NCBI RefSeq assembly: GCF_013426975.1
Contig: NZ_JACCPY010000021.1
Location: 1-64,000 of the forward strand
DNA: 64,000 nucleotides
Reading direction: 5' to 3'
DNA from: Sphaerotilus sulfidivorans
GTDB taxonomy: Bacteria; Pseudomonadota; Gammaproteobacteria; Burkholderiales; Burkholderiaceae_C
Positions within the stretch are counted from its first letter, which is position 1. Every line of letters starts with the position of its first letter. The notes under the pieces are model-generated. The model searched no databases, was not told the origin of the DNA, and saw nothing but the letters and a program-made list of their open reading frames with translations. Below, piece by piece: positions 1 to 64,000 of the stretch. A program made the position numbers and the translations under genes.

Positions 1-72
1 CGCGTGGCCGTGCTCAACCGCTTCAGTCAGATCGGCCGGCCGCAGACCGTGCCGGTGGGTGCCGTGGCATGA
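1..72 (+). CDS. C-terminal end of an unrecognised protein (cut by window edge)
   Basis: Frame 1 is open from the first base and ends in TGA at 70-72, giving 23 residues that finish with RPQTVPVGAVA. In type I-F loci the last cas gene usually lies just upstream of the leader, so this could be the end of a cas gene. The residues do not match the C-termini of Csy3 or Csy4 that I know, so no function is assigned. It could also be chance open frame in GC-rich DNA. Confidence 0.35.
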   Translation, partial: RVAVLNRFSQIGRPQTVPVGAVA

Positions 73-129
73 GTCCGTCCGGGGTTGGGGTCAGGGCGTC
101 TGCTCGTGGATTTGTGCAACAGAGCCGTC
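73..129 (+). promoter_or_regulatory. Putative short CRISPR leader
   Basis: These 57 bases separate the stop codon at 72 from the first repeat. The array is transcribed on the plus strand, because the repeat ends in the CTCAGAAA handle and the decayed repeats are on the right, so the leader must be on this side. The stretch is GC-rich, and I see no clean IHF site or -10 box. The functional leader may therefore extend upstream, out of the window. Confidence 0.45.
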
Positions 130-3100
130 GTGAACTGCCGGGTAGGCAGCTCAGAAACCGACGATGATGCGGACGCGGCGGCGAATCATGTGAACTGCCG
201 GGTAGGCAGCTCAGAAAAGGGATAGCGGCAGCGAGTGCCCCGACGATGAGTGAACTGCCGGGTAGGCAGCTCAGAAAAGAGTGCGCCGATCACGCGCAGC
301 GCGTCGCACGTGAACTGCCGGGTAGGCAGCTCAGAAAACGCACGGAAGCCCCCCTTCGGGGTGTGTCTGGTGAACTGCCGGGTAGGCAGCTCAGAAATGC
401 GCCAGCGCAGTGAGTTGCGGCAGCAGTGTGTGAACTGCCGGGTAGGCAGCTCAGAAATGACCGCGGCTCGGACCATGCTCACCGGGCGAGTGAACTGCCG
501 GGTAGGCAGCTCAGAAACCATGCGCTCGACGATGGTCAGATCGCCGTCGGTGAACTGCCGGGTAGGCAGCTCAGAAACGAGACGCTGGGCACGCTGTCCC
601 GGCCCTGGGGTGAACTGCCGGGTAGGCAGCCCAGAAAACCGCCAGGCCCGCAGTCCAGACCATCACGACGTGAACTGCCGGGTAGGCAGCTCAGAAATCG
701 TCGAGCGGCACCTGGGCGTCATCAGTGGCGGTGAACTGCCGGGTAGGCAGCTCAGAAATATGAGCTACAGACGGGCGAGGTGGTGACGCAGTGAACTGCC
801 GGGTAGGCAGCTCAGAAAGTGCGCGCAGCCGGCCCGCAGACCCCAGAGATGTGAACTGCCGGGTAGGCAGCTCAGAAAATCGAGCACGGCGCCGAGGGCC
901 TCGGGCACTGGTGAACTGCCGGGTAGGCAGCTCAGAAAGGGAACATCTTGCGGATCGCGTCGAGCTGATCGTGAACTGCCGGGTAGGCAGCTCAGAAATT
1001 GTATTCCCAGGCTTTGACCGCTGCGTCCGCGTGAACTGCCGGGTAGGCAGCTCAGAAATCTTGGTGGAGGTTTGCGGTACTGAAGGCACTGTGAACTGCC
1101 GGGTAGGCAGCTCAGAAAAGATCGTGCGGCTGATGGCCGAGAAGCGGTATGTGAACTGCCGGGTAGGCAGCTCAGAAAAGCTCGATCAGCGCGGCGATCT
1201 CGCGCGCACCGTGAACTGCCGGGTAGGCAGCTCAGAAATCCCATTCGCCGTTCCGCTGCTTGCAGCAGATGTGAACTGCCGGGTAGGCAGCTCAGAAATG
1301 CTGCTGGACCGCGATGTGCTGTCCATGTGCGTGAACTGCCGGGTAGGCAGCTCAGAAAGCAGGTCTGGCCGCACATCGCCGGGATCGCTGGTGAACTGCC
1401 GGGTAGGCAGCTCAGAAAAGGGGGACCATTCCGTTTTCTTCGATATTGTGGTGAACTGCCGGGTAGGCAGCTCAGAAACGGTGCATCGCAGTGCAGGTGG
1501 CTGGGCTGCTGTGAACTGCCGGGTAGGCAGCTCAGAAATGCACCTCCTCGGCGACGGCCAGACCCTTGAGGTGAACTGCCGGGTAGGCAGCTCAGAAATC
1601 GCGTCCTGGATCGTGAGCTGATCGCCGATCGTGAACTGCCGGGTAGGCAGCTCAGAAAACAACCACCCCCAATCCGGTGGAGTCACGTCAGTGAACTGCC
1701 GGGTAGGCAGCTCAGAAAGCCCGAAGGGCTGCGGCCCGTAGGGCTGCCGGGTGAACTGCCGGGTAGGCAGCTCAGAAATGGTCTGTCGAGAGTCCGGCGC
1801 GGCGGGCGGCGTGAACTGCCGGGTAGGCAGCTCAGAAAAAGCGCGCCTAGGGTCTGCAGCCCGAACCGCCGTGAACTGCCGGGTAGGCAGCTCAGAAATT
1901 CCAGGACTCAAGGGGTGGGTCCTCACCCGTGTGAACTGCCGGGTAGGCAGCTCAGAAATGCTCCACCCATGCCCCAGGCGGCGGGTTGGCGTGAACTGCC
2001 GGGTAGGCAGCTCAGAAAACAGCCGCTCTGCTGGCGCAGTGTGCATGTCCGTGAACTGCCGGGTAGGCAGCTCAGAAAGCCTGCAAGCCGCAGCGAGGGG
2101 ACGCGGGCTCGTGAACTGCCGGGTCTTGACAGGTAGGCAGCTCAGAAAAGATCACCGAGGTACTGCAGCCCGAGGTCGCCGTGAACTGCCGGGTAGGCAG
2201 CTCAGAAAAGGACGGGGGCGGCAATGCGGGTTGACGAGGGGTGAACTGCCGGGTAGGCAGCTCAGAAAACCGACCCTGCGATGCGGTACGCCCCACCCCA
2301 GTGAACTGCCGGGTGGGCAGCTCAGAAAATGTCGATCGTCGTCTGGTGGTGCGCATTGCGGTGAACTGCCGGGTAGGCAGCTCAGAAAATGTCGTCGGTC
2401 GGCGCCGGAGTGCACGACACGTGAACTGCCGGGTAGGCAGCTCAGAAATGATCCGGGCGGCCGACATGCTCGATCTGCTGGTGAACTGCCGGGTAGGCAG
2501 CTCAGAAATGCTGCATGACGCCGATAACGCCACCTCGGTCGTGAACTGCCGGGTAGGCAGCTCAGAAAGCCGGGGCGCACAGTTATTCAAACGAGTCCAA
2601 GTGAACTGCCGGGTAGGCAGCTCAGAAAGCTTGTGTGCACATGGCCCGGCCCTCATTGGTGTGAACTGCCGGGTAGGCAGCTCAGAAATCACCGGGGACG
2701 ACCTCAATCGCGTACTCGGAGTGAACTGCCGGGTAGGCAGCTCAGAAATCCTGCTGTTGATCGGCCTGGCCGGCGGGATCGTGAACTGCCGGGTAGGCAG
2801 CTCAGAAATCACAGCGATCCAATGCCAGCGCCGCAAACCTGTGAACTGCCGGGTAGGCAGCTCAGAAAAGCCCGGGCGCGGCCCTCCTGCAGCTGGAGGT
2901 GTGAACTGCCGGGTAGGCAGCTCAGAAAGATCAAGATGAAGCGCGCGACGCTATCTATGAGTGAACTGCCGGGTAGGCAGCTCAGAAAGCATTGTGCCCG
3001 GATCGGTCCTGATCGTCGAAGTGAACTGCCGGGTAGGCAGCTCAGAAAGACCGGCACCCGCACCGTGCGCCCCTCGTCGTGTGAACTGCCGGGTAGGCAG

Positions 3101-3900
3101 CTCAGAAAATCAGATCGCGATGTCCTGAGTGCGGATGCCGGTGAACTGCCGGGTAGGCAGCTCAGAAAAGACGGACCCAATCCGGTCGGCCGAGGTGGCT
3201 GTGAACTGCCGGGTAGGCAGCTCAGAAACGTGATCTTCGGGACCGTGTGGATCACTGGCCCGTGAACTGCCGGGTAGGCAGCTCAGAAAGCAGTGGCCGA
3301 GCGCGAGGCGGACGACGTGGCGTGAACTGCCGGGTAGGCAGCTCAGAAAGAGCCGGGGACGCCGGCCACATCGTCGCAGATGTGAACTGCCGGGTAGGCA
3401 GCTCAGAAAAGGCCGAGATCAGCGCGGATCTGCACCGCCTGGTGAACTGCCGGGTAGGCAGCTCAGAAATGGAGGTGACGCCAGCCCCGGGCGCGGCCCT
3501 TGTGAACTGCCGGGTAGGCAGCTCAGAAAATGGACGCCGCCAGCATCCCCAGCCGCAACGGGTGAACTGCCGGGTAGGCAGTTCAGAAACCCTCACCCGT
3601 GCATCATATTTGCCACGCGGGGTGAACTGCCGGGTAGGCAGCTCAGAAAAGGCAGACACCCACGGGAGACAGCACCATGACGTGAACTGCCGGGTAGGCA
3701 GCTCAGAAAAGCAGCTCGTGGCTCTGGCCGATGACCACATGGTGAACTGCCGGGTAGGCAGCTCAGAAATCGATGTCCGGAATGATCCGGTCCAGCAGCT
3801 TGTGAACTGCCTGTGAACTGCCGGGTAGGCAGCTCAGAAAGTGAGATTGGTGGGCGTGGATTGAAACTACGTGTGAACTGCTGGGTAAGCAGCTTGGAAA
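130..3900 (+). CRISPR. Type I-F-like CRISPR array, 63 repeats
   Basis: A 28-base repeat starts at 130 and recurs every 60 bases, with 32-base spacers. It starts GTGAACTGCC, has a CTGCC/GGCAG stem around a GGGTA loop, and ends in CTCAGAAA, matching the Cas6f-processed type I-F repeat and its 8-base 5' handle. I count 63 repeats and 62 spacers. Two spacers are 33 bases (698-730 and 3229-3261). Single-base repeat variants lie at 610, 2301 and 3562. The repeat at 2111 carries a 10-base insertion. At 3801-3822 an 11-base tandem duplication precedes repeat 62 (3813). The last repeat (3873-3900) has four substitutions. Perfect repeats on the left and decay on the right put the leader on the left. 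No cas gene follows on the right. Confidence 0.97.
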
Positions 3901-3932
3901 ATAAAGCGGGGTGGCAGGGATTGAAATTTGGA
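3841..3932 (+). repeat. Decayed trailer end of the array with two related spacers
   Basis: The last spacer (3841-3872) and the 32 bases after the last repeat (3901-3932) resemble each other: 17 of the first 30 positions agree. Both carry GGATTGAAA, at 3858-3866 and 3918-3926, exactly 60 bases apart. Independently acquired spacers should not look alike, so this is either an old duplication of a whole repeat-spacer unit or a remnant of another repeat family. The 3' end GTGGATTGAAAC is typical of type I-C and related repeats. Confidence 0.6.
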
Positions 3933-3938
3933 TGTCTG

Positions 3939-3968
3939 CGTGGGCTCTCGCCTGCGCGAGGGTGACGG
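3939..3968 (+). repeat. REP-like palindrome, copy 1
   Basis: Thirty bases match the element at 45901-45930 at 26 positions. The hairpin stem reads CTCTCGC then GCGAGGG around a short loop. Relative to the 45901 copy, the outermost pair changes from T-A to C-G (compensatory) and the next from C-G to T-G. It sits between the CRISPR trailer and the end of the minus-strand SDR gene, where a terminator or REP function would fit. Confidence 0.6.
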
Positions 3969-4005
3969 CGCTGTCAGCGTGACTGCGTCGCCACCTCACG
4001 TCACA

Positions 4006-4773
4006 TCACCTCACCAGCGGCCTGACCGTGCTGAACCCCCCATCCACCGCGATCACCTGGCCGGTCAGCCGCGAGGCCTGGTCGCTCAGCAGCCAGGCGG
4101 CGGTGGCGGCCACGGTGTCGGCGCCCTGCACGCCGCCGAGCGGGTACTGGCGCGCGGCGGCCTCGCGCATCGCCTCGACCTTGAGCATCGGGGCGGTCAT
4201 CGGCGTCTCGGTCATGCCGGGCGCGACCACGTTGATGCGCAGGCCGGCCGGCGCGTAGGTGGCCGCCGCGCTGCGCGCCAGGGCCTCGACGCCGCCCTTG
4301 GCCGCGGCGATCGCCTCATGGTTGGCCACGCCGATGCGCGCCACCACCGAACTGCACAGCACCGCCGCGCCGGGCTGGCCGGCCGCGCGCAGCGCCTCGA
4401 TCCAGGCGCCGAGCATGAAGACCGCGCTGTCGAGGTTGACGCGGCGCAGCTCGGACCACTGCTCGGCGCGGGTGCGGTGCAGCGGCGCGATCAGCGTGCT
4501 GCCGACGCAGTGCGCCAGCCGCTGCGGCGCCTGGCCGAAGGCCTCCTGGCAGGCGGCCACCGCGAGCTGTGCGCCCTCGGGCGTGGTGGTGTCGGCGGCG
4601 ATGCGCAGATCGGCCTCGACCGGCTGCAGGGCGCCGGCATCGCGCCCGACCGCGGCCACCCGCAGGCCGTCGGCCTTCAGGCGGCGGCACAGCTCACGGC
4701 CGATGCCACCGCGCGCGCCGGTCACCAGCACGACGGGGGGGAGGGAGGACGGGGTAGGCGACGGGGTCGGCAT
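4006..4773 (-). CDS. SDR-family protein lacking the catalytic Tyr
   Basis: This 255-residue protein has a Rossmann fold: TGARGGIG near the N-terminus is the TGxxxGxG nucleotide-binding motif, and VDGGFS near the C-terminus is typical of classical SDRs. The serine is present (LCSSVVARIG), but the YxxxK motif reads IAAAK, with Ile where the catalytic Tyr should be. It is therefore probably an atypical reductase or a non-catalytic binder. The start at 4773 is supported by CCAGGAGA just upstream. It is the last gene of the LitR-divergent cluster, and its first 80 bases overlap the photolyase-like gene. The substrate is unknown. Confidence 0.85.
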   Translation of the reverse strand: MPTPSPTPSSLPPVVLVTGARGGIGRELCRRLKADGLRVAAVGRDAGALQPVEADLRIAADTTTPEGAQLAVAACQEAFGQAPQRLAHCVGSTLIAPLHRTRAEQWSELRRVNLDSAVFMLGAWIEALRAAGQPGAAVLCSSVVARIGVANHEAIAAAKGGVEALARSAAATYAPAGLRINVVAPGMTETPMTAPMLKVEAMREAAARQYPLGGVQGADTVAATAAWLLSDQASRLTGQVIAVDGGFSTVRPLVR

Positions 4774-6007
4774 CAGGGTCTCCTGGAACGGGACAGACAA
4801 GGGAAAAGACGGGATCCGCCGGCGACAGTTCGCGCCCGACCCGGGTCCACCACTGGGAAAAGGAATCGCAGGGCCGCGCGATGTGCGGGAACAGCCGCGG
4901 CGCGGGGCGCAGATCGGTCGCCAGCGCCTCCAGCGCCGGGCGCAGATGCGGGTCGTCGCGGGCATGCACCCGGCGCGCGTCGCGCAGCAGCGCACGCCAC
5001 TGCGCCAGTGGCGCCAGTGCGCAGTGCGGCGCGAGCTGGCGCAGCCGGGGCATCACGAAGTTCCAGCGCGCGGCGCTCCAGGGCCGCGCCCGGTGGGTCT
5101 CGGCCACCAGCAGTCCGACCACCACCGTGCCGGCCGGCAGGTCGGCGGGCGGGTCGCCCAGCGCCCACGGGTGCGCCAGCCAGACCTCGCGGCCGCGCAC
5201 CTGCTCGTGCAGTTCGGCGCCGATGCGGGTGGGGATGCCGTCCGACGGCTCGGCCTGCAGTGCCGGCTCGGGAAGACCCTCGGCATCCGGCCGGGGCCGG
5301 GTGCGCACCGGTGTCGGGCTGCGTGCGATGCGCTCCAGGCTGTCGTAGTCGGTGTCGAGCACGCTGCCCGGGCTGTGCCACTCGGGCGGCGCATGGCGGG
5401 CGATGTTCTCGGCGTTGAAGAGATAGGGCTTGCGGCTGCCGGTGGCGGCCACCCATTGCCAGCTCAGGTGGTTGCTGGCCAGATCGCCGTCAAGCAGGCG
5501 CGGCCACAGCCAGTCGGCGCCGGCGCGCCAGTGCACCTTGCGCAGATGCACCAGATAGCTGGCCAGCCACAGCCGCGCATGGTTGTGCAGATGGCCGCTG
5601 GCGTGCAGCTCGCGCACCGCGCGGTCGATCACCGGCACGCCGGTGCGCGCCTGGCGCACATCGTCGGGCACCGCGTCGGCATAGGCGGCGCCCGGCAGCA
5701 CGCCCTCATGCAGCGAGCGCAGGATCGCGTCGCCGCGGTGGTGCCAGACATGGCGGAAATACTCGCGCCAGCCCAGCTCCATCACCAGCCGGTGCTGCAG
5801 GCCGATCGGCGTGCGGCGCCCGGCCGCCGCGTGGGCGGCGATGGCGCCGGCCAGCACCTCGGCGGGCGTGACGATGCCGTGCGTGATCCACGGCGACAGG
5901 CCGGTCACCGCGCCGTCCAGCGCATTGCGGGTGCGGGCATAGGCTTCGGCATCGATCGCGGCGATGCGGCGCAGGGCCTCAGGCCGGCTGGGGTCGGGGC
6001 TGGTCAT
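4694..6007 (-). CDS. Photolyase/cryptochrome-like FAD-binding protein
   Basis: This 437-residue protein opens directly with the helical FAD-binding domain of photolyases. The segments HLHNHARLW and NHLSWQWVAATGSRKPY, within about residues 140-210, are the family signature. The usual N-terminal alpha/beta antenna domain is missing at the front. About 170 extra residues follow the FAD domain (HPWALGDPP, TVVVGLLVAE) and might be a displaced or remodelled alpha/beta domain; that is inference. Its ATG overlaps the stop of the upstream FAD gene (ATGA at 6004-6007), so translation is probably coupled. Likely role: light-dependent pyrimidine-dimer repair or blue-light sensing in the LitR regulon. Confidence 0.85.
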   Translation of the reverse strand: MTSPDPSRPEALRRIAAIDAEAYARTRNALDGAVTGLSPWITHGIVTPAEVLAGAIAAHAAAGRRTPIGLQHRLVMELGWREYFRHVWHHRGDAILRSLHEGVLPGAAYADAVPDDVRQARTGVPVIDRAVRELHASGHLHNHARLWLASYLVHLRKVHWRAGADWLWPRLLDGDLASNHLSWQWVAATGSRKPYLFNAENIARHAPPEWHSPGSVLDTDYDSLERIARSPTPVRTRPRPDAEGLPEPALQAEPSDGIPTRIGAELHEQVRGREVWLAHPWALGDPPADLPAGTVVVGLLVAETHRARPWSAARWNFVMPRLRQLAPHCALAPLAQWRALLRDARRVHARDDPHLRPALEALATDLRPAPRLFPHIARPCDSFSQWWTRVGRELSPADPVFSLVCPVPGDPDADPVAYPVLPPPRRAGDRRARWHRP

Positions 6008-7113
6008 GCCGGCTGTTCCTGGCGATGAAGGTCGGCCGGGGCGGGCCGCTCGCGCAGCAGCGGACGCGGCGGTTCGCGGCCGATGCGCTCGGCCAGATCC
6101 AGGCCCGACAGCGCCGCCAGCTCGACCGTGCCGCCGCCCAGGAAATCGCCGCAGACGCCCAGGCCCAGCTCGGCATCCCACCAGCAGCTCGGGCCGGCGC
6201 GCAGCAGCGGGCGAGGGCGGCTGTACAGCCAGCGATGCGCCATCGCGACATGCACCGGCAGGTCGCCGCCGGGATTGACCTCGGCGCGCAGCGCGTCGAG
6301 CAGCCGCGCCACGATCTGCTCGGGCCGCTCGTCGCGGTGCGCCTGCGACCATTCCGGGCGGGCCTGCACCACCCAGCAGGCCCGCCCCGGGCGGAGTCGC
6401 CGTCCCGGCTTGTGGTCGTCGCGCAGCAGCAGCGCGATCGGGCCATGCGCCGGGCGCAGCAGCGAGGCCGGCCAGGCGGGCGGCTCGTCCGTCTCGGCCA
6501 TCAGCGTCCAGCAGGGTTCCATCTCGACCTGCCGGGCGTCTTCGGCCCAGTCGGGCCGATGGGCCTGCAGCAGCACCGCGGCCTGCTGCGGCGGCATCGC
6601 CAGCACCACCGCATCATGGCTGCGCGGCAGCAGCGGCTGTTCGCCCAGCTGCAGGCGCCAGCGCCGCGGCGCGCTCTCCGGTGCGGTCGTGTGCTGCGGC
6701 TGCGCATGCAGCGCGCTCACCGCTTGGCCGAGCTGCAGCGGCAGCGTGCCGACCAGCTGGCGCACCATCTCGTTCATGCCCGGCACCGCTACCCAGCGCA
6801 CCGGGTCCGCACCGTCCGGGCGCTGCGCCCGCCACGGCGCCAGCCAGCCGGCCTGGGCGCCCCGCCGGATCCAGGGCTGCAGGGCCAGCGAGTGGCTCTC
6901 GAAGCCAGTGGCGCCATGGTCGAAGTGCAGCGCCTGCGCGCCTTCGCCATGGCGCCGGGTGGCCATGCGCCCGCCGGGGCCGCGCGCCTTGTCGAACAGC
7001 TCGACCTGCGCGCCGGCCTGCGCCAGGGCCTGCGCGCACAGCGCGCCGGACACGCCCGCGCCGATGACCGCAATCCGCGGCGTCCCGATGGAGGTGAGAC
7101 AAGAAGAGGACAT
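6004..7113 (-). CDS. FAD/NAD(P)-binding amine-oxidase-like (renalase-like) protein
   Basis: This 369-residue protein starts with a dinucleotide-binding motif (IAVIGAGVSGALCA), then ELFDKARGPGGRMATRR, the glycine- and arginine-rich motif of flavin amine oxidases and renalase-like proteins. The start at 7113 has GGAG 11 bases upstream; an in-frame ATG at 7176 has less support and would use up the divergent promoter. Proteins of this kind commonly accompany photolyase and LitR in Burkholderiales and Pseudomonas. The reaction is unknown. It is the first gene of the minus-strand light-response operon. Confidence 0.82.
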   Translation of the reverse strand: MSSSCLTSIGTPRIAVIGAGVSGALCAQALAQAGAQVELFDKARGPGGRMATRRHGEGAQALHFDHGATGFESHSLALQPWIRRGAQAGWLAPWRAQRPDGADPVRWVAVPGMNEMVRQLVGTLPLQLGQAVSALHAQPQHTTAPESAPRRWRLQLGEQPLLPRSHDAVVLAMPPQQAAVLLQAHRPDWAEDARQVEMEPCWTLMAETDEPPAWPASLLRPAHGPIALLLRDDHKPGRRLRPGRACWVVQARPEWSQAHRDERPEQIVARLLDALRAEVNPGGDLPVHVAMAHRWLYSRPRPLLRAGPSCWWDAELGLGVCGDFLGGGTVELAALSGLDLAERIGREPPRPLLRERPAPADLHRQEQPA

Positions 7114-7275
7114 CGAAGGGCTCCGGAGGTTTCGTGACCGATCTGCACTGCATGATCGGCCGATGGGGCGTATCATGAACCCGCTTTGAAGCGATGCAAA
7201 ATCGGTTCATCTGAATTCCTGGGTTTGTCTGTCCAAGTCATGCGGGTCAAGTCGAGGACGAATCGGAGACAAGCG
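7114..7275. promoter_or_regulatory. Divergent promoter region of the LitR cluster
   Basis: These 162 bases separate the FAD gene (left) from the MerR regulator (right). A perfect 7-bp inverted repeat ATGAACC/GGTTCAT lies at 7175-7181 and 7204-7210, and a 10-bp palindrome ATCGGCCGAT at 7155-7164. MerR-family regulators bind inverted repeats between divergent promoters, so these are operator candidates. No clean -35/-10 pair is obvious. A MerR regulator in this position usually represses both directions in the dark. Confidence 0.5.
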
Positions 7276-8364
7276 ATGGAAGCGATCCAGACCAGAAAGG
7301 TGATCAACATGAACACAGCCCTCTTTCACGGCGAACCGGTGTCCCGGGGCGATGACGCGGTGCCGCGCTTCCGCACTGCGGCGGTGGCCCGCATGACCGG
7401 CATCGCGGTGGCGACCCTGCGGGTGTGGGAGCGGCGCTACCGCATCGTCGCGCCGCCGCAGTCGGTGTCGGGCCACCGGCTGTATTCCTCGGCCGATGTG
7501 CGCCGGCTGGGCATGATCCGGTCGCTGGTCGAGCAGGGCCATGCGATCGGCACGCTGGCGCCGCTGGCCGAGCCGGCGCTGCAGGAGCTGCTGGTGAACG
7601 GACAGACGGCGCCGGCCGCGACCGAGCCGGCCGCCTCGCGCCTGTCGGCCCGGCCGCGCGGCGAGCCGGCGCCGCGTGCGCGGGCGCTGGTGGTGTGCGG
7701 CGGCGGGCGCACCCTGCCGGCGGTGCTGGCCGCGCAGCTCGGCGCGCTGCCGGGCGAGCACCGGCTGCTGGACTGGGCGGCGCAGTCGGCGCTGCCGCTG
7801 TCCCGGGGCGATCATGACCTGCTGGCCCTGGAGATCGACACGCTGCATCCGGACGGGGTCGAGCGCCTGCTGGCCCTGCAGCGCGAGCAGGTCGCGCGCG
7901 AGGTGGTGGTGGTCTACGGCTTCGGCTCGGACCGTCTGGTGCAGCGCCTGCGCGAGGCGGGCGTGTCGGTCTGGCGCGGCCCGCTCGGGCGCGCCGAGAT
8001 GGCCCGGCTGCTGCGCGCCACGCTGCTCGAGCTGGCCGGCGCCGAGACCCGCTGGCCTCAGGAGCCGGCCGACCCGCCGGTGGCCGCGCAGCCGGCGCTG
8101 TCGCCCGAGGCGCTGGCGCGTGCCGCCCGCCTGACCAGCCGGGTGCTGTGCGAATGTCCGCGCCATCTGGCCGAGCTGATCCAGCTGCTGGGCGACTTCG
8201 AGGACTACAGCGCCCGCTGCGCGGTCGACACCCCGGCCGACCGGCGCCTGCATGACGAGCTGGGCCGCACCGCGGCGCTGGCACGCCAGCGCTTCGAGCA
8301 GGCGCTGCGCCGCATCGCCGCCGAGGAGGGCTGGCAGCTCGATGCCGATCGGGTGCTGGAATGA
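7276..8364 (+). CDS. LitR/CarH-type MerR-family regulator
   Basis: This 362-residue protein has an N-terminal MerR winged helix at about residues 33-100 (RTAAVARMTGIAVATLRVWERRY, then SGHRLYS and a helix DVRRLGMIRSL). The remainder resembles the B12-binding fold of LitR/CarH, but I do not see the E/DxHxxG cobalamin motif, so cofactor binding is doubtful. The ATG at 7276 is chosen for the GGAG 9 bases upstream; the longer start at 7186 would sit inside the divergent operator. Position next to photolyase and FAD genes argues for a light-responsive repressor. Some LitR classes lack cobalamin and rely on a partner photoreceptor. Confidence 0.85.
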   Translation: MEAIQTRKVINMNTALFHGEPVSRGDDAVPRFRTAAVARMTGIAVATLRVWERRYRIVAPPQSVSGHRLYSSADVRRLGMIRSLVEQGHAIGTLAPLAEPALQELLVNGQTAPAATEPAASRLSARPRGEPAPRARALVVCGGGRTLPAVLAAQLGALPGEHRLLDWAAQSALPLSRGDHDLLALEIDTLHPDGVERLLALQREQVAREVVVVYGFGSDRLVQRLREAGVSVWRGPLGRAEMARLLRATLLELAGAETRWPQEPADPPVAAQPALSPEALARAARLTSRVLCECPRHLAELIQLLGDFEDYSARCAVDTPADRRLHDELGRTAALARQRFEQALRRIAAEEGWQLDADRVLE

Positions 8365-8503
8365 GAGCGGCCGGCGTGCGCTGCCAAGGGCTTGCTGATG
8401 AAGGCGCGATGAAGCGCCGGGTCGGCACGGGTTCGCCCGGGGACCGCTGCGGTGCTCACCCGCTACGCTGTGCGCACCTTCCACTTCCGTGATGGACATC
8501 GCG

Positions 8504-8845
8504 ATGACAGCAGGTCGCTTCGAGCTTCACCCGTCCGGCACCGGCAGCTTCCGCTTCGTGCTGAAGGCCGGCAATCACCAGGTCATCCTGAGCAGCCAGA
8601 GCTACGCCAGCCATGCGGCGGCGCTCGGCGGCATCGAGTCGGTGCGCACCAATGCGGCCTTGCCCGAGCGCTTCGACCGGCGCGAGTCCAAGGCCGGCGA
8701 GCCGTATTTCGTGCTGAAGGCCGGCAACGGCCAGATCATCGGCCAGAGCGAGATGTACTCGTCGGCGGCCGGCATGGAGAACGGCATCCTGTCGGTTGCG
8801 CGCAACGCACCCGAGGCCGAGCTGAAGGATCTGAGCGCGAGCTGA
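8504..8845 (+). CDS. YegP-like DUF1508 (UPF0339) protein
   Basis: This small protein of 113 residues consists of two tandem DUF1508 units: FRFVLKAGNHQVILSSQSY with NGIESV-like GGIESVRTNA, and PYFVLKAGNGQIIGQSEMY with MENGILSVARNA. The length matches E. coli YegP. ATG 8504 gives the family-like start MTAGRFEL; GTG 8489 and ATG 8492 are in-frame alternatives, and none has a strong ribosome binding site. The family is found in many bacteria, and its biochemical role is not established. Confidence 0.85.
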   Translation: MTAGRFELHPSGTGSFRFVLKAGNHQVILSSQSYASHAAALGGIESVRTNAALPERFDRRESKAGEPYFVLKAGNGQIIGQSEMYSSAAGMENGILSVARNAPEAELKDLSAS

Positions 8846-8896
8846 GCCCGGCGCTCGCCGCAAGGGCGCCTGCGCAGGCACAATCGCGGCCTTCCC

Positions 8897-9005
8897 GTCA
8901 TCGGGGAGTAGCTGACCGGACCCTGTCCGGTGCCTCGCGTCAACATGCTTGTCCCTCACGGACATGGCGCGGGCAGCCCCCTCCGGGCCTGGCAAGACCG
9001 ATGAC
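8897..9005 (+). ncRNA. yybP-ykoY manganese riboswitch aptamer
   Basis: The element begins GTCATCGGGGAGTAGC, which contains the hallmark GGGGAGTAGC of this family, and closes with AAGACCGATGAC. P1 is a perfect 8-bp helix (8897-8904 with 8998-9005). A second hairpin follows with arms CCGGAC/GTCCGG, then the variable arm and the conserved CCTCACGGACATGG stretch. It lies directly upstream of a UPF0016/GDT1 gene, the family of Mn2+ exporters this riboswitch controls. Motif, helix and gene context agree. Confidence 0.9.
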
Positions 9006-9073
9006 CATGCAGCCTCCGGACGGGCCGGTGGTGCTGCATGGTCATCGCTGATCCTGCACCACCGGCCCCGGAG
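8999..9073 (+). promoter_or_regulatory. Riboswitch expression platform with two competing hairpins
   Basis: Hairpin one pairs 8999-9012 with 9034-9047 (14 perfect bp) and steals the 3' strand of riboswitch P1. Hairpin two pairs 9022-9034 with 9056-9068 (13 perfect bp) and ends one base before the GGAG ribosome binding site at 9070-9073. The two cross each other, so they cannot both form completely. No run of T follows, so control is more likely of translation or Rho access than intrinsic termination. Which state is ON cannot be read from sequence. Confidence 0.75.
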
Positions 9074-9082
9074 AACCACTGA

Positions 9083-9664
9083 ATGGCCCTCGCCTTCGAA
9101 CCCTTTCTCGTCTCGACCGGCATCGTCGCCCTGGGCGAGATCGGCGACAAGACGCAACTGCTGGCGCTGCTGCTGGCGGCGCGCTTCCGCCGCCCGGTGC
9201 CGATCATTCTCGGCATCCTGGCCGCGACCCTGCTCAACCATGCGCTGGCCGGACTGGTCGGCGACACGGTGGCCCGGCTGCTCGGGCCGGATGTGCTGCG
9301 CTGGGTCATCGGCCTGTCCTTTCTGGCGATGGCCGGTTGGATGCTGGTGCCCGACGAGATCGACGAGGCCGAGGCCGAGGCGGGTCGATTCGGGGTCTTC
9401 GGCACCACGGTGGTCGCCTTCTTCCTGGCCGAGATGGGCGACAAGACCCAGATCGCCACGGTCGCGCTGGCGGCGCGCTACACCGAGCTGATCCAGGTGG
9501 TCTGCGGCACCACGCTGGGCATGATGCTGGCCAATGTGCCGGCGGTGCTGATCGGCGAAAAGGCCGCGACCCGGCTGCCGATGCGGCTGGTGCACGGCAT
9601 TTCCGCGGCCATCTTCGCGGTGCTGGGCGTGATGACGCTGTTCAATGTCGGCCGGATGCTCTGA
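9083..9664 (+). CDS. UPF0016/GDT1 (TMEM165-like) manganese exporter
   Basis: This 193-residue inner-membrane protein carries the two diagnostic repeats of the family, GEIGDKTQLLALLL near residue 15 and AEMGDKTQIATVAL near residue 115, each at the start of a three-helix half. The acidic residues of these E-x-G-D-K-T motifs are thought to bind the cation. It would lower cytoplasmic Mn2+ when manganese is high. The start has GGAG at 9070-9073 with 9 bases of spacing. A manganese riboswitch directly upstream supports the substrate. Confidence 0.93.
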   Translation: MALAFEPFLVSTGIVALGEIGDKTQLLALLLAARFRRPVPIILGILAATLLNHALAGLVGDTVARLLGPDVLRWVIGLSFLAMAGWMLVPDEIDEAEAEAGRFGVFGTTVVAFFLAEMGDKTQIATVALAARYTELIQVVCGTTLGMMLANVPAVLIGEKAATRLPMRLVHGISAAIFAVLGVMTLFNVGRML

Positions 9665-9706
9665 CTGCTCTGGCGCTGCAGGCTGACGCTGCATTCGCGC
9701 GCCGGG

Positions 9707-9750
9707 CCGGAAATCCGATTGCCTGGCCGGTGGCCGTGACGGATTGCCGG
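9707..9750 (+). promoter_or_regulatory. Candidate enhancer (upstream activating) site for the glt operon
   Basis: CCGGAAATCCG (9707-9717) and CGGATTGCCGG (9740-9750) form an inverted repeat of 11 bp with one mismatch. They lie roughly 80-120 bases upstream of the sigma-54 promoter at 9828, the usual position for binding of an NtrC/DctD-type activator. The natural candidate protein is the activator encoded at 16116-17480. Assignment is by position and symmetry only. Confidence 0.4.
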
Positions 9751-9827
9751 ACCCGGCACGCGTCGCTCGGTCCCGGTCGGCCCTGCCTTTCGTTGGCAGG
9801 CTGGAGCGACGGCGGCCTCGTCACGGG

Positions 9828-9844
9828 CTGGCACGAGTCATGCT
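9828..9844 (+). promoter_or_regulatory. Sigma-54 promoter of the glt operon
   Basis: CTGGCACGAGTCATGCT matches the sigma-54 consensus (YTGGCACGRNNNTTGCW) at every position but one. The GG at 9830-9831 and GC at 9842-9843 are separated by exactly 10 bases, as required. The operon carries its own sigma-54 activator. Transcription would begin near 9854, only a few bases before the ATG at 9858. Confidence 0.8.
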
Positions 9845-9857
9845 CTGTTCTGGTGCA

Positions 9858-10823
9858 ATGAACGACGCGAAGATCCCCGACCTTTCGAGCCCCGGCCGCC
9901 TGACGGTCCGTGTGCGCGTGGGTGCGGCCCTGCTGCTGGCGCTGGCGCCGATGCTGGCGCTGGCCCAGCCGCGCCCGGCGCCGGAGCAGTCGCTGCCGGA
10001 GTCGGAAACCCTGCGCCGCATCGTCGAGACCGGCACGATCAGCCTCGGGCACCGCGAGTCCTCGGTGCCGTTCTCGTACTACGACGGCCGCAAGCGGGTG
10101 GTCGGCTACTCGCATGAGCTGATGCTGCGGGTGGTCGACAGCCTGAAGGCCGAGCTGAAGCTGCCGGCGCTGACGCTGCGCCTGGTGCCGCTGACCACCC
10201 AGAACCGCATTCCGCTGGTGCGCAACGGCACGGTCGACCTGGAGTGCGCCTCCACCACCCACACCGCGGACCGGGCGCGTCAGGTCGCCTTCTCGACCAC
10301 CTTCTTCATCGCCGGCACCCGGCTGCTGGTGCGGCGCGGCTCGCCGATCCGCGACTTCTCCGATCTGGCTGGACGCTCCGCCGTGGTGACGGCCGGCACC
10401 ACGTCCGAGCGCCTCTTGCGCACGCATGTCGAACGGCGCCGGCTCGAGGTGCGCATCGTGACCGTGCGCGACCATGAGGAGGCCTTCCTGGCGCTGGAGT
10501 CCGGCCGCGCCGAGGCCTTCATGATGGATGACGCGCTGCTGTATGGCGCGCGGGCCCGCGCGGTGCGCCCGGGCGACTGGGAGGTCGTGGGAACCCCGAT
10601 GTCCCAGGAGGCCTACGCCTGCATGATGCGCCGGGGCGACCCGGCCTTCAAGGCGGCGGTCGACCGCGCGCTGGTGCGTCTGATGCAGTCCGGCGAGGCG
10701 ATGCGCATCTACCAGCGCTGGTTCCAGGAGCCGATACCGCCTTGGGGTCTGAACCTGAACTGGCCGCCTTCGCCGGCGATGCTGCAGCTGCAGCGCAGCC
10801 CGAACGACCGGCCCCTGGGCTGA
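9858..10823 (+). CDS. Amino-acid ABC transporter binding protein (GltI paralogue)
   Basis: This 321-residue periplasmic binding protein has a signal peptide (VGAALLLALAPMLALAQ). The mature protein shows SBP_bac_3 features: LRRIVETGTISLGHRESSVPFSY, NGTVDLECASTTHT, and ESGRAEAFMMDD. It is clearly paralogous to the next gene, and NRIPLxxNGTVDLEC occurs in both. ATG 9858 would be almost leaderless given the sigma-54 promoter; GTG 9912 gives a compact signal peptide and is a reasonable alternative. Expected ligand is glutamate/aspartate or a related amino acid. Confidence 0.88.
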   Translation: MNDAKIPDLSSPGRLTVRVRVGAALLLALAPMLALAQPRPAPEQSLPESETLRRIVETGTISLGHRESSVPFSYYDGRKRVVGYSHELMLRVVDSLKAELKLPALTLRLVPLTTQNRIPLVRNGTVDLECASTTHTADRARQVAFSTTFFIAGTRLLVRRGSPIRDFSDLAGRSAVVTAGTTSERLLRTHVERRRLEVRIVTVRDHEEAFLALESGRAEAFMMDDALLYGARARAVRPGDWEVVGTPMSQEAYACMMRRGDPAFKAAVDRALVRLMQSGEAMRIYQRWFQEPIPPWGLNLNWPPSPAMLQLQRSPNDRPLG

Positions 10824-10892
10824 GGCCGCGGCCCCACCTCCAACCCTTTGCCCATTCACCCACCCATTCCACCCCTCCCACAAGGAAGAGCC

Positions 10893-11786
10893 ATGAAGAA
10901 ATCCTTCGTTCTCGTCGCGGCGCTGCTGGCCGCCGGTGTCGTGCAGGCCTCGGGCACCCTCGACAAGATCAAGTCGAGCGGCACGATCACGCTGGGCGTG
11001 CGCGAGTCCTCCGGTGCGCTCGGCTTCACGCTGGGTGACGGCAAGTATGTCGGCTTCCACACCGAGATGGCCGAGCGCATCTCCGGCGACCTGCGCAAGA
11101 AGCTGGGCCTGTCGTCGCTGACGGTCAAGTTCCAGCCGGTGACTTCGCAGAACCGCATTCCGCTGATCGAGAACGGCACGGTCGACCTCGAGTGCGGCTC
11201 CACCACCAACAACGCCGCCCGCCAGAAGCAGGTGTCGTTCGCGGTGACGACCTATGTCGAGGAAGTGCGCATCGCGGTCAAGGCGAACTCGGGCATCACC
11301 TCGATCTCGCAGCTCAACGGCAAGAAGGTCGCCACCACCACCGGCACGACCTCGGTGCAGCTGCTGCGCAAGCATGAGCGCGCCAACGGCGTGAACTTCG
11401 AGGAAGTCTTCGGCAAGGACCATGCCGACAGCTTCCTGCTGCTGGAGTCGGGCCGCGCCGACGCCTTCGTGATGGACGGCCAGATCCTGGCGGGAAGCAT
11501 CGCCAAGGCCAAGAATCCGAAGGACTTCCGCATCGTCGGCGAGGTGCTCAATGTCGAGCCGATCGCCTGCATGCTGCGCAAGGACGACCCGGCGTTCAAG
11601 ACCGCGGTCGACGACAGCATCAAGGGCATGATCAAGAGCGGCGACCTGGCCAAGCTCTATGACAAGTGGTTCATGCAGCCGATCCCGCCGGCCAATGCTC
11701 CGGTGGGTCTGCCGCTGTCGGAGGCCACCAAGGCGGCCTGGGCCAACCCCAACGACAAGCCCGCCGAAGAGTACGCGAAGAAGTGA
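10893..11786 (+). CDS. gltI: Glutamate/aspartate ABC transporter substrate-binding protein
   Basis: This 297-residue periplasmic protein starts MKKSFVLVAALLAAGVVQA (signal peptide). The SBP_bac_3 fold is evident from GTITLGVRESSGALGF, NRIPLIENGTVDLECGSTTN and ESGRADAFVMDGQIL. The start is supported by AAGGAAG upstream. Permease and ATPase genes follow in the order gltJKL, as in E. coli gltIJKL. It delivers acidic amino acids to the GltJK channel. Confidence 0.92.
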   Translation: MKKSFVLVAALLAAGVVQASGTLDKIKSSGTITLGVRESSGALGFTLGDGKYVGFHTEMAERISGDLRKKLGLSSLTVKFQPVTSQNRIPLIENGTVDLECGSTTNNAARQKQVSFAVTTYVEEVRIAVKANSGITSISQLNGKKVATTTGTTSVQLLRKHERANGVNFEEVFGKDHADSFLLLESGRADAFVMDGQILAGSIAKAKNPKDFRIVGEVLNVEPIACMLRKDDPAFKTAVDDSIKGMIKSGDLAKLYDKWFMQPIPPANAPVGLPLSEATKAAWANPNDKPAEEYAKK

Positions 11787-11798
11787 GATGAAGGCACC

Positions 11799-11853
11799 GG
11801 ATGACCCGCAGGGTCATCCACAGCGGACGGGCCGCGACATGCGGCCCGTCCGC
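11799..11853 (+). promoter_or_regulatory. Double hairpin between gltI and gltJ
   Basis: Two perfect stems lie back to back: GGATGACCC/GGGTCATCC (11799-11807 with 11811-11819) and a 13-bp stem GCGGACGGGCCGC with its complement (11823-11835 with 11841-11853, loop GACAT). No T run follows, so complete intrinsic termination is unlikely. Such structures between binding-protein and permease genes commonly protect the upstream mRNA 3' end and give more binding protein than permease. Confidence 0.7.
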
Positions 11854-11875
11854 CTTGGACGACGAGGAGAATCAA

Positions 11876-12619
11876 TTGGCTGACTGGGACTGGCAGGTCT
11901 TCTGCAGGGACACGATCGACGGCGAGGCCCGCCCGAGCTGCTTCGGCGCAGGCGGTGACATCACCTATCTCGACTGGATGCTCTCGGCCTGGGGCTGGAC
12001 GGCATCGGTCTCGCTGCTGGCGCTGGCGGTGGCGATGCTGTTCGGCTGCTTGATGGGCATCCTGCGCACCACGCCCAGCCGCGGGCTGGTGCTGCTGGGC
12101 GATGCCTGGACGGAGCTGTTCCGCAACATTCCGGTGCTGGTGCAGGTCTTTCTCTGGTACTTCGTCGTGCCCGAGCTGGTGCCGGCGCTCAAGCAGATTC
12201 CCAGCTTCCTGCTGGTGGTGCTGGGCCTGGGATTCTTCACCTCGGCGCGGGTGTCCGAGCAGGTCAAGGCCGGCATCCAGAGCCTGCCGCGCGGCCAGCG
12301 CATGGCCGGCCAGGCGCTGGGCCTGACGCTGCCGCAGACCTACCGCCATGTGCTGCTGCCCTCGGCGCTGCGCATCGTCATTCCGCCGCTGACCAGCGAG
12401 AGCATGGGCATCGTCAAGAACTCGTCGGTGGCCTTCTCGGTCTCGGTGGCGGAGCTGACGATGTTCGCCCGCCAGGCCCAGGAGGAGACCTCGCGCGGCA
12501 TCGAGATCTATCTGGCGGTGACGGCGCTCTACTTCATCACCTCGATCCTGGTCTACCAGGTGGCCCGGCTGATCGAGCAGCGCCTGCGCATTCCCGGCAC
12601 GATCGGCGCCGGCAAGTGA
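11876..12619 (+). CDS. gltJ: Glutamate/aspartate ABC transporter permease GltJ
   Basis: This protein of 247 residues is chosen to start at TTG 11876, which follows a strong AGGAG and yields (M)ADWDWQVF, like the N-terminus of E. coli GltJ. An upstream in-frame ATG at 11801 would place the start inside the double hairpin. Several membrane helices follow, and the permease EAA loop reads VKAGIQSLPRGQRMAGQALGL. It is one half of the inner-membrane channel of the acidic amino acid importer. Confidence 0.92.
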   Translation: MADWDWQVFCRDTIDGEARPSCFGAGGDITYLDWMLSAWGWTASVSLLALAVAMLFGCLMGILRTTPSRGLVLLGDAWTELFRNIPVLVQVFLWYFVVPELVPALKQIPSFLLVVLGLGFFTSARVSEQVKAGIQSLPRGQRMAGQALGLTLPQTYRHVLLPSALRIVIPPLTSESMGIVKNSSVAFSVSVAELTMFARQAQEETSRGIEIYLAVTALYFITSILVYQVARLIEQRLRIPGTIGAGK

Positions 12620-12638
12620 GCGGCAGCAAAGGCTTCCC

Positions 12639-13304
12639 ATGCAACTCGACTTTTCCTTCCTGAGCGGCGAGGTCATCGCCACCTACGTCACCAAGGGCTT
12701 CCTGTTCTCGCTGCAGCTCACGCTGGTGGCGATGGTCGGCGGCATCGTGCTGGGCACGCTGCTGGCGCTGATGCGGCTTTCCGGCAAGCCCTGGCTGGCC
12801 GGGCCGGCCGCGGCCTATGTCAACACCATGCGCTCGATCCCGCTGGTGATGGTGATCCTGTGGTTCTTCCTGCTGATCCCGCTGATGATCGGCCGGCCGA
12901 TGGGCGCGGAGGTCTCGGCGCTGATCACCTTCACGCTGTTCGAGGCGGCCTACTATTCGGAGATCATGCGCGCGGGCATCCAGTCGGTGCCGCGCGGCCA
13001 GGTCTTCGCGGGCTACGCGATGGGCATGAGCTACCGCCAGACGATGCAGCTGGTCGTGCTGCCGCAGGCCTTCCGCAACATGATCCCGGTGCTGCTGACG
13101 CAGACCATCATCCTGTTCCAGGACACCTCGCTGGTCTACGCCATCGGCGCCTACGACATGCTCAAGGGCTTCGAGATCGCCGGCAAGAACTTCAACCGCC
13201 CGGTCGAGACCTACATCGTCGCGGCCCTGATCTATTTCGTCATCTGCTTCTCGCTGTCGATGCTGGTCAAGCACCTGCAGAAGAAGATCGCCATCATTCG
13301 CTGA
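12639..13304 (+). CDS. gltK: Glutamate/aspartate ABC transporter permease GltK
   Basis: This 221-residue polytopic membrane protein carries the amino-acid permease signature: NTMRSIPLVMVILWFFLL, then the EAA loop IMRAGIQSVPRGQVFAGYAMG. It pairs with GltJ. The gene starts 19 bases after gltJ. Just at its end a 12-bp direct repeat ATTCGCTGAATT (13296-13307 and 13315-13326) spans the stop codon and the gap to gltL; it is probably a small duplication. Confidence 0.93.
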   Translation: MQLDFSFLSGEVIATYVTKGFLFSLQLTLVAMVGGIVLGTLLALMRLSGKPWLAGPAAAYVNTMRSIPLVMVILWFFLLIPLMIGRPMGAEVSALITFTLFEAAYYSEIMRAGIQSVPRGQVFAGYAMGMSYRQTMQLVVLPQAFRNMIPVLLTQTIILFQDTSLVYAIGAYDMLKGFEIAGKNFNRPVETYIVAALIYFVICFSLSMLVKHLQKKIAIIR

Positions 13305-13346
13305 ATTAGCTGAAATTCGCTGAATTCCTGATCGAGGACTCCCATC

Positions 13347-14081
13347 GTGATCGACATCAAGAACGTCTCCAAGTGGTACGGCAGCTTCCAGGTGCTGACC
13401 GACTGCACCACCTCGATCCAGAAGGGCGAGGTGGTCGTCGTCTGCGGCCCCTCGGGCTCGGGCAAGTCCACGCTGATCAAGACCGTCAATGCGCTCGAGC
13501 CCTTCCAGAAGGGTGACATCGTCGTCGACGGCATCTCGATCGCCGACCCGAAGACCGACCTGCCCAAGTTGCGCTCGCGCGTGGGCATGGTGTTCCAGCA
13601 CTTCGAGCTGTTCCCGCACCTGTCGGTGACCGAGAACCTGACGCTGGCGCAGATCAAGGTGCTGGGCCGCTCCAAGGACGATGCGGTCAAGCGCGGCCTG
13701 AAGATGCTCGACCGCGTCGGGCTGATGGCGCACAAGGACAAGTTCCCGGGCCAGCTCTCCGGCGGCCAGCAGCAGCGCGTGGCGATCGCGCGCGCGCTGT
13801 CGATGGACCCGATCGTGATGCTGTTCGACGAGCCGACCTCGGCGCTCGACCCGGAAATGGTCGGCGAGGTGCTCGACGTGATGGTGCAGCTGGCCAACGA
13901 GGGCATGACCATGATGTGCGTGACCCACGAGATGGGCTTCGCGCGCAAGGTCAGCCACCGGGTGATCTTCATGGACAAGGGCCAGATCATCGAGGACTGC
14001 CGCAAGGACGAGTTCTTCGGCAATCCGGATGCCCGCTCGCCGCGCGCCAAGGAGTTCCTGTCGAAGATTCTCGGCCACTGA
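13347..14081 (+). CDS. gltL: Glutamate/aspartate ABC transporter ATPase GltL
   Basis: This 244-residue ABC ATPase has Walker [10 protein letters not shown] at about residue 36, Q-loop [11 protein letters not shown], signature [15 protein letters not shown], and Walker [16 protein letters not shown]. The start is a GTG at 13347 preceded by GAGGA. It energises GltJK. The polar amino acid class (GlnQ/GltL) fits the Q-loop sequence and the gene order. Confidence 0.94.
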
Positions 14082-14095
14082 GGCCCGCGTCGGGC

Positions 14096-16111
14096 TTGAT
14101 CTCGGGCTCTGCTCCGTCCCGGCTGTTCGGGCCGCGCCGTCCGCTGTGGCCGGCGGTGCGCCAGCTCGCCGGCGTGCTGCTGGCGCTGCTGACGGTGCTG
14201 GCGGCCGGCTGGAGCGGCTTCGTGCTGAGCGAGCGCCACGGCCTGGCGCTGCTGCGCGACGATGCCGACCACCGGCTGGACCTGTTCGCCTCGGCCGCGC
14301 AGGGCGCGATCCGCCGGCTCGAGCATATTCCGGCCACCATCCAGCTCAACCGCGAGGTCCAGGCGCTGCTGCTCGAGCCGCATCATGCGCTGCGGGTCAG
14401 CGCGGCCAACAGCTATCTGCGCCGGCTCAATGCGCACCTGGGCAGCCTGGCGGTGTTCGTGCTCGACGAGCGCGGCATCGTGGTGGCCACCAGCAGCGAC
14501 CAGGCCGGCGACGACAGCCAGCTCGGCGAGGATCTCTCCTTCCGCCCCTATTTCCAGGAGGCGCTGTCAGGCCAGGTCGGGCGGCATTTCGCCATCGGTG
14601 CACGCACCCACCAGCCGGGCTATTTCGTCTCGCATCCGATCCGCGACGGCGCGCGGGTGCTGGGCGTGGCCACCATCAAGATCAGCCTCGAGCCGATCGA
14701 GCAGATGTGGGAGATGCTCGGCGCACCGGCGCTGCTGACCGACACCAACCGGGTGGTCATCCTGTCGTCGCGTCCGGAGTGGCGCTACACCACGCTGAGC
14801 GATCCGACACTGGAGCAGCGCGTCGAGATGCAGATCACCCGGCTCTACGACGAGCAGCCGCTGCCGCGCTTCCCGGTGCCGCTGCGCCTGGCCGATGCCG
14901 AGAGCGGCGACGGCGACGAGGACAGCGAGGGCAGTGCGGGCATCGAGGCCAGCAGGGAAGTCGACGATGTGCTGCCGCCGGGCCTGCTGCCGCCCGAGGA
15001 CGGTCAGCGCCCGGTGCGCACCCGCGTGCTGGTACTCGGACGGGCGCTCGACGGCATGGACTGGCGGCTGATGATCTTCCCGGACCTGCGGGTGGTGCGC
15101 AACCAGGCGGTGCTGCACAGCATGCTGTCGGCGGTGGCGGTCGGCTTCGTGCTGCTGCTGACGCTGTTCCTGAACCAGCGCCGGCGCAGCATGCGCGAGA
15201 AGCTCGAGGCCAAGCAGCTGCTCGAGCGCGCCAATGCCGAGCTCGAGCACAAGGTCGCCCGCCGCACCCGGGCGCTGACCGAGACCAATGCCCGGCTGCG
15301 CCGCGAGATCGCCGAGCGCGAGCAGGCCGAGCGCACGCTGCGCGAGGCCCACGACGAGCTGGTTCACGCCGGGAAGATGGCCGCGCTGGGCCAGCTCGCC
15401 ACCGGCATCACGCATGAGCTGGCGCAGCCGCTGGGCGCGATCCGCACGCTGGCGGGCAATGCGGTCGAGTTCCAGCGCCGCGGCGACCAGAAGGCGGTGT
15501 CGGGCAACCTGGGCATCATCACCCGGCTGGCCGACCAGATGGGTCAGATCATCCAGCCGCTCAAGGGCTTCGCGCGCAAGTCGGCCGCGGTGCCGGCGGC
15601 CACCGATGTGGCCCATGCGGTGGCCAATGCGCTCTTCCTCTACGACCAGCGCCTGCGCCGCGAGGGCGTGGAGGTGCGCAATCTGTGCGTGCCCGGCGAG
15701 GTGGTCGCCTGGTGCGATCCGAACCGGCTCGAGCAGGTGCTGATCAACCTGATCGGCAACGCCGCCGACGCGATGAAGGACAGCCCGGTGCGACGCCTGC
15801 TCATCTCGGCCGGACCGGATGCCGCGGCCCGGGACGGCGAGCCGCCGCTGCGCCTGGATGTGGTCGACAGCGGACCCGGCGTGCCGGAGTCGGTGCGTGC
15901 CCGGCTGTTCGAGCCCTTCTTCACCACCAAGGAGGCGGGCGTCGGCCTGGGTCTGGGCCTGGCGATCTCGCGCGACATCGTGCGCGAGTTCCACGGCGAA
16001 CTCGAGGCGAGCAACCACCCGGAAGGTGGTGCATGCTTCACGCTGCGGCTGCCGCTGCCCCCGGGCGAGGCGGCGTCCGACCCCGACACGGTCTCGCCTT
16101 CCATTTCCTGA
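14096..16111 (+). CDS. DctB/AauS-like sensor histidine kinase
   Basis: This protein of about 671 residues has an N-terminal membrane helix (LAGVLLALLTVLAAGW), a periplasmic PDC/Cache sensor region (RLEHIPATIQLN, SFRPYFQEALSGQVGR), a second helix near residue 345, a coiled coil, then the kinase core. The H-box is LATGITHELAQPLGAIRTLAGNA, the N-box NLIGNAADAMKD, and the G-boxes DSGPGVP and GLGLGLAI. The start is uncertain: no ATG follows gltL, and TTG 14096 or GTG near 14156 are options. Next to glt genes it most resembles AauS, which senses acidic amino acids. Confidence 0.87.
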   Translation: MISGSAPSRLFGPRRPLWPAVRQLAGVLLALLTVLAAGWSGFVLSERHGLALLRDDADHRLDLFASAAQGAIRRLEHIPATIQLNREVQALLLEPHHALRVSAANSYLRRLNAHLGSLAVFVLDERGIVVATSSDQAGDDSQLGEDLSFRPYFQEALSGQVGRHFAIGARTHQPGYFVSHPIRDGARVLGVATIKISLEPIEQMWEMLGAPALLTDTNRVVILSSRPEWRYTTLSDPTLEQRVEMQITRLYDEQPLPRFPVPLRLADAESGDGDEDSEGSAGIEASREVDDVLPPGLLPPEDGQRPVRTRVLVLGRALDGMDWRLMIFPDLRVVRNQAVLHSMLSAVAVGFVLLLTLFLNQRRRSMREKLEAKQLLERANAELEHKVARRTRALTETNARLRREIAEREQAERTLREAHDELVHAGKMAALGQLATGITHELAQPLGAIRTLAGNAVEFQRRGDQKAVSGNLGIITRLADQMGQIIQPLKGFARKSAAVPAATDVAHAVANALFLYDQRLRREGVEVRNLCVPGEVVAWCDPNRLEQVLINLIGNAADAMKDSPVRRLLISAGPDAAARDGEPPLRLDVVDSGPGVPESVRARLFEPFFTTKEAGVGLGLGLAISRDIVREFHGELEASNHPEGGACFTLRLPLPPGEAASDPDTVSPSIS

Positions 16112-16115
16112 CCCC

Positions 16116-17480
<1,365 letters not shown>

Positions 17481-18151
17481 GCCCGGCCACGAACAGGTCG
17501 ATCGCCGCGAAGGCGTCGCGCAGCTCGTCCGGGCCGGTCGGCGTCGAGGTGGCCCGCGACAGCAGGCCGTCGATCAGCGCGATCATCGCCACCGAGGCGG
17601 CGCGGCTGTCGAGCCGGGCCTCGAAGTCGCCCTCGGCCTGACCGCGGCGCACGATCGCCTCGGCCTCGGTGCGGAACGCTTCCATCGCCTCCAGGTGGCG
17701 CTCGAGGGCGGTGCGCATCTCCTCGCTGTACTCGGTGCGGTGGATCGCGATGGTGAAGACCCGCCGGGTGCGCTCGTCCTCCATCATGCGCTCGAGCGGC
17801 TGGCGCGCGAACTCGCGCAGCGCCTGCGCCGCATCCGCCTGGGTGTCGAGCATGCAGGCCTCCTCGCAGGGCAGCCAGACCCGCTCCATCATCGCGTTGA
17901 ACAGGTCGGCCTTGTCCTGGAAGTGCCAGTAGATGGCGCCGCGGGTCAGCCCGGCCGCCTCGGCGATGCGCTGCAGCGAGGTGCGTGTCACGCCCTCGCG
18001 CAGGAATACTTCCTCGGCGGTGTCGAGCAGCCGGGATCGGGTCTCCGCCGCTTCTTCTTTCGTTTTCCTGACCATGCTTCTTGGTCTCCTTGTGGGGCGC
18101 GGATGGTATGCCGGAACGGGCCAGGCCCGTGCATCCGGCCTTGCGGCATTC

Positions 18152-18175
18152 AACATACATTCGTGATTGTATGTA
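18152..18175. promoter_or_regulatory. AcrR-type operator
   Basis: Inverted arms ACATACA (18153-18159) and TGTATGT (18168-18174) with an 8-base spacer almost reproduce the AcrR/TtgR operator known from E. coli and Pseudomonas. The site lies between the divergent repressor and acrA, so one bound repressor could silence both directions. Confidence 0.88.
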
Positions 18176-18226
18176 TGATGCGGCCATCCCGACCGATCTC
18201 AAGACGTCTCCGACGTTCTCTCCGAC

Positions 18227-19462
18227 ATGAATTCACGCATGAGTTCTCATCTTCCCCATGCCCGCTCGGCCCTGACGCTGGCGGTGGCCTTGCTGGCCGC
18301 GCTGGCGCTGAGCGCCTGTGGCGGTGGTGACAAGGCCGCAGGTGCCGCGCCCGGTCCCGGTGCTGGCGCGGCACCGCCGCCCCCGGCCGTGGGCGTGCTG
18401 ACGGTCAAGGCCGAGCCGGTGGCGATCGACACCGAGCTCTCCGGCCGGCTGGAGGCCTGGCGCACCGCCCAGGTGCGGGCACGGGTGGCCGGCGTGGTCG
18501 GCAAGCGCCTGTTCACCGAGGGCAGCGAGGTCAAGGCCGGCCAGGCGCTGTTCCAGATCGATGACGCGCCCTACCGCGCCACGCTCGACAGCGCGCTGGC
18601 GGCGCAGACCAAGGCCGAGGCCAATCTGGCCCAGGCCCAGGCCAATCTGGCGCGCAACGAGCCGCTGGCCGCGGCCAAGGCGATCAGCCAGACCGAATGG
18701 GTGGCGACGCAGACCGCGCTGAAGCAGGCGCAGGCCGATGTCGCCACCGCCAAGGCGGCGGTCACCACCGCGCGGCTCAACGTCGACTACGCCCAGGTCC
18801 GGGCGCCGATCTCCGGCACCATCGGCCGTGCGCTGGTCACCGAGGGCGCGCTGGTCGGGCAGGGCGAGGTCACGCAGCTGGCGCTGATCCAGCAGACCGA
18901 CCCGATGTATGTCAACTTCACCCAGTCCGCCGCCGAGGTGCTGCGGCTGCGCCGCGCGGTCGAGGCCGGCCAGCTCGGCCAGGGCGGCGGGCGTGGCGCC
19001 GAGGTGCGCCTGGTGCTCGACGACGGCAGCGAACATCCGCAGCCCGGCCGGCTGCTGTTCTCCGACCTGTCGGTCGATGCCACCTCCGGCCAGGTGACGC
19101 TGCGCGCCGAGGTGCCCAACCCCAAGGGCACGCTGCTGCCGGGCCTGTTCGTGCGGGTGCGCACCGCGCAGGCCGAGGCGCCGCGCGCGATGCTGCTGCC
19201 GCAGCAGGCGGTGACCCGCGGCAGCACCGGCGACACCGTGCTGGTGGTGGGCGAGGGCAACCTGCCCGCCCCGCGTCCGGTGAAGATCGGCGGCAGCCAC
19301 GGCGCCAGCTGGGTGGTGCTCGACGGCCTGAAGGAGGGCGAGCGCGTCATCGTCGACGGCTTCCAGAAGATGAACCTGCGCACGCCGACGCCGGTCACGC
19401 CGGTGCCGTGGACGCCGCCGGTCGCCGCCGCGGCCCCCGCCGCCTCGGCGGCCAGCCGCTGA
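18227..19462 (+). CDS. acrA: RND efflux periplasmic adaptor lipoprotein AcrA/MexA
   Basis: This 411-residue protein has a lipoprotein signal ending in the lipobox LSAC, so it is anchored to the inner membrane. It shows the lipoyl/beta-barrel layout of membrane fusion proteins: GRLEAWRTAQVRARVAGVV, a coiled-coil hairpin rich in QAQANLAR and ALKQAQAD, and VRAPISGTIGRALVTEGALV. A second ATG at 18239 is a possible start; neither has a strong ribosome binding site. It bridges AcrB and the outer-membrane channel. Confidence 0.93.
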   Translation: MNSRMSSHLPHARSALTLAVALLAALALSACGGGDKAAGAAPGPGAGAAPPPPAVGVLTVKAEPVAIDTELSGRLEAWRTAQVRARVAGVVGKRLFTEGSEVKAGQALFQIDDAPYRATLDSALAAQTKAEANLAQAQANLARNEPLAAAKAISQTEWVATQTALKQAQADVATAKAAVTTARLNVDYAQVRAPISGTIGRALVTEGALVGQGEVTQLALIQQTDPMYVNFTQSAAEVLRLRRAVEAGQLGQGGGRGAEVRLVLDDGSEHPQPGRLLFSDLSVDATSGQVTLRAEVPNPKGTLLPGLFVRVRTAQAEAPRAMLLPQQAVTRGSTGDTVLVVGEGNLPAPRPVKIGGSHGASWVVLDGLKEGERVIVDGFQKMNLRTPTPVTPVPWTPPVAAAAPAASAASR

Positions 19463-19483
19463 TCGCCCAGGAGAGACGACACG

Positions 19484-22400
19484 ATGTCTTCCCGATTCTT
19501 CATCGACCGGCCGATCTTCGCCTGGGTGATCACGCTGTTCATCCTGGTGCTGGGCGCAGCCGCGGTCACCAAGCTGCCGGTGGCGCAGTACCCGACGGTG
19601 GCGCCGCCGTCCATCATGATCTCGACCGCCTATCCGGGCGCCTCGGCGCAGGTGCTCGAGGACAGCGTGCTGGCGGTCATCGAGCAGGAGCTCAACGGTG
19701 CGCCCGGCCTGATCTACATGGAGTCGAGCGCCGACGCCAGCGGCGCGGGCTCGATCACCGTGACCTTCGAGCCGGGCACCGATGTCTCGATCGCGCAGAT
19801 CGAGGTGCAGAACCGCCTGAGCCGCGCCACGCCGCGCCTGCCCTCGGCGGTGACGCAGCAGGGCGTGCGGGTCGACAAGGCGCGCTCGAACTTCCTGCTG
19901 TTCGTCATGCTCAGCTCGAAGAACCCGGCCTATGACCCGGTGGCGCTGGGCGACTATGCCGCGCGCAACATCCAGCCCGAGCTGCTGCGGGTGCCCGGCG
20001 TCGGCCAGGCCCAGCTCTTCGGCACCGAGCGCGCGATGCGGGTCTGGATCGATCCGGCCAGGCTGGTCGGCTACGGCCTGGGCACGGCCGAGGTGGTCAA
20101 TGCGATCCGCACCCAGAACGTGCAGGTCTCGGCCGGCACGGTGGGCGGCACGCCCAATCCGGCCGCGCAGAGCTTCTACGCCACCGTCAGCGTCTCGGGC
20201 CAGTTCACCTCGGTGGAGGAGTTCGGCCGCATCCTGCTGCGCGCCAATGCCGACGGCTCGAGCGTGCGGCTGAAGGATGTCGCACGCATCGAGCTGGGCG
20301 GCCAGGCCTATGCCACCACCTCGCGCCTGAACGGGGTGACCGCCACCGGCATCGGCATCCAGCTCGCGCCCAGCGGCAATGCGCTGGCCACCGCCAAGGC
20401 GGTGCGCGCACGCATGGCCGAGCTGCAGAAGTTCATGCCCGAGGGCGTGAGCTACGAGGTGCCCTACGACAGCTCGAAGTTCGTCTCGGTCTCGATCGAG
20501 CAGGTGATCCACACGCTGCTCGAGGCGATCGCGCTGGTCTTCCTGGTCATGTTCCTGTTCCTGCAGAACTGGCGCTACACCATCATTCCGACCATCGTGG
20601 TGCCGGTGGCGCTGATGGGCACCTTCGGCGTGATGCTGGCTGCCGGCTTCTCGATCAACGTGCTGACGCTGTTCGGCATGGTGCTGGCGATCGGCATCCT
20701 GGTCGACGACGCGATTGTGGTGGTCGAGAACGTCGAGCGCATCATGGCCGAGGAGGGCCTGAGCCCGGCCGAGGCCACCCGCAAGGCGATGGGCCAGATC
20801 ACCGGCGCCATCATCGGCATCACCGTGGTGCTGGTGGCGGTGTTCGTGCCGATGGCCTTCTTCAGCGGCTCGGTGGGCAACATCTACCGGCAGTTCTCGC
20901 TGTCGATGGTGGCCTCGATGCTGTTCTCGGCGCTGATGGCGCTGACGCTCACCCCCGCGCTGTGCGCCACGCTGCTCAAGCCGATCGAGGGCGGCCACCA
21001 TGAGAAGAAGGGCTTCTTCGGCGCCTTCAACCGGGTGTTCAGCCGCACCACGCACAGCTATGAAGGGCTGGTGGCGCGCATCATCCGCAAGGCCGGGCGC
21101 TGGATGGTCATCTATGTCGCGGTGCTGGCGGCGGTGGGCTGGCTCTACACCCGGCTGCCGACCTCCTTCCTGCCCAACGAGGACCAGGGCTATCTGATCG
21201 TCAATGTGCAGCTGCCGCCGGGTGCCACCGTCAGCCGCACCGAGGCGGTGCTGCAGCAGGTCGAGGGCTTCTTCCTGAAGCAGCCCGAGGTCGACCGGGT
21301 GGTCGGCGTGACCGGCTTCAGCTTCTCCGGCTCGGGGCAGAACGCCGCGCTGGCCTTCGTGCCGCTGAAGGACTGGAGCGAGCGCCAGGGTCCCGAGCAC
21401 AGCGCTCAGGCGCTGGCCGGCCGGGCCTTCGGCGCGATGATGCAGATCCGCGACGCCTTCGTCTTCCCGCTGTCGCCGCCGCCGATTCCGGAGCTGGGCA
21501 ATGCCACCGGCTTCAGCTTCCGGCTGCAGGACCGCGCCGGCCAGGGCCATGAGGCGCTGCTGGCCGCACGCAACCAGCTGCTGGGCATGGCCGCGCAGAG
21601 CCCGGTCCTGGCGGGCGTGCGCCCCGACGGCCTGGAGGACGCGCCGCAGGTCAAGCTCGACATCGACCGCGAGAAGGCGGCTGCGCTGGGCGTGGGCTAC
21701 GACAGCATCGCCTCGGTGCTGGCCACCGCCTTCGGCTCGACCTATGTCAACGACTTCCCCAACGCCGGCCGCCTGCAGCGGGTGATCGTGCAGGCCGACG
21801 CGCCGGCGCGCATGGCCCCTGAGGATCTGCTCAAGCTCAACGTGACCAACACGAAGGGCCAGCAGGTGCCGTTCTCGGCCTTCGCCAGCACCCGCTGGGT
21901 GACCGGCCCGGTGCAGACGGTGCGCTACAACGGCTATCCGGCGATGAAGATCTCCGGCGACGTGGCCCCGGGCCGCTCGACCGGCGAGGGTATGGCCGAG
22001 ATGGAGCGTCTGGCCGCGCAGCTGCCCGCCGGCTTCGGCTTCGAGTGGACCGGCCAGTCCCGCGAGGAAAAGCTCTCGGGCTCGCAGGCGACCATCCTGC
22101 TGGCGTTCTCGATGCTGGCGGTGTTCCTGTGCCTGGCCGCGCTCTACGAGAGCTGGTCGATCCCGGTGGCGGTGCTGCTGGTGGTGCCGCTGGGCATCCT
22201 GGGCTCGCTGGCCGGGGTGTGGATGCGCGACATGCCCAACGATGTCTACTTCAAGGTCGGCCTGATCACCATCATCGGCCTGTCGGCGAAGAACGCGATC
22301 CTGATCATCGAGTTCGCCAAGGACCTGATGGCCGAGGGCAAGGGCCTGCTGGAGGCGACGCTCACCGCCTGCCACCTGCGTTTCCGTCCGATCATCATGA

Positions 22401-22660
22401 CCTCGTTCGCGTTCATCCTGGGCGTGCTGCCGCTGGCGATCTCGACCGGCGCCGGCTCGGCCAGCCAGCGCGCGATCGGCACCGGCGTGATGGGTGGCAT
22501 GATCACGGCCACCGTGCTGGCGGTGTTCCTGGTGCCGGTGTTCTTCGTCGTCATCCGCCGCCTGTTCCCGGGGGGGCACGACGTGCCGCATGCGCCGGGG
22601 CAGTTCAGCACGGTCGCCGATGCCGAACTGGCCGCCCTGCTGAAGGACGACAAGAAGTGA
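19484..22660 (+). CDS. acrB: RND multidrug efflux transporter AcrB/MexB (HAE1)
   Basis: This 1058-residue inner-membrane proton antiporter is full length for the family. It starts SRFFIDRPIFAWVITLFI (TM1). The proton-relay aspartates are in GILVDDAIVVVENV (TM4), and the partner lysine is in IIEFAKDLMAEG (TM10). Two large periplasmic porter loops are present. It lies 21 bases after acrA. Substrates are likely hydrophobic drugs, dyes or solvents, as for other HAE1 pumps. Confidence 0.96.
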   Translation: MSSRFFIDRPIFAWVITLFILVLGAAAVTKLPVAQYPTVAPPSIMISTAYPGASAQVLEDSVLAVIEQELNGAPGLIYMESSADASGAGSITVTFEPGTDVSIAQIEVQNRLSRATPRLPSAVTQQGVRVDKARSNFLLFVMLSSKNPAYDPVALGDYAARNIQPELLRVPGVGQAQLFGTERAMRVWIDPARLVGYGLGTAEVVNAIRTQNVQVSAGTVGGTPNPAAQSFYATVSVSGQFTSVEEFGRILLRANADGSSVRLKDVARIELGGQAYATTSRLNGVTATGIGIQLAPSGNALATAKAVRARMAELQKFMPEGVSYEVPYDSSKFVSVSIEQVIHTLLEAIALVFLVMFLFLQNWRYTIIPTIVVPVALMGTFGVMLAAGFSINVLTLFGMVLAIGILVDDAIVVVENVERIMAEEGLSPAEATRKAMGQITGAIIGITVVLVAVFVPMAFFSGSVGNIYRQFSLSMVASMLFSALMALTLTPALCATLLKPIEGGHHEKKGFFGAFNRVFSRTTHSYEGLVARIIRKAGRWMVIYVAVLAAVGWLYTRLPTSFLPNEDQGYLIVNVQLPPGATVSRTEAVLQQVEGFFLKQPEVDRVVGVTGFSFSGSGQNAALAFVPLKDWSERQGPEHSAQALAGRAFGAMMQIRDAFVFPLSPPPIPELGNATGFSFRLQDRAGQGHEALLAARNQLLGMAAQSPVLAGVRPDGLEDAPQVKLDIDREKAAALGVGYDSIASVLATAFGSTYVNDFPNAGRLQRVIVQADAPARMAPEDLLKLNVTNTKGQQVPFSAFASTRWVTGPVQTVRYNGYPAMKISGDVAPGRSTGEGMAEMERLAAQLPAGFGFEWTGQSREEKLSGSQATILLAFSMLAVFLCLAALYESWSIPVAVLLVVPLGILGSLAGVWMRDMPNDVYFKVGLITIIGLSAKNAILIIEFAKDLMAEGKGLLEATLTACHLRFRPIIMTSFAFILGVLPLAISTGAGSASQRAIGTGVMGGMITATVLAVFLVPVFFVVIRRLFPGGHDVPHAPGQFSTVADAELAALLKDDKK

Positions 22661-22668
22661 CCGTCGAC

Positions 22669-24075
22669 ATGATCCCCCACATGATCTCCACGAAGCCGCG
22701 CTTCCTCTCCATGGGCTCGACGCTGGTGGCGGCGCTGGTGCTGGCCGGCTGCACCAGCCTGGCGCCGCGCCATGAGCGCCCGGCCGCCCCGGTGCCTGCC
22801 GAGCTGCCGCTGCCGGCCTCGCTGGCCGCCTCGGCCCCGGCCAGTGCCGCCTCCACCGCCTGGCCGGATTTCCTGCGCTCCGCGCCGCTGCAGCAGCTGG
22901 TGAAGCTGTCGCTGGAGCGCAACCGCGATCTGCGCCTGGCGGTGCTGAACGTGCAGCGTGCGCAGGCGCAGCTGGGCGTGACCCGTGCCGACCGGCTGCC
23001 CACCGTCGGTGCCGGCCTGACCCAGTCGGCCACGCCCAGCGGCGGCGGCACGGCGCGCAGCTACACCGCCGGCCTGCAGGTCAGCGGCTGGGAGATCGAC
23101 CTGTTCGGTCGTCTGGCCAATCTGGGCGAGGCGGCGCAGGCCCAGGTGCTGGCCAGCGAAGCCGGCCGGCGCAGCGCCGAGCTGGCGCTGGTGGCGGGTG
23201 TGGCCTCGAGCTGGCTGACGCTGGCGGCCGACACCGATCTGCTGGCCAGCACCAGCCGGCTGGTCGAGAGCCGCGAGGCCTCGATGAAGCTGGCGCAGCT
23301 GCGTTTCGACAAGGGCGCAGCCTCCTCGCTGGAGCTGCAGTCGGCACGCCTGCTGCTGGAGCAGGCCCGCGCGGCCCGCGCGCAGCTGCAGCGTCAGCGC
23401 GACCAGGACCTGAACGCGCTGACGCTGCTGGCCGGCGGTCCGGTGCCGGCCGAGCTGCTGCCGACCGCCTCGACCTCGGCGATGGCGGGCGACACGCTCG
23501 CGCCGGTGCCGGTGGGGCTGTCCTCGCAGGTGCTGCTGCAGCGTCCGGACGTGATCGAGGCCGAGCAGCAGCTGGTGGCGGCCAGCGCCAACATCGGCGT
23601 GGCCCGCGCGGCCTTCTTCCCGCGCCTGACGCTGACCGCCAGCGCCGGTCAGGCCTCGACCTCGCTGTCGGACCTGTTCAGCGCCGGCCAGTTCGCCTGG
23701 ACGATGAGCTCGCAGCTGCTGGCGACCGTCTTCGACGCCGGCCGCAACAAGGCCAATCTGGAGGGCGCGAAGATCGCCCGCGACATCGCGGTCGCCCAGT
23801 ACGAGAAGGCGGTGCAGTCCGCCTTCCGCGACACCGCCGATGCGCTGGCCGGTCTGGACACCTGGCGCGACCAGCTCGCCGCGCAGCAGACCCAGCTCGA
23901 CGCGATCCGCGAGACCGTCCGCCTGACCGACCTGCGCTACCAGAACGGCGCCGCCAGCGAGCTCGAGCGCCTCGACGCCCAGCGCAGCCTGCTGTCGGCC
24001 GAGCAGGCCCTGGTGCAGGTCCGCCTGGGCGAGCAGCTCAACCGGGTGGCGCTGTGGAAAGTGCTGGGCGGGTGA
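22669..24075 (+). CDS. Outer-membrane efflux lipoprotein (OprM/NodT family)
   Basis: This 468-residue TolC-family channel has a lipoprotein signal ending LVLAGC. The family repeats are visible: SLERNRDLRLAVLNVQRAQAQLGVTRADRLPTVG, GWEIDLFGRL, LLQRPDVIEAEQQLVAASANIGVARAAFFPRL and FRDTADALAGL. Starts at GTG 22657 (overlapping the acrB stop, with AGGA upstream), ATG 22669 and ATG 22681 are all possible. It completes the tripartite pump with AcrA and AcrB. Confidence 0.93.
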   Translation: MIPHMISTKPRFLSMGSTLVAALVLAGCTSLAPRHERPAAPVPAELPLPASLAASAPASAASTAWPDFLRSAPLQQLVKLSLERNRDLRLAVLNVQRAQAQLGVTRADRLPTVGAGLTQSATPSGGGTARSYTAGLQVSGWEIDLFGRLANLGEAAQAQVLASEAGRRSAELALVAGVASSWLTLAADTDLLASTSRLVESREASMKLAQLRFDKGAASSLELQSARLLLEQARAARAQLQRQRDQDLNALTLLAGGPVPAELLPTASTSAMAGDTLAPVPVGLSSQVLLQRPDVIEAEQQLVAASANIGVARAAFFPRLTLTASAGQASTSLSDLFSAGQFAWTMSSQLLATVFDAGRNKANLEGAKIARDIAVAQYEKAVQSAFRDTADALAGLDTWRDQLAAQQTQLDAIRETVRLTDLRYQNGAASELERLDAQRSLLSAEQALVQVRLGEQLNRVALWKVLGG

Positions 24076-24097
24076 GCCGTTCCTCGACCGGGTCCGA

Positions 24098-25144
24098 TCA
24101 GAACAGCCGGCCCTGCCCGGTACGGTGCTCGAAGTGCGCGGCATGCCGGGGCAGCGGTGCACGCGGGGGGCGGAAGCCGCCCAGGTCCAGCGCGGGCGGT
24201 GTCAGGGCCAGGCCGTGCAGTGCGGCGGCGGCCTCGAGGCGGTGGCGCATCCGGTCGGCCGCGGCTGCCGCCGTGCCGGGGTCGGCCGTCATGTCCGGGC
24301 TGTCGTCGACCTGAACCTGCACCAGCACCTGCGCGGCCAGCTCGGGCCGGTGGTCCTGCAGCCAGCGCCGCAGGCGCGGCGCGGTGGTGTCGGACAGCCG
24401 CAGCGCCGTGCCGTGCGCGGTGCGCGCGCCGGCCCGCGCGGCCGCGGCGATGATCGGCTCGATCTCCGGCTCGTTCAGCAGCGGCACCAGCGGCGACAGG
24501 TTCACCCCGACCGGCACGCCCGCCCGTGCCAGCGCCCGGATCGCCGCCAGGCGCTGCGCCGGTGCGGAGGCCTGCGGCTCGAGCTGGCGCGCCAGCGCCA
24601 TGTCCAGCGTCATCAGGCTGATCAGCACCAGCAGCTGGCCGCGTGCGGCCATCGCCGCCAGCAGGTCCAGATCGCGCACGATGCCGGCCGAGCGGGTGAC
24701 GATGGCCAGCGGATGGTGCGCCTCCTCGAGCACTTCCAGCAGCGCGCGGGTGATGCCCAGCCGATGCTCTGCCGGCTGGTAGACATCGGTGGCCGCGCCG
24801 AGATTGATCGGTCGCGGCCGGTAGCCGGGACGGCGCAGCTCCTCGCGCAGCCGCTCGGCGGCATGGGTCTTGGCGAAGAGGCGGGCCTCGGTCCCGTCCG
24901 GGCGCGCCTCGCAGAAAAGGCAGGCATGCGCGCAGCCCCGGTAGGGGTTGATCGACAGCGGCATGTCGACATCGGGCGAGTCGTTGGCGCGCAGCAGGCT
25001 GCGGCAGGGCTCGTCGATCGTCACCGGAGGCAGCGGTGCGCCGGGCGCATGCTCCGGGGGATCCCAGCCCTCGCGCTCTGTCTGCCGCCGCAGCCGCTCC
25101 AGGCGGGCAGGAAGATCGGATTGCATGAGCCGCAAGTCTGCCAT
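24098..25144 (-). CDS. Radical SAM protein, PA0069-like
   Basis: This 348-residue protein has the iron-sulphur motif CX3CX2C in NPYRGCAHACLFCEARP near residue 70, typical of the SplB-like/PA0069 radical SAM group. GAATDVYQPAEHRLGITRALLEVL and VNLSPLVPLLNEPEIEPII are further family blocks. Typical members have CYARP where this has CEARP. The start at 25144 has weak ribosome binding; an in-frame ATG near 25126 is possible. It is divergent from clpB and shares its upstream region. The substrate is unknown. Confidence 0.88.
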   Translation of the reverse strand: MADLRLMQSDLPARLERLRRQTEREGWDPPEHAPGAPLPPVTIDEPCRSLLRANDSPDVDMPLSINPYRGCAHACLFCEARPDGTEARLFAKTHAAERLREELRRPGYRPRPINLGAATDVYQPAEHRLGITRALLEVLEEAHHPLAIVTRSAGIVRDLDLLAAMAARGQLLVLISLMTLDMALARQLEPQASAPAQRLAAIRALARAGVPVGVNLSPLVPLLNEPEIEPIIAAAARAGARTAHGTALRLSDTTAPRLRRWLQDHRPELAAQVLVQVQVDDSPDMTADPGTAAAAADRMRHRLEAAAALHGLALTPPALDLGGFRPPRAPLPRHAAHFEHRTGQGRLF

Positions 25145-25205
25145 GCGCCCGTGACCGCCCTTGCGATGGATCAATCCGGGCCGGAGGCCTCGCGCCGCTT
25201 CGCCT

Positions 25206-25234
25206 CTTGAAATGCCTCCGTCGCCTCCCCAATT
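25206..25234 (+). promoter_or_regulatory. Sigma-32 heat-shock promoter of clpB
   Basis: CTTGAA (25206-25211) and CCCCAATT (25227-25234) match the sigma-32 -35 and -10 elements with a 15-base spacer. The site is 27 bases before the clpB ATG, which has a GGAAGGAG ribosome binding site. Confidence 0.85.
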
Positions 25235-25261
25235 GCAGCTCAACTGGAAGGAGCCATCCCC

Positions 25262-27850
<2,589 letters not shown>

Positions 27851-27968
27851 ACGGGGCCCGGCACGCGCGGGTTCTTCCGACGGCCGTCTCGTCCCTGTCC
27901 TACAGGGGCGGGGCCGGGCGCTTCCTAGAGTGGCGGGATCGATGTTCCACCGCTCCCACGAGGTGCCC

Positions 27969-30050
27969 ATGCCCAAGAAGACCCCGCGTCCCGATGTTCC
28001 CGCCCTGAGCACCGGCCAGGCCGGCGAAACCCACCAGAGCGCCGGCGCCGGCGTGCCGGTGCTGACCACGAACCACGGGGTGCCGGTCAGCGACAACCAG
28101 AACTCGCTGCGGGCGCACGAGCGCGGTCCGACGCTTCTCGAGGACTTCGTGCTGCGCGAGAAGATCTTCCACTTCGACCACGAGCGCATTCCCGAGCGCA
28201 TCGTGCATGCCCGCGGCTCCGGCGCGCACGGTGTCTTCGAGTGCACGCAGGCCATTCCCGAGCTGACGCGCGCCTCGCTTTTCCAGAAGGCCGGCACCAC
28301 CTGCCCGGTCTTCGTGCGCTTCTCGACCGTGGCCGGCGGCGCCGGCTCGGTCGACACGCCGCGCGACGTGCGCGGCTTCGCGGTCAAGTTCTACACCGAC
28401 AGCGGCAACTGGGACCTGGTCGGCAACAACATGCCGGTCTTCTTCATCCAGGACGCGATCAAGTTTCCCGACCTGATCCACAGCGTGAAGATGGAGGCCG
28501 ACCGCGGCTATCCGCAGGCGGCCTCGGCGCACGACACCTTCTGGGACTTCATCGGCCTGATGCCCGAGGCCATGCACATGGTGATGTGGGCGATGTCGGA
28601 CCGGGCCCTGCCGCGCAGCCTGCGCATGATGGAGGGCTTCGGCGTGCACACCTTCCGCCTGGTCGACGCCGAGGGCGAGAGCCGCTTCGTCAAGTTCCAC
28701 TGGAAGCCGGTGCTGGGGCTGGCGGCGACCTGCTGGGACGAGGCGGTCAAGATCGCCGGGGCCGATCCGGACTTCCACCGCCGCGACCTGTTCGAGGCGA
28801 TCGAGGCCGGCGACTTCCCGGCCTGGGACCTGGGCATCCAGGTCTTCGACGAGGCCTGGGCCGCGAAGCAGCCCTATGACGTGCTCGACGCCACCAAGCT
28901 GATCCCCGAGGAGGAGATTCCGGTGCGCATCGTCGGCCGCATGACGCTGAACCGCAACCCGGACAACTTCTTCGCCGAGACCGAGCAGGTGGCCTTCCTG
29001 CCCTCGAACCTGATCCCGGGCATCGACTTCAGCGACGATCCGCTGCTGCAGGGGCGGCTGTTCTCCTACCTGGACACGCAGAAGTCGCGCCTGGGCACGA
29101 CCAACTTCCACCAGATCCCGGTCAACGCGCCGAAGTGCCCGTTCCACAACTTCCAGCGCGACGGCCTGATGCAGACACGCGTGCCGCGCGGCCGCGCCAA
29201 CTACGAGCCCAACACGCTGGCCGAGGCCGGCGAGGACCCGGGCCCGCGCGAGGCGCCGGGCGAGGGCTTCCGCTCCTTCTCCGGCATCGGGGCGCCGGCC
29301 ACCGGCAGGCTGCGCGTGCGCGCCGAGCTCTTCGCCGACCACTACAGCCAGGCCACGATGTTCTGGCGTTCGCAGACCGCCAGCGAGCAGGCGCACATCG
29401 CCTCGGCGCTGGTGTTCGAGCTCTCCAAGGTCAAGGTCGAGGCGATCCGCAGCCGGGTGCTCTCGCGCCTGCGCCGCGTTGACGAGGACCTCGCCTCGCG
29501 CGTGGCCTGCGGTCTGGCGATGCCCTTGCCGGACGCCGCGCCGGTGGCGCGCGAGCCGGTCGAGATGGCGCCGTCGACCGTGCTGTCGATGCAGGCGCGT
29601 GCCCCGCACGGCTTTGCCGGGCGCAAGGTCGCGATCCTGTTCGACGAGGGCTCCAGTCTGTCGAGCATCCGCAGGCTCTGCACGGACATCAGGGCGGCGG
29701 GAGGCAGTGTCTTTCTCGTCGCGCCGAAGGTGGGCGAGCTCCGGCTCAAGGGCGGCACGCTCAAGGCCGACGGCCAGCTCGCCGGCTCGCCCTCGGTGCT
29801 GTTCGACGCGGTGGTCGGCGCGCTTTCTCCCGATGCGGTCACGCGGCTGCTGCGGGATGCTGCTGTCGCGCAGTGGTTCCGCGATGCCTGGAGTCATTGC
29901 AAGGTGATCGCGCACTGCCCGGCCACTCGAACGCTGCTGGATCAGGTCGGGATCGGTCAGGACGAGGCCACGGTGACGCTGGATGCCCTACTCGCTGCGG
30001 GCTTGCAGCGTCACTGGGCGCGCGAACCCCAGGTGCGTGATCTGGCTTGA
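27969..30050 (+). CDS. katE: Large-subunit catalase HPII
   Basis: This 693-residue protein is a clade 2 catalase. The active-site His lies in [13 protein letters not shown], distal heme-pocket residues in [13 protein letters not shown], and the proximal heme Tyr in [15 protein letters not shown]. After about residue 540 a DJ-1/PfpI-like C-terminal domain follows ([14 protein letters not shown]), as in E. coli KatE. It removes hydrogen peroxide. The ATG at 27969 has GAGGTG upstream. A TAGAGT box at 27926-27931 could be a -10, but no good -35 is visible. Confidence 0.95.
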
Positions 30051-30068
30051 ATCGGCGCCGAAGCTGGC

Positions 30069-31664
30069 TCAGCTTCCAGCCGACGGTGCACTGAGGGGCG
30101 CGAGCCCCTGGATTGTCTCCACCTCGAAGCCGACGACGTTGCGCTCTGCGCGCCCGAACTCGATGCCGACCAGATGGATCGGCTCGCCGCGGGCACGGTA
30201 CTTGTCGGCGTAGCCCCGCGCTTTGATCTGCTGGAGCGCTGCACCGGTCGCTTGGCGGTCGACGACCTTGAACTCGAACAGGAACACCCGCCCGGCGTAG
30301 AGTACTGCCATGTCGATGCGACCGTGGCTGGTGGCGTCCTCCACCCGCACATCCAGTCCGAGTGCAGCGAAGTGGCTGTAGAAGACGCTGGCGTAGTGGC
30401 CCTCGAAGCCAGCGAGGGGGTTGCTGCGGTACCAGTCGCTGGGGATGCTGGCGAACAGCGACCGGATCAGGGTCTCCAGCTCGTGGAGTGCGCCACGCTG
30501 CAAGATCACCGTCAGCCGCTCCTGCGCCTCGGCATCGCCCAACACGCCGTACTCGGGCAGCAGCACCTCGTTCAGGCTGGCTTCGACCTCGCGGTTCGGA
30601 TAGCCCAGCGTGTACATCCACCTGCCCAGCACCGGCTGGCGCACATCGTGGATGGTGAGGTAGCCCGCCTGGAACAGCAGCGCCTCCGGGGCGATGCGGT
30701 CGAAATCGAAGCTGGAGAGCAGCGCCGCATTGGTGTGCAGTGCCTGCAGCCGCGGCAGGAAGACCTTGCGTTCAGCCAGCAGCCTGACCAGGAAGGATGG
30801 GGTTCCGGTCTCGAACCAGTAGGCACCGAACACCCGCTTCTGGAACAGGTTGAGCACGTCGTAGGGGTTGTAGACCCCGGTGCCGAGCCAGTTGTAGCCG
30901 TTGTACCAGCGGCGGATCTCGTCGCGGTCGAGACCGGGCAGCTCCGGCGCGAAGACGGTGTCGATGTCCTCGTCGGTGTAGCCGCACAGCGCGCTCCAGC
31001 GCGCATCGAGCGTGATGTCGGTGAGGTTGTTGAGCCCGGAGAACAGGCTGACCTTGCTGAACTTCGACACGCCCGTCAGGAAGACGAAGCGCAGGTGCTC
31101 GTCGACCGCCTTGAAGCTCTCGTAGAGCTCCTTGAGACCTTCGCGCATGCGCTCGGCCTGCGCCGGCTCGGCGATGCGGTCCAGGATGGGCTTGTCGTAC
31201 TCGTCGATCAGCACCACGGCCGGTGCGCCATGGCGCTCGTGCGCGAGCCGGATCAGCTCGGTGAAGCGCCCGGTCACGCTGCGGTAGGTGCACTGCACGC
31301 CCAGGCGCCGCTCGTTCTCGTCGATCAGCTCGTGAATGCGTTCCTCCAGGCGGGCGGGATCGCTGACGCTGCCGGCGAAGCTGATGCGGATGACCGGATG
31401 GCGTGTCGACCAGTCCCAGCGCGATTCGGCGGCCAGTCCGGTGAACAGCGCCCGGTTGCCCTCGAACAGCTCCTTCAAGGTGTCGACCAGCAGGCTCTTG
31501 CCGAAGCGACGGGGGCGGCTCAGGAAGTAGTACGAGCCGGCCTCGATCAGGTCGACCGCCAGCCCGGTCTTGTCGACGTAGTAGCAGCCCTGCTGGCGCA
31601 GCTTGGCCAGGTTCTGGATGCCCAGGGGCAGCTTCAGGCGGGGCGGCATGGACGAGGTGGTCAT
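30069..31664 (-). CDS. AAA-ATPase-like / PD-(D/E)XK nuclease-family protein
   Basis: This 531-residue protein joins an AAA-ATPase-like domain (Walker A in FLSRPRRFGKSLL near residue 48, Walker B in AVVLIDEYDKPILD near 165) to a C-terminal PD-(D/E)XK-like nuclease fold (GRIDMAVLYAGRVFLFEFKV, with D and ExK). This is the AAA-ATPase_like plus PDDEXK_9 arrangement. These genes occur as mobile orphans in many genomes and their role is not established. It is convergent with katE, 18 bases away, and its N-terminal motif KLRQQGCYYVDKTGL is diagnostic of the family. Confidence 0.88.
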   Translation of the reverse strand: MTTSSMPPRLKLPLGIQNLAKLRQQGCYYVDKTGLAVDLIEAGSYYFLSRPRRFGKSLLVDTLKELFEGNRALFTGLAAESRWDWSTRHPVIRISFAGSVSDPARLEERIHELIDENERRLGVQCTYRSVTGRFTELIRLAHERHGAPAVVLIDEYDKPILDRIAEPAQAERMREGLKELYESFKAVDEHLRFVFLTGVSKFSKVSLFSGLNNLTDITLDARWSALCGYTDEDIDTVFAPELPGLDRDEIRRWYNGYNWLGTGVYNPYDVLNLFQKRVFGAYWFETGTPSFLVRLLAERKVFLPRLQALHTNAALLSSFDFDRIAPEALLFQAGYLTIHDVRQPVLGRWMYTLGYPNREVEASLNEVLLPEYGVLGDAEAQERLTVILQRGALHELETLIRSLFASIPSDWYRSNPLAGFEGHYASVFYSHFAALGLDVRVEDATSHGRIDMAVLYAGRVFLFEFKVVDRQATGAALQQIKARGYADKYRARGEPIHLVGIEFGRAERNVVGFEVETIQGLAPLSAPSAGS

Positions 31665-31674
31665 GCGAGCAAGT

Positions 31675-33111
31675 TTACGTGCCAGGCGTGCCGCCTGCGG
31701 CGACCAGCCGGCCCAGCGCGGCCAGCGCCGGCTCGATGCGTGCATCGCCCGGCGCGTGGCCGAAGTTCAGCCGCAGGCCGCGCCGCAGCCGCCGGTCGCC
31801 GCCCGAGGCGCTGAACAGCGCGCCCGGCGCCAGACTGATGCCCAGCGCGGCGGCCCGCGCCTGCAGTGCCAGGCTGTCGCCGCCCTCCGGCAGCTCGACC
31901 CACAGGAAATAGCCGCCCTGCGGTCGCGCCAGCCGGGTGCCGACCGGGAAATGCGCCTCGACCAGCGCATGCATGCGCGCCTGCTGCGCCGCGAGCTGGC
32001 GGCGCAGACCGCGCAGGTGGCGGTCGAAGCCGCCCTGCGCCAGGTATTCGGCGATCGCCAGCTGCGAGGGCACCGCGGTGGCCAGCGAGGTGAGCGTCTT
32101 GAGCCGGCGCAGCCCCGGCGCATGCCGCCCGGCCGCGACCCAGCCGACCCGGTAGCCCGGCGCCAGGCATTTCGAGAACGAGGTGCAGTGCAGCACCTCG
32201 CCGGCGGCGTCGAAGGCCTTGGCCGGCAGCGGGCGGCGGCTGCCGTGGTGCAGCTCGCCGTAGACATCGTCCTCGATCAGCGGCACGCCGTGGCGTGCCA
32301 GCAGCGCCACCAGCGCGCGCTTGCGCTCCTCGGGCATCAGGCTGCCGAGCGGGTTCTGGAAATTGGGCATCAGCCAGCAGGCGGCCACCCGGTGGCGCTC
32401 GAGCACCTGCGCCAGCGCGTCCGGATCGACGCCGTCGCGCGGATCGGTGGGCAGCTCGACCGCGCGCAGGCCGTGGCGCTCCAGCGCCTGCAGCGCCGCG
32501 TAGAAGGTCGGCGACTCGACCGCCACGATGTCGCCCGGCCGGGTCAGCAGCCGCAGCGACAGGTCCAGCGCCTCCATCGCGCCGTGCGTGATGACGATCT
32601 CGTCCGGATCGACCGCGATGCCGGCCAGCGCCTGGCGCCGGGCGATCTGATGGCGCAGCCGCTCGTTGCCGGCGCTCAGGTCCTCCAGCAGCCGGTCCGG
32701 GTCGAGCGCCCGCAGCGCGCGTGCGCCGCAGCGCGCCAGTTCCCGCAGCGGGAACAGCCGCGGACTCGGGAAGGCCGAGCCCAGCGGCACGACATCGCGG
32801 TCGCGGGTCGAGCCCAGCACCTGCATCACCAGGTCGCCGATGCTGACCTCGGTGGCCTCGGGCGAGGCGGGCGCGGCCTGCGGCTCGGCGGCGCTGGCGG
32901 CGCGGGCCGCACGCACGAAGAAGCCCGAGCGCGGCCGCGACTCGATCATCCCGCGCGACTCCAGCAGGTCGTAGGCCTGGAAGACGGTGGCGGCGCTGAC
33001 CTGGCGGCTGGCGCGCGCCTGGCGCACCGAGGGCAGGCGCTCGCCCGGTCGCAGCGCGCCGCGGCGGATCGCGTCGGCCAGTTCGTCGGCCAGATCGGTG
33101 TAGAGGGGCAT
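31675..33111 (-). CDS. MocR-family regulator (GntR HTH plus aminotransferase domain)
   Basis: This 478-residue protein has an N-terminal GntR winged helix (LADAIRRGALRPGERLPSVRQ, then AATVFQAYDLLESRGMI) and a class I aminotransferase-like domain. The PLP lysine is in CTSFSKCLAPGYRVGW, and NFQNPLG is the Asn/Pro cofactor motif. It is divergent from an EamA transporter, with a 12-bp inverted repeat framing the shared promoter, so it probably regulates that gene and itself. The effector is likely PLP plus an amino acid or a vitamin B6 compound. Confidence 0.92.
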   Translation of the reverse strand: MPLYTDLADELADAIRRGALRPGERLPSVRQARASRQVSAATVFQAYDLLESRGMIESRPRSGFFVRAARAASAAEPQAAPASPEATEVSIGDLVMQVLGSTRDRDVVPLGSAFPSPRLFPLRELARCGARALRALDPDRLLEDLSAGNERLRHQIARRQALAGIAVDPDEIVITHGAMEALDLSLRLLTRPGDIVAVESPTFYAALQALERHGLRAVELPTDPRDGVDPDALAQVLERHRVAACWLMPNFQNPLGSLMPEERKRALVALLARHGVPLIEDDVYGELHHGSRRPLPAKAFDAAGEVLHCTSFSKCLAPGYRVGWVAAGRHAPGLRRLKTLTSLATAVPSQLAIAEYLAQGGFDRHLRGLRRQLAAQQARMHALVEAHFPVGTRLARPQGGYFLWVELPEGGDSLALQARAAALGISLAPGALFSASGGDRRLRRGLRLNFGHAPGDARIEPALAALGRLVAAGGTPGT

Positions 33112-33113
33112 GG

Positions 33114-33206
33114 GCGCGATTGTCGCGGCGGATGTCGCGGCTGATCCGGTCGCAATGCGCCGGATCTGTACCGGTGCCGGCGCCGGGCGGGCCCCGACAA
33201 TCGCGC
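33114..33206. promoter_or_regulatory. Mirror-symmetric divergent promoter (mocR / EamA)
   Basis: GCGCGATTGTCG (33114-33125) and its exact complement (33195-33206) frame this region. The two ATGs lie only 1-2 bases outside the arms, so both genes have the same sequence CGACAATCGCGC just before their start. GACAAT resembles a -10 box in each direction, placing transcription starts at or near the ATGs (leaderless mRNAs). An inner inverted repeat GATCCGG/CCGGATC is also present. Confidence 0.55.
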
Positions 33207-33207
33207 G

Positions 33208-34113
33208 ATGACACATTCGCTGAAGCCTTCGCTTCCTCCCAATGTCCAGGGCATCCTGTGGATGACGCTGTCGATGGCCGCCTTTGCGCTGGAGGACCTG
33301 TTCGTCAAGCGCGCGGTGCAGGCGCTGCCGCTGTCGGAGGTGCTGGTGCTGTGCGGCCTGGGCGGCGCGCTGGTCTTCGCGGTCCTGGCCTGGGGTCAGG
33401 GCGTGAGGCTGCTGCAGCCGGTGGCGCGCTCGCGGCTGATGGCGGGCCGGGCGCTGTTCGAGCTGGTCGGGCGGCTGTTCTACGCGCTGGCGATCGCGCT
33501 GACGCCGCTGTCCACGACCACCGCGATCCTGCAGGCCACGCCGGTGCTGGTGGTGCTGGGCGGCAGCCTGTTCTTCCATGAGCGGGTGGGCTGGCGGCGC
33601 TGGGTGGCGGTCGGGGTGGGGCTGCTCGGCGTGCTGATCGTGCTGCGTCCGGGCGCGGGCGACTTCTCGGCGCTGTCGCTGCTGGCGGTGGTGGGCATGA
33701 TCGGCTTTGCCGGGCGCGATCTGGCCAGCCGGGCGGTGCCGCCGGCGCTGGGCACGCTGCATCTGGGCGTGTTCGGCTTCCTGACGCTGGCGCTGGCCGG
33801 CGCGCTCTACGCCCTGGGGCGGCCTGCGGCCTGGACGCTGCCGACCGCCGAGGCGCTGGCGCTGCTGGCCGGCGCGGTCGGCGTGGGCACGCTGGCCTAT
33901 GCGGCGCTGATGAAGGCGATGCGCACCGGCGATCTGGCCACTGTCACGCCGTTCCGCTACACCCGGCTGCTGTTCGGGCTGACGGTGGGCGCGCTGGTCT
34001 TCGGCGAGCGGGTGGATGCGGCGATGGTCGCCGGCTGCCTGGTCATCGTCGCCGCCGGGCTGCTGATCGCCTGGGACAACGCGCTGGCGCGGCGCCGGCT
34101 GATTCCCCTCTGA
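33208..34113 (+). CDS. EamA/DMT-superfamily transporter
   Basis: This 301-residue protein has ten hydrophobic segments arranged as two five-helix EamA repeats: ILWMTLSMAAFALEDLFVKRA and ALAIALTPLSTTTAILQATPVLVVLGG in the first half, and MKAMRTGDLATVTPFRYTRLLFGLTVG in the second. It is probably an exporter of an amino acid or other small metabolite. The substrate is unknown, and the divergent MocR regulator suggests an amino acid-related compound. No ribosome binding site precedes the ATG, in line with leaderless expression. Confidence 0.9.
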   Translation: MTHSLKPSLPPNVQGILWMTLSMAAFALEDLFVKRAVQALPLSEVLVLCGLGGALVFAVLAWGQGVRLLQPVARSRLMAGRALFELVGRLFYALAIALTPLSTTTAILQATPVLVVLGGSLFFHERVGWRRWVAVGVGLLGVLIVLRPGAGDFSALSLLAVVGMIGFAGRDLASRAVPPALGTLHLGVFGFLTLALAGALYALGRPAAWTLPTAEALALLAGAVGVGTLAYAALMKAMRTGDLATVTPFRYTRLLFGLTVGALVFGERVDAAMVAGCLVIVAAGLLIAWDNALARRRLIPL

Positions 34114-34119
34114 CTCCCA

Positions 34120-34164
34120 TCTGATCCGGTCTGTTTTGACGATTTCTGAGTCTGTCGGATCAGA
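34120..34164. promoter_or_regulatory. Inverted repeat upstream of the acyl-CoA dehydrogenase-like gene
   Basis: TCTGATCCG (34120-34128) and CGGATCAGA (34156-34164) form a perfect 9-bp inverted repeat with a 27-base spacer. TTGACG at 34136-34141 within the spacer could be a -35 element. The layout suits an operator framing a promoter for the gene at 34189, but no regulator is identified. Confidence 0.4.
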
Positions 34165-34188
34165 AGGGGCGCGCGCACAGTCGGCGCC

Positions 34189-34875
34189 ATGCCTGCTGAT
34201 CCTGCCTTTGCTGCCGTTCCCGCCCATCTGAACCCGGTCATCCAGGGTGATCTGTGGCTTTCCTGGATCGCCCGCGAGGGCCTGACCGCGCTGGCGCTGC
34301 CGCCCGAGGCCGGCGGGCAGGGCGGCACGCTGGCCGAGCTGGGCCGCGCGGCCCGGACGCTGGCGCGCCATGCCCCCGGCGCCGCGTGGGTGCTGTGGGC
34401 GCAGCGCCTGTGCATCGACCAGCTGCACGCCGCGCACAACCGCGCGGTGGCCGACTACCTGCTGCCCGACCTGATCGCCGGGGGCCGTGCCGGCGCCTGT
34501 CTGCTGCCGTCCACCTCGGCGCCGGTGCCGCTGGCCGCGCGCCGGCTCGAGCGCGGCTGGCGGCTGCAGGGGCGGCTCGGCCTGGCGGCCAATCTGCAGT
34601 GGGCCGGCTTCGTGCTGGTGGCGCCTGCCTGCTTCGAGGGCGGCCGCCGCGCGCGGGTGCTGCTCAGCGGCGACGACGACGGCCTGCGCCGCAGTCCCGA
34701 CCGGCCCGAGGCCGACTGGCACGGCACCCGCACCGCCGAGCTGCAGGCGCAGGCGCTGTTCTTCCGCGACGACGAGATTCTCGACATCGCCGACGAGCCG
34801 GACGCCGGCCTGAGCGCGGAGCGCCTGGCCCGGATCACCGCGGTCGACCGGGTGCTGCGCGCCGCACTGACCTGA
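34189..34875 (+). CDS. Acyl-CoA dehydrogenase-like protein, short
   Basis: This 228-residue protein resembles the N-terminal and middle domains of acyl-CoA dehydrogenases (EGLTALALPPEAGGQGGTLAELGRAARTLARHAPG; WRLQGRLGLAANLQWAGFVLVA; ADWHGTRTAELQAQALFFRDDEIL). Full family members have about 380 residues with a C-terminal helical bundle carrying the catalytic base. That part is absent here, so it is either a truncated gene or a specialised short form. No decayed remainder is obvious before ccoG. Confidence 0.6.
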   Translation: MPADPAFAAVPAHLNPVIQGDLWLSWIAREGLTALALPPEAGGQGGTLAELGRAARTLARHAPGAAWVLWAQRLCIDQLHAAHNRAVADYLLPDLIAGGRAGACLLPSTSAPVPLAARRLERGWRLQGRLGLAANLQWAGFVLVAPACFEGGRRARVLLSGDDDGLRRSPDRPEADWHGTRTAELQAQALFFRDDEILDIADEPDAGLSAERLARITAVDRVLRAALT

Positions 34876-34941
34876 GCCGAGCCGGCCGGCTCTCCAGCTC
34901 TTCAGGTTCTTCAGATCTCCAGAACAAGGACAGACGCCTTC

Positions 34942-36366
34942 ATGAAACCCGACGACCTGCCCGCGCGCGTGACGCCGCGGGTGATCCCGATCCAGCCGGT
35001 CATCGAGCCGGCCCGCCGCATCCAGCCCCGCGCGACGCAGGGGCGCATCACCCGCTGGCGCTGGGCGATGGTGCTGCTGACGCAGGCCTTCTTCCTCGGC
35101 GTGCCGTGGCTGCAGGTCGACGGTCGCCAGGCGCTGCTCTTCCATCTGGAGCGCCAGCGCTTCGACGTGTTCGGCCTGGTGCTGTGGCCGCAGGACCTGA
35201 TCTATCTGACCGGCGTGCTGGTGGCCTCGGCGCTGCTGCTCTTCCTGGCCACCGCGCTGGCCGGGCGGGTGTGGTGCGGATTCAGCTGCCCGCAGACGGT
35301 CTACACCGAGATCTTCCTGTGGATCGAGCACCGCTTCGAGGGTGACCGCAGCGCGCGGCTGCGGCTGGACGCGGCGCCGTGGACGGCGGACAAGATCCTG
35401 CGCCGCGGCGGGCGGCATCTGGCCTGGATCGGCTTCAGCCTGTGGACCGGCTTCACCTTCGTCGGCTACTTCACGCCGATGCGCGAGCTGGCGGCCTCGG
35501 TGCCGGCGGGCACCACGGGGCCGTGGGAAATCTTCTGGGTGCTGTTCTACGGCCTGGCCACGCTGGGCAATGCCGGCTGGCTGCGCGAGAAGATCTGCCT
35601 GCACATGTGCCCGTATGCGCGCTTCCAGGGCTCGCTGATGGATCCGCGCACGCAGGTGGTGAGCTACGACCTGCCGCGCGGCGAGCCGCGCCAGCCGGCC
35701 AAGGCGGGCAAGGCGCGCGCGCCCGGCGCCGGCGACTGCATCGACTGCACGATGTGCGTGCAGGTCTGCCCGGTCGGCATCGACATCCGTGACGGCATGC
35801 AGTACGAGTGCATCGGCTGCGGCGTGTGCATCGATGCCTGCGACCGGGTGATGGAGCGCCTGCAGCGCCCCACCGGCCTGATCCGCTTCGCCGCCCGCGA
35901 CGGTGCCGTGGCCGGCGGTCTGGCGGGGCTGCGCGGCTGGCTGGCCCGCCCGCGGGTGGCGGTCTACGCCGGGCTGCTGGCGCTGACGCTGGCGGCCATG
36001 GCCTGGGGGCTGGCGGCGCGCGCGCCGCTGGGCTTCGACATCCTGCGCGACCGCGGCGTGATGGCCCGCCCGGTCGAGGACGGCGCGGTCGAGAACGTCT
36101 ACCGCCTGCGGCTGCGCAACAACACCGGCCGCCCGCTGGGCGGCGAGCTCGCGGTGCGCACCGACGACGGGCTGGTGCTGGGGGCCGAGCCCGCGCGCAT
36201 CGTGCCGCTGCCGGCCGCCGGCACGGCCGACATGGCGCTGAGCGTGCGCCTGCCGGCCGAGGCCGCGCTGGAGCGCGCCGGCCGCACGCTGCCGGTCGAG
36301 CTGATCGTCACCCTGCCCACCGGCGAGCGGGTGAGCGAGCGCAGCACCTTCATCGTGCCGAGGTGA
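34942..36366 (+). CDS. ccoG: Cytochrome oxidase accessory protein CcoG (FixG/RdxA)
   Basis: This 474-residue membrane protein has N-terminal helices, a conserved VWCGFSCPQTVYTEIFLWIE segment (CxxxCP), and two 4Fe-4S clusters in DCIDCTMCVQVCPVGIDIR and ECIGCGVCIDACD. A C-terminal Ig-like periplasmic domain follows. CcoG reduces copper during assembly of cbb3-type cytochrome oxidase. It is usually next to ccoNOP, but no oxidase subunit is present in this window. Confidence 0.94.
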   Translation: MKPDDLPARVTPRVIPIQPVIEPARRIQPRATQGRITRWRWAMVLLTQAFFLGVPWLQVDGRQALLFHLERQRFDVFGLVLWPQDLIYLTGVLVASALLLFLATALAGRVWCGFSCPQTVYTEIFLWIEHRFEGDRSARLRLDAAPWTADKILRRGGRHLAWIGFSLWTGFTFVGYFTPMRELAASVPAGTTGPWEIFWVLFYGLATLGNAGWLREKICLHMCPYARFQGSLMDPRTQVVSYDLPRGEPRQPAKAGKARAPGAGDCIDCTMCVQVCPVGIDIRDGMQYECIGCGVCIDACDRVMERLQRPTGLIRFAARDGAVAGGLAGLRGWLARPRVAVYAGLLALTLAAMAWGLAARAPLGFDILRDRGVMARPVEDGAVENVYRLRLRNNTGRPLGGELAVRTDDGLVLGAEPARIVPLPAAGTADMALSVRLPAEAALERAGRTLPVELIVTLPTGERVSERSTFIVPR

Positions 36367-36469
36367 GGGCGGGGCAGGGTGGCGGGCACCCACGAGCGGC
36401 AGAGGCGCCAGGCCCGCGGCTATCATCGCCCGGCCCTGAAGTCGACCGGTCTGATCGCCGCTGCCCTGA

Positions 36470-38314
36470 ATGAATTCCCAAGCCCTCTCGTCCTTCATCT
36501 GGTCGGTCGCCGACCTGCTGCGTGGTGACTACAAGCAAAGCGAATACGGCCGCGTCATCCTGCCCTTCACCGTGCTGCGCCGGCTGGACTGCGTGCTGGA
36601 GGCCACCAAGCCGGCGGTGCTGGCCGAGCATGCGGCGCGCACCCAGGCCGGGCTGAACCCCGAGCCCTTCCTGCTGCGCAAGACCGGCGTGGGCTTCTAC
36701 AACGCCAGCCCGCTGGACCTGCCCACGCTCTTGGGCGACCAGGACCACATCCGCCAGAACCTCTACGCCTATCTGCAGGCCTTCTCGCCGGCGGCGCGCG
36801 ACATCTTCGAGCGCTTCGACTTCCACGCCCAGGTCGAGCGGCTGGCCAAGGCGGACCTGCTCTATCTGGTCACCGAGAAGTTCGCCCGCATCGATCTGCA
36901 CCCCGACACGGTCGACAACGCCACGATGGGCAGCGTCTTCGAGGAGCTGATCCGCAAGTTCGCCGAAATCTCCAACGAGACGGCCGGCGAGCACTTCACC
37001 CCGCGCGAGGTGATCCGGCTGATGGTGAACCTGCTGTTCATCGAGGACAGCGAGGTGCTGGCGCCCGGCCGCGCGGTGGTGCGCACCGTCTACGACCCGA
37101 CCGCCGGCACCGGCGGCATGCTGTCGGTGGCGGCCGAGCATCTGCTGGCGCACAACCCGCAGGCGCGCCTGACCATGTTCGGCCAGGAACTCAACGACGA
37201 GTCCTTCGCGATCTGCAAGGCCGACATGCTGATCAAGGGCCAGGACGTGGCCAACATCGTCTGCGGCAACACGCTCAGCGATGACGGCCATGCCCAGCGC
37301 CAGTTCGACTACATGCTGGCCAATCCGCCCTTCGGCGTGGAGTGGAAGAAGGTCGAGCGCCAGGTGCGCCAGGAGCATGAGCTGAAGGGCTTCGACGGCC
37401 GCTTCGGCCCCGGCCTGCCGCGGGTGAGCGACGGCTCGATGCTGTTCCTGCTGCATCTGGTGAGCAAGATGCGCCCGCCCGCCGAGGGCGGCAGCCGCTT
37501 CGGCATCGTGCTCAACGGCTCGCCGCTGTTCACCGGCGGCGCGGGCAGCGGCGAGAGCGAGATCCGCCGCTACTTGCTGGAGAACGATCTGGTCGAATCA
37601 ATAGTGGGCCTGCCGACCGACATGTTCTACAACACCGGCATTGCCACCTATGTGTGGATCGTCTCCAACCGCAAGCCCGAGGACCGGCGCGGCTTCGTGC
37701 AGCTGATCGACGCCAGCGGCTTCTGGCAGAAGATGAGGAAGAGCCTGGGCTCGAAGCGCCGGGAGATGAGCGACGAGCACATCGCCACCGTGACGCGCCT
37801 CTTCGGCGACTTCGCCGAGGCCGAGCAGGTGACGGTGCTCGACGCGCAGGGCCAGCCGGTGGGCGAGCCGCGCCTGGTCACCGGCACCGACACCGCGCCG
37901 CGGCCGCCCGAGGGCGGGCGCCTGAAGCGCGTGCCGATCGCGCGCATCTTCCGCAACGAAGAGTTCGGCTACACCACCATCACCGTCGAGCGCCCCTTGC
38001 GCGACGCCGCCGGCGCGGTGGTCCTCGGCCAGAAGGGCAAGCAGAAAGGCAAGCCCCAGCCCGACAGCGCGCTGCGCGACACCGAGAACGTGCCTTTGAG
38101 CGAAGACATCCATGCCTACTTCGCCCGCGAGGTGCTGCCGCACGCGCCCGATGCCTGGATCGACGCCGAGAAAAGCAAGATCGGCTACGAGATCCCCTTC
38201 AACCGCCACTTCTACGTCTTCGAGCCGCCGCGCAGCCTGCACGCGATCGACGAGGAGCTGAAGGCGGTGTCGGCCAACATCATGGCGATGCTGGGCACCC
38301 TGGCCCAGGGCTGA
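36470..38314 (+). CDS. hsdM: Type I restriction-modification DNA methyltransferase HsdM
   Basis: This 614-residue N6-adenine methyltransferase has a helical HsdM N-terminal domain, the SAM-binding motif I in [18 protein letters not shown], and the catalytic motif [26 protein letters not shown] is the usual block between them. It forms the MTase core with HsdS. A TATCAT box at 36421-36426 could be the -10. It heads an island in which hsdS and hsdR follow, separated by accessory genes. Confidence 0.94.
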
Positions 38315-38349
38315 CGCACACTGAACACTCCGACGAAGGACTTTGCACC

Positions 38350-38619
38350 ATGCCCACCATCAGCATGTTCTACGGCATCCTGGTTTTGATGTTCTACCGG
38401 GACAACCGACGCCACCATCTGCCGCACATCCACGTGCGCTACCAAGGGCAGGAAGCGGCCATCGCCATCGCCGATGGCACCGTGCTGGATGGCGCCATTC
38501 CGGCCCGACAGCTGAAGCTGGTGCTGGCATGGATCGAGATTCATCAGGAAGAACTGATGGTCGACTGGGATCTGGCCGTCAACGGCGACGAGCCCTTCCG
38601 CATCGCCCCGCTGCAGTGA
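38350..38619 (+). CDS. DUF4160 protein
   Basis: This 89-residue protein has the DUF4160 signature: MPTISMFYGILVLMFYRD at the start, then HHLPHIHVRYQGQEAAIAIADG and a C-terminal LAWIEIHQEELMVDWDLAVNG. AAGGA lies upstream of the ATG. It is paired with a DUF2442 gene 8 bases downstream. The two families frequently occur as neighbours and are suspected toxin-antitoxin-like partners; the activity is not established. It is inserted between hsdM and hsdS. Confidence 0.88.
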   Translation: MPTISMFYGILVLMFYRDNRRHHLPHIHVRYQGQEAAIAIADGTVLDGAIPARQLKLVLAWIEIHQEELMVDWDLAVNGDEPFRIAPLQ

Positions 38620-38627
38620 GGTGCGCC

Positions 38628-38894
38628 ATGCTGCTGGACGTGAAGACCATCGCCCCCCGGCCGGATTTCCACCTGGACCTCGAATTTGAAAATGGCGAAC
38701 GCCGCCGCTTCGACATGCGACCGCTGCTGGCCATGAAACCCTGGAACCGCATCGCCACGCCGGCCTTGTTCGAGCGTGTGCGTGTCGAATACGGCACTGC
38801 CGTCTGGCCGGGCGAAATCGACATTGCGCCCGAAACGCTTTACGACGATTCCGTGCCCCTGCCGGACGATCAGCGGCAAGGTGCGTCCGAATGA
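38628..38894 (+). CDS. DUF2442 protein
   Basis: This 88-residue protein matches DUF2442: LDVKTIAPRPDFHLDLEFENGERRRFDMRPLL, then VRVEYGTAVWPGEIDIAPETLYDDS. The function is unknown; the family commonly accompanies DUF4160. Its stop overlaps the hsdS start (ATGA at 38891-38894), so it is translationally coupled to hsdS and probably co-regulated with the restriction-modification system. Confidence 0.87.
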   Translation: MLLDVKTIAPRPDFHLDLEFENGERRRFDMRPLLAMKPWNRIATPALFERVRVEYGTAVWPGEIDIAPETLYDDSVPLPDDQRQGASE

Positions 38895-40255
38895 GCTTGC
38901 CGAAATATCCGCACTACAAGCCCAGCGGCGTGCAATGGCTGGGGGACGTGCCGGCGCATTGGGAGATTACTTCCCTGTCGCAAATATGTGATTTGTTGCA
39001 GACGGGACCATTTGGAAGTCAACTTCACTCGGATGACTACGTTGATGCAGGAATACCTGTAGTTAATCCTTCAAATATTGTTGGCGAAAAAATCGTACCT
39101 GACTATTCCTGTTCTGTCAGTGATGCTGATGCACAAAGGCTTATTCAGCACAGGCTTCAAGCAGGTGATGTTGTGGTCGGTCGCAGAGGTGAGATGGGCC
39201 GCTGTGCCGTGGTTTCCGCTCTTGAGGCGGGGTGGCTTTGCGGCACAGGCAGTCTTTTGATTCGACTCAAGTCTCATATGAGGCCTGATTTTCTTTCTGT
39301 TTACATGCGTACGCCATACGTACGTGAGCTGCTTTCCTTGGTATCTGTTGGCTCTACGATGGCAAACCTGAGTGCTGGCGTATTGGGTGGAATTCGCATT
39401 CCAACGCCCGATTACAACGAGCAAACCGCCATCGCGCACTTCCTCGACCACGAAACCGCCAAGATCGACGCCCTGATCGCCGAGCAGGAGAAACTCATCC
39501 AACTGCTGGCCGAGAAGCGCCAAGCCACCCTCTCGCACGCCGTCACGCGCGGCCTCGACCCCGCCGCGCCGATGAAGGATTCCGGCGTGGCGTGGCTGGG
39601 GGAGGTGCCGGCGCATTGGGAGGTGCGGCGCATCAAGAGCCTGATCCATTCGATTGAACAGGGCTGGAGTCCGCAATGCGAGAACTTCCCGGTTTCTTCC
39701 GTTGATGAATGGGGTGTCCTGAAAGTCGGGTGTGTGAACGGGGGCATTTTTAGGGCGGATGAAAACAAGAAATTGCCGCCCGAGCTTCAGCCCGTCCAGC
39801 ATTACGCGCTCAAGAAAAATGATGTTCTGGTGTCGCGGGCGAACACTCGCGAGCTGGTGGGCAGCGCGGCGGTCGTTCCTGAGGATTTCTCGAATCTGAT
39901 GCTGTGCGACAAGCTTTATCGGCTGCGCTTGATCGAGAATTTATGCTCCGCTGATTTCATTGCGGCCTATCTCGGCACCGGGGTCGCACGATCTCAGATT
40001 GAGTTGGGGGCAAGTGGTGCCAGCAGTTCCATGCTGAATATCGGGCAATCGGTCATTCTTGATCTGCTGATGCCGTTGCCGTCACAGCAAGAGCAGGAAA
40101 AGATCATCGCGTTCATCACGGAGAAAACAGCCGCACTTGATGGTCTCTATGCCGAAGCCGAACGCGCCATCGCCCTGCTCAAGGAGCGCCGCGCGGCGCT
40201 CATCGCGGCGGCGGTGACCGGGCAGATCGACGTGCGGCAGGCGGTGGCGGCATGA
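38891..40255 (+). CDS. hsdS: Type I restriction specificity subunit HsdS
   Basis: This 454-residue protein has two target-recognition domains. Each begins after the motif VAWLGEVPAHWEV/VQWLGDVPAHWEI (about residues 13-25 and 230-245), which shows the internal repeat. Conserved coiled-coil spacers read AIAHFLDHETAKIDALIAEQEKLIQLLAEKRQATL and IIAFITEKTAALDGLYAEAERAIALLKERRAALI. The recognition domains (about 38960-39420 and 39640-40110) are noticeably more AT-rich than the spacers, which suggests domain exchange. The stop overlaps mntA (ATGA). Confidence 0.94.
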   Translation: MSLPKYPHYKPSGVQWLGDVPAHWEITSLSQICDLLQTGPFGSQLHSDDYVDAGIPVVNPSNIVGEKIVPDYSCSVSDADAQRLIQHRLQAGDVVVGRRGEMGRCAVVSALEAGWLCGTGSLLIRLKSHMRPDFLSVYMRTPYVRELLSLVSVGSTMANLSAGVLGGIRIPTPDYNEQTAIAHFLDHETAKIDALIAEQEKLIQLLAEKRQATLSHAVTRGLDPAAPMKDSGVAWLGEVPAHWEVRRIKSLIHSIEQGWSPQCENFPVSSVDEWGVLKVGCVNGGIFRADENKKLPPELQPVQHYALKKNDVLVSRANTRELVGSAAVVPEDFSNLMLCDKLYRLRLIENLCSADFIAAYLGTGVARSQIELGASGASSSMLNIGQSVILDLLMPLPSQQEQEKIIAFITEKTAALDGLYAEAERAIALLKERRAALIAAAVTGQIDVRQAVAA

Positions 40256-40719
40256 ACCGGGCGGAGGTGGTGGAGACGCTGCGGCAGCGGCTGGACGGGG
40301 TGCTGGCGGTGTACCTGTTCGGCAGCGTGGCCCGCGGCACGGCGGGGCCGGACAGCGATGTGGATCTGGCGGTGCTGGTGGCCGGCAAGGCCGAGCCGCT
40401 GGCGCTGTGGGACGTGGCGGCCGGGCTGGCGCAGCAGCTCGGGCGGGAGGTCGATCTGGTCGACCTGCGCGCGGCCTCGACCGTGATGCAGTACCAGATC
40501 ATCACCACCGGCGAGCGGCTCTGGGCGCTGGACGCGCAGGCGGCGCTGTACGAGAGTTTCATCCTCAGCGAAAAGACCGCGCTCGACACCGACCGCGCCG
40601 GCTTGCTGGCCGACATCGCGCGCACCGGCCGGGTCTACGGCGAGGCCGCCCGCCCGCCGGCCGCGCAGCCCCCCCACGATCACCCCGACGACCATGACGA
40701 TGAGCACGCCCCCCGATGA
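40252..40719 (+). CDS. mntA: MntA-type nucleotidyltransferase antitoxin
   Basis: This 155-residue protein is a minimal nucleotidyltransferase: the GSx10DxD motif appears as FGSVARGTAGPDSDVDLAVL near residue 25. MntA antitoxins inactivate the HepT RNase by adding AMP units to a tyrosine. It overlaps hsdS by 4 bases and hepT by 26 bases, so all three are probably one transcript. The C-terminal tail is rich in His, Pro and Asp and is less conserved. Confidence 0.9.
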   Translation: MNRAEVVETLRQRLDGVLAVYLFGSVARGTAGPDSDVDLAVLVAGKAEPLALWDVAAGLAQQLGREVDLVDLRAASTVMQYQIITTGERLWALDAQAALYESFILSEKTALDTDRAGLLADIARTGRVYGEAARPPAAQPPHDHPDDHDDEHAPR

Positions 40720-41122
40720 TGTCCTGATCAACAAGGCCGCGACGATCGAGCGCTGCGTGCGCCGGGCGCGCGAGGAATACGCCAAGGGCCCGCAGACCTT
40801 CGCCGAGGACTTCACGCGCCAGGACGCGGCCATCCTCAACATCCAGCGCGCCTGCGAGGCGGCGCTCGACATGGGCCAGCATCTGGTCCGGCGCGACCGG
40901 CTCGGCGTGCCGCAGAGCGCCCGCGACGTGTTCGCGCTGCTGGCCACGGCCGGGCGCATCGACGCCGCGCTGGCCCGGCGCCTGCAGGCCATGGTCGGCT
41001 ACCGCAACATCGCGGTGCACGACTACCAGACCCTGCAGCTGCCCATCACCATCGAGATCATCACCCGCCATCTGGACGACTTCCTGGCGTACAGCGCGCG
41101 GCTGCTGGGCGGGCAGCCTTGA
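40694..41122 (+). CDS. hepT: HepT-family (DUF86) toxin
   Basis: This 142-residue HEPN protein carries the RX4HXY RNase motif in YRNIAVHDYQTL near residue 108. In the known system the Tyr is the residue AMPylated by MntA. The start is the first ATG at 40694; a second ATG at 40700 is equally plausible. It forms a toxin-antitoxin pair with the preceding gene. Its place inside a restriction-modification operon suggests an abortive-infection backup. Confidence 0.92.
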   Translation: MTMSTPPDDVLINKAATIERCVRRAREEYAKGPQTFAEDFTRQDAAILNIQRACEAALDMGQHLVRRDRLGVPQSARDVFALLATAGRIDAALARRLQAMVGYRNIAVHDYQTLQLPITIEIITRHLDDFLAYSARLLGGQP

Positions 41123-41227
41123 GCAGGCCTCTGTGAGGTGGCCTGAAAAAAAAGTGCCGGCGAAAGAGTGTTCTGGCAAAAAAGTGGAGACACTGACGAT
41201 TTTTCGGGCGAAAAGGCTTGATCTGAC
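41123..41227 (+). promoter_or_regulatory. A-rich leader region ahead of fic
   Basis: These 105 bases contain A-tracts followed by GTG (AAAAAAAAGTG and AAAAAAGTG), repeated GGCGAAA, and a small hairpin TTTTCG/CGAAAA close to the fic start. The base composition contrasts with the GC-rich neighbours. It may hold a separate promoter for fic. No clear -35/-10 pair is seen. Confidence 0.35.
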
Positions 41228-42754
41228 ATGCGCAACGTCGGCTATGCGTGGATCCAGGACACGCTGGGCGTGCCGGACTTTCTGGGGGCACGGCGTGCGC
41301 GGCTGACCCCGGGCGTCAACCGCATCGTGCGCGTGGCGGACGGTGGGCTGTCGGTGCCGGACAAGCTCGCGCCGGGGCCGACGCTGCTGCAGCACGCGCT
41401 GTTCGCACTCAAGCACGAGGGCGTGCATCTGGGGCTGCTGCTGAGTGCGTTGCGCCGCATGCCGCCCGAGGATCTGGCGGCACAGGTGCGGGCCGCGCCC
41501 AACAGCGTGTACGGGCGCAAGCTGGGGCATCTGTGGGAGCGCTGGCACGGTCGGCATTTGCCCGGGCTGGACGATTTCCGGGTGGCTTCGGCCTACGCGC
41601 CCCTGTTCGACCCCGACGACTACTTTGTCGGAACGGCCCGGCGTGATGCGCGCTGGCGCATCGAATTCAACGGCCTGGGCGAGCTGGATTTCTGCCCGGT
41701 GGTGCGCCGCACGCCCGCCATCCAGGCCCTGGTGGACCGGGACATCCTGGCGCAGGCCAAGGCGTTTGCCGAATCGGTGGGTGCCGCCATGCTGGAGCGC
41801 GCCCTGGCCTGGGCCTACCTGAGCGAGACCGAGGGCTCGTTCGCCATCGAGGGCGAGGCGCCCAGCCAGGACAAGACCGCCCGGTTCGCCGCTCTGCTGC
41901 GGCGCGCGCATGAGCAGAGGCCGATCACCGAAGAGATGCTGGTGGAACTGCAGAACGCCGCCCTGTCCAACCCGTACGACCTGGCGGTGCAGTTCCGCAC
42001 CGAACAGAACCGGCTGCAAAGGGACGTGCCGGGCGCTGTCGGCGTGACCTACGTGCCGCCGGCGCCGGAGCTGGCGGTGGCACTGATGGACGGTCTGATG
42101 CGTCTGGCCAACCAGCGCGCCGCCGGGCTGGATGCGCTGGTCCACGCGGCCGTGGTGTCCTTTGCGTTCGTGTTCATCCATCCGTTCATGGACGGCAACG
42201 GCCGCCTGTCGCGCTTCCTGATCCATCACTGCCTGGGGCAGACGGGCCTGTTGCCGCCGCAGTTCCTGCTGCCCGTCTCGGTGGCGATGAAGAAGCACGA
42301 GGCCGCCTACCTGAGCGCGCTGACCGCCTTCAGCCAGCCCGCACGCCAGTTGTGCCAGGTGACCTGGGCGGGCGACGAGCATTACGCCTACGACTGGGCC
42401 GAGGGCGCCGACCTCTGGTTCAGGACCATGGATCTGACGGACGCGGCTGCTTTCACGCTGACCATGGCCGAAGCGGCCCTGGACATCCACATGCGCCAGG
42501 AGGTGGAGTTCCTGACGCTGTTCGATCAGGTCAGGCGCCACATCGACGCCCGCCATGACCTGCGCGGCAGCGATCTGTCCACCCTCATCGTGACCATCCA
42601 CCAGAACGGCGGCGTGCTGTCCAACAACCGCCGCAAGCGGTTTGCAGAGCGCGTGCAGCCCCAGGTGCTCGACGCGATCGAGGACGCGGTCAGGCGGGCC
42701 ATGCAAGGCCTGCCCCTGGTGCCGGACCTGGCGGCGCCGGACGCGGCCGACTGA
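41228..42754 (+). CDS. Fic-family protein (AMPylase-like)
   Basis: This 508-residue protein has the Fic catalytic motif HPFMDGNGRLSRF near residue 320, with His and the GNGR anion hole intact. An inhibitory-helix motif S-x-x-x-E-G appears as SFAIEGE near residue 206, so activity is probably autoinhibited. A winged-helix-like C-terminal region follows (STLIVTIHQNGGVLSNNRRKRFAERV). Fic proteins transfer AMP or other nucleotides to target proteins. It sits between hepT and hsdR; Fic/DOC-like genes inside type I restriction loci are recurrent. Confidence 0.92.
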   Translation: MRNVGYAWIQDTLGVPDFLGARRARLTPGVNRIVRVADGGLSVPDKLAPGPTLLQHALFALKHEGVHLGLLLSALRRMPPEDLAAQVRAAPNSVYGRKLGHLWERWHGRHLPGLDDFRVASAYAPLFDPDDYFVGTARRDARWRIEFNGLGELDFCPVVRRTPAIQALVDRDILAQAKAFAESVGAAMLERALAWAYLSETEGSFAIEGEAPSQDKTARFAALLRRAHEQRPITEEMLVELQNAALSNPYDLAVQFRTEQNRLQRDVPGAVGVTYVPPAPELAVALMDGLMRLANQRAAGLDALVHAAVVSFAFVFIHPFMDGNGRLSRFLIHHCLGQTGLLPPQFLLPVSVAMKKHEAAYLSALTAFSQPARQLCQVTWAGDEHYAYDWAEGADLWFRTMDLTDAAAFTLTMAEAALDIHMRQEVEFLTLFDQVRRHIDARHDLRGSDLSTLIVTIHQNGGVLSNNRRKRFAERVQPQVLDAIEDAVRRAMQGLPLVPDLAAPDAAD

Positions 42755-42804
42755 CCACCACACGACACCCAACACCAAACCAGACGACACACCAGGGAGA
42801 GACC

Positions 42805-45800
42805 GTGTCAACGCTGCACCGCGAAATCCACTTCGAGACCGAGATCTGCCAGCACCTGGGCGCGCACGGCTGGCTGCACGAGGACGGCGCCGCGCGCGAC
42901 TTCGACACCGCGCGCGGGCTCTACCTGCCCGATCTGCTGGTGTGGGTGCAGGACAGCCAGCCCGAGGCCTGGCAGCGCCTGACCCAAAGCCACGGCGCGG
43001 CCGCCGGGCGCGTGCTGGCCGAGCGGGTGCGCAAGCTGCTGGACGAGCGCGGCACGCTGGAGGTGCTGCGCCGCGGCGTGGAGATGCTGGGCCTGCGCGA
43101 GCCGCTGGCGCTGGCGCAGTTCCGGCCCGCGCTGGCGCTGAACCCGACCACCCAGGCGCGGCTGGCCGCCAACCGGCTGCGGGTGCTGCGCCAGGTGCAC
43201 CACTCGCCCAACCAGCCGCGCGATGCGCTCGACCTGGTGCTGTGCCTCAACGGCGTGCCGGTGGCCACCGCCGAACTCAAGAGCGACTTCACCCAGAGCG
43301 TGCACGACGCGGTCGACCAGTACCGCTTCGACCGCCATCCCCACCCCAAGGGCGGCGTGCCCGAGCCGGTGCTGGGTTTCCCCGGCGGCGCGCTGGTGCA
43401 CTTCGCTGTCAGCCAGAGCGAGGTGATGATGTGCACCCGGCTGGCCGGCCCGGCCACCCGCTTCCTGCCCTTCAACCGCGGCTGCGAGGGCGGCGCCGGC
43501 AATCCGCCCAACCCCGAGGGCTTCGCCACCGCCTACCTGTGGGAAGAGGTCTGGGCGCGCGAGAGCTGGCTCGACCTGCTGCACCGCTACCTCACGCCGA
43601 AACGCGACCGCAGGCAGCAGCTGCAGACCTGGATCTTCCCGCGCTACCACCAGCTCGACGCCACCCGCCGGCTGGTGGACGACGTGCGCCAGAGCGTCAA
43701 CCGCGGCGAGGATGCCGGCGGCCTGCGCTACCTGATCCAGCACTCGGCCGGCTCGGGCAAGACCAACTCGATCGCCTGGGCCGCGCATTTCCTGGCCGAT
43801 CTGCACGACGACCAGCACCGCAAGGTCTTCGACAGCGTGCTGGTGGTGAGCGACCGCAATGTGCTGGACGCGCAGCTGCAGGAGGCGCTGTTCGAGTTCC
43901 AGCGCACCACCGGCGTGGTGGCCACCATCACCAGCGAGTCCGGCAGCAAGAGCGGCCAGCTCTCGCAGGCGCTGGAAGAGGGCAAGAAGATCATCGTCTG
44001 CACGCTGCAGACCTTCCCGTTCGCGCTGGCGGCGGTGCAGGCGCTGGCCGCCACCGAGGGCAAGCGCTTCGCCGTCATCGCCGACGAGGCGCACAGCTCG
44101 CAGACCGGCGAGGCGGCCGCCCGGCTCAAGCAGCTGCTGTCGGCCGAGGACTGGGCCAGCCTGTCCGGCAGTCTTCAGGACGGCGGCGAGATCGACACCG
44201 AGGCGCTGCTGGCCGCGCAGATGGCCGCCAAGGCCAGCCCGAAAGGCCTGACCTCCATCGCCTTCACCGCCACCCCGAAGGCCAAGACGCTGGAGCTGTT
44301 CGGCCGCCGCGACCCGGCCGACGGGCCCGACGGCCTGCCGCAGCCCTTCCACGTCTACCCGATGCGCCAGGCCATCGAGGAGGGCTTCATCCTCGACGTG
44401 CTGAAGAACTACACCAGCTACCAGCTCGCCTTCCGGCTGGCGCACGAGGGCCGCATGCTCGACGAGCAGCAGGTCGAGCGCAGCACCGCGATGAAGGGCC
44501 TGATGCAGTGGGTGCGGCTGCACCCGTACAACATCGCGCAGAAGGTGCAGATCGTCGTCGAGCACTACCGCGAGAACGTGCAGCCGCTGTTGGCCGGGCG
44601 CGCCAAGGCGATGGTGGTGGTGGCCAGCCGCCGGGAGGCCGTGCGCTGGCAGAAGGCGATGCGCGCCTACATCGCCCGCCAGGGCTACATGCTGGGCGTG
44701 CTGACCGCCTTCTCCGGCGAGGTGGACGACCTGGAGAGCTACCCGGCACCGGTCAGCGAGGCCAGCGCCGACGTCAATCCGGCGCTCCAGGGCCGCGATC
44801 TGCGCGAGACCTTCGCGCGGGAGGATCAGCACCTGCTGGTGGTGGCCAACAAGTTCCAGACCGGCTTCGACCAGCCGCTGCTGTGCGGCATGTATGTCGA
44901 CAAGCGGCTCGGCGGCATCCAGGCGGTGCAGACGCTCAGCCGCCTGAACCGCGCCCACCCGGGCAAGGACACCACCTACATCCTCGACTTCGTCAACGAC
45001 CCGGCCGAGGTGCTGGCGGCCTTCCAGACCTACTACCAGACCGCGACGCTGGACACGCCGACCGACCCGCATCAGGTCTTCGACCTGCGCGCCAAGCTCG
45101 ACGCCGCCGGCCACTACACCGAGGCCGAGGTCGAGCGCGTGGCGCGCGTCGATCTGGATCCGGCCGGCACGCAGAAGCAGCTCGATGCCGCCATCGCGCC
45201 GGTGGCCGACCGGCTGCTGCGCCGCTACAAGGCCGCGCAAGGCCCCGAGGCCCAGGACACGCGCGATGCGCTGCTGCTGTTCAAGGGCGATCTCGGCGCC
45301 TATGTGCGGCTGTACGCCTTCCTCAGCCAGATCTTCGACTACGGCCAGACGGCGCTGGAGAAGCGCTTTCTCTTCTTCCGCCGGCTGCTGCCGCTGCTGG
45401 ACTTCGGCCGCGAGCGCGACACCGTCGACCTGAGCCAGGTGGTGCTGACCCACCACACGCTGAAGAACCGCGGGGCGCAGCCGCTGGCGCTGACGGCCGG
45501 CGGCAGCTATCCGCTCGCCGGCCTGGACGGCACCGGCACCGGCCAGGTGCAGGAAAAGCAGAAGGACTATCTGGCCGAGATCATCGAGAAGGTCAACGGC
45601 CTGTTCGAGGGCGAGCTGTCCGACACCGACCAGCTCGTCTACGTCAACGGCGTGCTGCGCGGCAAGCTGCTGGAGAACGCGCTGCTGGTGCAGCAGGCCG
45701 CCAGCAACAGCAAGGAGCAGTTCGCCAGCTCGCCCGACCTGCGCTCGGCGCTGCTCGACGCCATCATGGACGCGCTCGACGCGCACCAGACGATGAGCAC

Positions 45801-45927
45801 GCAGGCCCTGGGCTCGGAGCGGCTGCAGGACGGCCTGCGCGACGTGCTGCTCGGGCCGGGGCAGCTCTGGGAGGCGCTGCGCGAGCGCGCGGGGGCGGAG
45901 CGTGGGTCCTCGCCTTCGCGAGGATGA
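42805..45927 (+). CDS. hsdR: Type I restriction endonuclease subunit HsdR
   Basis: This protein of 1040 residues starts at GTG 42805 behind AGGGAGA. The N-terminal nuclease domain shows D and ExK in LDLVLCLNGVPVATAELKS. The motor domain has Walker A SAGSGKTNSIAW and DEAH box VIADEAHSSQ, then helicase motif FTATPKAKT. It cleaves unmodified DNA after translocation with HsdM/HsdS. The final codons and the stop (45925-45927) lie within a REP-like palindrome, so the last residues RGSSPSRG derive from the element. Confidence 0.95.
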   Translation: MSTLHREIHFETEICQHLGAHGWLHEDGAARDFDTARGLYLPDLLVWVQDSQPEAWQRLTQSHGAAAGRVLAERVRKLLDERGTLEVLRRGVEMLGLREPLALAQFRPALALNPTTQARLAANRLRVLRQVHHSPNQPRDALDLVLCLNGVPVATAELKSDFTQSVHDAVDQYRFDRHPHPKGGVPEPVLGFPGGALVHFAVSQSEVMMCTRLAGPATRFLPFNRGCEGGAGNPPNPEGFATAYLWEEVWARESWLDLLHRYLTPKRDRRQQLQTWIFPRYHQLDATRRLVDDVRQSVNRGEDAGGLRYLIQHSAGSGKTNSIAWAAHFLADLHDDQHRKVFDSVLVVSDRNVLDAQLQEALFEFQRTTGVVATITSESGSKSGQLSQALEEGKKIIVCTLQTFPFALAAVQALAATEGKRFAVIADEAHSSQTGEAAARLKQLLSAEDWASLSGSLQDGGEIDTEALLAAQMAAKASPKGLTSIAFTATPKAKTLELFGRRDPADGPDGLPQPFHVYPMRQAIEEGFILDVLKNYTSYQLAFRLAHEGRMLDEQQVERSTAMKGLMQWVRLHPYNIAQKVQIVVEHYRENVQPLLAGRAKAMVVVASRREAVRWQKAMRAYIARQGYMLGVLTAFSGEVDDLESYPAPVSEASADVNPALQGRDLRETFAREDQHLLVVANKFQTGFDQPLLCGMYVDKRLGGIQAVQTLSRLNRAHPGKDTTYILDFVNDPAEVLAAFQTYYQTATLDTPTDPHQVFDLRAKLDAAGHYTEAEVERVARVDLDPAGTQKQLDAAIAPVADRLLRRYKAAQGPEAQDTRDALLLFKGDLGAYVRLYAFLSQIFDYGQTALEKRFLFFRRLLPLLDFGRERDTVDLSQVVLTHHTLKNRGAQPLALTAGGSYPLAGLDGTGTGQVQEKQKDYLAEIIEKVNGLFEGELSDTDQLVYVNGVLRGKLLENALLVQQAASNSKEQFASSPDLRSALLDAIMDALDAHQTMSTQALGSERLQDGLRDVLLGPGQLWEALRERAGAERGSSPSRG

Positions 45928-45930
45928 CGG
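45901..45930 (+). repeat. REP-like palindrome, copy 2
   Basis: The stem TCCTCGC/GCGAGGA closes a CTTC loop. All 30 bases equal the complement of 51975-52004. The element covers the stop codon of hsdR and ends three bases before the convergent ureohydrolase gene, so it may act as a two-way terminator or mRNA end. Confidence 0.85.
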
Positions 45931-45933
45931 GCC

Positions 45934-46884
45934 TCACCGCACTGGCACCCCCGGCAGCACGCACAGCATCTCGTACAGCAGGTTCGCGCCCAGCAGCGCG
46001 GTGTTGCCGCTCGGGTCGTAGGGTGGAGAGACCTCGACCAGATCGGCGCCCACCAGGTTCAGCCCGCGGCAGCCGCGGATGATCTCCAGCGCCTGCGGCA
46101 CGCTCAATCCGCCGATCTCGGGCGTGCCGGTGCCGCCGGCAAAAGAAGGGTCGATGCCGTCGATGTCGAAGCTGAGATAGCAGGGCGCGTCGCCGATGAC
46201 CGCGCGCACCTTGTCCATGATGGGTGCCAGCGACTGCCACCAGACCTCGTGCGCCGGGATGATCGTGAAGCCCTGGCGGCGCGGCCAGTCGAAGTCGTCG
46301 GCGGCGTAGCCGGAGCCGCGCAGGCCGATCTGCCAGACCTTGTTCGTCTGCAGCAGGCCTTCCTCCACCGCGCGGCGGAAGGGTGTGCCGTGCGCGATGC
46401 GCTCGCCGAACATCTCGTCGTTGACGTCGGCATGCGCATCGACATGAATGAGGGCGACCGGCCCGTGGCGCTCGGCCACCGCGCGCAGGATGGGCAGCGC
46501 GATGGTGTGGTCGCCGCCCAGCGTCAGCGGCACGCAGCCGTGGCCGAGCACCTCGCGGTAGAAGTCGGTGATGATGCCGACCGACTTCTCCAGCGAGTAG
46601 GTGTTGATCGGCACGTCGCCCAGGTCGGCGACCTGCAGCGCGTCGAAGGGTGCCGCGCCGGTGGCCATGTTGTAAGGCCGGATCAGGCTGGATTCGGCGC
46701 GGATCTGGCGCGGGCCGAAGCGCGCACCGGCGCGGTTGGAGGCCCCGATGTCCAGCGGCACGCCGATGAAGGCGGCGTCCAGGCCCGCGGCATGGGTGGC
46801 CACCGGCAGGCGCATCATCGAGGCCAGCCCGCCGAAGCGCGGCATCTCGTTGCCGCCGAGCGGCTGGTTCAGCGGGCGGCTCAT
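45934..46884 (-). CDS. Agmatinase/guanidinobutyrase-family ureohydrolase
   Basis: This 316-residue protein shows the binuclear manganese motifs of ureohydrolases: GGDHTI, HVDAHADV and SFDIDGIDPSFAGGTGTPE. It removes urea from a guanidino compound. Agmatinase and guanidinobutyrase cannot be separated by eye. Adjacency to a gabT gene, whose substrate is the guanidinobutyrate product GABA, favours guanidinobutyrase (inference). Its ATG overlaps the stop of the permease gene (ATGA), so it is the last gene of the transporter operon. Confidence 0.9.
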   Translation of the reverse strand: MSRPLNQPLGGNEMPRFGGLASMMRLPVATHAAGLDAAFIGVPLDIGASNRAGARFGPRQIRAESSLIRPYNMATGAAPFDALQVADLGDVPINTYSLEKSVGIITDFYREVLGHGCVPLTLGGDHTIALPILRAVAERHGPVALIHVDAHADVNDEMFGERIAHGTPFRRAVEEGLLQTNKVWQIGLRGSGYAADDFDWPRRQGFTIIPAHEVWWQSLAPIMDKVRAVIGDAPCYLSFDIDGIDPSFAGGTGTPEIGGLSVPQALEIIRGCRGLNLVGADLVEVSPPYDPSGNTALLGANLLYEMLCVLPGVPVR

Positions 46885-47714
46885 GCGCGGCGCCCCCGGA
46901 TCCACTCGAGCGCCAGCATCAGGCCGGTGGTGAAGATCGTCAGCAGCGTGGCCACCGCGGCGATGGTCGGGCTGATGTTCTCGCGGATGCCGGTGAACAT
47001 CTGGCGCGGCAGCGTGACCTGCTCCGGGCCGGCGACGAAGAGCGTGACCACCACCTCGTCGAAGGAGGTCGCGAAGGCGAACAGCGCGCCCGAGATCACG
47101 CCCGGCGCGATCACCGGCAGCGTGATGCGGAAGAAGGTCTCGACCGGGCCGGCGCCCAGACTCAGCGAGGCGCGCACCAGGTTGTGGTTGAAGCCCTGCA
47201 GCGTCGCCAGCACGGTGGTCAGCACGAAGGGCGCACCCAGCGCGGCATGCACCACGATCAGGCCGAGGTAGCTGTCGGCGAAGCCCAGCCTGGCGAAGAA
47301 CAGGTAGCAGGCCACGCCCACCACCACGATCGGCACCACCATTGGCGCGATCAGGATGCTCATCAGGAGGCCCTTGCCGGGAAAGTCGGTGCGCGACAGG
47401 CCCACGGCCGCCAGCGTGCCCAGCACGGTGGCGATCAGCGTGGCCGCCGGCGCGACGATGAAGCTGTTGCGCGCGGCGCGGCCCCATTCCGGCGCGTTGA
47501 ACAGGTTCTCGTACCACTGCAGCGACCAGCCCGGCATCGGATACGCCAGGAAGGAGCTTGACGAGAAGGACAGCGGCACGATCACCAGGATCGGCAGCAG
47601 CATGAACACCAGCATCCCGATGCAGAACAGGCGCATCAGCCACCAGCCGAGCTTGTCGGCCAGCGTGGCGTAGGCCGGGAACTGCGGGTTCATCGCGGAC
47701 AGGATCGCGTTCAT
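46881..47714 (-). CDS. Polyamine-type ABC transporter permease (PotI/PotC-like)
   Basis: This 277-residue permease has six membrane helices and the EAA loop LVRASLSLGAGPVETFFRITLPVIAPGV. FSSSSFLAYPMPGWSLQWYENL near the N-terminus is typical of spermidine/putrescine type II permeases. The ATG at 47714 has AAGGAAG upstream. It pairs with the preceding, larger permease. Confidence 0.92.
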   Translation of the reverse strand: MNAILSAMNPQFPAYATLADKLGWWLMRLFCIGMLVFMLLPILVIVPLSFSSSSFLAYPMPGWSLQWYENLFNAPEWGRAARNSFIVAPAATLIATVLGTLAAVGLSRTDFPGKGLLMSILIAPMVVPIVVVGVACYLFFARLGFADSYLGLIVVHAALGAPFVLTTVLATLQGFNHNLVRASLSLGAGPVETFFRITLPVIAPGVISGALFAFATSFDEVVVTLFVAGPEQVTLPRQMFTGIRENISPTIAAVATLLTIFTTGLMLALEWIRGRRA

Positions 47715-47749
47715 CGGTCGTCTTCCTTCTTCTTTCGTGCTGGCGGCGA

Positions 47750-49012
47750 TCAGCCCAGGCTCAGCTCGGACTTCACCACGCGGCGGTAGACGCCGTAGAG
47801 GATCAGCGTGGCGGCGAGCAGCACCGCGCCCAGCGCGCAGGCCATGCCCCAGTTGACCTCGACGTTGGTGTACTGGGCGATGTAGTACGACAGCATCTGG
47901 TCGTCGGCGCCGCCCAGCAGCGCCGGCGTCACGTAGTAGCCGATGCTCAGGATGAAGACCAGCAGCGCGCCGGCCCCGACGCCCGACCAGGTCTGCGGCA
48001 CATAGACGCGGAAGAAGGCCGCCAGCGGCGAGCTGCCCAGGCTGATGGCCGCGCGCAGATAGGTCGGCGGCACCGACTTCATCACGCTGTACAGCGGCAG
48101 GATCATGAAGGGCAGCAGGATGTGCACCATCGCGATGACCACGCCGGTGCGGTTGAACAGCAGCGCGAGGGGCTCCTCGATCAGGCCCATGCCGACCAGC
48201 GCCGAGTTGACCAGGCCCTCGCGCTGCAGCAGCACGATCCAGGCCGCGACCCGCACCAGGATCGAGGTCCAGAACGGCACCAGCACCAGGATCATCAGCA
48301 GGTTGGCGCGGCGCGCGTCGAGCGTCGACAGCCAGTAGGCCAGCGGGTAGGCCAGCAGCAGGCACAGCACCGTGACCACCGCCGAGATGTTGAAGGTGCG
48401 CAGCAGGATCTTGCCGAAGACCGCCTGCTCGGCCGGCATGGCCTCGACATGGCCTTCGGCATCGCGGCGCAGGTCGACCGCGGCGAGCAGGTAGTCGGGC
48501 GTCCAGCGGCTGGCGTTCTTGGCGATCGCCTGCCAGTAGAGCGGCTCGCCCCAGCGCGCGTCGATCTCGAGCAGGCGATCGCGCGTCTGCTCGGGGCTCA
48601 GGCCCTCGCCGAGCGGCAGCGCCCGGTAGGTGCCCATCACCAGCGAGCGCGCGCCGGGCACCTCGGAGTTGAGCCGGCGCGCCAGCGTGCCGGCCTGCGC
48701 GGTCTCCGGCAGTGCGCCCAGGTCGCGCACCAGGGCCGCATAGGCAGCCGCGGGCGGCGTGCCGTGACGGTCCCAGCCCGACAGCGCCTCGCCGGTATGC
48801 ACCAGCACGTCGGCCACCTCCGGGTTCTCGACCGCACGCTTGAGCAGCGCGCCGATCGGCACCAGGAAGGTCAGCAGCAGGAAGACCAGCAGCGGCAGCG
48901 TCAGGCTGGCGGCCGTCAGCTTGCGGCGGCGCTCGGCGCGCTGGAGCGCACGGGCGAGATCCTGGCCGCGCGGGGCGGCGGCTTCCTGTTCGTCGAGGGC
49001 GAGGCTGTGCAT
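47750..49012 (-). CDS. Polyamine-type ABC transporter permease (PotB/PotH-like), long form
   Basis: This protein of 420 residues is longer than classical PotB (about 285). After the first helix (LPLLVFLLLTFLVPIGALL) about 140 residues of extracytoplasmic sequence precede the remaining helices. The EAA loop is LRAAISLGSSPLAAFFRVYVPQT. The extra loop is known in some Burkholderiales putrescine-type permeases. It forms the channel with the next gene and is part of the operon ATPase - binding protein - permeases - ureohydrolase. Confidence 0.9.
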   Translation of the reverse strand: MHSLALDEQEAAAPRGQDLARALQRAERRRKLTAASLTLPLLVFLLLTFLVPIGALLKRAVENPEVADVLVHTGEALSGWDRHGTPPAAAYAALVRDLGALPETAQAGTLARRLNSEVPGARSLVMGTYRALPLGEGLSPEQTRDRLLEIDARWGEPLYWQAIAKNASRWTPDYLLAAVDLRRDAEGHVEAMPAEQAVFGKILLRTFNISAVVTVLCLLLAYPLAYWLSTLDARRANLLMILVLVPFWTSILVRVAAWIVLLQREGLVNSALVGMGLIEEPLALLFNRTGVVIAMVHILLPFMILPLYSVMKSVPPTYLRAAISLGSSPLAAFFRVYVPQTWSGVGAGALLVFILSIGYYVTPALLGGADDQMLSYYIAQYTNVEVNWGMACALGAVLLAATLILYGVYRRVVKSELSLG

Positions 49013-49060
49013 GGCGTCAGTCGGGCGGGGGCGGAGGGGCGTTCGGCTCGATCGCGCGGC

Positions 49061-50101
49061 TTACTGGGCGGCCCAGGCGGCGAAGCGCTTCTCCAGCGCC
49101 TCGCCCTGGTCGGCCCAGAAGGTGATGTCGAACTTCAGCGCGTCCTTCGAGTTGGCCGGCGAGGTCGGCAGCAGCGCCAGGGTCTTGGCATCCAGGCTGC
49201 CCAGGGCCTTGTTGTTGGTCGGGCCGTAGGAGATCAGCTTGGCGTATTCGGCCTGGGCGGCCGGCTGCGAGGCCGAGGCGATGAACTTCATCGCCAGGTC
49301 CTTGTTCGGCGTGCCCTTCGGGATGACCCAGTAGTCCAGGTCATAGATGCCGCCGGTCCAGCTGATCTGCAGGTTCTTGCCCTCGCGCTGCGCGGCGTCG
49401 ATGCGGCCGTTGTAGGCGGTGGTCATGACCACGTCGCCGGCGACCAGGAACTGCGGCGGCTGCGCGCCGGCTTCCCACCACTGGATCGAGGGCTTCAGCT
49501 CGGTCATCTTCTTGAACGCGCGATCGGCGCCGGCCGGCGTGGCCAGCACCTTGTAGACGTCCTTCGACGGCACGCCGTCGGCCATCAGCGCGAACTCGAG
49601 GTTGTAGCGCGCGCCCTTGCGCATGCCGCGCTTGCCGGCGAACTTCTTGGTGTCCCAGAAGTCGGCCCAGGTCTTGGGGCCGTCCTTCAGCTTGTCGCCG
49701 TTGTAGGCCATGACGGTCGACCAGATGAAGATGCCGACGCCGCATTCCTGCACCGCCGCCGGCTGGAAGTCGGCCTTGTTGCCGACCTTGGCCCAGTCGA
49801 TCTTCTCGAACAGGCCTTCGTCGCAGCCGCGTGCCGCATCCGGGCTCTCGACCTCGACGACGTCCCAGGTCACCTTCTTCGTCTCGACCATGGCCTTGAT
49901 CTTGGCCTGCTCGCCGTTGTATTCGACGCCGACGATCTTGGTGCCGGTGGCCTTCTCGAAGGGCTCGACATAGGCCTTCTTCTGCGCGTTGCCGTTGGCA
50001 CCGCCGAAGTTGACGACGGTCAGCTGGCTCTGCGCGAGCGCCGAGCCGGCCAGCAGCGAGGCCGCGGCGGCCACGACCAGGGAAACGGTAGCGTTCTTCA
50101 T
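49061..50101 (-). CDS. Polyamine-type ABC transporter substrate-binding protein
   Basis: This 346-residue protein has a signal peptide (VSLVVAAAASLLAGSALA). The mature part is a PotD/PotF-like fold: LTVVNFGGANGNAQKKAYVEPFEKATGTKIV, TWDVVEVESPDAARGCDEGLFEKIDW and GDVVMTTAYNGRIDAAQ. The ligand is not certain: a guanidino or amino compound is suggested by the downstream ureohydrolase and gabT. Confidence 0.92.
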   Translation of the reverse strand: MKNATVSLVVAAAASLLAGSALAQSQLTVVNFGGANGNAQKKAYVEPFEKATGTKIVGVEYNGEQAKIKAMVETKKVTWDVVEVESPDAARGCDEGLFEKIDWAKVGNKADFQPAAVQECGVGIFIWSTVMAYNGDKLKDGPKTWADFWDTKKFAGKRGMRKGARYNLEFALMADGVPSKDVYKVLATPAGADRAFKKMTELKPSIQWWEAGAQPPQFLVAGDVVMTTAYNGRIDAAQREGKNLQISWTGGIYDLDYWVIPKGTPNKDLAMKFIASASQPAAQAEYAKLISYGPTNNKALGSLDAKTLALLPTSPANSKDALKFDITFWADQGEALEKRFAAWAAQ

Positions 50102-50169
50102 GACGAGGGTTCCTCAGTGAGAGCGGAAGGGGCGGGGGAAAATCAGGGGAATGGGGAATCGGGGCGGCG

Positions 50170-51255
<1,086 letters not shown>

Positions 51256-51367
51256 CGTCTTCGGGTGCTCGGGTGTGGATCGGGGAAAGGCTCGACGCGG
51301 GGCGCGGCGGACAAGGGGTCCGTGCTGCAGGACGCCCGGACTGTAGGAGGGGGCTTGTCGCGACAAC

Positions 51368-51422
51368 ATGCACAGACAGGGCCCGGTTCCGACGCACTGT
51401 GCAGGCGGTACTGCCTGTACAG
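51368..51422. promoter_or_regulatory. Three-half-site operator upstream of potA
   Basis: ATGCACAG (51368-51375), a 20-base gap, ACTGTGCAGG (51396-51405), an 8-base gap, and CCTGTACAG (51414-51422). The last two form an inverted repeat. The same three blocks with identical 20- and 8-base gaps lie before gabT (53431-53485). The likely binder is the GabR-like protein encoded at 53531. Confidence 0.7.
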
Positions 51423-51915
51423 ACTTGCCCTCTGTTCAAGAGCGGTGCGGCATGTCTGGCACTGGTGCGGTGCATGCCCCGAAAAGAGGCGATCACACGG
51501 CGAAACCCCATCGCAATCGTTCACGATGCGGCGGAAACGCACGAAATCCGCACCGATGCGCGCCATCAGGCCCAGGCGAGGGGCAGAAAAATTTTTCCGT
51601 CTCCCACGCCATGTTGCAGAAAGTTGACAGCGTGCCGAGGTGTCGCCACTGCTGTTCCGGTCTGGAACAGGTTCGGGCTCCCACCCCTTTTGATCTTTTT
51701 AAATACTAACAGCTAAGCGGTTTGCAAACCATCAAGAAACAACCCGTGCAATTCACTCAGGCAAGGCTGAATCACTCCAGAGCCTTCCGGCTTCGCCGGG
51801 CGTCTTGACCAAAAAAGCGCTTTTTGCCGGTCTTGTGGCCGGAGGGCCGGAGGGAGAGGTGGACGGCGAGAGGATGGATGGGTGGATGGACCGGGCGGGA
51901 TCGGGCGGGATCGGT

Positions 51916-51945
51916 CGTGGGTGCCCGCCTTCGCGGGCATGACGG
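51916..51945 (+). repeat. REP-like palindrome, copy 3
   Basis: The stem is TGCCCGC/GCGGGCA around CTTC. Compared with copy 2, two base pairs differ and both partners change together (C-G to G-C, T-A to C-G). It forms an inverted pair with copy 4, 29 bases away. Confidence 0.82.
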
Positions 51946-51974
51946 AGCCGAGCCGCATGACGGAGTCGACTCTG

Positions 51975-52004
51975 CCGTCATCCTCGCGAAGGCGAGGACC
52001 CACG
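51975..52004 (-). repeat. REP-like palindrome, copy 4
   Basis: The 30 bases are the exact complement of 45901-45930. It lies 18 bases beyond the 3' end of gabT, inverted relative to copy 3, an arrangement like bacterial interspersed mosaic elements. Confidence 0.85.
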
Positions 52005-52022
52005 CGATCCCCCGCGGTGCGG

Positions 52023-53327
52023 TCAGGCCGTCGCGTCGAAGCAGTCCGACAGCACCGCCAGGCCTTCGTCGAGCACAGCGTCGGAGGCGGTCAGCGGCAC
52101 CAGGATGCGGATGACGTTGGCGTGCACGCCGCACGACAGCAGGATCAGGCCGCGGCGCAGGGCTTCCGCGACGATGCGGCGGGTGCGGTCGGCGTCCGGG
52201 CGGGCCAGGTCGCCGTCGGTGAACAGCTCGATGGCGATCATCGCGCCGGGGCCGCGGATGTCGCCGATCGCGCTGTGGCGCTCGGCGATCTGCTTCAGGC
52301 CGGCCTTCAGGCGCTCGCCCACCGCCTGGCTGCGCGCGAGCAGGCTTTCCTTCTCGAAGGTCTCGATCACCGCCAGCGCCGCGGCGCAGGCCAGCGGGTT
52401 GCCGGAGTAGGTGCCGCCCAGGCCGCCCGGTGCCGGCGCGTCCATCACCTCGGCGCGGCCGATGATCGCCGACAGCGGGAAACCGCCGCCCAGCGACTTG
52501 GCCATCGTGATGATGTCCGGCGCCACGCCCGCCTGCTCGAACCAGCTCTCGCAGGCCAGCCAGCGGCCGGTGCGGCCGGCGCCGGTCTGCACCTCGTCGG
52601 CGATCAGCAGGATGCCGTGGCGGTCGCACAGCTCGCGCAGCGCCTTGACGAAGTCGATCGGGGCTTCATAGAAGCCGCCTTCGCCCTGCACCGGTTCCAG
52701 GATGATCGCGGCCACGCGCGAGGGCTCGACGTCGTACTTGAACAGCGCCTCGATCGAGGCCATTGCGTCGGCGGTGCTCACGCCGTGCAGCGCACACGGG
52801 AACTTGGCGTGATAGACCTCGGCCGGGAAGGGACCGAAGCCGACCTTGTACGGCACGACCTTGCCGGTCAGCGCCATGCCCATCATCGTGCGGCCGTGGA
52901 AGCCGCCGCCGAAGGCGATGACCGCCGAACGCTTCGTGTAGGCCCGCGCGACCTTGACCGCGTTCTCGACCGCCTCGGCGCCGGTGGTCATGAAGAAGCT
53001 CTTCTTCGCGAAGGCGCCCGGCGCCATCGTGTTCAGGCGCTCGGCCAGCTCGACATAGGGCTCGTAGGCCAGCACCTGGAAGCAGGTGTGCGTGACGCGG
53101 TCGAGCTGGGCCTTGACCGCCTCGACCAGCGCCGGGTGGCGGTGGCCGGTGTTCAGCACCGCGATGCCGCCGGCGAAGTCGATCAGGCGACGGCCCTCGA
53201 CATCCCAGACCTCGGCGTTCTCGGCCCGGTCGACGAAGACTTCGTGGGCCTGGCCCAGCCCGGCGGGCAGGGCGGCGCGGCGGCGGGCCATCAGGGCGGC
53301 GTTGGTCAGGTTCGGTTCGCGTTGCAT
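52023..53327 (-). CDS. gabT: 4-aminobutyrate aminotransferase GabT
   Basis: This 434-residue class III aminotransferase has the cofactor-site motifs TTGAEAVENAVKVARAYT, AFGGGFHGRTMMGMALTGK and the PLP lysine in MAKSLGGGFPLSAIIGR. LILLSCGVHANVIRILVPL near the C-terminus is typical of GabT. It converts GABA and 2-oxoglutarate to succinate semialdehyde and glutamate. It is divergent from a GabR-like MocR regulator and preceded by the shared operator. Confidence 0.93.
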   Translation of the reverse strand: MQREPNLTNAALMARRRAALPAGLGQAHEVFVDRAENAEVWDVEGRRLIDFAGGIAVLNTGHRHPALVEAVKAQLDRVTHTCFQVLAYEPYVELAERLNTMAPGAFAKKSFFMTTGAEAVENAVKVARAYTKRSAVIAFGGGFHGRTMMGMALTGKVVPYKVGFGPFPAEVYHAKFPCALHGVSTADAMASIEALFKYDVEPSRVAAIILEPVQGEGGFYEAPIDFVKALRELCDRHGILLIADEVQTGAGRTGRWLACESWFEQAGVAPDIITMAKSLGGGFPLSAIIGRAEVMDAPAPGGLGGTYSGNPLACAAALAVIETFEKESLLARSQAVGERLKAGLKQIAERHSAIGDIRGPGAMIAIELFTDGDLARPDADRTRRIVAEALRRGLILLSCGVHANVIRILVPLTASDAVLDEGLAVLSDCFDATA

Positions 53328-53430
53328 CGGGAGGTCCTGGTCGGGGGGGAGGGCAAGTCGGGGTGGCGAGGGTGAGCCGTGGCAGGCTTCGACTAGGCGT
53401 CGACTCTAGGGGCCTGTTCCGCGACGGACC

Positions 53431-53485
53431 ATGTACAGCCAGCGTGATCGGCTTGCGCACTGTGCAGGTTCCTGCACCGGTACAG
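53431..53485. promoter_or_regulatory. Three-half-site operator upstream of gabT
   Basis: ATGTACAG (53431-53438), a 20-base gap, ACTGTGCAGG (53459-53468), an 8-base gap, CCGGTACAG (53477-53485). Spacing matches the potA site exactly. The near edge lies 104 bases from the gabT ATG, against 113 bases at potA, with the same orientation relative to both genes. A TAGACT box at 53514-53519 could serve the regulator gene. Confidence 0.7.
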
Positions 53486-53530
53486 CCTCGGCGATCATGC
53501 TGCAGCGCGGCGCTAGACTTGTCGCCAGCC

Positions 53531-55102
53531 ATGTTCACCCTTCAGCCCCAGTCCTCCATCCCGCTGGTCACCCAGATCGTCGACGGCCTGCGCCGCCTGA
53601 TCGACGACGGGTCCCTGCGTGCCGGCACCAAGGTGCCCTCGATCCGCCAGTTCGCCCATGCGCACGAGGTCAGCGTCTTCACCGTCGTCGAGGCCTACGA
53701 CCGCCTGGTCGCGCTCGGCTATCTGGTCTCGCGGCCGCATTCCGGCTTCTTCGTGCGCAAGCGCGCGGCGGTCGAGAACCGCGAGTCCGGACCGCCCGGC
53801 GTGCCCGGCGGCGGCTACAGCTTCGACTCGGCCTGGTACCTGCGCAAGATCTTCGAGAACCGCCACCTGTCGATGAAGGCCGGCTGCGGCTGGCTGCCCC
53901 ACGAGTGGCTGTTCGAGGACGGCGTGCGGCGCAGCCTGCGCGCGCTGGCGGCCGACAGCATCGACCTCGGCGGCTATGGCGATCCCAAGGGCTTTCCGCC
54001 GCTGCGCGAGTTCATCCGCGACGCGATGGCCGAGCAGGAGATCGCCATCGTGCCCGAGCAGGTGCTGCTGACGCAGGGCTCCAGCCAGGCGCTCGACCTG
54101 GCCGCGCGCCGGCTGGTGCGCGCCGGCGACGCGGTGCTGGTCGACGATCCCGGCTACGCCAACCTGCTGTTCTCGCTGCGCTTCGCAGGCGCCAAGCTGG
54201 TGGGCGTGCCGCGCACGCCGCACGGCTACGACCTGCCCACGCTCGAGAAGCTCATCATCGAGCACCGTCCCAAGATCTTCTTCACCCAGCCGCGCCTGCA
54301 GAGCCCGACCGGCTCGACCGCGCAGCTCGCGCATCTGCACCGGGTGCTGCAGCTGGCCGAGAAGCATGACTTCCTCGTCGTCGAGAACGACATCTATGTC
54401 GATCTGGATCCGGAGCCGCGCCCGTCGCTGGCCAGCCTGGACCAGCTCTCGCGGGTGCTCTATGTCGGCAGCTATTCCAAGACCATCTCGCCGAACCTGC
54501 GGGTGGGCTATCTGGTGGCGCATCCGGACCTGATCGAGGATCTGGCGCAGCTGAAGATGATCTCGGGACTGACCTCGTCGGAGTTCAGCGAGCGGCTGGT
54601 CTACGGCGCGCTCACCGAGGGGCGCTGGCGCAAGCACCTGAAGGCGCTGCGCGACCGCCTGGCCGAGGCGCACCAGCGGGTCGCGGGCCGGCTGGCGCGC
54701 CTGGGCTTCGAGATCTTCTCGGAGCCGAAGGCCGGCATGTTCCTGTGGGCACGCCATCCGCAGCTGCCCGACGCCGGCATGCTGTCCAACCAGGCCGCCG
54801 GCAGCGACATCATGCTCGGCCCCGGCCACCTGTTCACCGCCGCGATGCAGTCAACCGCCTGGATCCGCTTCAATGTCGCCTTCTGCGGCGAGGAGCGCCT
54901 GTTCGACTTCCTGGCCGAGCGCGTCCGCGCCGGCGGGCGCGACTCCGGTGACTCCGGTGACTCCGGTGACTCCGGTGACTCCGGTGACTCCGGTGACTCC
55001 GGTGACTCCGGTGACTCCGGTGACTCCGGTGACTCCGGTGACTCCGGTGACTCCGGTGACTCCGGTGACTCCGGCGACCGCCCCGAGGGCGAACTTCTAT
55101 AA
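53531..55102 (+). CDS. GabR-like MocR regulator with a DSG-repeat tail
   Basis: This protein of 523 residues has a GntR winged helix ([49 protein letters not shown]) and an aminotransferase-like domain with the PLP lysine in [16 protein letters not shown]. Family members end near residue 470. Here the 9-bp minisatellite at 54941-55075 adds 15 Asp-Ser-Gly units before RPEGELL. It is divergent from gabT, consistent with GABA-responsive control of gabT and the transporter operon. The stop codon TAA lies inside the TATAAT box of alaS. Confidence 0.9.
54941..55075 (+). repeat. 9-bp minisatellite, 15 units
   Basis: GACTCCGGT is repeated 14 times without error, followed by GACTCCGGC. The period is a multiple of three, so copy-number change keeps frame and only lengthens or shortens the Asp-Ser-Gly tail. 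Perfect identity indicates recent expansion by slippage. Confidence 0.98.
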
Positions 55103-55103
55103 T
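55098..55103 (+). promoter_or_regulatory. Perfect -10 box TATAAT of alaS
   Basis: TATAAT lies 57 bases before the alaS ATG. It overlaps the TAA stop of the preceding gene (55100-55102). The expected -35 position (55075-55080) has no TTGACA-like sequence and abuts the end of the minisatellite. Confidence 0.6.
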
Positions 55104-55159
55104 CGAAAACTTTGCTCCGCTCACCCCAGGCCACCCGGCCAGCCGTCGAAAGCCCAAGG

Positions 55160-57802
<2,643 letters not shown>

Positions 57803-57820
57803 TGCGCCCCTGAAGCACAA

Positions 57821-57853
57821 GGCCCCGGTCGCTCACGCGGCCGGGGCCTTTTT
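57821..57853 (+). terminator. Rho-independent terminator of alaS
   Basis: GGCCCCGG (57821-57828) pairs with CCGGGGCC (57841-57848), followed by TTTTT. It lies 18 bases after the alaS stop and before the convergent ppiC gene; on the minus strand a shorter A-tract makes a two-way function possible. Confidence 0.93.
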
Positions 57854-57906
57854 GCAGGGACTTTCGCGAGAATCCTGGGCTGCGCGCCGAGGATCTCAGC
57901 CTGGGA

Positions 57907-58713
57907 TCACTGCGCGCCGAACTTGTAGTCGGTGCGCGCCTTGGTCTTCAGGTCGTCGCGGTACTTGGCCAGCTTCTGCTGCTGGGCACGCTGGGCCAGC
58001 TGCGGCTTGACTTCCTCGAAGGACGGGAAGGAGGCCGAGCGGGTGTCTTCCAGCAGGATGACGTGGTAGCCGAACTGGCTCTTCACCGGGGCGTCGGTGA
58101 ACTGGCCCTTCGTCAGCTTGGTCATCGCCTGCGAGAACTCGGGCACGTAGTTGCCCGGCGAGGCCCAGTCGAGGTCGCCGCCGTTCGGCGCCGAGCCCGG
58201 ATCCTTCGAGTTGGCCTTGGCCAGCTCGGCGAAGCTTGCGCCGCCCTTGAGCTGGGCGATGATCGCCTTGGCCTCGTCTTCCTTCTCGACCAGGATGTGG
58301 CGGGCGCGGTACTCGCTGCCGCTGTTGGCGGACTTGATCTGCTCGTACTCGGCCTTCAGGTCATCGTCGCTGACCGGGCTGGTCTTCTGGTAGTTGTTGA
58401 ACAGCTCGCGGATCAGCAGGCTCTGGCGCGCGACTTCCATCTGCGCACGGAATTCCGGATCACGCTGCAGGCCGCGGCGTTCGGCTTCCTGCACGAAGAT
58501 CTCGCGCAGGACGATCTCGTCACGAACCTGCTGCTCCAGCTCCGGCGTGCGTTCCTGGCCACCCTGCTTGGTGATCTGGGTCATGAACGATTCGAAGCGC
58601 GCCTTCGGCACGGCCTTGCCGTTGACGATGGCGATGTTCTGGGCCGAGGCCAGGGCCGGCAGCAGCGCCGCGGCGATGGCGACGGCGGAGACAGCGATCG
58701 AGAGCTTCTTCAT
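57907..58713 (-). CDS. Periplasmic parvulin-type peptidyl-prolyl isomerase (PpiC)
   Basis: This 268-residue protein has a signal peptide ending ALASA and a SurA/PpiD-like N-terminal helical part. The parvulin domain spans about residues 130-230: YRARHILVEKEDEAKAIIAQL, NSKDPGSAPNGGDLDW, FGYHVILLEDTR. It catalyses proline isomerisation during folding of exported proteins. It belongs to the yciB-bolA-ppiC set common in Burkholderiales; the gap to bolA is 40 bases. Confidence 0.92.
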   Translation of the reverse strand: MKKLSIAVSAVAIAAALLPALASAQNIAIVNGKAVPKARFESFMTQITKQGGQERTPELEQQVRDEIVLREIFVQEAERRGLQRDPEFRAQMEVARQSLLIRELFNNYQKTSPVSDDDLKAEYEQIKSANSGSEYRARHILVEKEDEAKAIIAQLKGGASFAELAKANSKDPGSAPNGGDLDWASPGNYVPEFSQAMTKLTKGQFTDAPVKSQFGYHVILLEDTRSASFPSFEEVKPQLAQRAQQQKLAKYRDDLKTKARTDYKFGAQ

Positions 58714-58753
58714 GGAGTGGGTGGGCCTTTGCTTTGTTCAGCGGTCGGGGCGC

Positions 58754-59020
58754 TCAGGCTGCATCGGCCTCGATGGCCAGGGCATGGATGCCCAGGGGGA
58801 TCAGCCCGGCGAGGGCATCATACACGAGGCGATGTCGGGCAATCCGGCTCGATCCGGCAAAGCGCGCGCTGCGGATCAGCACCCGGTAATGTCCTCCGGA
58901 GGCGGCGCCGGCGTGGCCGGCATGCAGGTGACTTTCGTCGATGACCTGCAGGGATTCGGGCGCCAGCGCATCGCGCAGCGCCTGCTCGATGGCGGAAACG
59001 GAGACTCTCGGTGCGTTCAT
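58754..59020 (-). CDS. bolA: BolA-family protein
   Basis: This 88-residue protein has the BolA core: VIDESHLHAGHAGAASGGHYRVLI and RIARHRLVYDALAGLIPLGIHALAI. The His in the final helix is an iron-sulphur ligand in BolA-glutaredoxin complexes. It overlaps the stop of yciB (ATGA at 59017-59020). It probably acts in iron-sulphur handling or morphology control. Confidence 0.93.
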   Translation of the reverse strand: MNAPRVSVSAIEQALRDALAPESLQVIDESHLHAGHAGAASGGHYRVLIRSARFAGSSRIARHRLVYDALAGLIPLGIHALAIEADAA

Positions 59021-59649
59021 GATTCGTCGCCTTCGGCCGGCTTCATGTGGCGGCTCATGTAGATGCCCTGCGCGACCATGAACACCAGCATCAGGCCCAT
59101 GCCGCCGAAGGACTTGAAGGTGACCCAGGTGCTGGTGTCGTAGCTGTAGGCGATCCAGAGGTTGAGCACGCCCATCAGGCTGAAGAAGCCGATCCAGGCC
59201 AGGTTCAGGTTGCGCCAGACGAAGCCGGGCAGCTCCACCTGCTCGCCCATCATCATCTTCAGCAGGTTGCGGCCCGACAGGATCGGGCTGAGCCAGAAGG
59301 CCGCGGCCATCACCCAGTACAGCACGCTGGGCTTCCACTTGATGAAGGTCTCGCTGTGGAAGTAGATGGTGGCGCCGCCCATCACCGTGACCAGCCCGAG
59401 GCTGACCCACAGCATGGTGTCGACCTTCTGGCCGCGCAGCTTCAGGTAGAGCACCTGCAGCACGGTGGCCAGGATGACCACCACGGTGGCCAGCAGCACC
59501 GGCGCCTCCTTGGCGCCGACCGCGCCGCCCGAGACCATGAAGCCGAACCAGTCGGTGGCCAGCGCGGCGGCCTCGTCCGGGCGCTTCTCGGCCTGGTTGA
59601 AGGTCAGGAAGAACAGGACGATCGGCAGGAAGTCGAGAAGGATCTTCAT
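59017..59649 (-). CDS. yciB: Inner-membrane septation protein A (YciB/IspZ)
   Basis: This 210-residue protein has five hydrophobic segments. Family blocks are MKILLDFLPIVLFF, TIYFHSETFIKWKPSVLYWVMAA, and WRNLNLAWIGFFSLMGVLNLWIA. It takes part in cell-envelope integrity and division. It heads the yciB-bolA-ppiC operon. Confidence 0.95.
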   Translation of the reverse strand: MKILLDFLPIVLFFLTFNQAEKRPDEAAALATDWFGFMVSGGAVGAKEAPVLLATVVVILATVLQVLYLKLRGQKVDTMLWVSLGLVTVMGGATIYFHSETFIKWKPSVLYWVMAAAFWLSPILSGRNLLKMMMGEQVELPGFVWRNLNLAWIGFFSLMGVLNLWIAYSYDTSTWVTFKSFGGMGLMLVFMVAQGIYMSRHMKPAEGDES

Positions 59650-59751
59650 CAGGCGGTTTTCTCAGGACGGGACGGCTGGAGCCGGGGCAGGACGGAGTCT
59701 AGCGAAGCTTGCGTGCGGCGCCGCCGCCTGTTCCCGGGATGGGGGCCGCGA

Positions 59752-61266
59752 TCAGGACGAGCACGACACCGCCAGCGTCTGCGCCCAGTCGGGCGGCAGC
59801 GCGGCGCAGTCGGCCTGGTCGGGCTGTTCGTCGAAGGGACGCGACAGCACCGCGTGCAGCCGCTGCACCTCGGAGAAGTCGCCGCGCTCGGCGCGCTGGA
59901 TCGCGATCTCGGCCAGGTGGTTGCGCAGCACGAAGCGCGGGTTGACTGCGTTCATGCGTGCACGCCGCTCGGCGTCGACGCTGCCCTCGGCGCGCATCCG
60001 CGCGGCATAGCGCACCGTCCACGCATCGAAGGCGGCGATGTCGACGAAGAGGTCGCGCGCGGGCTCGGGCGTGGCGGGTGCGCTGCCGTCGGCGCGCTGA
60101 TCGGCCAGCCGGCGCCAGACCAGCGTGTGGTCGGCGCGGTAGCGCGCCATCTCGCGCATCAGGTCGTCGAGCAGCTCGCGGTCGCCGTCCTGGTGGGTCG
60201 TCAGGCCGAGCTTGGCGAACATGCGCCGGCCCATCGCCGCCTGCAGCGTGTCCGGATAGGCGCCCAGCGCCTCGCCGAGCCGCTCGGCCGCCTCCTCGGG
60301 CACGCTGCCGGCCAGCGGCACCAGCGCCTGCGCCAGCGCGTGCAGATTCCACCAGGCGATCTGCGGCTGCTGCGCGAAGGCGTAGCGGCCCTGGTGGTCG
60401 GAGTGGTTGCAGATGTGCTGCGGGTCGAAGCCGTCGAGAAAGCCGAAGGGGCCGTAGTCGATCGTCAGGCCCAGGACCGAGAGGTTGTCGGTGTTCATCA
60501 CGCCGTGGCAGAAGCCCACCGACTGCCAGGCGGCGATCATCTCGGCGGTGCGCCGGGCGATCTCCGCCAGCATCGCCACCGCGGGGAATTCCGCCTCGCG
60601 GCAGGCGGGGTGGTGATGCTCGATGACGAAGTCGAGCAGCTGCTGCAGCGCGCGGTAGTCGCCGGCGCGGGCGTGATGGCAGAAGTGCTCGAAATGGCCG
60701 AAGCGCAGGAAGCTCGGCGCGGTGCGCACGACGATCGCGCCGGTCTCGACCCGCTCGCGCTGCACCGGCAGGGGCGAGCCGATCAGCGCCAGCGCGCGGG
60801 TGGTCGGGATGCCCAGGCCGTGCATCGCCTCCGAGCACAGGAATTCGCGGATCGACGAGCGCAGCACCGCGCGGCCGTCGCCCCGGCGCGAATAGGGGGT
60901 GCGGCCGCTGCCCTTGAGCTGGATCTCGCGCGGGCCGGCGGGCGTGTCGACCTCGCCGAGCAGCAGCGCGCGGCCGTCGCCGAGCTGGCCGGCCCACTGG
61001 CCGAACTGGTGGCCGCTGTAGACGGTGGCCACCGGCGCCATGCCTGGCCACGGCGTACCGGCCGAGAAGGCCTCGAGCGCACCCGGCGCCTGCCACCAGT
61101 CGGCCGGCCAGCCCAGCTCGGCGGCCGCGGCCTCGCTGGTGGCGATCCAGTGCGGCGCCGGCAGCGCCTCGCCGGCCTGCGGCGTGGCGAACGGGGCCTG
61201 CAGTCGGGCATGGCGGTTGATCCAGCGCAGCGCGAGCGGATCGAAGGCGGGGGCATCGGCATTCAT
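59752..61266 (-). CDS. selO: SelO pseudokinase-fold AMPylase (YdiU family)
   Basis: This 504-residue protein shows the SelO blocks: YSGHQFGQWAGQLGDGRA, QLKGSGRTPYSRRGDGRAVLRSSIREFL, and FCHGVMNTDNLSVLGLTIDYGPFGFLD (catalytic loop and metal-binding DYG). SelO transfers AMP to proteins in redox control. The C-terminus ends SCSS, the position that holds selenocysteine in eukaryotic SelO; here it is Cys. The start at 61266 is set by the family N-terminus. Confidence 0.94.
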   Translation of the reverse strand: MNADAPAFDPLALRWINRHARLQAPFATPQAGEALPAPHWIATSEAAAAELGWPADWWQAPGALEAFSAGTPWPGMAPVATVYSGHQFGQWAGQLGDGRALLLGEVDTPAGPREIQLKGSGRTPYSRRGDGRAVLRSSIREFLCSEAMHGLGIPTTRALALIGSPLPVQRERVETGAIVVRTAPSFLRFGHFEHFCHHARAGDYRALQQLLDFVIEHHHPACREAEFPAVAMLAEIARRTAEMIAAWQSVGFCHGVMNTDNLSVLGLTIDYGPFGFLDGFDPQHICNHSDHQGRYAFAQQPQIAWWNLHALAQALVPLAGSVPEEAAERLGEALGAYPDTLQAAMGRRMFAKLGLTTHQDGDRELLDDLMREMARYRADHTLVWRRLADQRADGSAPATPEPARDLFVDIAAFDAWTVRYAARMRAEGSVDAERRARMNAVNPRFVLRNHLAEIAIQRAERGDFSEVQRLHAVLSRPFDEQPDQADCAALPPDWAQTLAVSCSS

Positions 61267-61322
61267 GCGCGGCAGTGTAGGCGAGGGGCCTGCGGGGCGG
61301 CCGGCCGGGGGAATTCGGCGCG

Positions 61323-61366
61323 CGGATCGCACTGAGATCGTGCGGAAATCGTTCGGAGATCGACGC
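61323..61366 (+). promoter_or_regulatory. Four 11-bp-phased iterons before the acyl-CoA synthetase
   Basis: CGGATCG, GAGATCG, GAAATCG and GAGATCG begin at 61323, 61334, 61345 and 61356, a constant 11-base step that places all four on one helix face. A possible -10 box TAGACT lies at 61431-61436, about 70 bases downstream. The arrangement suits a cooperative activator, possibly of the acyl-CoA synthetase gene or of divergent selO. Confidence 0.55.
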
Positions 61367-61466
61367 CAGGCCGTCACCAAGACGACATTTCACCCGGGAA
61401 AACCGCGTCCCGCCCGCCGGGGGAGATTCCTAGACTGGGGCGACCGATCCACCTGATGGCGCCCCC

Positions 61467-63140
61467 ATGACCGACATGAACACGACCCCCGTTGCACTGA
61501 GCCTGAGCGCGCACATGATGACCATGCCGCTGACCATCTCCTCGCTGCTGGTCCATGCGGCCCGCCACAGCGGCGACACCGAGATCGTCTCGAAGCGCGT
61601 CGAGGGCGACCTCCACCGCTACACCTACCGGGACGCGGAGCTGCGCAGCCGCAAGCTGGCCCAGGCGATCGAGCGGCTGGGCTGCGCGCCGGGCGAGCGG
61701 ATCGGCACGCTGGCCTGGAACGGCTACCGCCATTTCGAGCTGTACTACGGCAGCTCCGGCTCGCGCCGGGTGCTGCACACCATCAACCCGCGGCTGTTCC
61801 CGGAGCAGATCGCCTGGATCATCAACGACGCGCAGGACCGGGTGCTGTGCTTCGACCTGAACTTCCTGCCGCTGGTCGAGAAGCTCGCGCCGCATCTGCC
61901 CGGCGTGCGCCATTTCGTGCTGATGACCGACCGCGCCCACATGCCGGCCAGCACGACGATTCCCGCACTGCTGTGCTACGAGGAGCTGGTCGAGGCCGAG
62001 AACGGCGACTGGGCCTGGCCGGAGTTCGACGAGAACGAGGCGGCCTGCATCTGCTACACCTCCGGCACCACCGGCCACCCGAAGGGCGCCGTCTACAGCC
62101 ACCGCTCGACGGTGCTGCACGCCTTGGCCTCGGCGCTGCCGGACGCGATGGCCAGCTCCTCGGCCGATACCATCCTGCCGGTGGTGCCGATGTTCCATGT
62201 CAACGCCTGGGGCCTGCCGTACAGCGCGCCGCTGGTCGGCGCCAGGCTGGTCTTTCCGGGGCCGCACCTGGACGGCAAGTCGCTGCATGCGCTGTTCGAG
62301 TCCGAGCGCGTCACCTTCAGCGCCGGCGTGCCGACCATCTGGCTGGGCGTCATCAACCACATGAAGCAGAACGGCCTGCGTCTCTCGACCCTGAAGCGCA
62401 CCGTCATTGGCGGCTCCGCCTGCCCGCCGGCGATGATGCGCACCCTCGAGGACGACTTCGGCGTCGAGGTCATTCACGCCTGGGGCATGACCGAGCTGTC
62501 GCCGCTGGGCACGCTGTCCAGGCTCAAGGCCAAGCACCGCGACCTGCCTCCTGAGCAGCAGCACCGGCTGCTGGAGAAGCAGGGCCGGGTGGTCTACGGC
62601 ATCGACATGGAGATCATCGGCGCCAGCGGCGAGCCCCAGCCCTGGGACGGCCGCAGCACCGGCGACCTGGTGGTGCGCGGCCACTGGGTGGTCAGCGGCT
62701 ACCTGAACCGCGACGACTCGCCGCTGCAGCAGATCGGCGGCCAGGCCTGGTTCCCGACCGGCGATGTCGCCTCGATCGACGCCGACGGCTTCATGCTGAT
62801 CACCGACCGCAGCAAGGACGTGATCAAGTCCGGCGGCGAGTGGATCAGCTCGATCGAGCTGGAGAACATCGCGATGGCGCATCCCGACGTGCTGGAGGCT
62901 GCCGCGATCGCCTGCCATCACCCGAAGTGGGACGAGCGCCCGCTGCTGGTGGTGGTGCGCAAGCCCGGCCGCGAACTGAGCCGCGAGCAGATGCTGGACT
63001 TCTACGAAGGCCGCATCGCGAAGTGGCAGATCCCCGACGACGTGGTCTTCGTCGACGAGATCCCGCACACCGCCACCGGCAAGATGCTCAAGGCCCGGCT
63101 GCGCGAGATGTTCCGCGAGCACCGGCTGCCCGGGGTCTGA
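61467..63140 (+). CDS. Acyl-CoA synthetase (AlkK/FadD-like)
   Basis: This 557-residue AMP-forming ligase has the P-loop-like [18 protein letters not shown] near residue 200, the adenine motif GMTELSPLG, and the hinge [35 protein letters not shown]. The C-terminal lysine is in TATGKMLK. The sequence most resembles medium/long-chain AlkK-type synthetases. It activates fatty acids as CoA thioesters. A 9-bp hairpin follows before the next gene. Confidence 0.92.
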
Positions 63141-63145
63141 GACGG

Positions 63146-63178
63146 GGCTGTCGCGGTCTTGTCCCGGCGGCGACAGCC
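63146..63178 (+). terminator. Hairpin after the acyl-CoA synthetase gene
   Basis: GGCTGTCGC (63146-63154) pairs perfectly with GCGACAGCC (63170-63178). No T run follows, so it may be a weak terminator, or an mRNA 3' end stabiliser. Confidence 0.5.
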
Positions 63179-63275
63179 GCTAATGGACATCCCTGACGCG
63201 GCGATGACGACGCGGGGCCACCATCCTTTCCACATCCAGACCGGCCTGTCCGGCGACATGAAAAGGAGACGACGA

Positions 63276-64000
63276 GATGGTTCGCAGCCCCGCTTCCGCT
63301 TCTTCCCATTGTTCCCATGGCTTCCCTTCCTGGTCCTTGACGGTGCGCTCGCTTGCGCTGACCACGCTGCTGGCCGCGGCCAGCTCGGGCGCGATGGCCC
63401 AGAAGGGCGAGACGGTGAAGATCGCCTGGATCGATCCGCTGTCGGGCCTGATGGCGCCGGTCGGCCAGAACCAGGTCAACAGCTTCCGCTTCTTTGCCGA
63501 GAAGTTCAGCGGCGCGGGCAATGCGGCCGGCGTGAAGTTCGAGGTCGTGCCCTTCGACAACAAGCTCAGCCCGGCCGAGTCGCTGACCGCGCTGAAGGCT
63601 GCCATCGACCAGGGCATCCGCTATGTCACCCAGGGCAACGGCTCGGGCGCGGCGGCTGCGCTGATCGACGCGATCAACAAGCACAACGAGCGCAACCCCG
63701 GCAAGGAAGTCGTCTACCTCAACCACTCGGCGGTCGACCCCGACCTGACCAACAGCAAGTGCAGCTACTGGCACTTCCGCATGGACGCCGACACCTCGAT
63801 GAAGATGGAGGCGCTGACCAGCTTCATGAAGGACCAGAAGGACATCCAGAAGGTCTTCCTGCTGAACCAGAACTACGCGCACGGCCACCAGGTCGCCAAG
63901 TACGCCAAGGAGATCCTCGGCCGCAAGCGCCCGGATGTGCAGTTCGTCGGCGAGGATCTGCACCCGCTGGCGCAGGTGCGCGACTTCGCGCCCTATGTGG
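63276..64000 (+). CDS. Branched-chain amino acid ABC transporter binding protein (LivK-like), partial
   Basis: The frame stays open to the window edge (241 codons). A strong AAAAGGAGA precedes the ATG. The signal peptide ends near SSGAMAQ. The mature part begins KIAWIDPLSGLMAPVGQNQVNSFRFFAEKF, the Peripla_BP_6 type, with VEVV-like FEVVPFDNKLSPAESLTALKAAIDQGIRYVTQGNGSGAAAAL. LivHMGF genes are expected to follow outside the window. Acyl-CoA synthetase genes next to such transporters are common in Burkholderiales. Confidence 0.92.

Follow-up and report, generated by a model that had tools for sequence, protein, structure and literature searches.

Predicted three-box operators of a GabR2-like MocR regulon at gabT and an importer operon in Sphaerotilus sulfidivorans

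In Bacillus subtilis, GabR is described as a regulator that activates gabTD with PLP and GABA and represses its own gene gabR (PMC6522883, PMC9452892). The gabTD promoter region given for it spans 41 bp and consists of an inverted repeat flanked by two direct repeats (PMC9452892). For Comamonadaceae, Suvorova and Rodionov (2016) predicted regulons of a regulator named GabR2 that comprise gabT, gabD, gbtABCD and speB, and a GabR2 motif of three boxes with alternating direction (PMC5320631). Because this type of regulon is among those predicted there in 2016 (PMC5320631), the regulon treated below is not new. The main text of that paper contains no occurrence of glutar-, guanidinobut- or aminovaler- terms or of RNA polymerase. 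Within the open-access literature that uses the name GabR2, judged mainly by title, it is the only paper on such a regulator; GabR2 of Corynebacterium variabile, considered as the same regulator, was rejected because it is described as a protein of another class, COG2508 (PMC3219685). Open-access literature on MocR, gabT, Burkholderia and GABA transporters yielded no title on this regulator alone, no open-access paper naming both guanidinobutyrase and MocR was found, and the literature yielded no bench test of the regulon type predicted in 2016. What we describe here, in terms of sites, geometry, co-occurrence with the regulator and target genes, is a genuine pair of operators from a GabR2-like regulon. 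It is largely anticipated, and new in its details rather than as a type; a third operator, the promoter phasing and a likely functional renaming are what is added.

The window we analysed is a stretch of 64,000 nt of Sphaerotilus sulfidivorans (contig NZ_JACCPY010000021.1, positions 1 to 64,000, forward strand). An earlier note on this DNA had reported two 55-base sites with equal gaps, and its fixed-gap pattern indeed matches the window at exactly two places, 51368-51422 and 53431-53485; 100 dinucleotide shuffles of the window gave no match. The genome search that the note had proposed was run with the two-box core of the pattern and returned, from the whole genome of 4.39 Mb, the same two sites and no others, with no match of the reversed control. 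The two operators had been called identical; this is true of the gaps and, apart from the y and k positions, of the boxes, whereas the spacer sequences between the boxes are not alike. In gene sense, both sites read CTGTACmGG-8-CCTGCACAG-21-CTGTrCATG (→ ← →), box3 being longer than first described (CTGTrCATGk). Because the box cores are near-palindromic, the opposite strand scores too, and the direction of the boxes rests on their flanking bases.

The operator upstream of the potA operon (51366-51422, minus strand) comprises box1 CTGTACAGG at 51422-51414, box2 CCTGCACAG at 51405-51397 and box3 CTGTGCATGT at 51375-51366, separated by gaps of 8 and 21 bp. The operator between gabT and mocR (53429-53485, minus strand) has the same gaps, with box1 CTGTACCGG at 53485-53477, box2 CCTGCACAG at 53468-53460 and box3 CTGTACATGG at 53438-53429. 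The first is parted from the potA ATG (51255) by 112 intervening bases and the second from the gabT ATG (53327) by 103; the earlier values of 113 and 104 differ from these solely by counting convention. Each operator is followed by a -10-like hexamer on the minus strand, TACAGT for potA (51340-51345, starting at 51345) and TAGAGT for gabT (53403-53408, starting at 53408). These hexamers are not part of the search pattern, yet both start at an offset of 77 from the start of box1. If TAnAGT is the -10 element, box3 would occupy about -42 to -33, with box2 further upstream at about -71 to -63 and box1 at about -89 to -81. A scan of 51200-53600 for consensus sigma-70 promoters found none, a weak result, since only 0.1 would be expected by chance, and a terminator scan gave nothing informative. 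Over 51430-52000, the gap of about 770 bp between gabT and potA holds no convincing gene; it includes a GC-rich, repeat-like stretch at about 51940-52000 (TGACGGAGCCGAGC... / ...GTCATCCTCGCGAAGGCGAGGACCCACG).

Downstream of the two operators lie genes of which several probably carry misleading names. The gabT gene (52023-53327, minus strand) encodes a 4-aminobutyrate--2-oxoglutarate transaminase (TIGR00700, 570 bits, cutoff 506.65). The importer operon, likewise on the minus strand, begins with 'potA' (50170-51255), the ATPase of a polyamine-type, gbt-like ABC importer (TIGR01187, 372.6 bits, cutoff 355.6), and continues with 'potD' (49061-50101), a substrate-binding protein, and two permease genes, 'potB' (47750-49012; PotB and PotH models at about 157 bits, under their cutoffs) and 'potC' (46881-47714), which is named from its operon position and matches no NCBIfam model. 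Among PDB entries the 'potD' product matches best 9d57 (207.6 bits) and 6dgv (202.3 bits), a chain named fluorescent GABA sensor precursor, ahead of the spermidine/putrescine-binding protein 8jv1 (173.1 bits) and E. coli PotD 1pot (56.5 bits). The name potA, which implies polyamines, may thus be misleading, since the binding protein is nearest to a GABA sensor, with a polyamine-binding protein not far behind. Judged from these similarities, it is plausible that the 'pot' importer takes up GABA, although its ATPase still passes the polyamine model TIGR01187. The start of 'speB' (45934-46884, minus strand), a ureohydrolase gene, overlaps the 3´ end of the last permease gene. Its product scores 498.7 bits against guanidinobutyrase 3nio, 320.2 against 3-guanidinopropionase and at most 196.1 against agmatinases (196.1 for 4dz4). 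It is therefore likely to be a gbuA-like guanidinobutyrase, although it still passes the agmatinase model TIGR01230 (196.5 bits, cutoff 174.3).

The ureohydrolase would split guanidinobutyrate into GABA and urea if it is a guanidinobutyrase, and GabT with GabD converts GABA to succinate. With the ureohydrolase read as guanidinobutyrase and the importer as one for GABA, the order of the pathway makes sense. The regulon of uptake, urea removal and transamination put forward in the earlier note fits this gene content, and gabD is now added to it.

The mocR gene (53531-55102, plus strand), whose ATG lies 45 bases from box1 in the window, encodes the predicted binder of the sites, a GabR2-like protein. 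In this protein, an N-terminal GntR domain (Pfam, 51.8 bits) is joined to an aminotransferase-like domain of class I (Aminotran_1_2, 127.6 bits); both scores exceed their cutoffs, which places the protein in the MocR/GabR subfamily. Among regulators with a solved structure, B. subtilis GabR comes closest, with 97 bits for a match that covers part of the protein. K317 in the motif SYSK aligns with SFSK of 2-aminoadipate transaminase 2egy; we take it to be the PLP-anchoring lysine, which is kept. None of the NCBIfam MocR models reaches its cutoff for this protein, and the GabR model NF052285 gives 119.4 bits against a cutoff of 600, so that by this model the protein does not class as an orthologue of B. 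subtilis GabR. At its 3´ end (54941-55078), mocR contains 15.3 in-frame copies of the 9-bp unit GACTCCGGT, which encode a Gly-Asp-Ser tail. Relatives L091-L093, with 98% identity, have one or two repeat units and a protein of 484 aa, and the repeat looks like a recent expansion.

To which regulator do the sites belong? With up to 2 mismatches, the pattern was found in 18 of 200 family genomes, at 20 places, and its reversed control in none of the 200. A MocR orthologue of at least 55% identity is present in 38 of these genomes, the next matches being at most 46% identical; the 55% line was drawn after the break between 56% and 46% had been seen. All pattern genomes fall among those with the orthologue (18 of 38, against 0 of 162 without it; Fisher 1.8e-15). 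The exact-spacing pattern covers just these 18 of the 38 orthologue genomes, and the remaining ones need flexible spacing. Of the 20 places, the gabT-mocR interval accounts for 16 and the region upstream of potA for three; the last is upstream of gabD, in G106. Paralogous MocR genes (39-46% identity) were accompanied by an operator in 0 of 9 cases, with a best score of 4.6. The comparison thus supports, on the side of sequence, that the neighbouring MocR would be the binder of both sites and that these are members of one regulon; the earlier proposal of the MocR protein next to gabT is backed by the confinement of the pattern to orthologue genomes and its lack at the paralogues.

The geometry was followed through relatives by a flexible scan with a matrix from 19 aligned family sites; as the matrix was trained on these sites, the scores of near relatives are not independent. 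Scores of 23.3 or more were obtained for 35 of the 37 relatives in a family panel, with the reversed control at no more than 3.4. Both exceptions (L069 and L070) belong to one genus and do have the boxes upstream of mocR, with TAGAGT and the promoter spacing kept and with box2 and box3 11 bp apart, a distance shorter by one helical turn than 21-22 bp. Among the 80 named loci, which are the best 80 of 305 relatives and two of which carry a training site, the operator precedes mocR in every one (scores 21.3-57.0; reversed control at most 11.1), as it does in all 78 whose site differs from every training site. Opposite-strand scores reach up to 31.1 in a few loci. The gap between box1 and box2 is 8 bp in 80/80, and that between box2 and box3 is 22 bp in 55, 21 bp in 24 and 20 bp in one. 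The spacing to the -10 is the same in 72 of the 80, and the hexamer reads TAnAGT in 58; off-standard spacings are penalised in the scan, so part of this uniformity is built in. In the aligned sites, the A, A and T of the -10 are present in 19/19, although they lie outside the pattern. A search of the genus with up to 3 mismatches left 4 of 13 genomes (G200, G201, G203 and G205) without an operator match.

Other operators of the presumed regulon lie away from mocR. Even at 3 mismatches, the strict pattern finds nothing in the S. sulfidivorans genome besides the two known sites. A third copy was located via gabD as a predicted target, and then via a relaxed pattern in which the box2-box3 gap is longer by one base, on another contig upstream of gabD (C54:58061-58117). 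Its box1, box2 and the hexamer TAAAGT at offset 77 are kept, and its box3 is degenerate. Of the 119 further genomes drawn from across the order, 2 of them from the same family, none matched the relaxed pattern. We located gabD in 9 of the 10 genomes tried. An operator stands in front of it in five (G000, G058, G106, G204 and G209); in G106, this gene for succinate-semialdehyde dehydrogenase is 21 kb from mocR. In three others (G170, G202 and G207) gabD has no operator of its own and comes immediately after the potA operon's ureohydrolase gene, as read from the upstream sequence. The gabD of G206, a partial match, yielded no operator site.

As for the importer, 54 named loci have both gabT and potA; in 29 of these, potA comes after gabT at a distance of no more than 200 bp, which leaves room for only one operator, able to serve both. 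Where the two genes are further apart, a second operator lies upstream of potA in 12 of 23 loci (scores 18.9-56.1); in the other 11, the potA upstream regions score at most 3.9, with the control at most 6.7. A second operator as invariable companion of the gabT-potA split is therefore rejected. It is present in all seven split loci with no gap ORF longer than 171 aa, the window type included, and in 5 of 16 with longer co-directional gap ORFs. The potA sites of L101 and L115 have a weak box2 and were found without the box2-strength filter. In G202 and G207, the operator stands at potA and no gabT lies within the 3-kb locus.

The likeness to the described systems is close in some respects. The content predicted for GabR2 (PMC5320631) recurs here, with gabT and the importer-ureohydrolase operon in the window and gabD in the same genome, and so does the alternation of three boxes (→ ← →), whose direction rests on the flanks. 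This likeness concerns gene content and motif type, not the published logo or orthologous group. The speB called agmatinase in that paper is guanidinobutyrase-like here, and the promoter phasing, the extra operators and the gcdH and CoA-transferase neighbours described in the present work are not part of its account of GabR2 as cited here. Proteobacterial GabR, as described by Suvorova and Rodionov (2016, PMC5320631), is alike in controlling gabT and gabD in betaproteobacteria. B. subtilis GabR, as far as it is described in the papers cited above, shares the GntR-aminotransferase fusion, the position beside gabT and the order of boxes, and differs in the absence of an importer operon and a ureohydrolase from its regulon. 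The suggestion that the layout could fit the dimer geometry of GabR thus stands as regards box order, which is that of the B. subtilis gabTD promoter, but not as regards length, which is 55-57 bp as against 41 bp.

We consider it very probable that the sites are operators of the GabR2-like MocR and that they form one regulon with gabD; MocR would most likely act as a GABA-responsive activator. The regulon would consist of the importer, the probable guanidinobutyrase, GabT and GabD, and would lead 4-guanidinobutyrate and GABA to succinate. Binding, effector, activation and autorepression are what we infer, in the following way. Each operator would offer three alternating boxes, with box1 and box2 as an inverted pair 8 bp apart and box3 21-22 bp further on, in the place of the -35 element (about -42 to -33) and before the conserved TAnAGT. 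The PLP-loaded regulator would sit on the operator. An aldimine would form between PLP and GABA, or an omega-amino acid close to GABA, the shape of the protein would change, and the altered regulator would recruit RNA polymerase to gabT, gabD and the importer operon. Since mocR starts 4-23 nt from box1 in most loci (51 of the 80 named ones), its promoter must presumably overlap the operator, and binding should repress mocR. In the 80 named loci, a search for a conserved promoter of mocR itself brought out no fixed -10 offset.

The same operator and regulator could also be read in the opposite sense, with MocR mainly repressing gabT and potA until a ligand releases it, as described for EnuR. 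EnuR is a repressor of the MocR/GabR type with predicted operators that overlap the core promoter, according to the description in PMC8739950, and here box3 adjoins the promoter, so that a bound protein could block polymerase. No box, however, lies between the -10 and the start, all three being upstream of the -10, the -35 position is taken by box3 and not by a consensus -35, and B. subtilis GabR, whose boxes stand in the same order, is described as activating gabTD while repressing itself (PMC6522883, PMC9452892). We regard predominant repression as unlikely, though worth keeping in mind.

Far less probable are two readings that would take one or both sites away from MocR. Most sites lie beside mocR, and linkage alone could yield part of the co-occurrence, so that another transcription factor might bind them and the link to mocR might reflect shared ancestry of the neighbourhood; against this speak sites at gabD, on another contig or kilobases off, sites at potA parted from gabT, and the lack of the pattern in all 162 genomes without a MocR orthologue. 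We give this reading very little credence. Hardly more convincing is the notion that the second site at potA is a functionless chance or decayed copy. The 29 of 54 loci in which potA closely follows gabT, with room for one operator, and the 11 of 23 split loci without a second site would agree with it, but the site is carried by 7/7 loci lacking a gap ORF above 171 aa, with the boxes kept and the -10 at the standard offset, and G202 and G207 retain it at potA away from gabT. Activation by the GabR2-like MocR through both sites is the reading we prefer.

Some relatives may point to a further substrate of this regulon. In Sphaerotilus mobilis (L101:4994-7488), the stretch between gabT and potA has genes for a glutaryl-CoA dehydrogenase, which scores 717 bits against solved ones, and for a family III CoA-transferase, which gives 325 bits to succinate--hydroxymethylglutarate CoA-transferase and matches best an unnamed CaiB/BaiF protein (390 bits). 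Another family III CoA-transferase lies between gabT and potA at L136:6373-7560. The window's own gabT-potA gap contains no genes for glutaryl-CoA dehydrogenase or CoA-transferase. Together with GabT and GabD, these two enzymes would serve degradation of 5-aminovalerate through glutarate, so the regulator may respond to omega-amino acids of C5 and not only of C4. Tentatively, one could imagine a portable module of operator and -10, with three boxes replacing the -35, that was set before gabT, gabD and the importer whenever they became separated; the regulon would then serve both C4 (guanidinobutyrate, GABA) and C5 compounds (5-aminovalerate, glutarate), with an effector site that accepts both. 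Should this speculative picture be true, the alternating-box geometry of MocR activators could be put to a direct test with naturally occurring operators, in which the distance from box2 to box3 varies by 1 bp or by one turn of the helix.

Two likely misnamings, agmatinase and polyamine importer, thus seem to hide a guanidinobutyrate-GABA pathway. The regulon type predicted in silico in 2016 becomes a precise, testable promoter module, accompanied by a large natural series of operators in which the one-turn variant is included.
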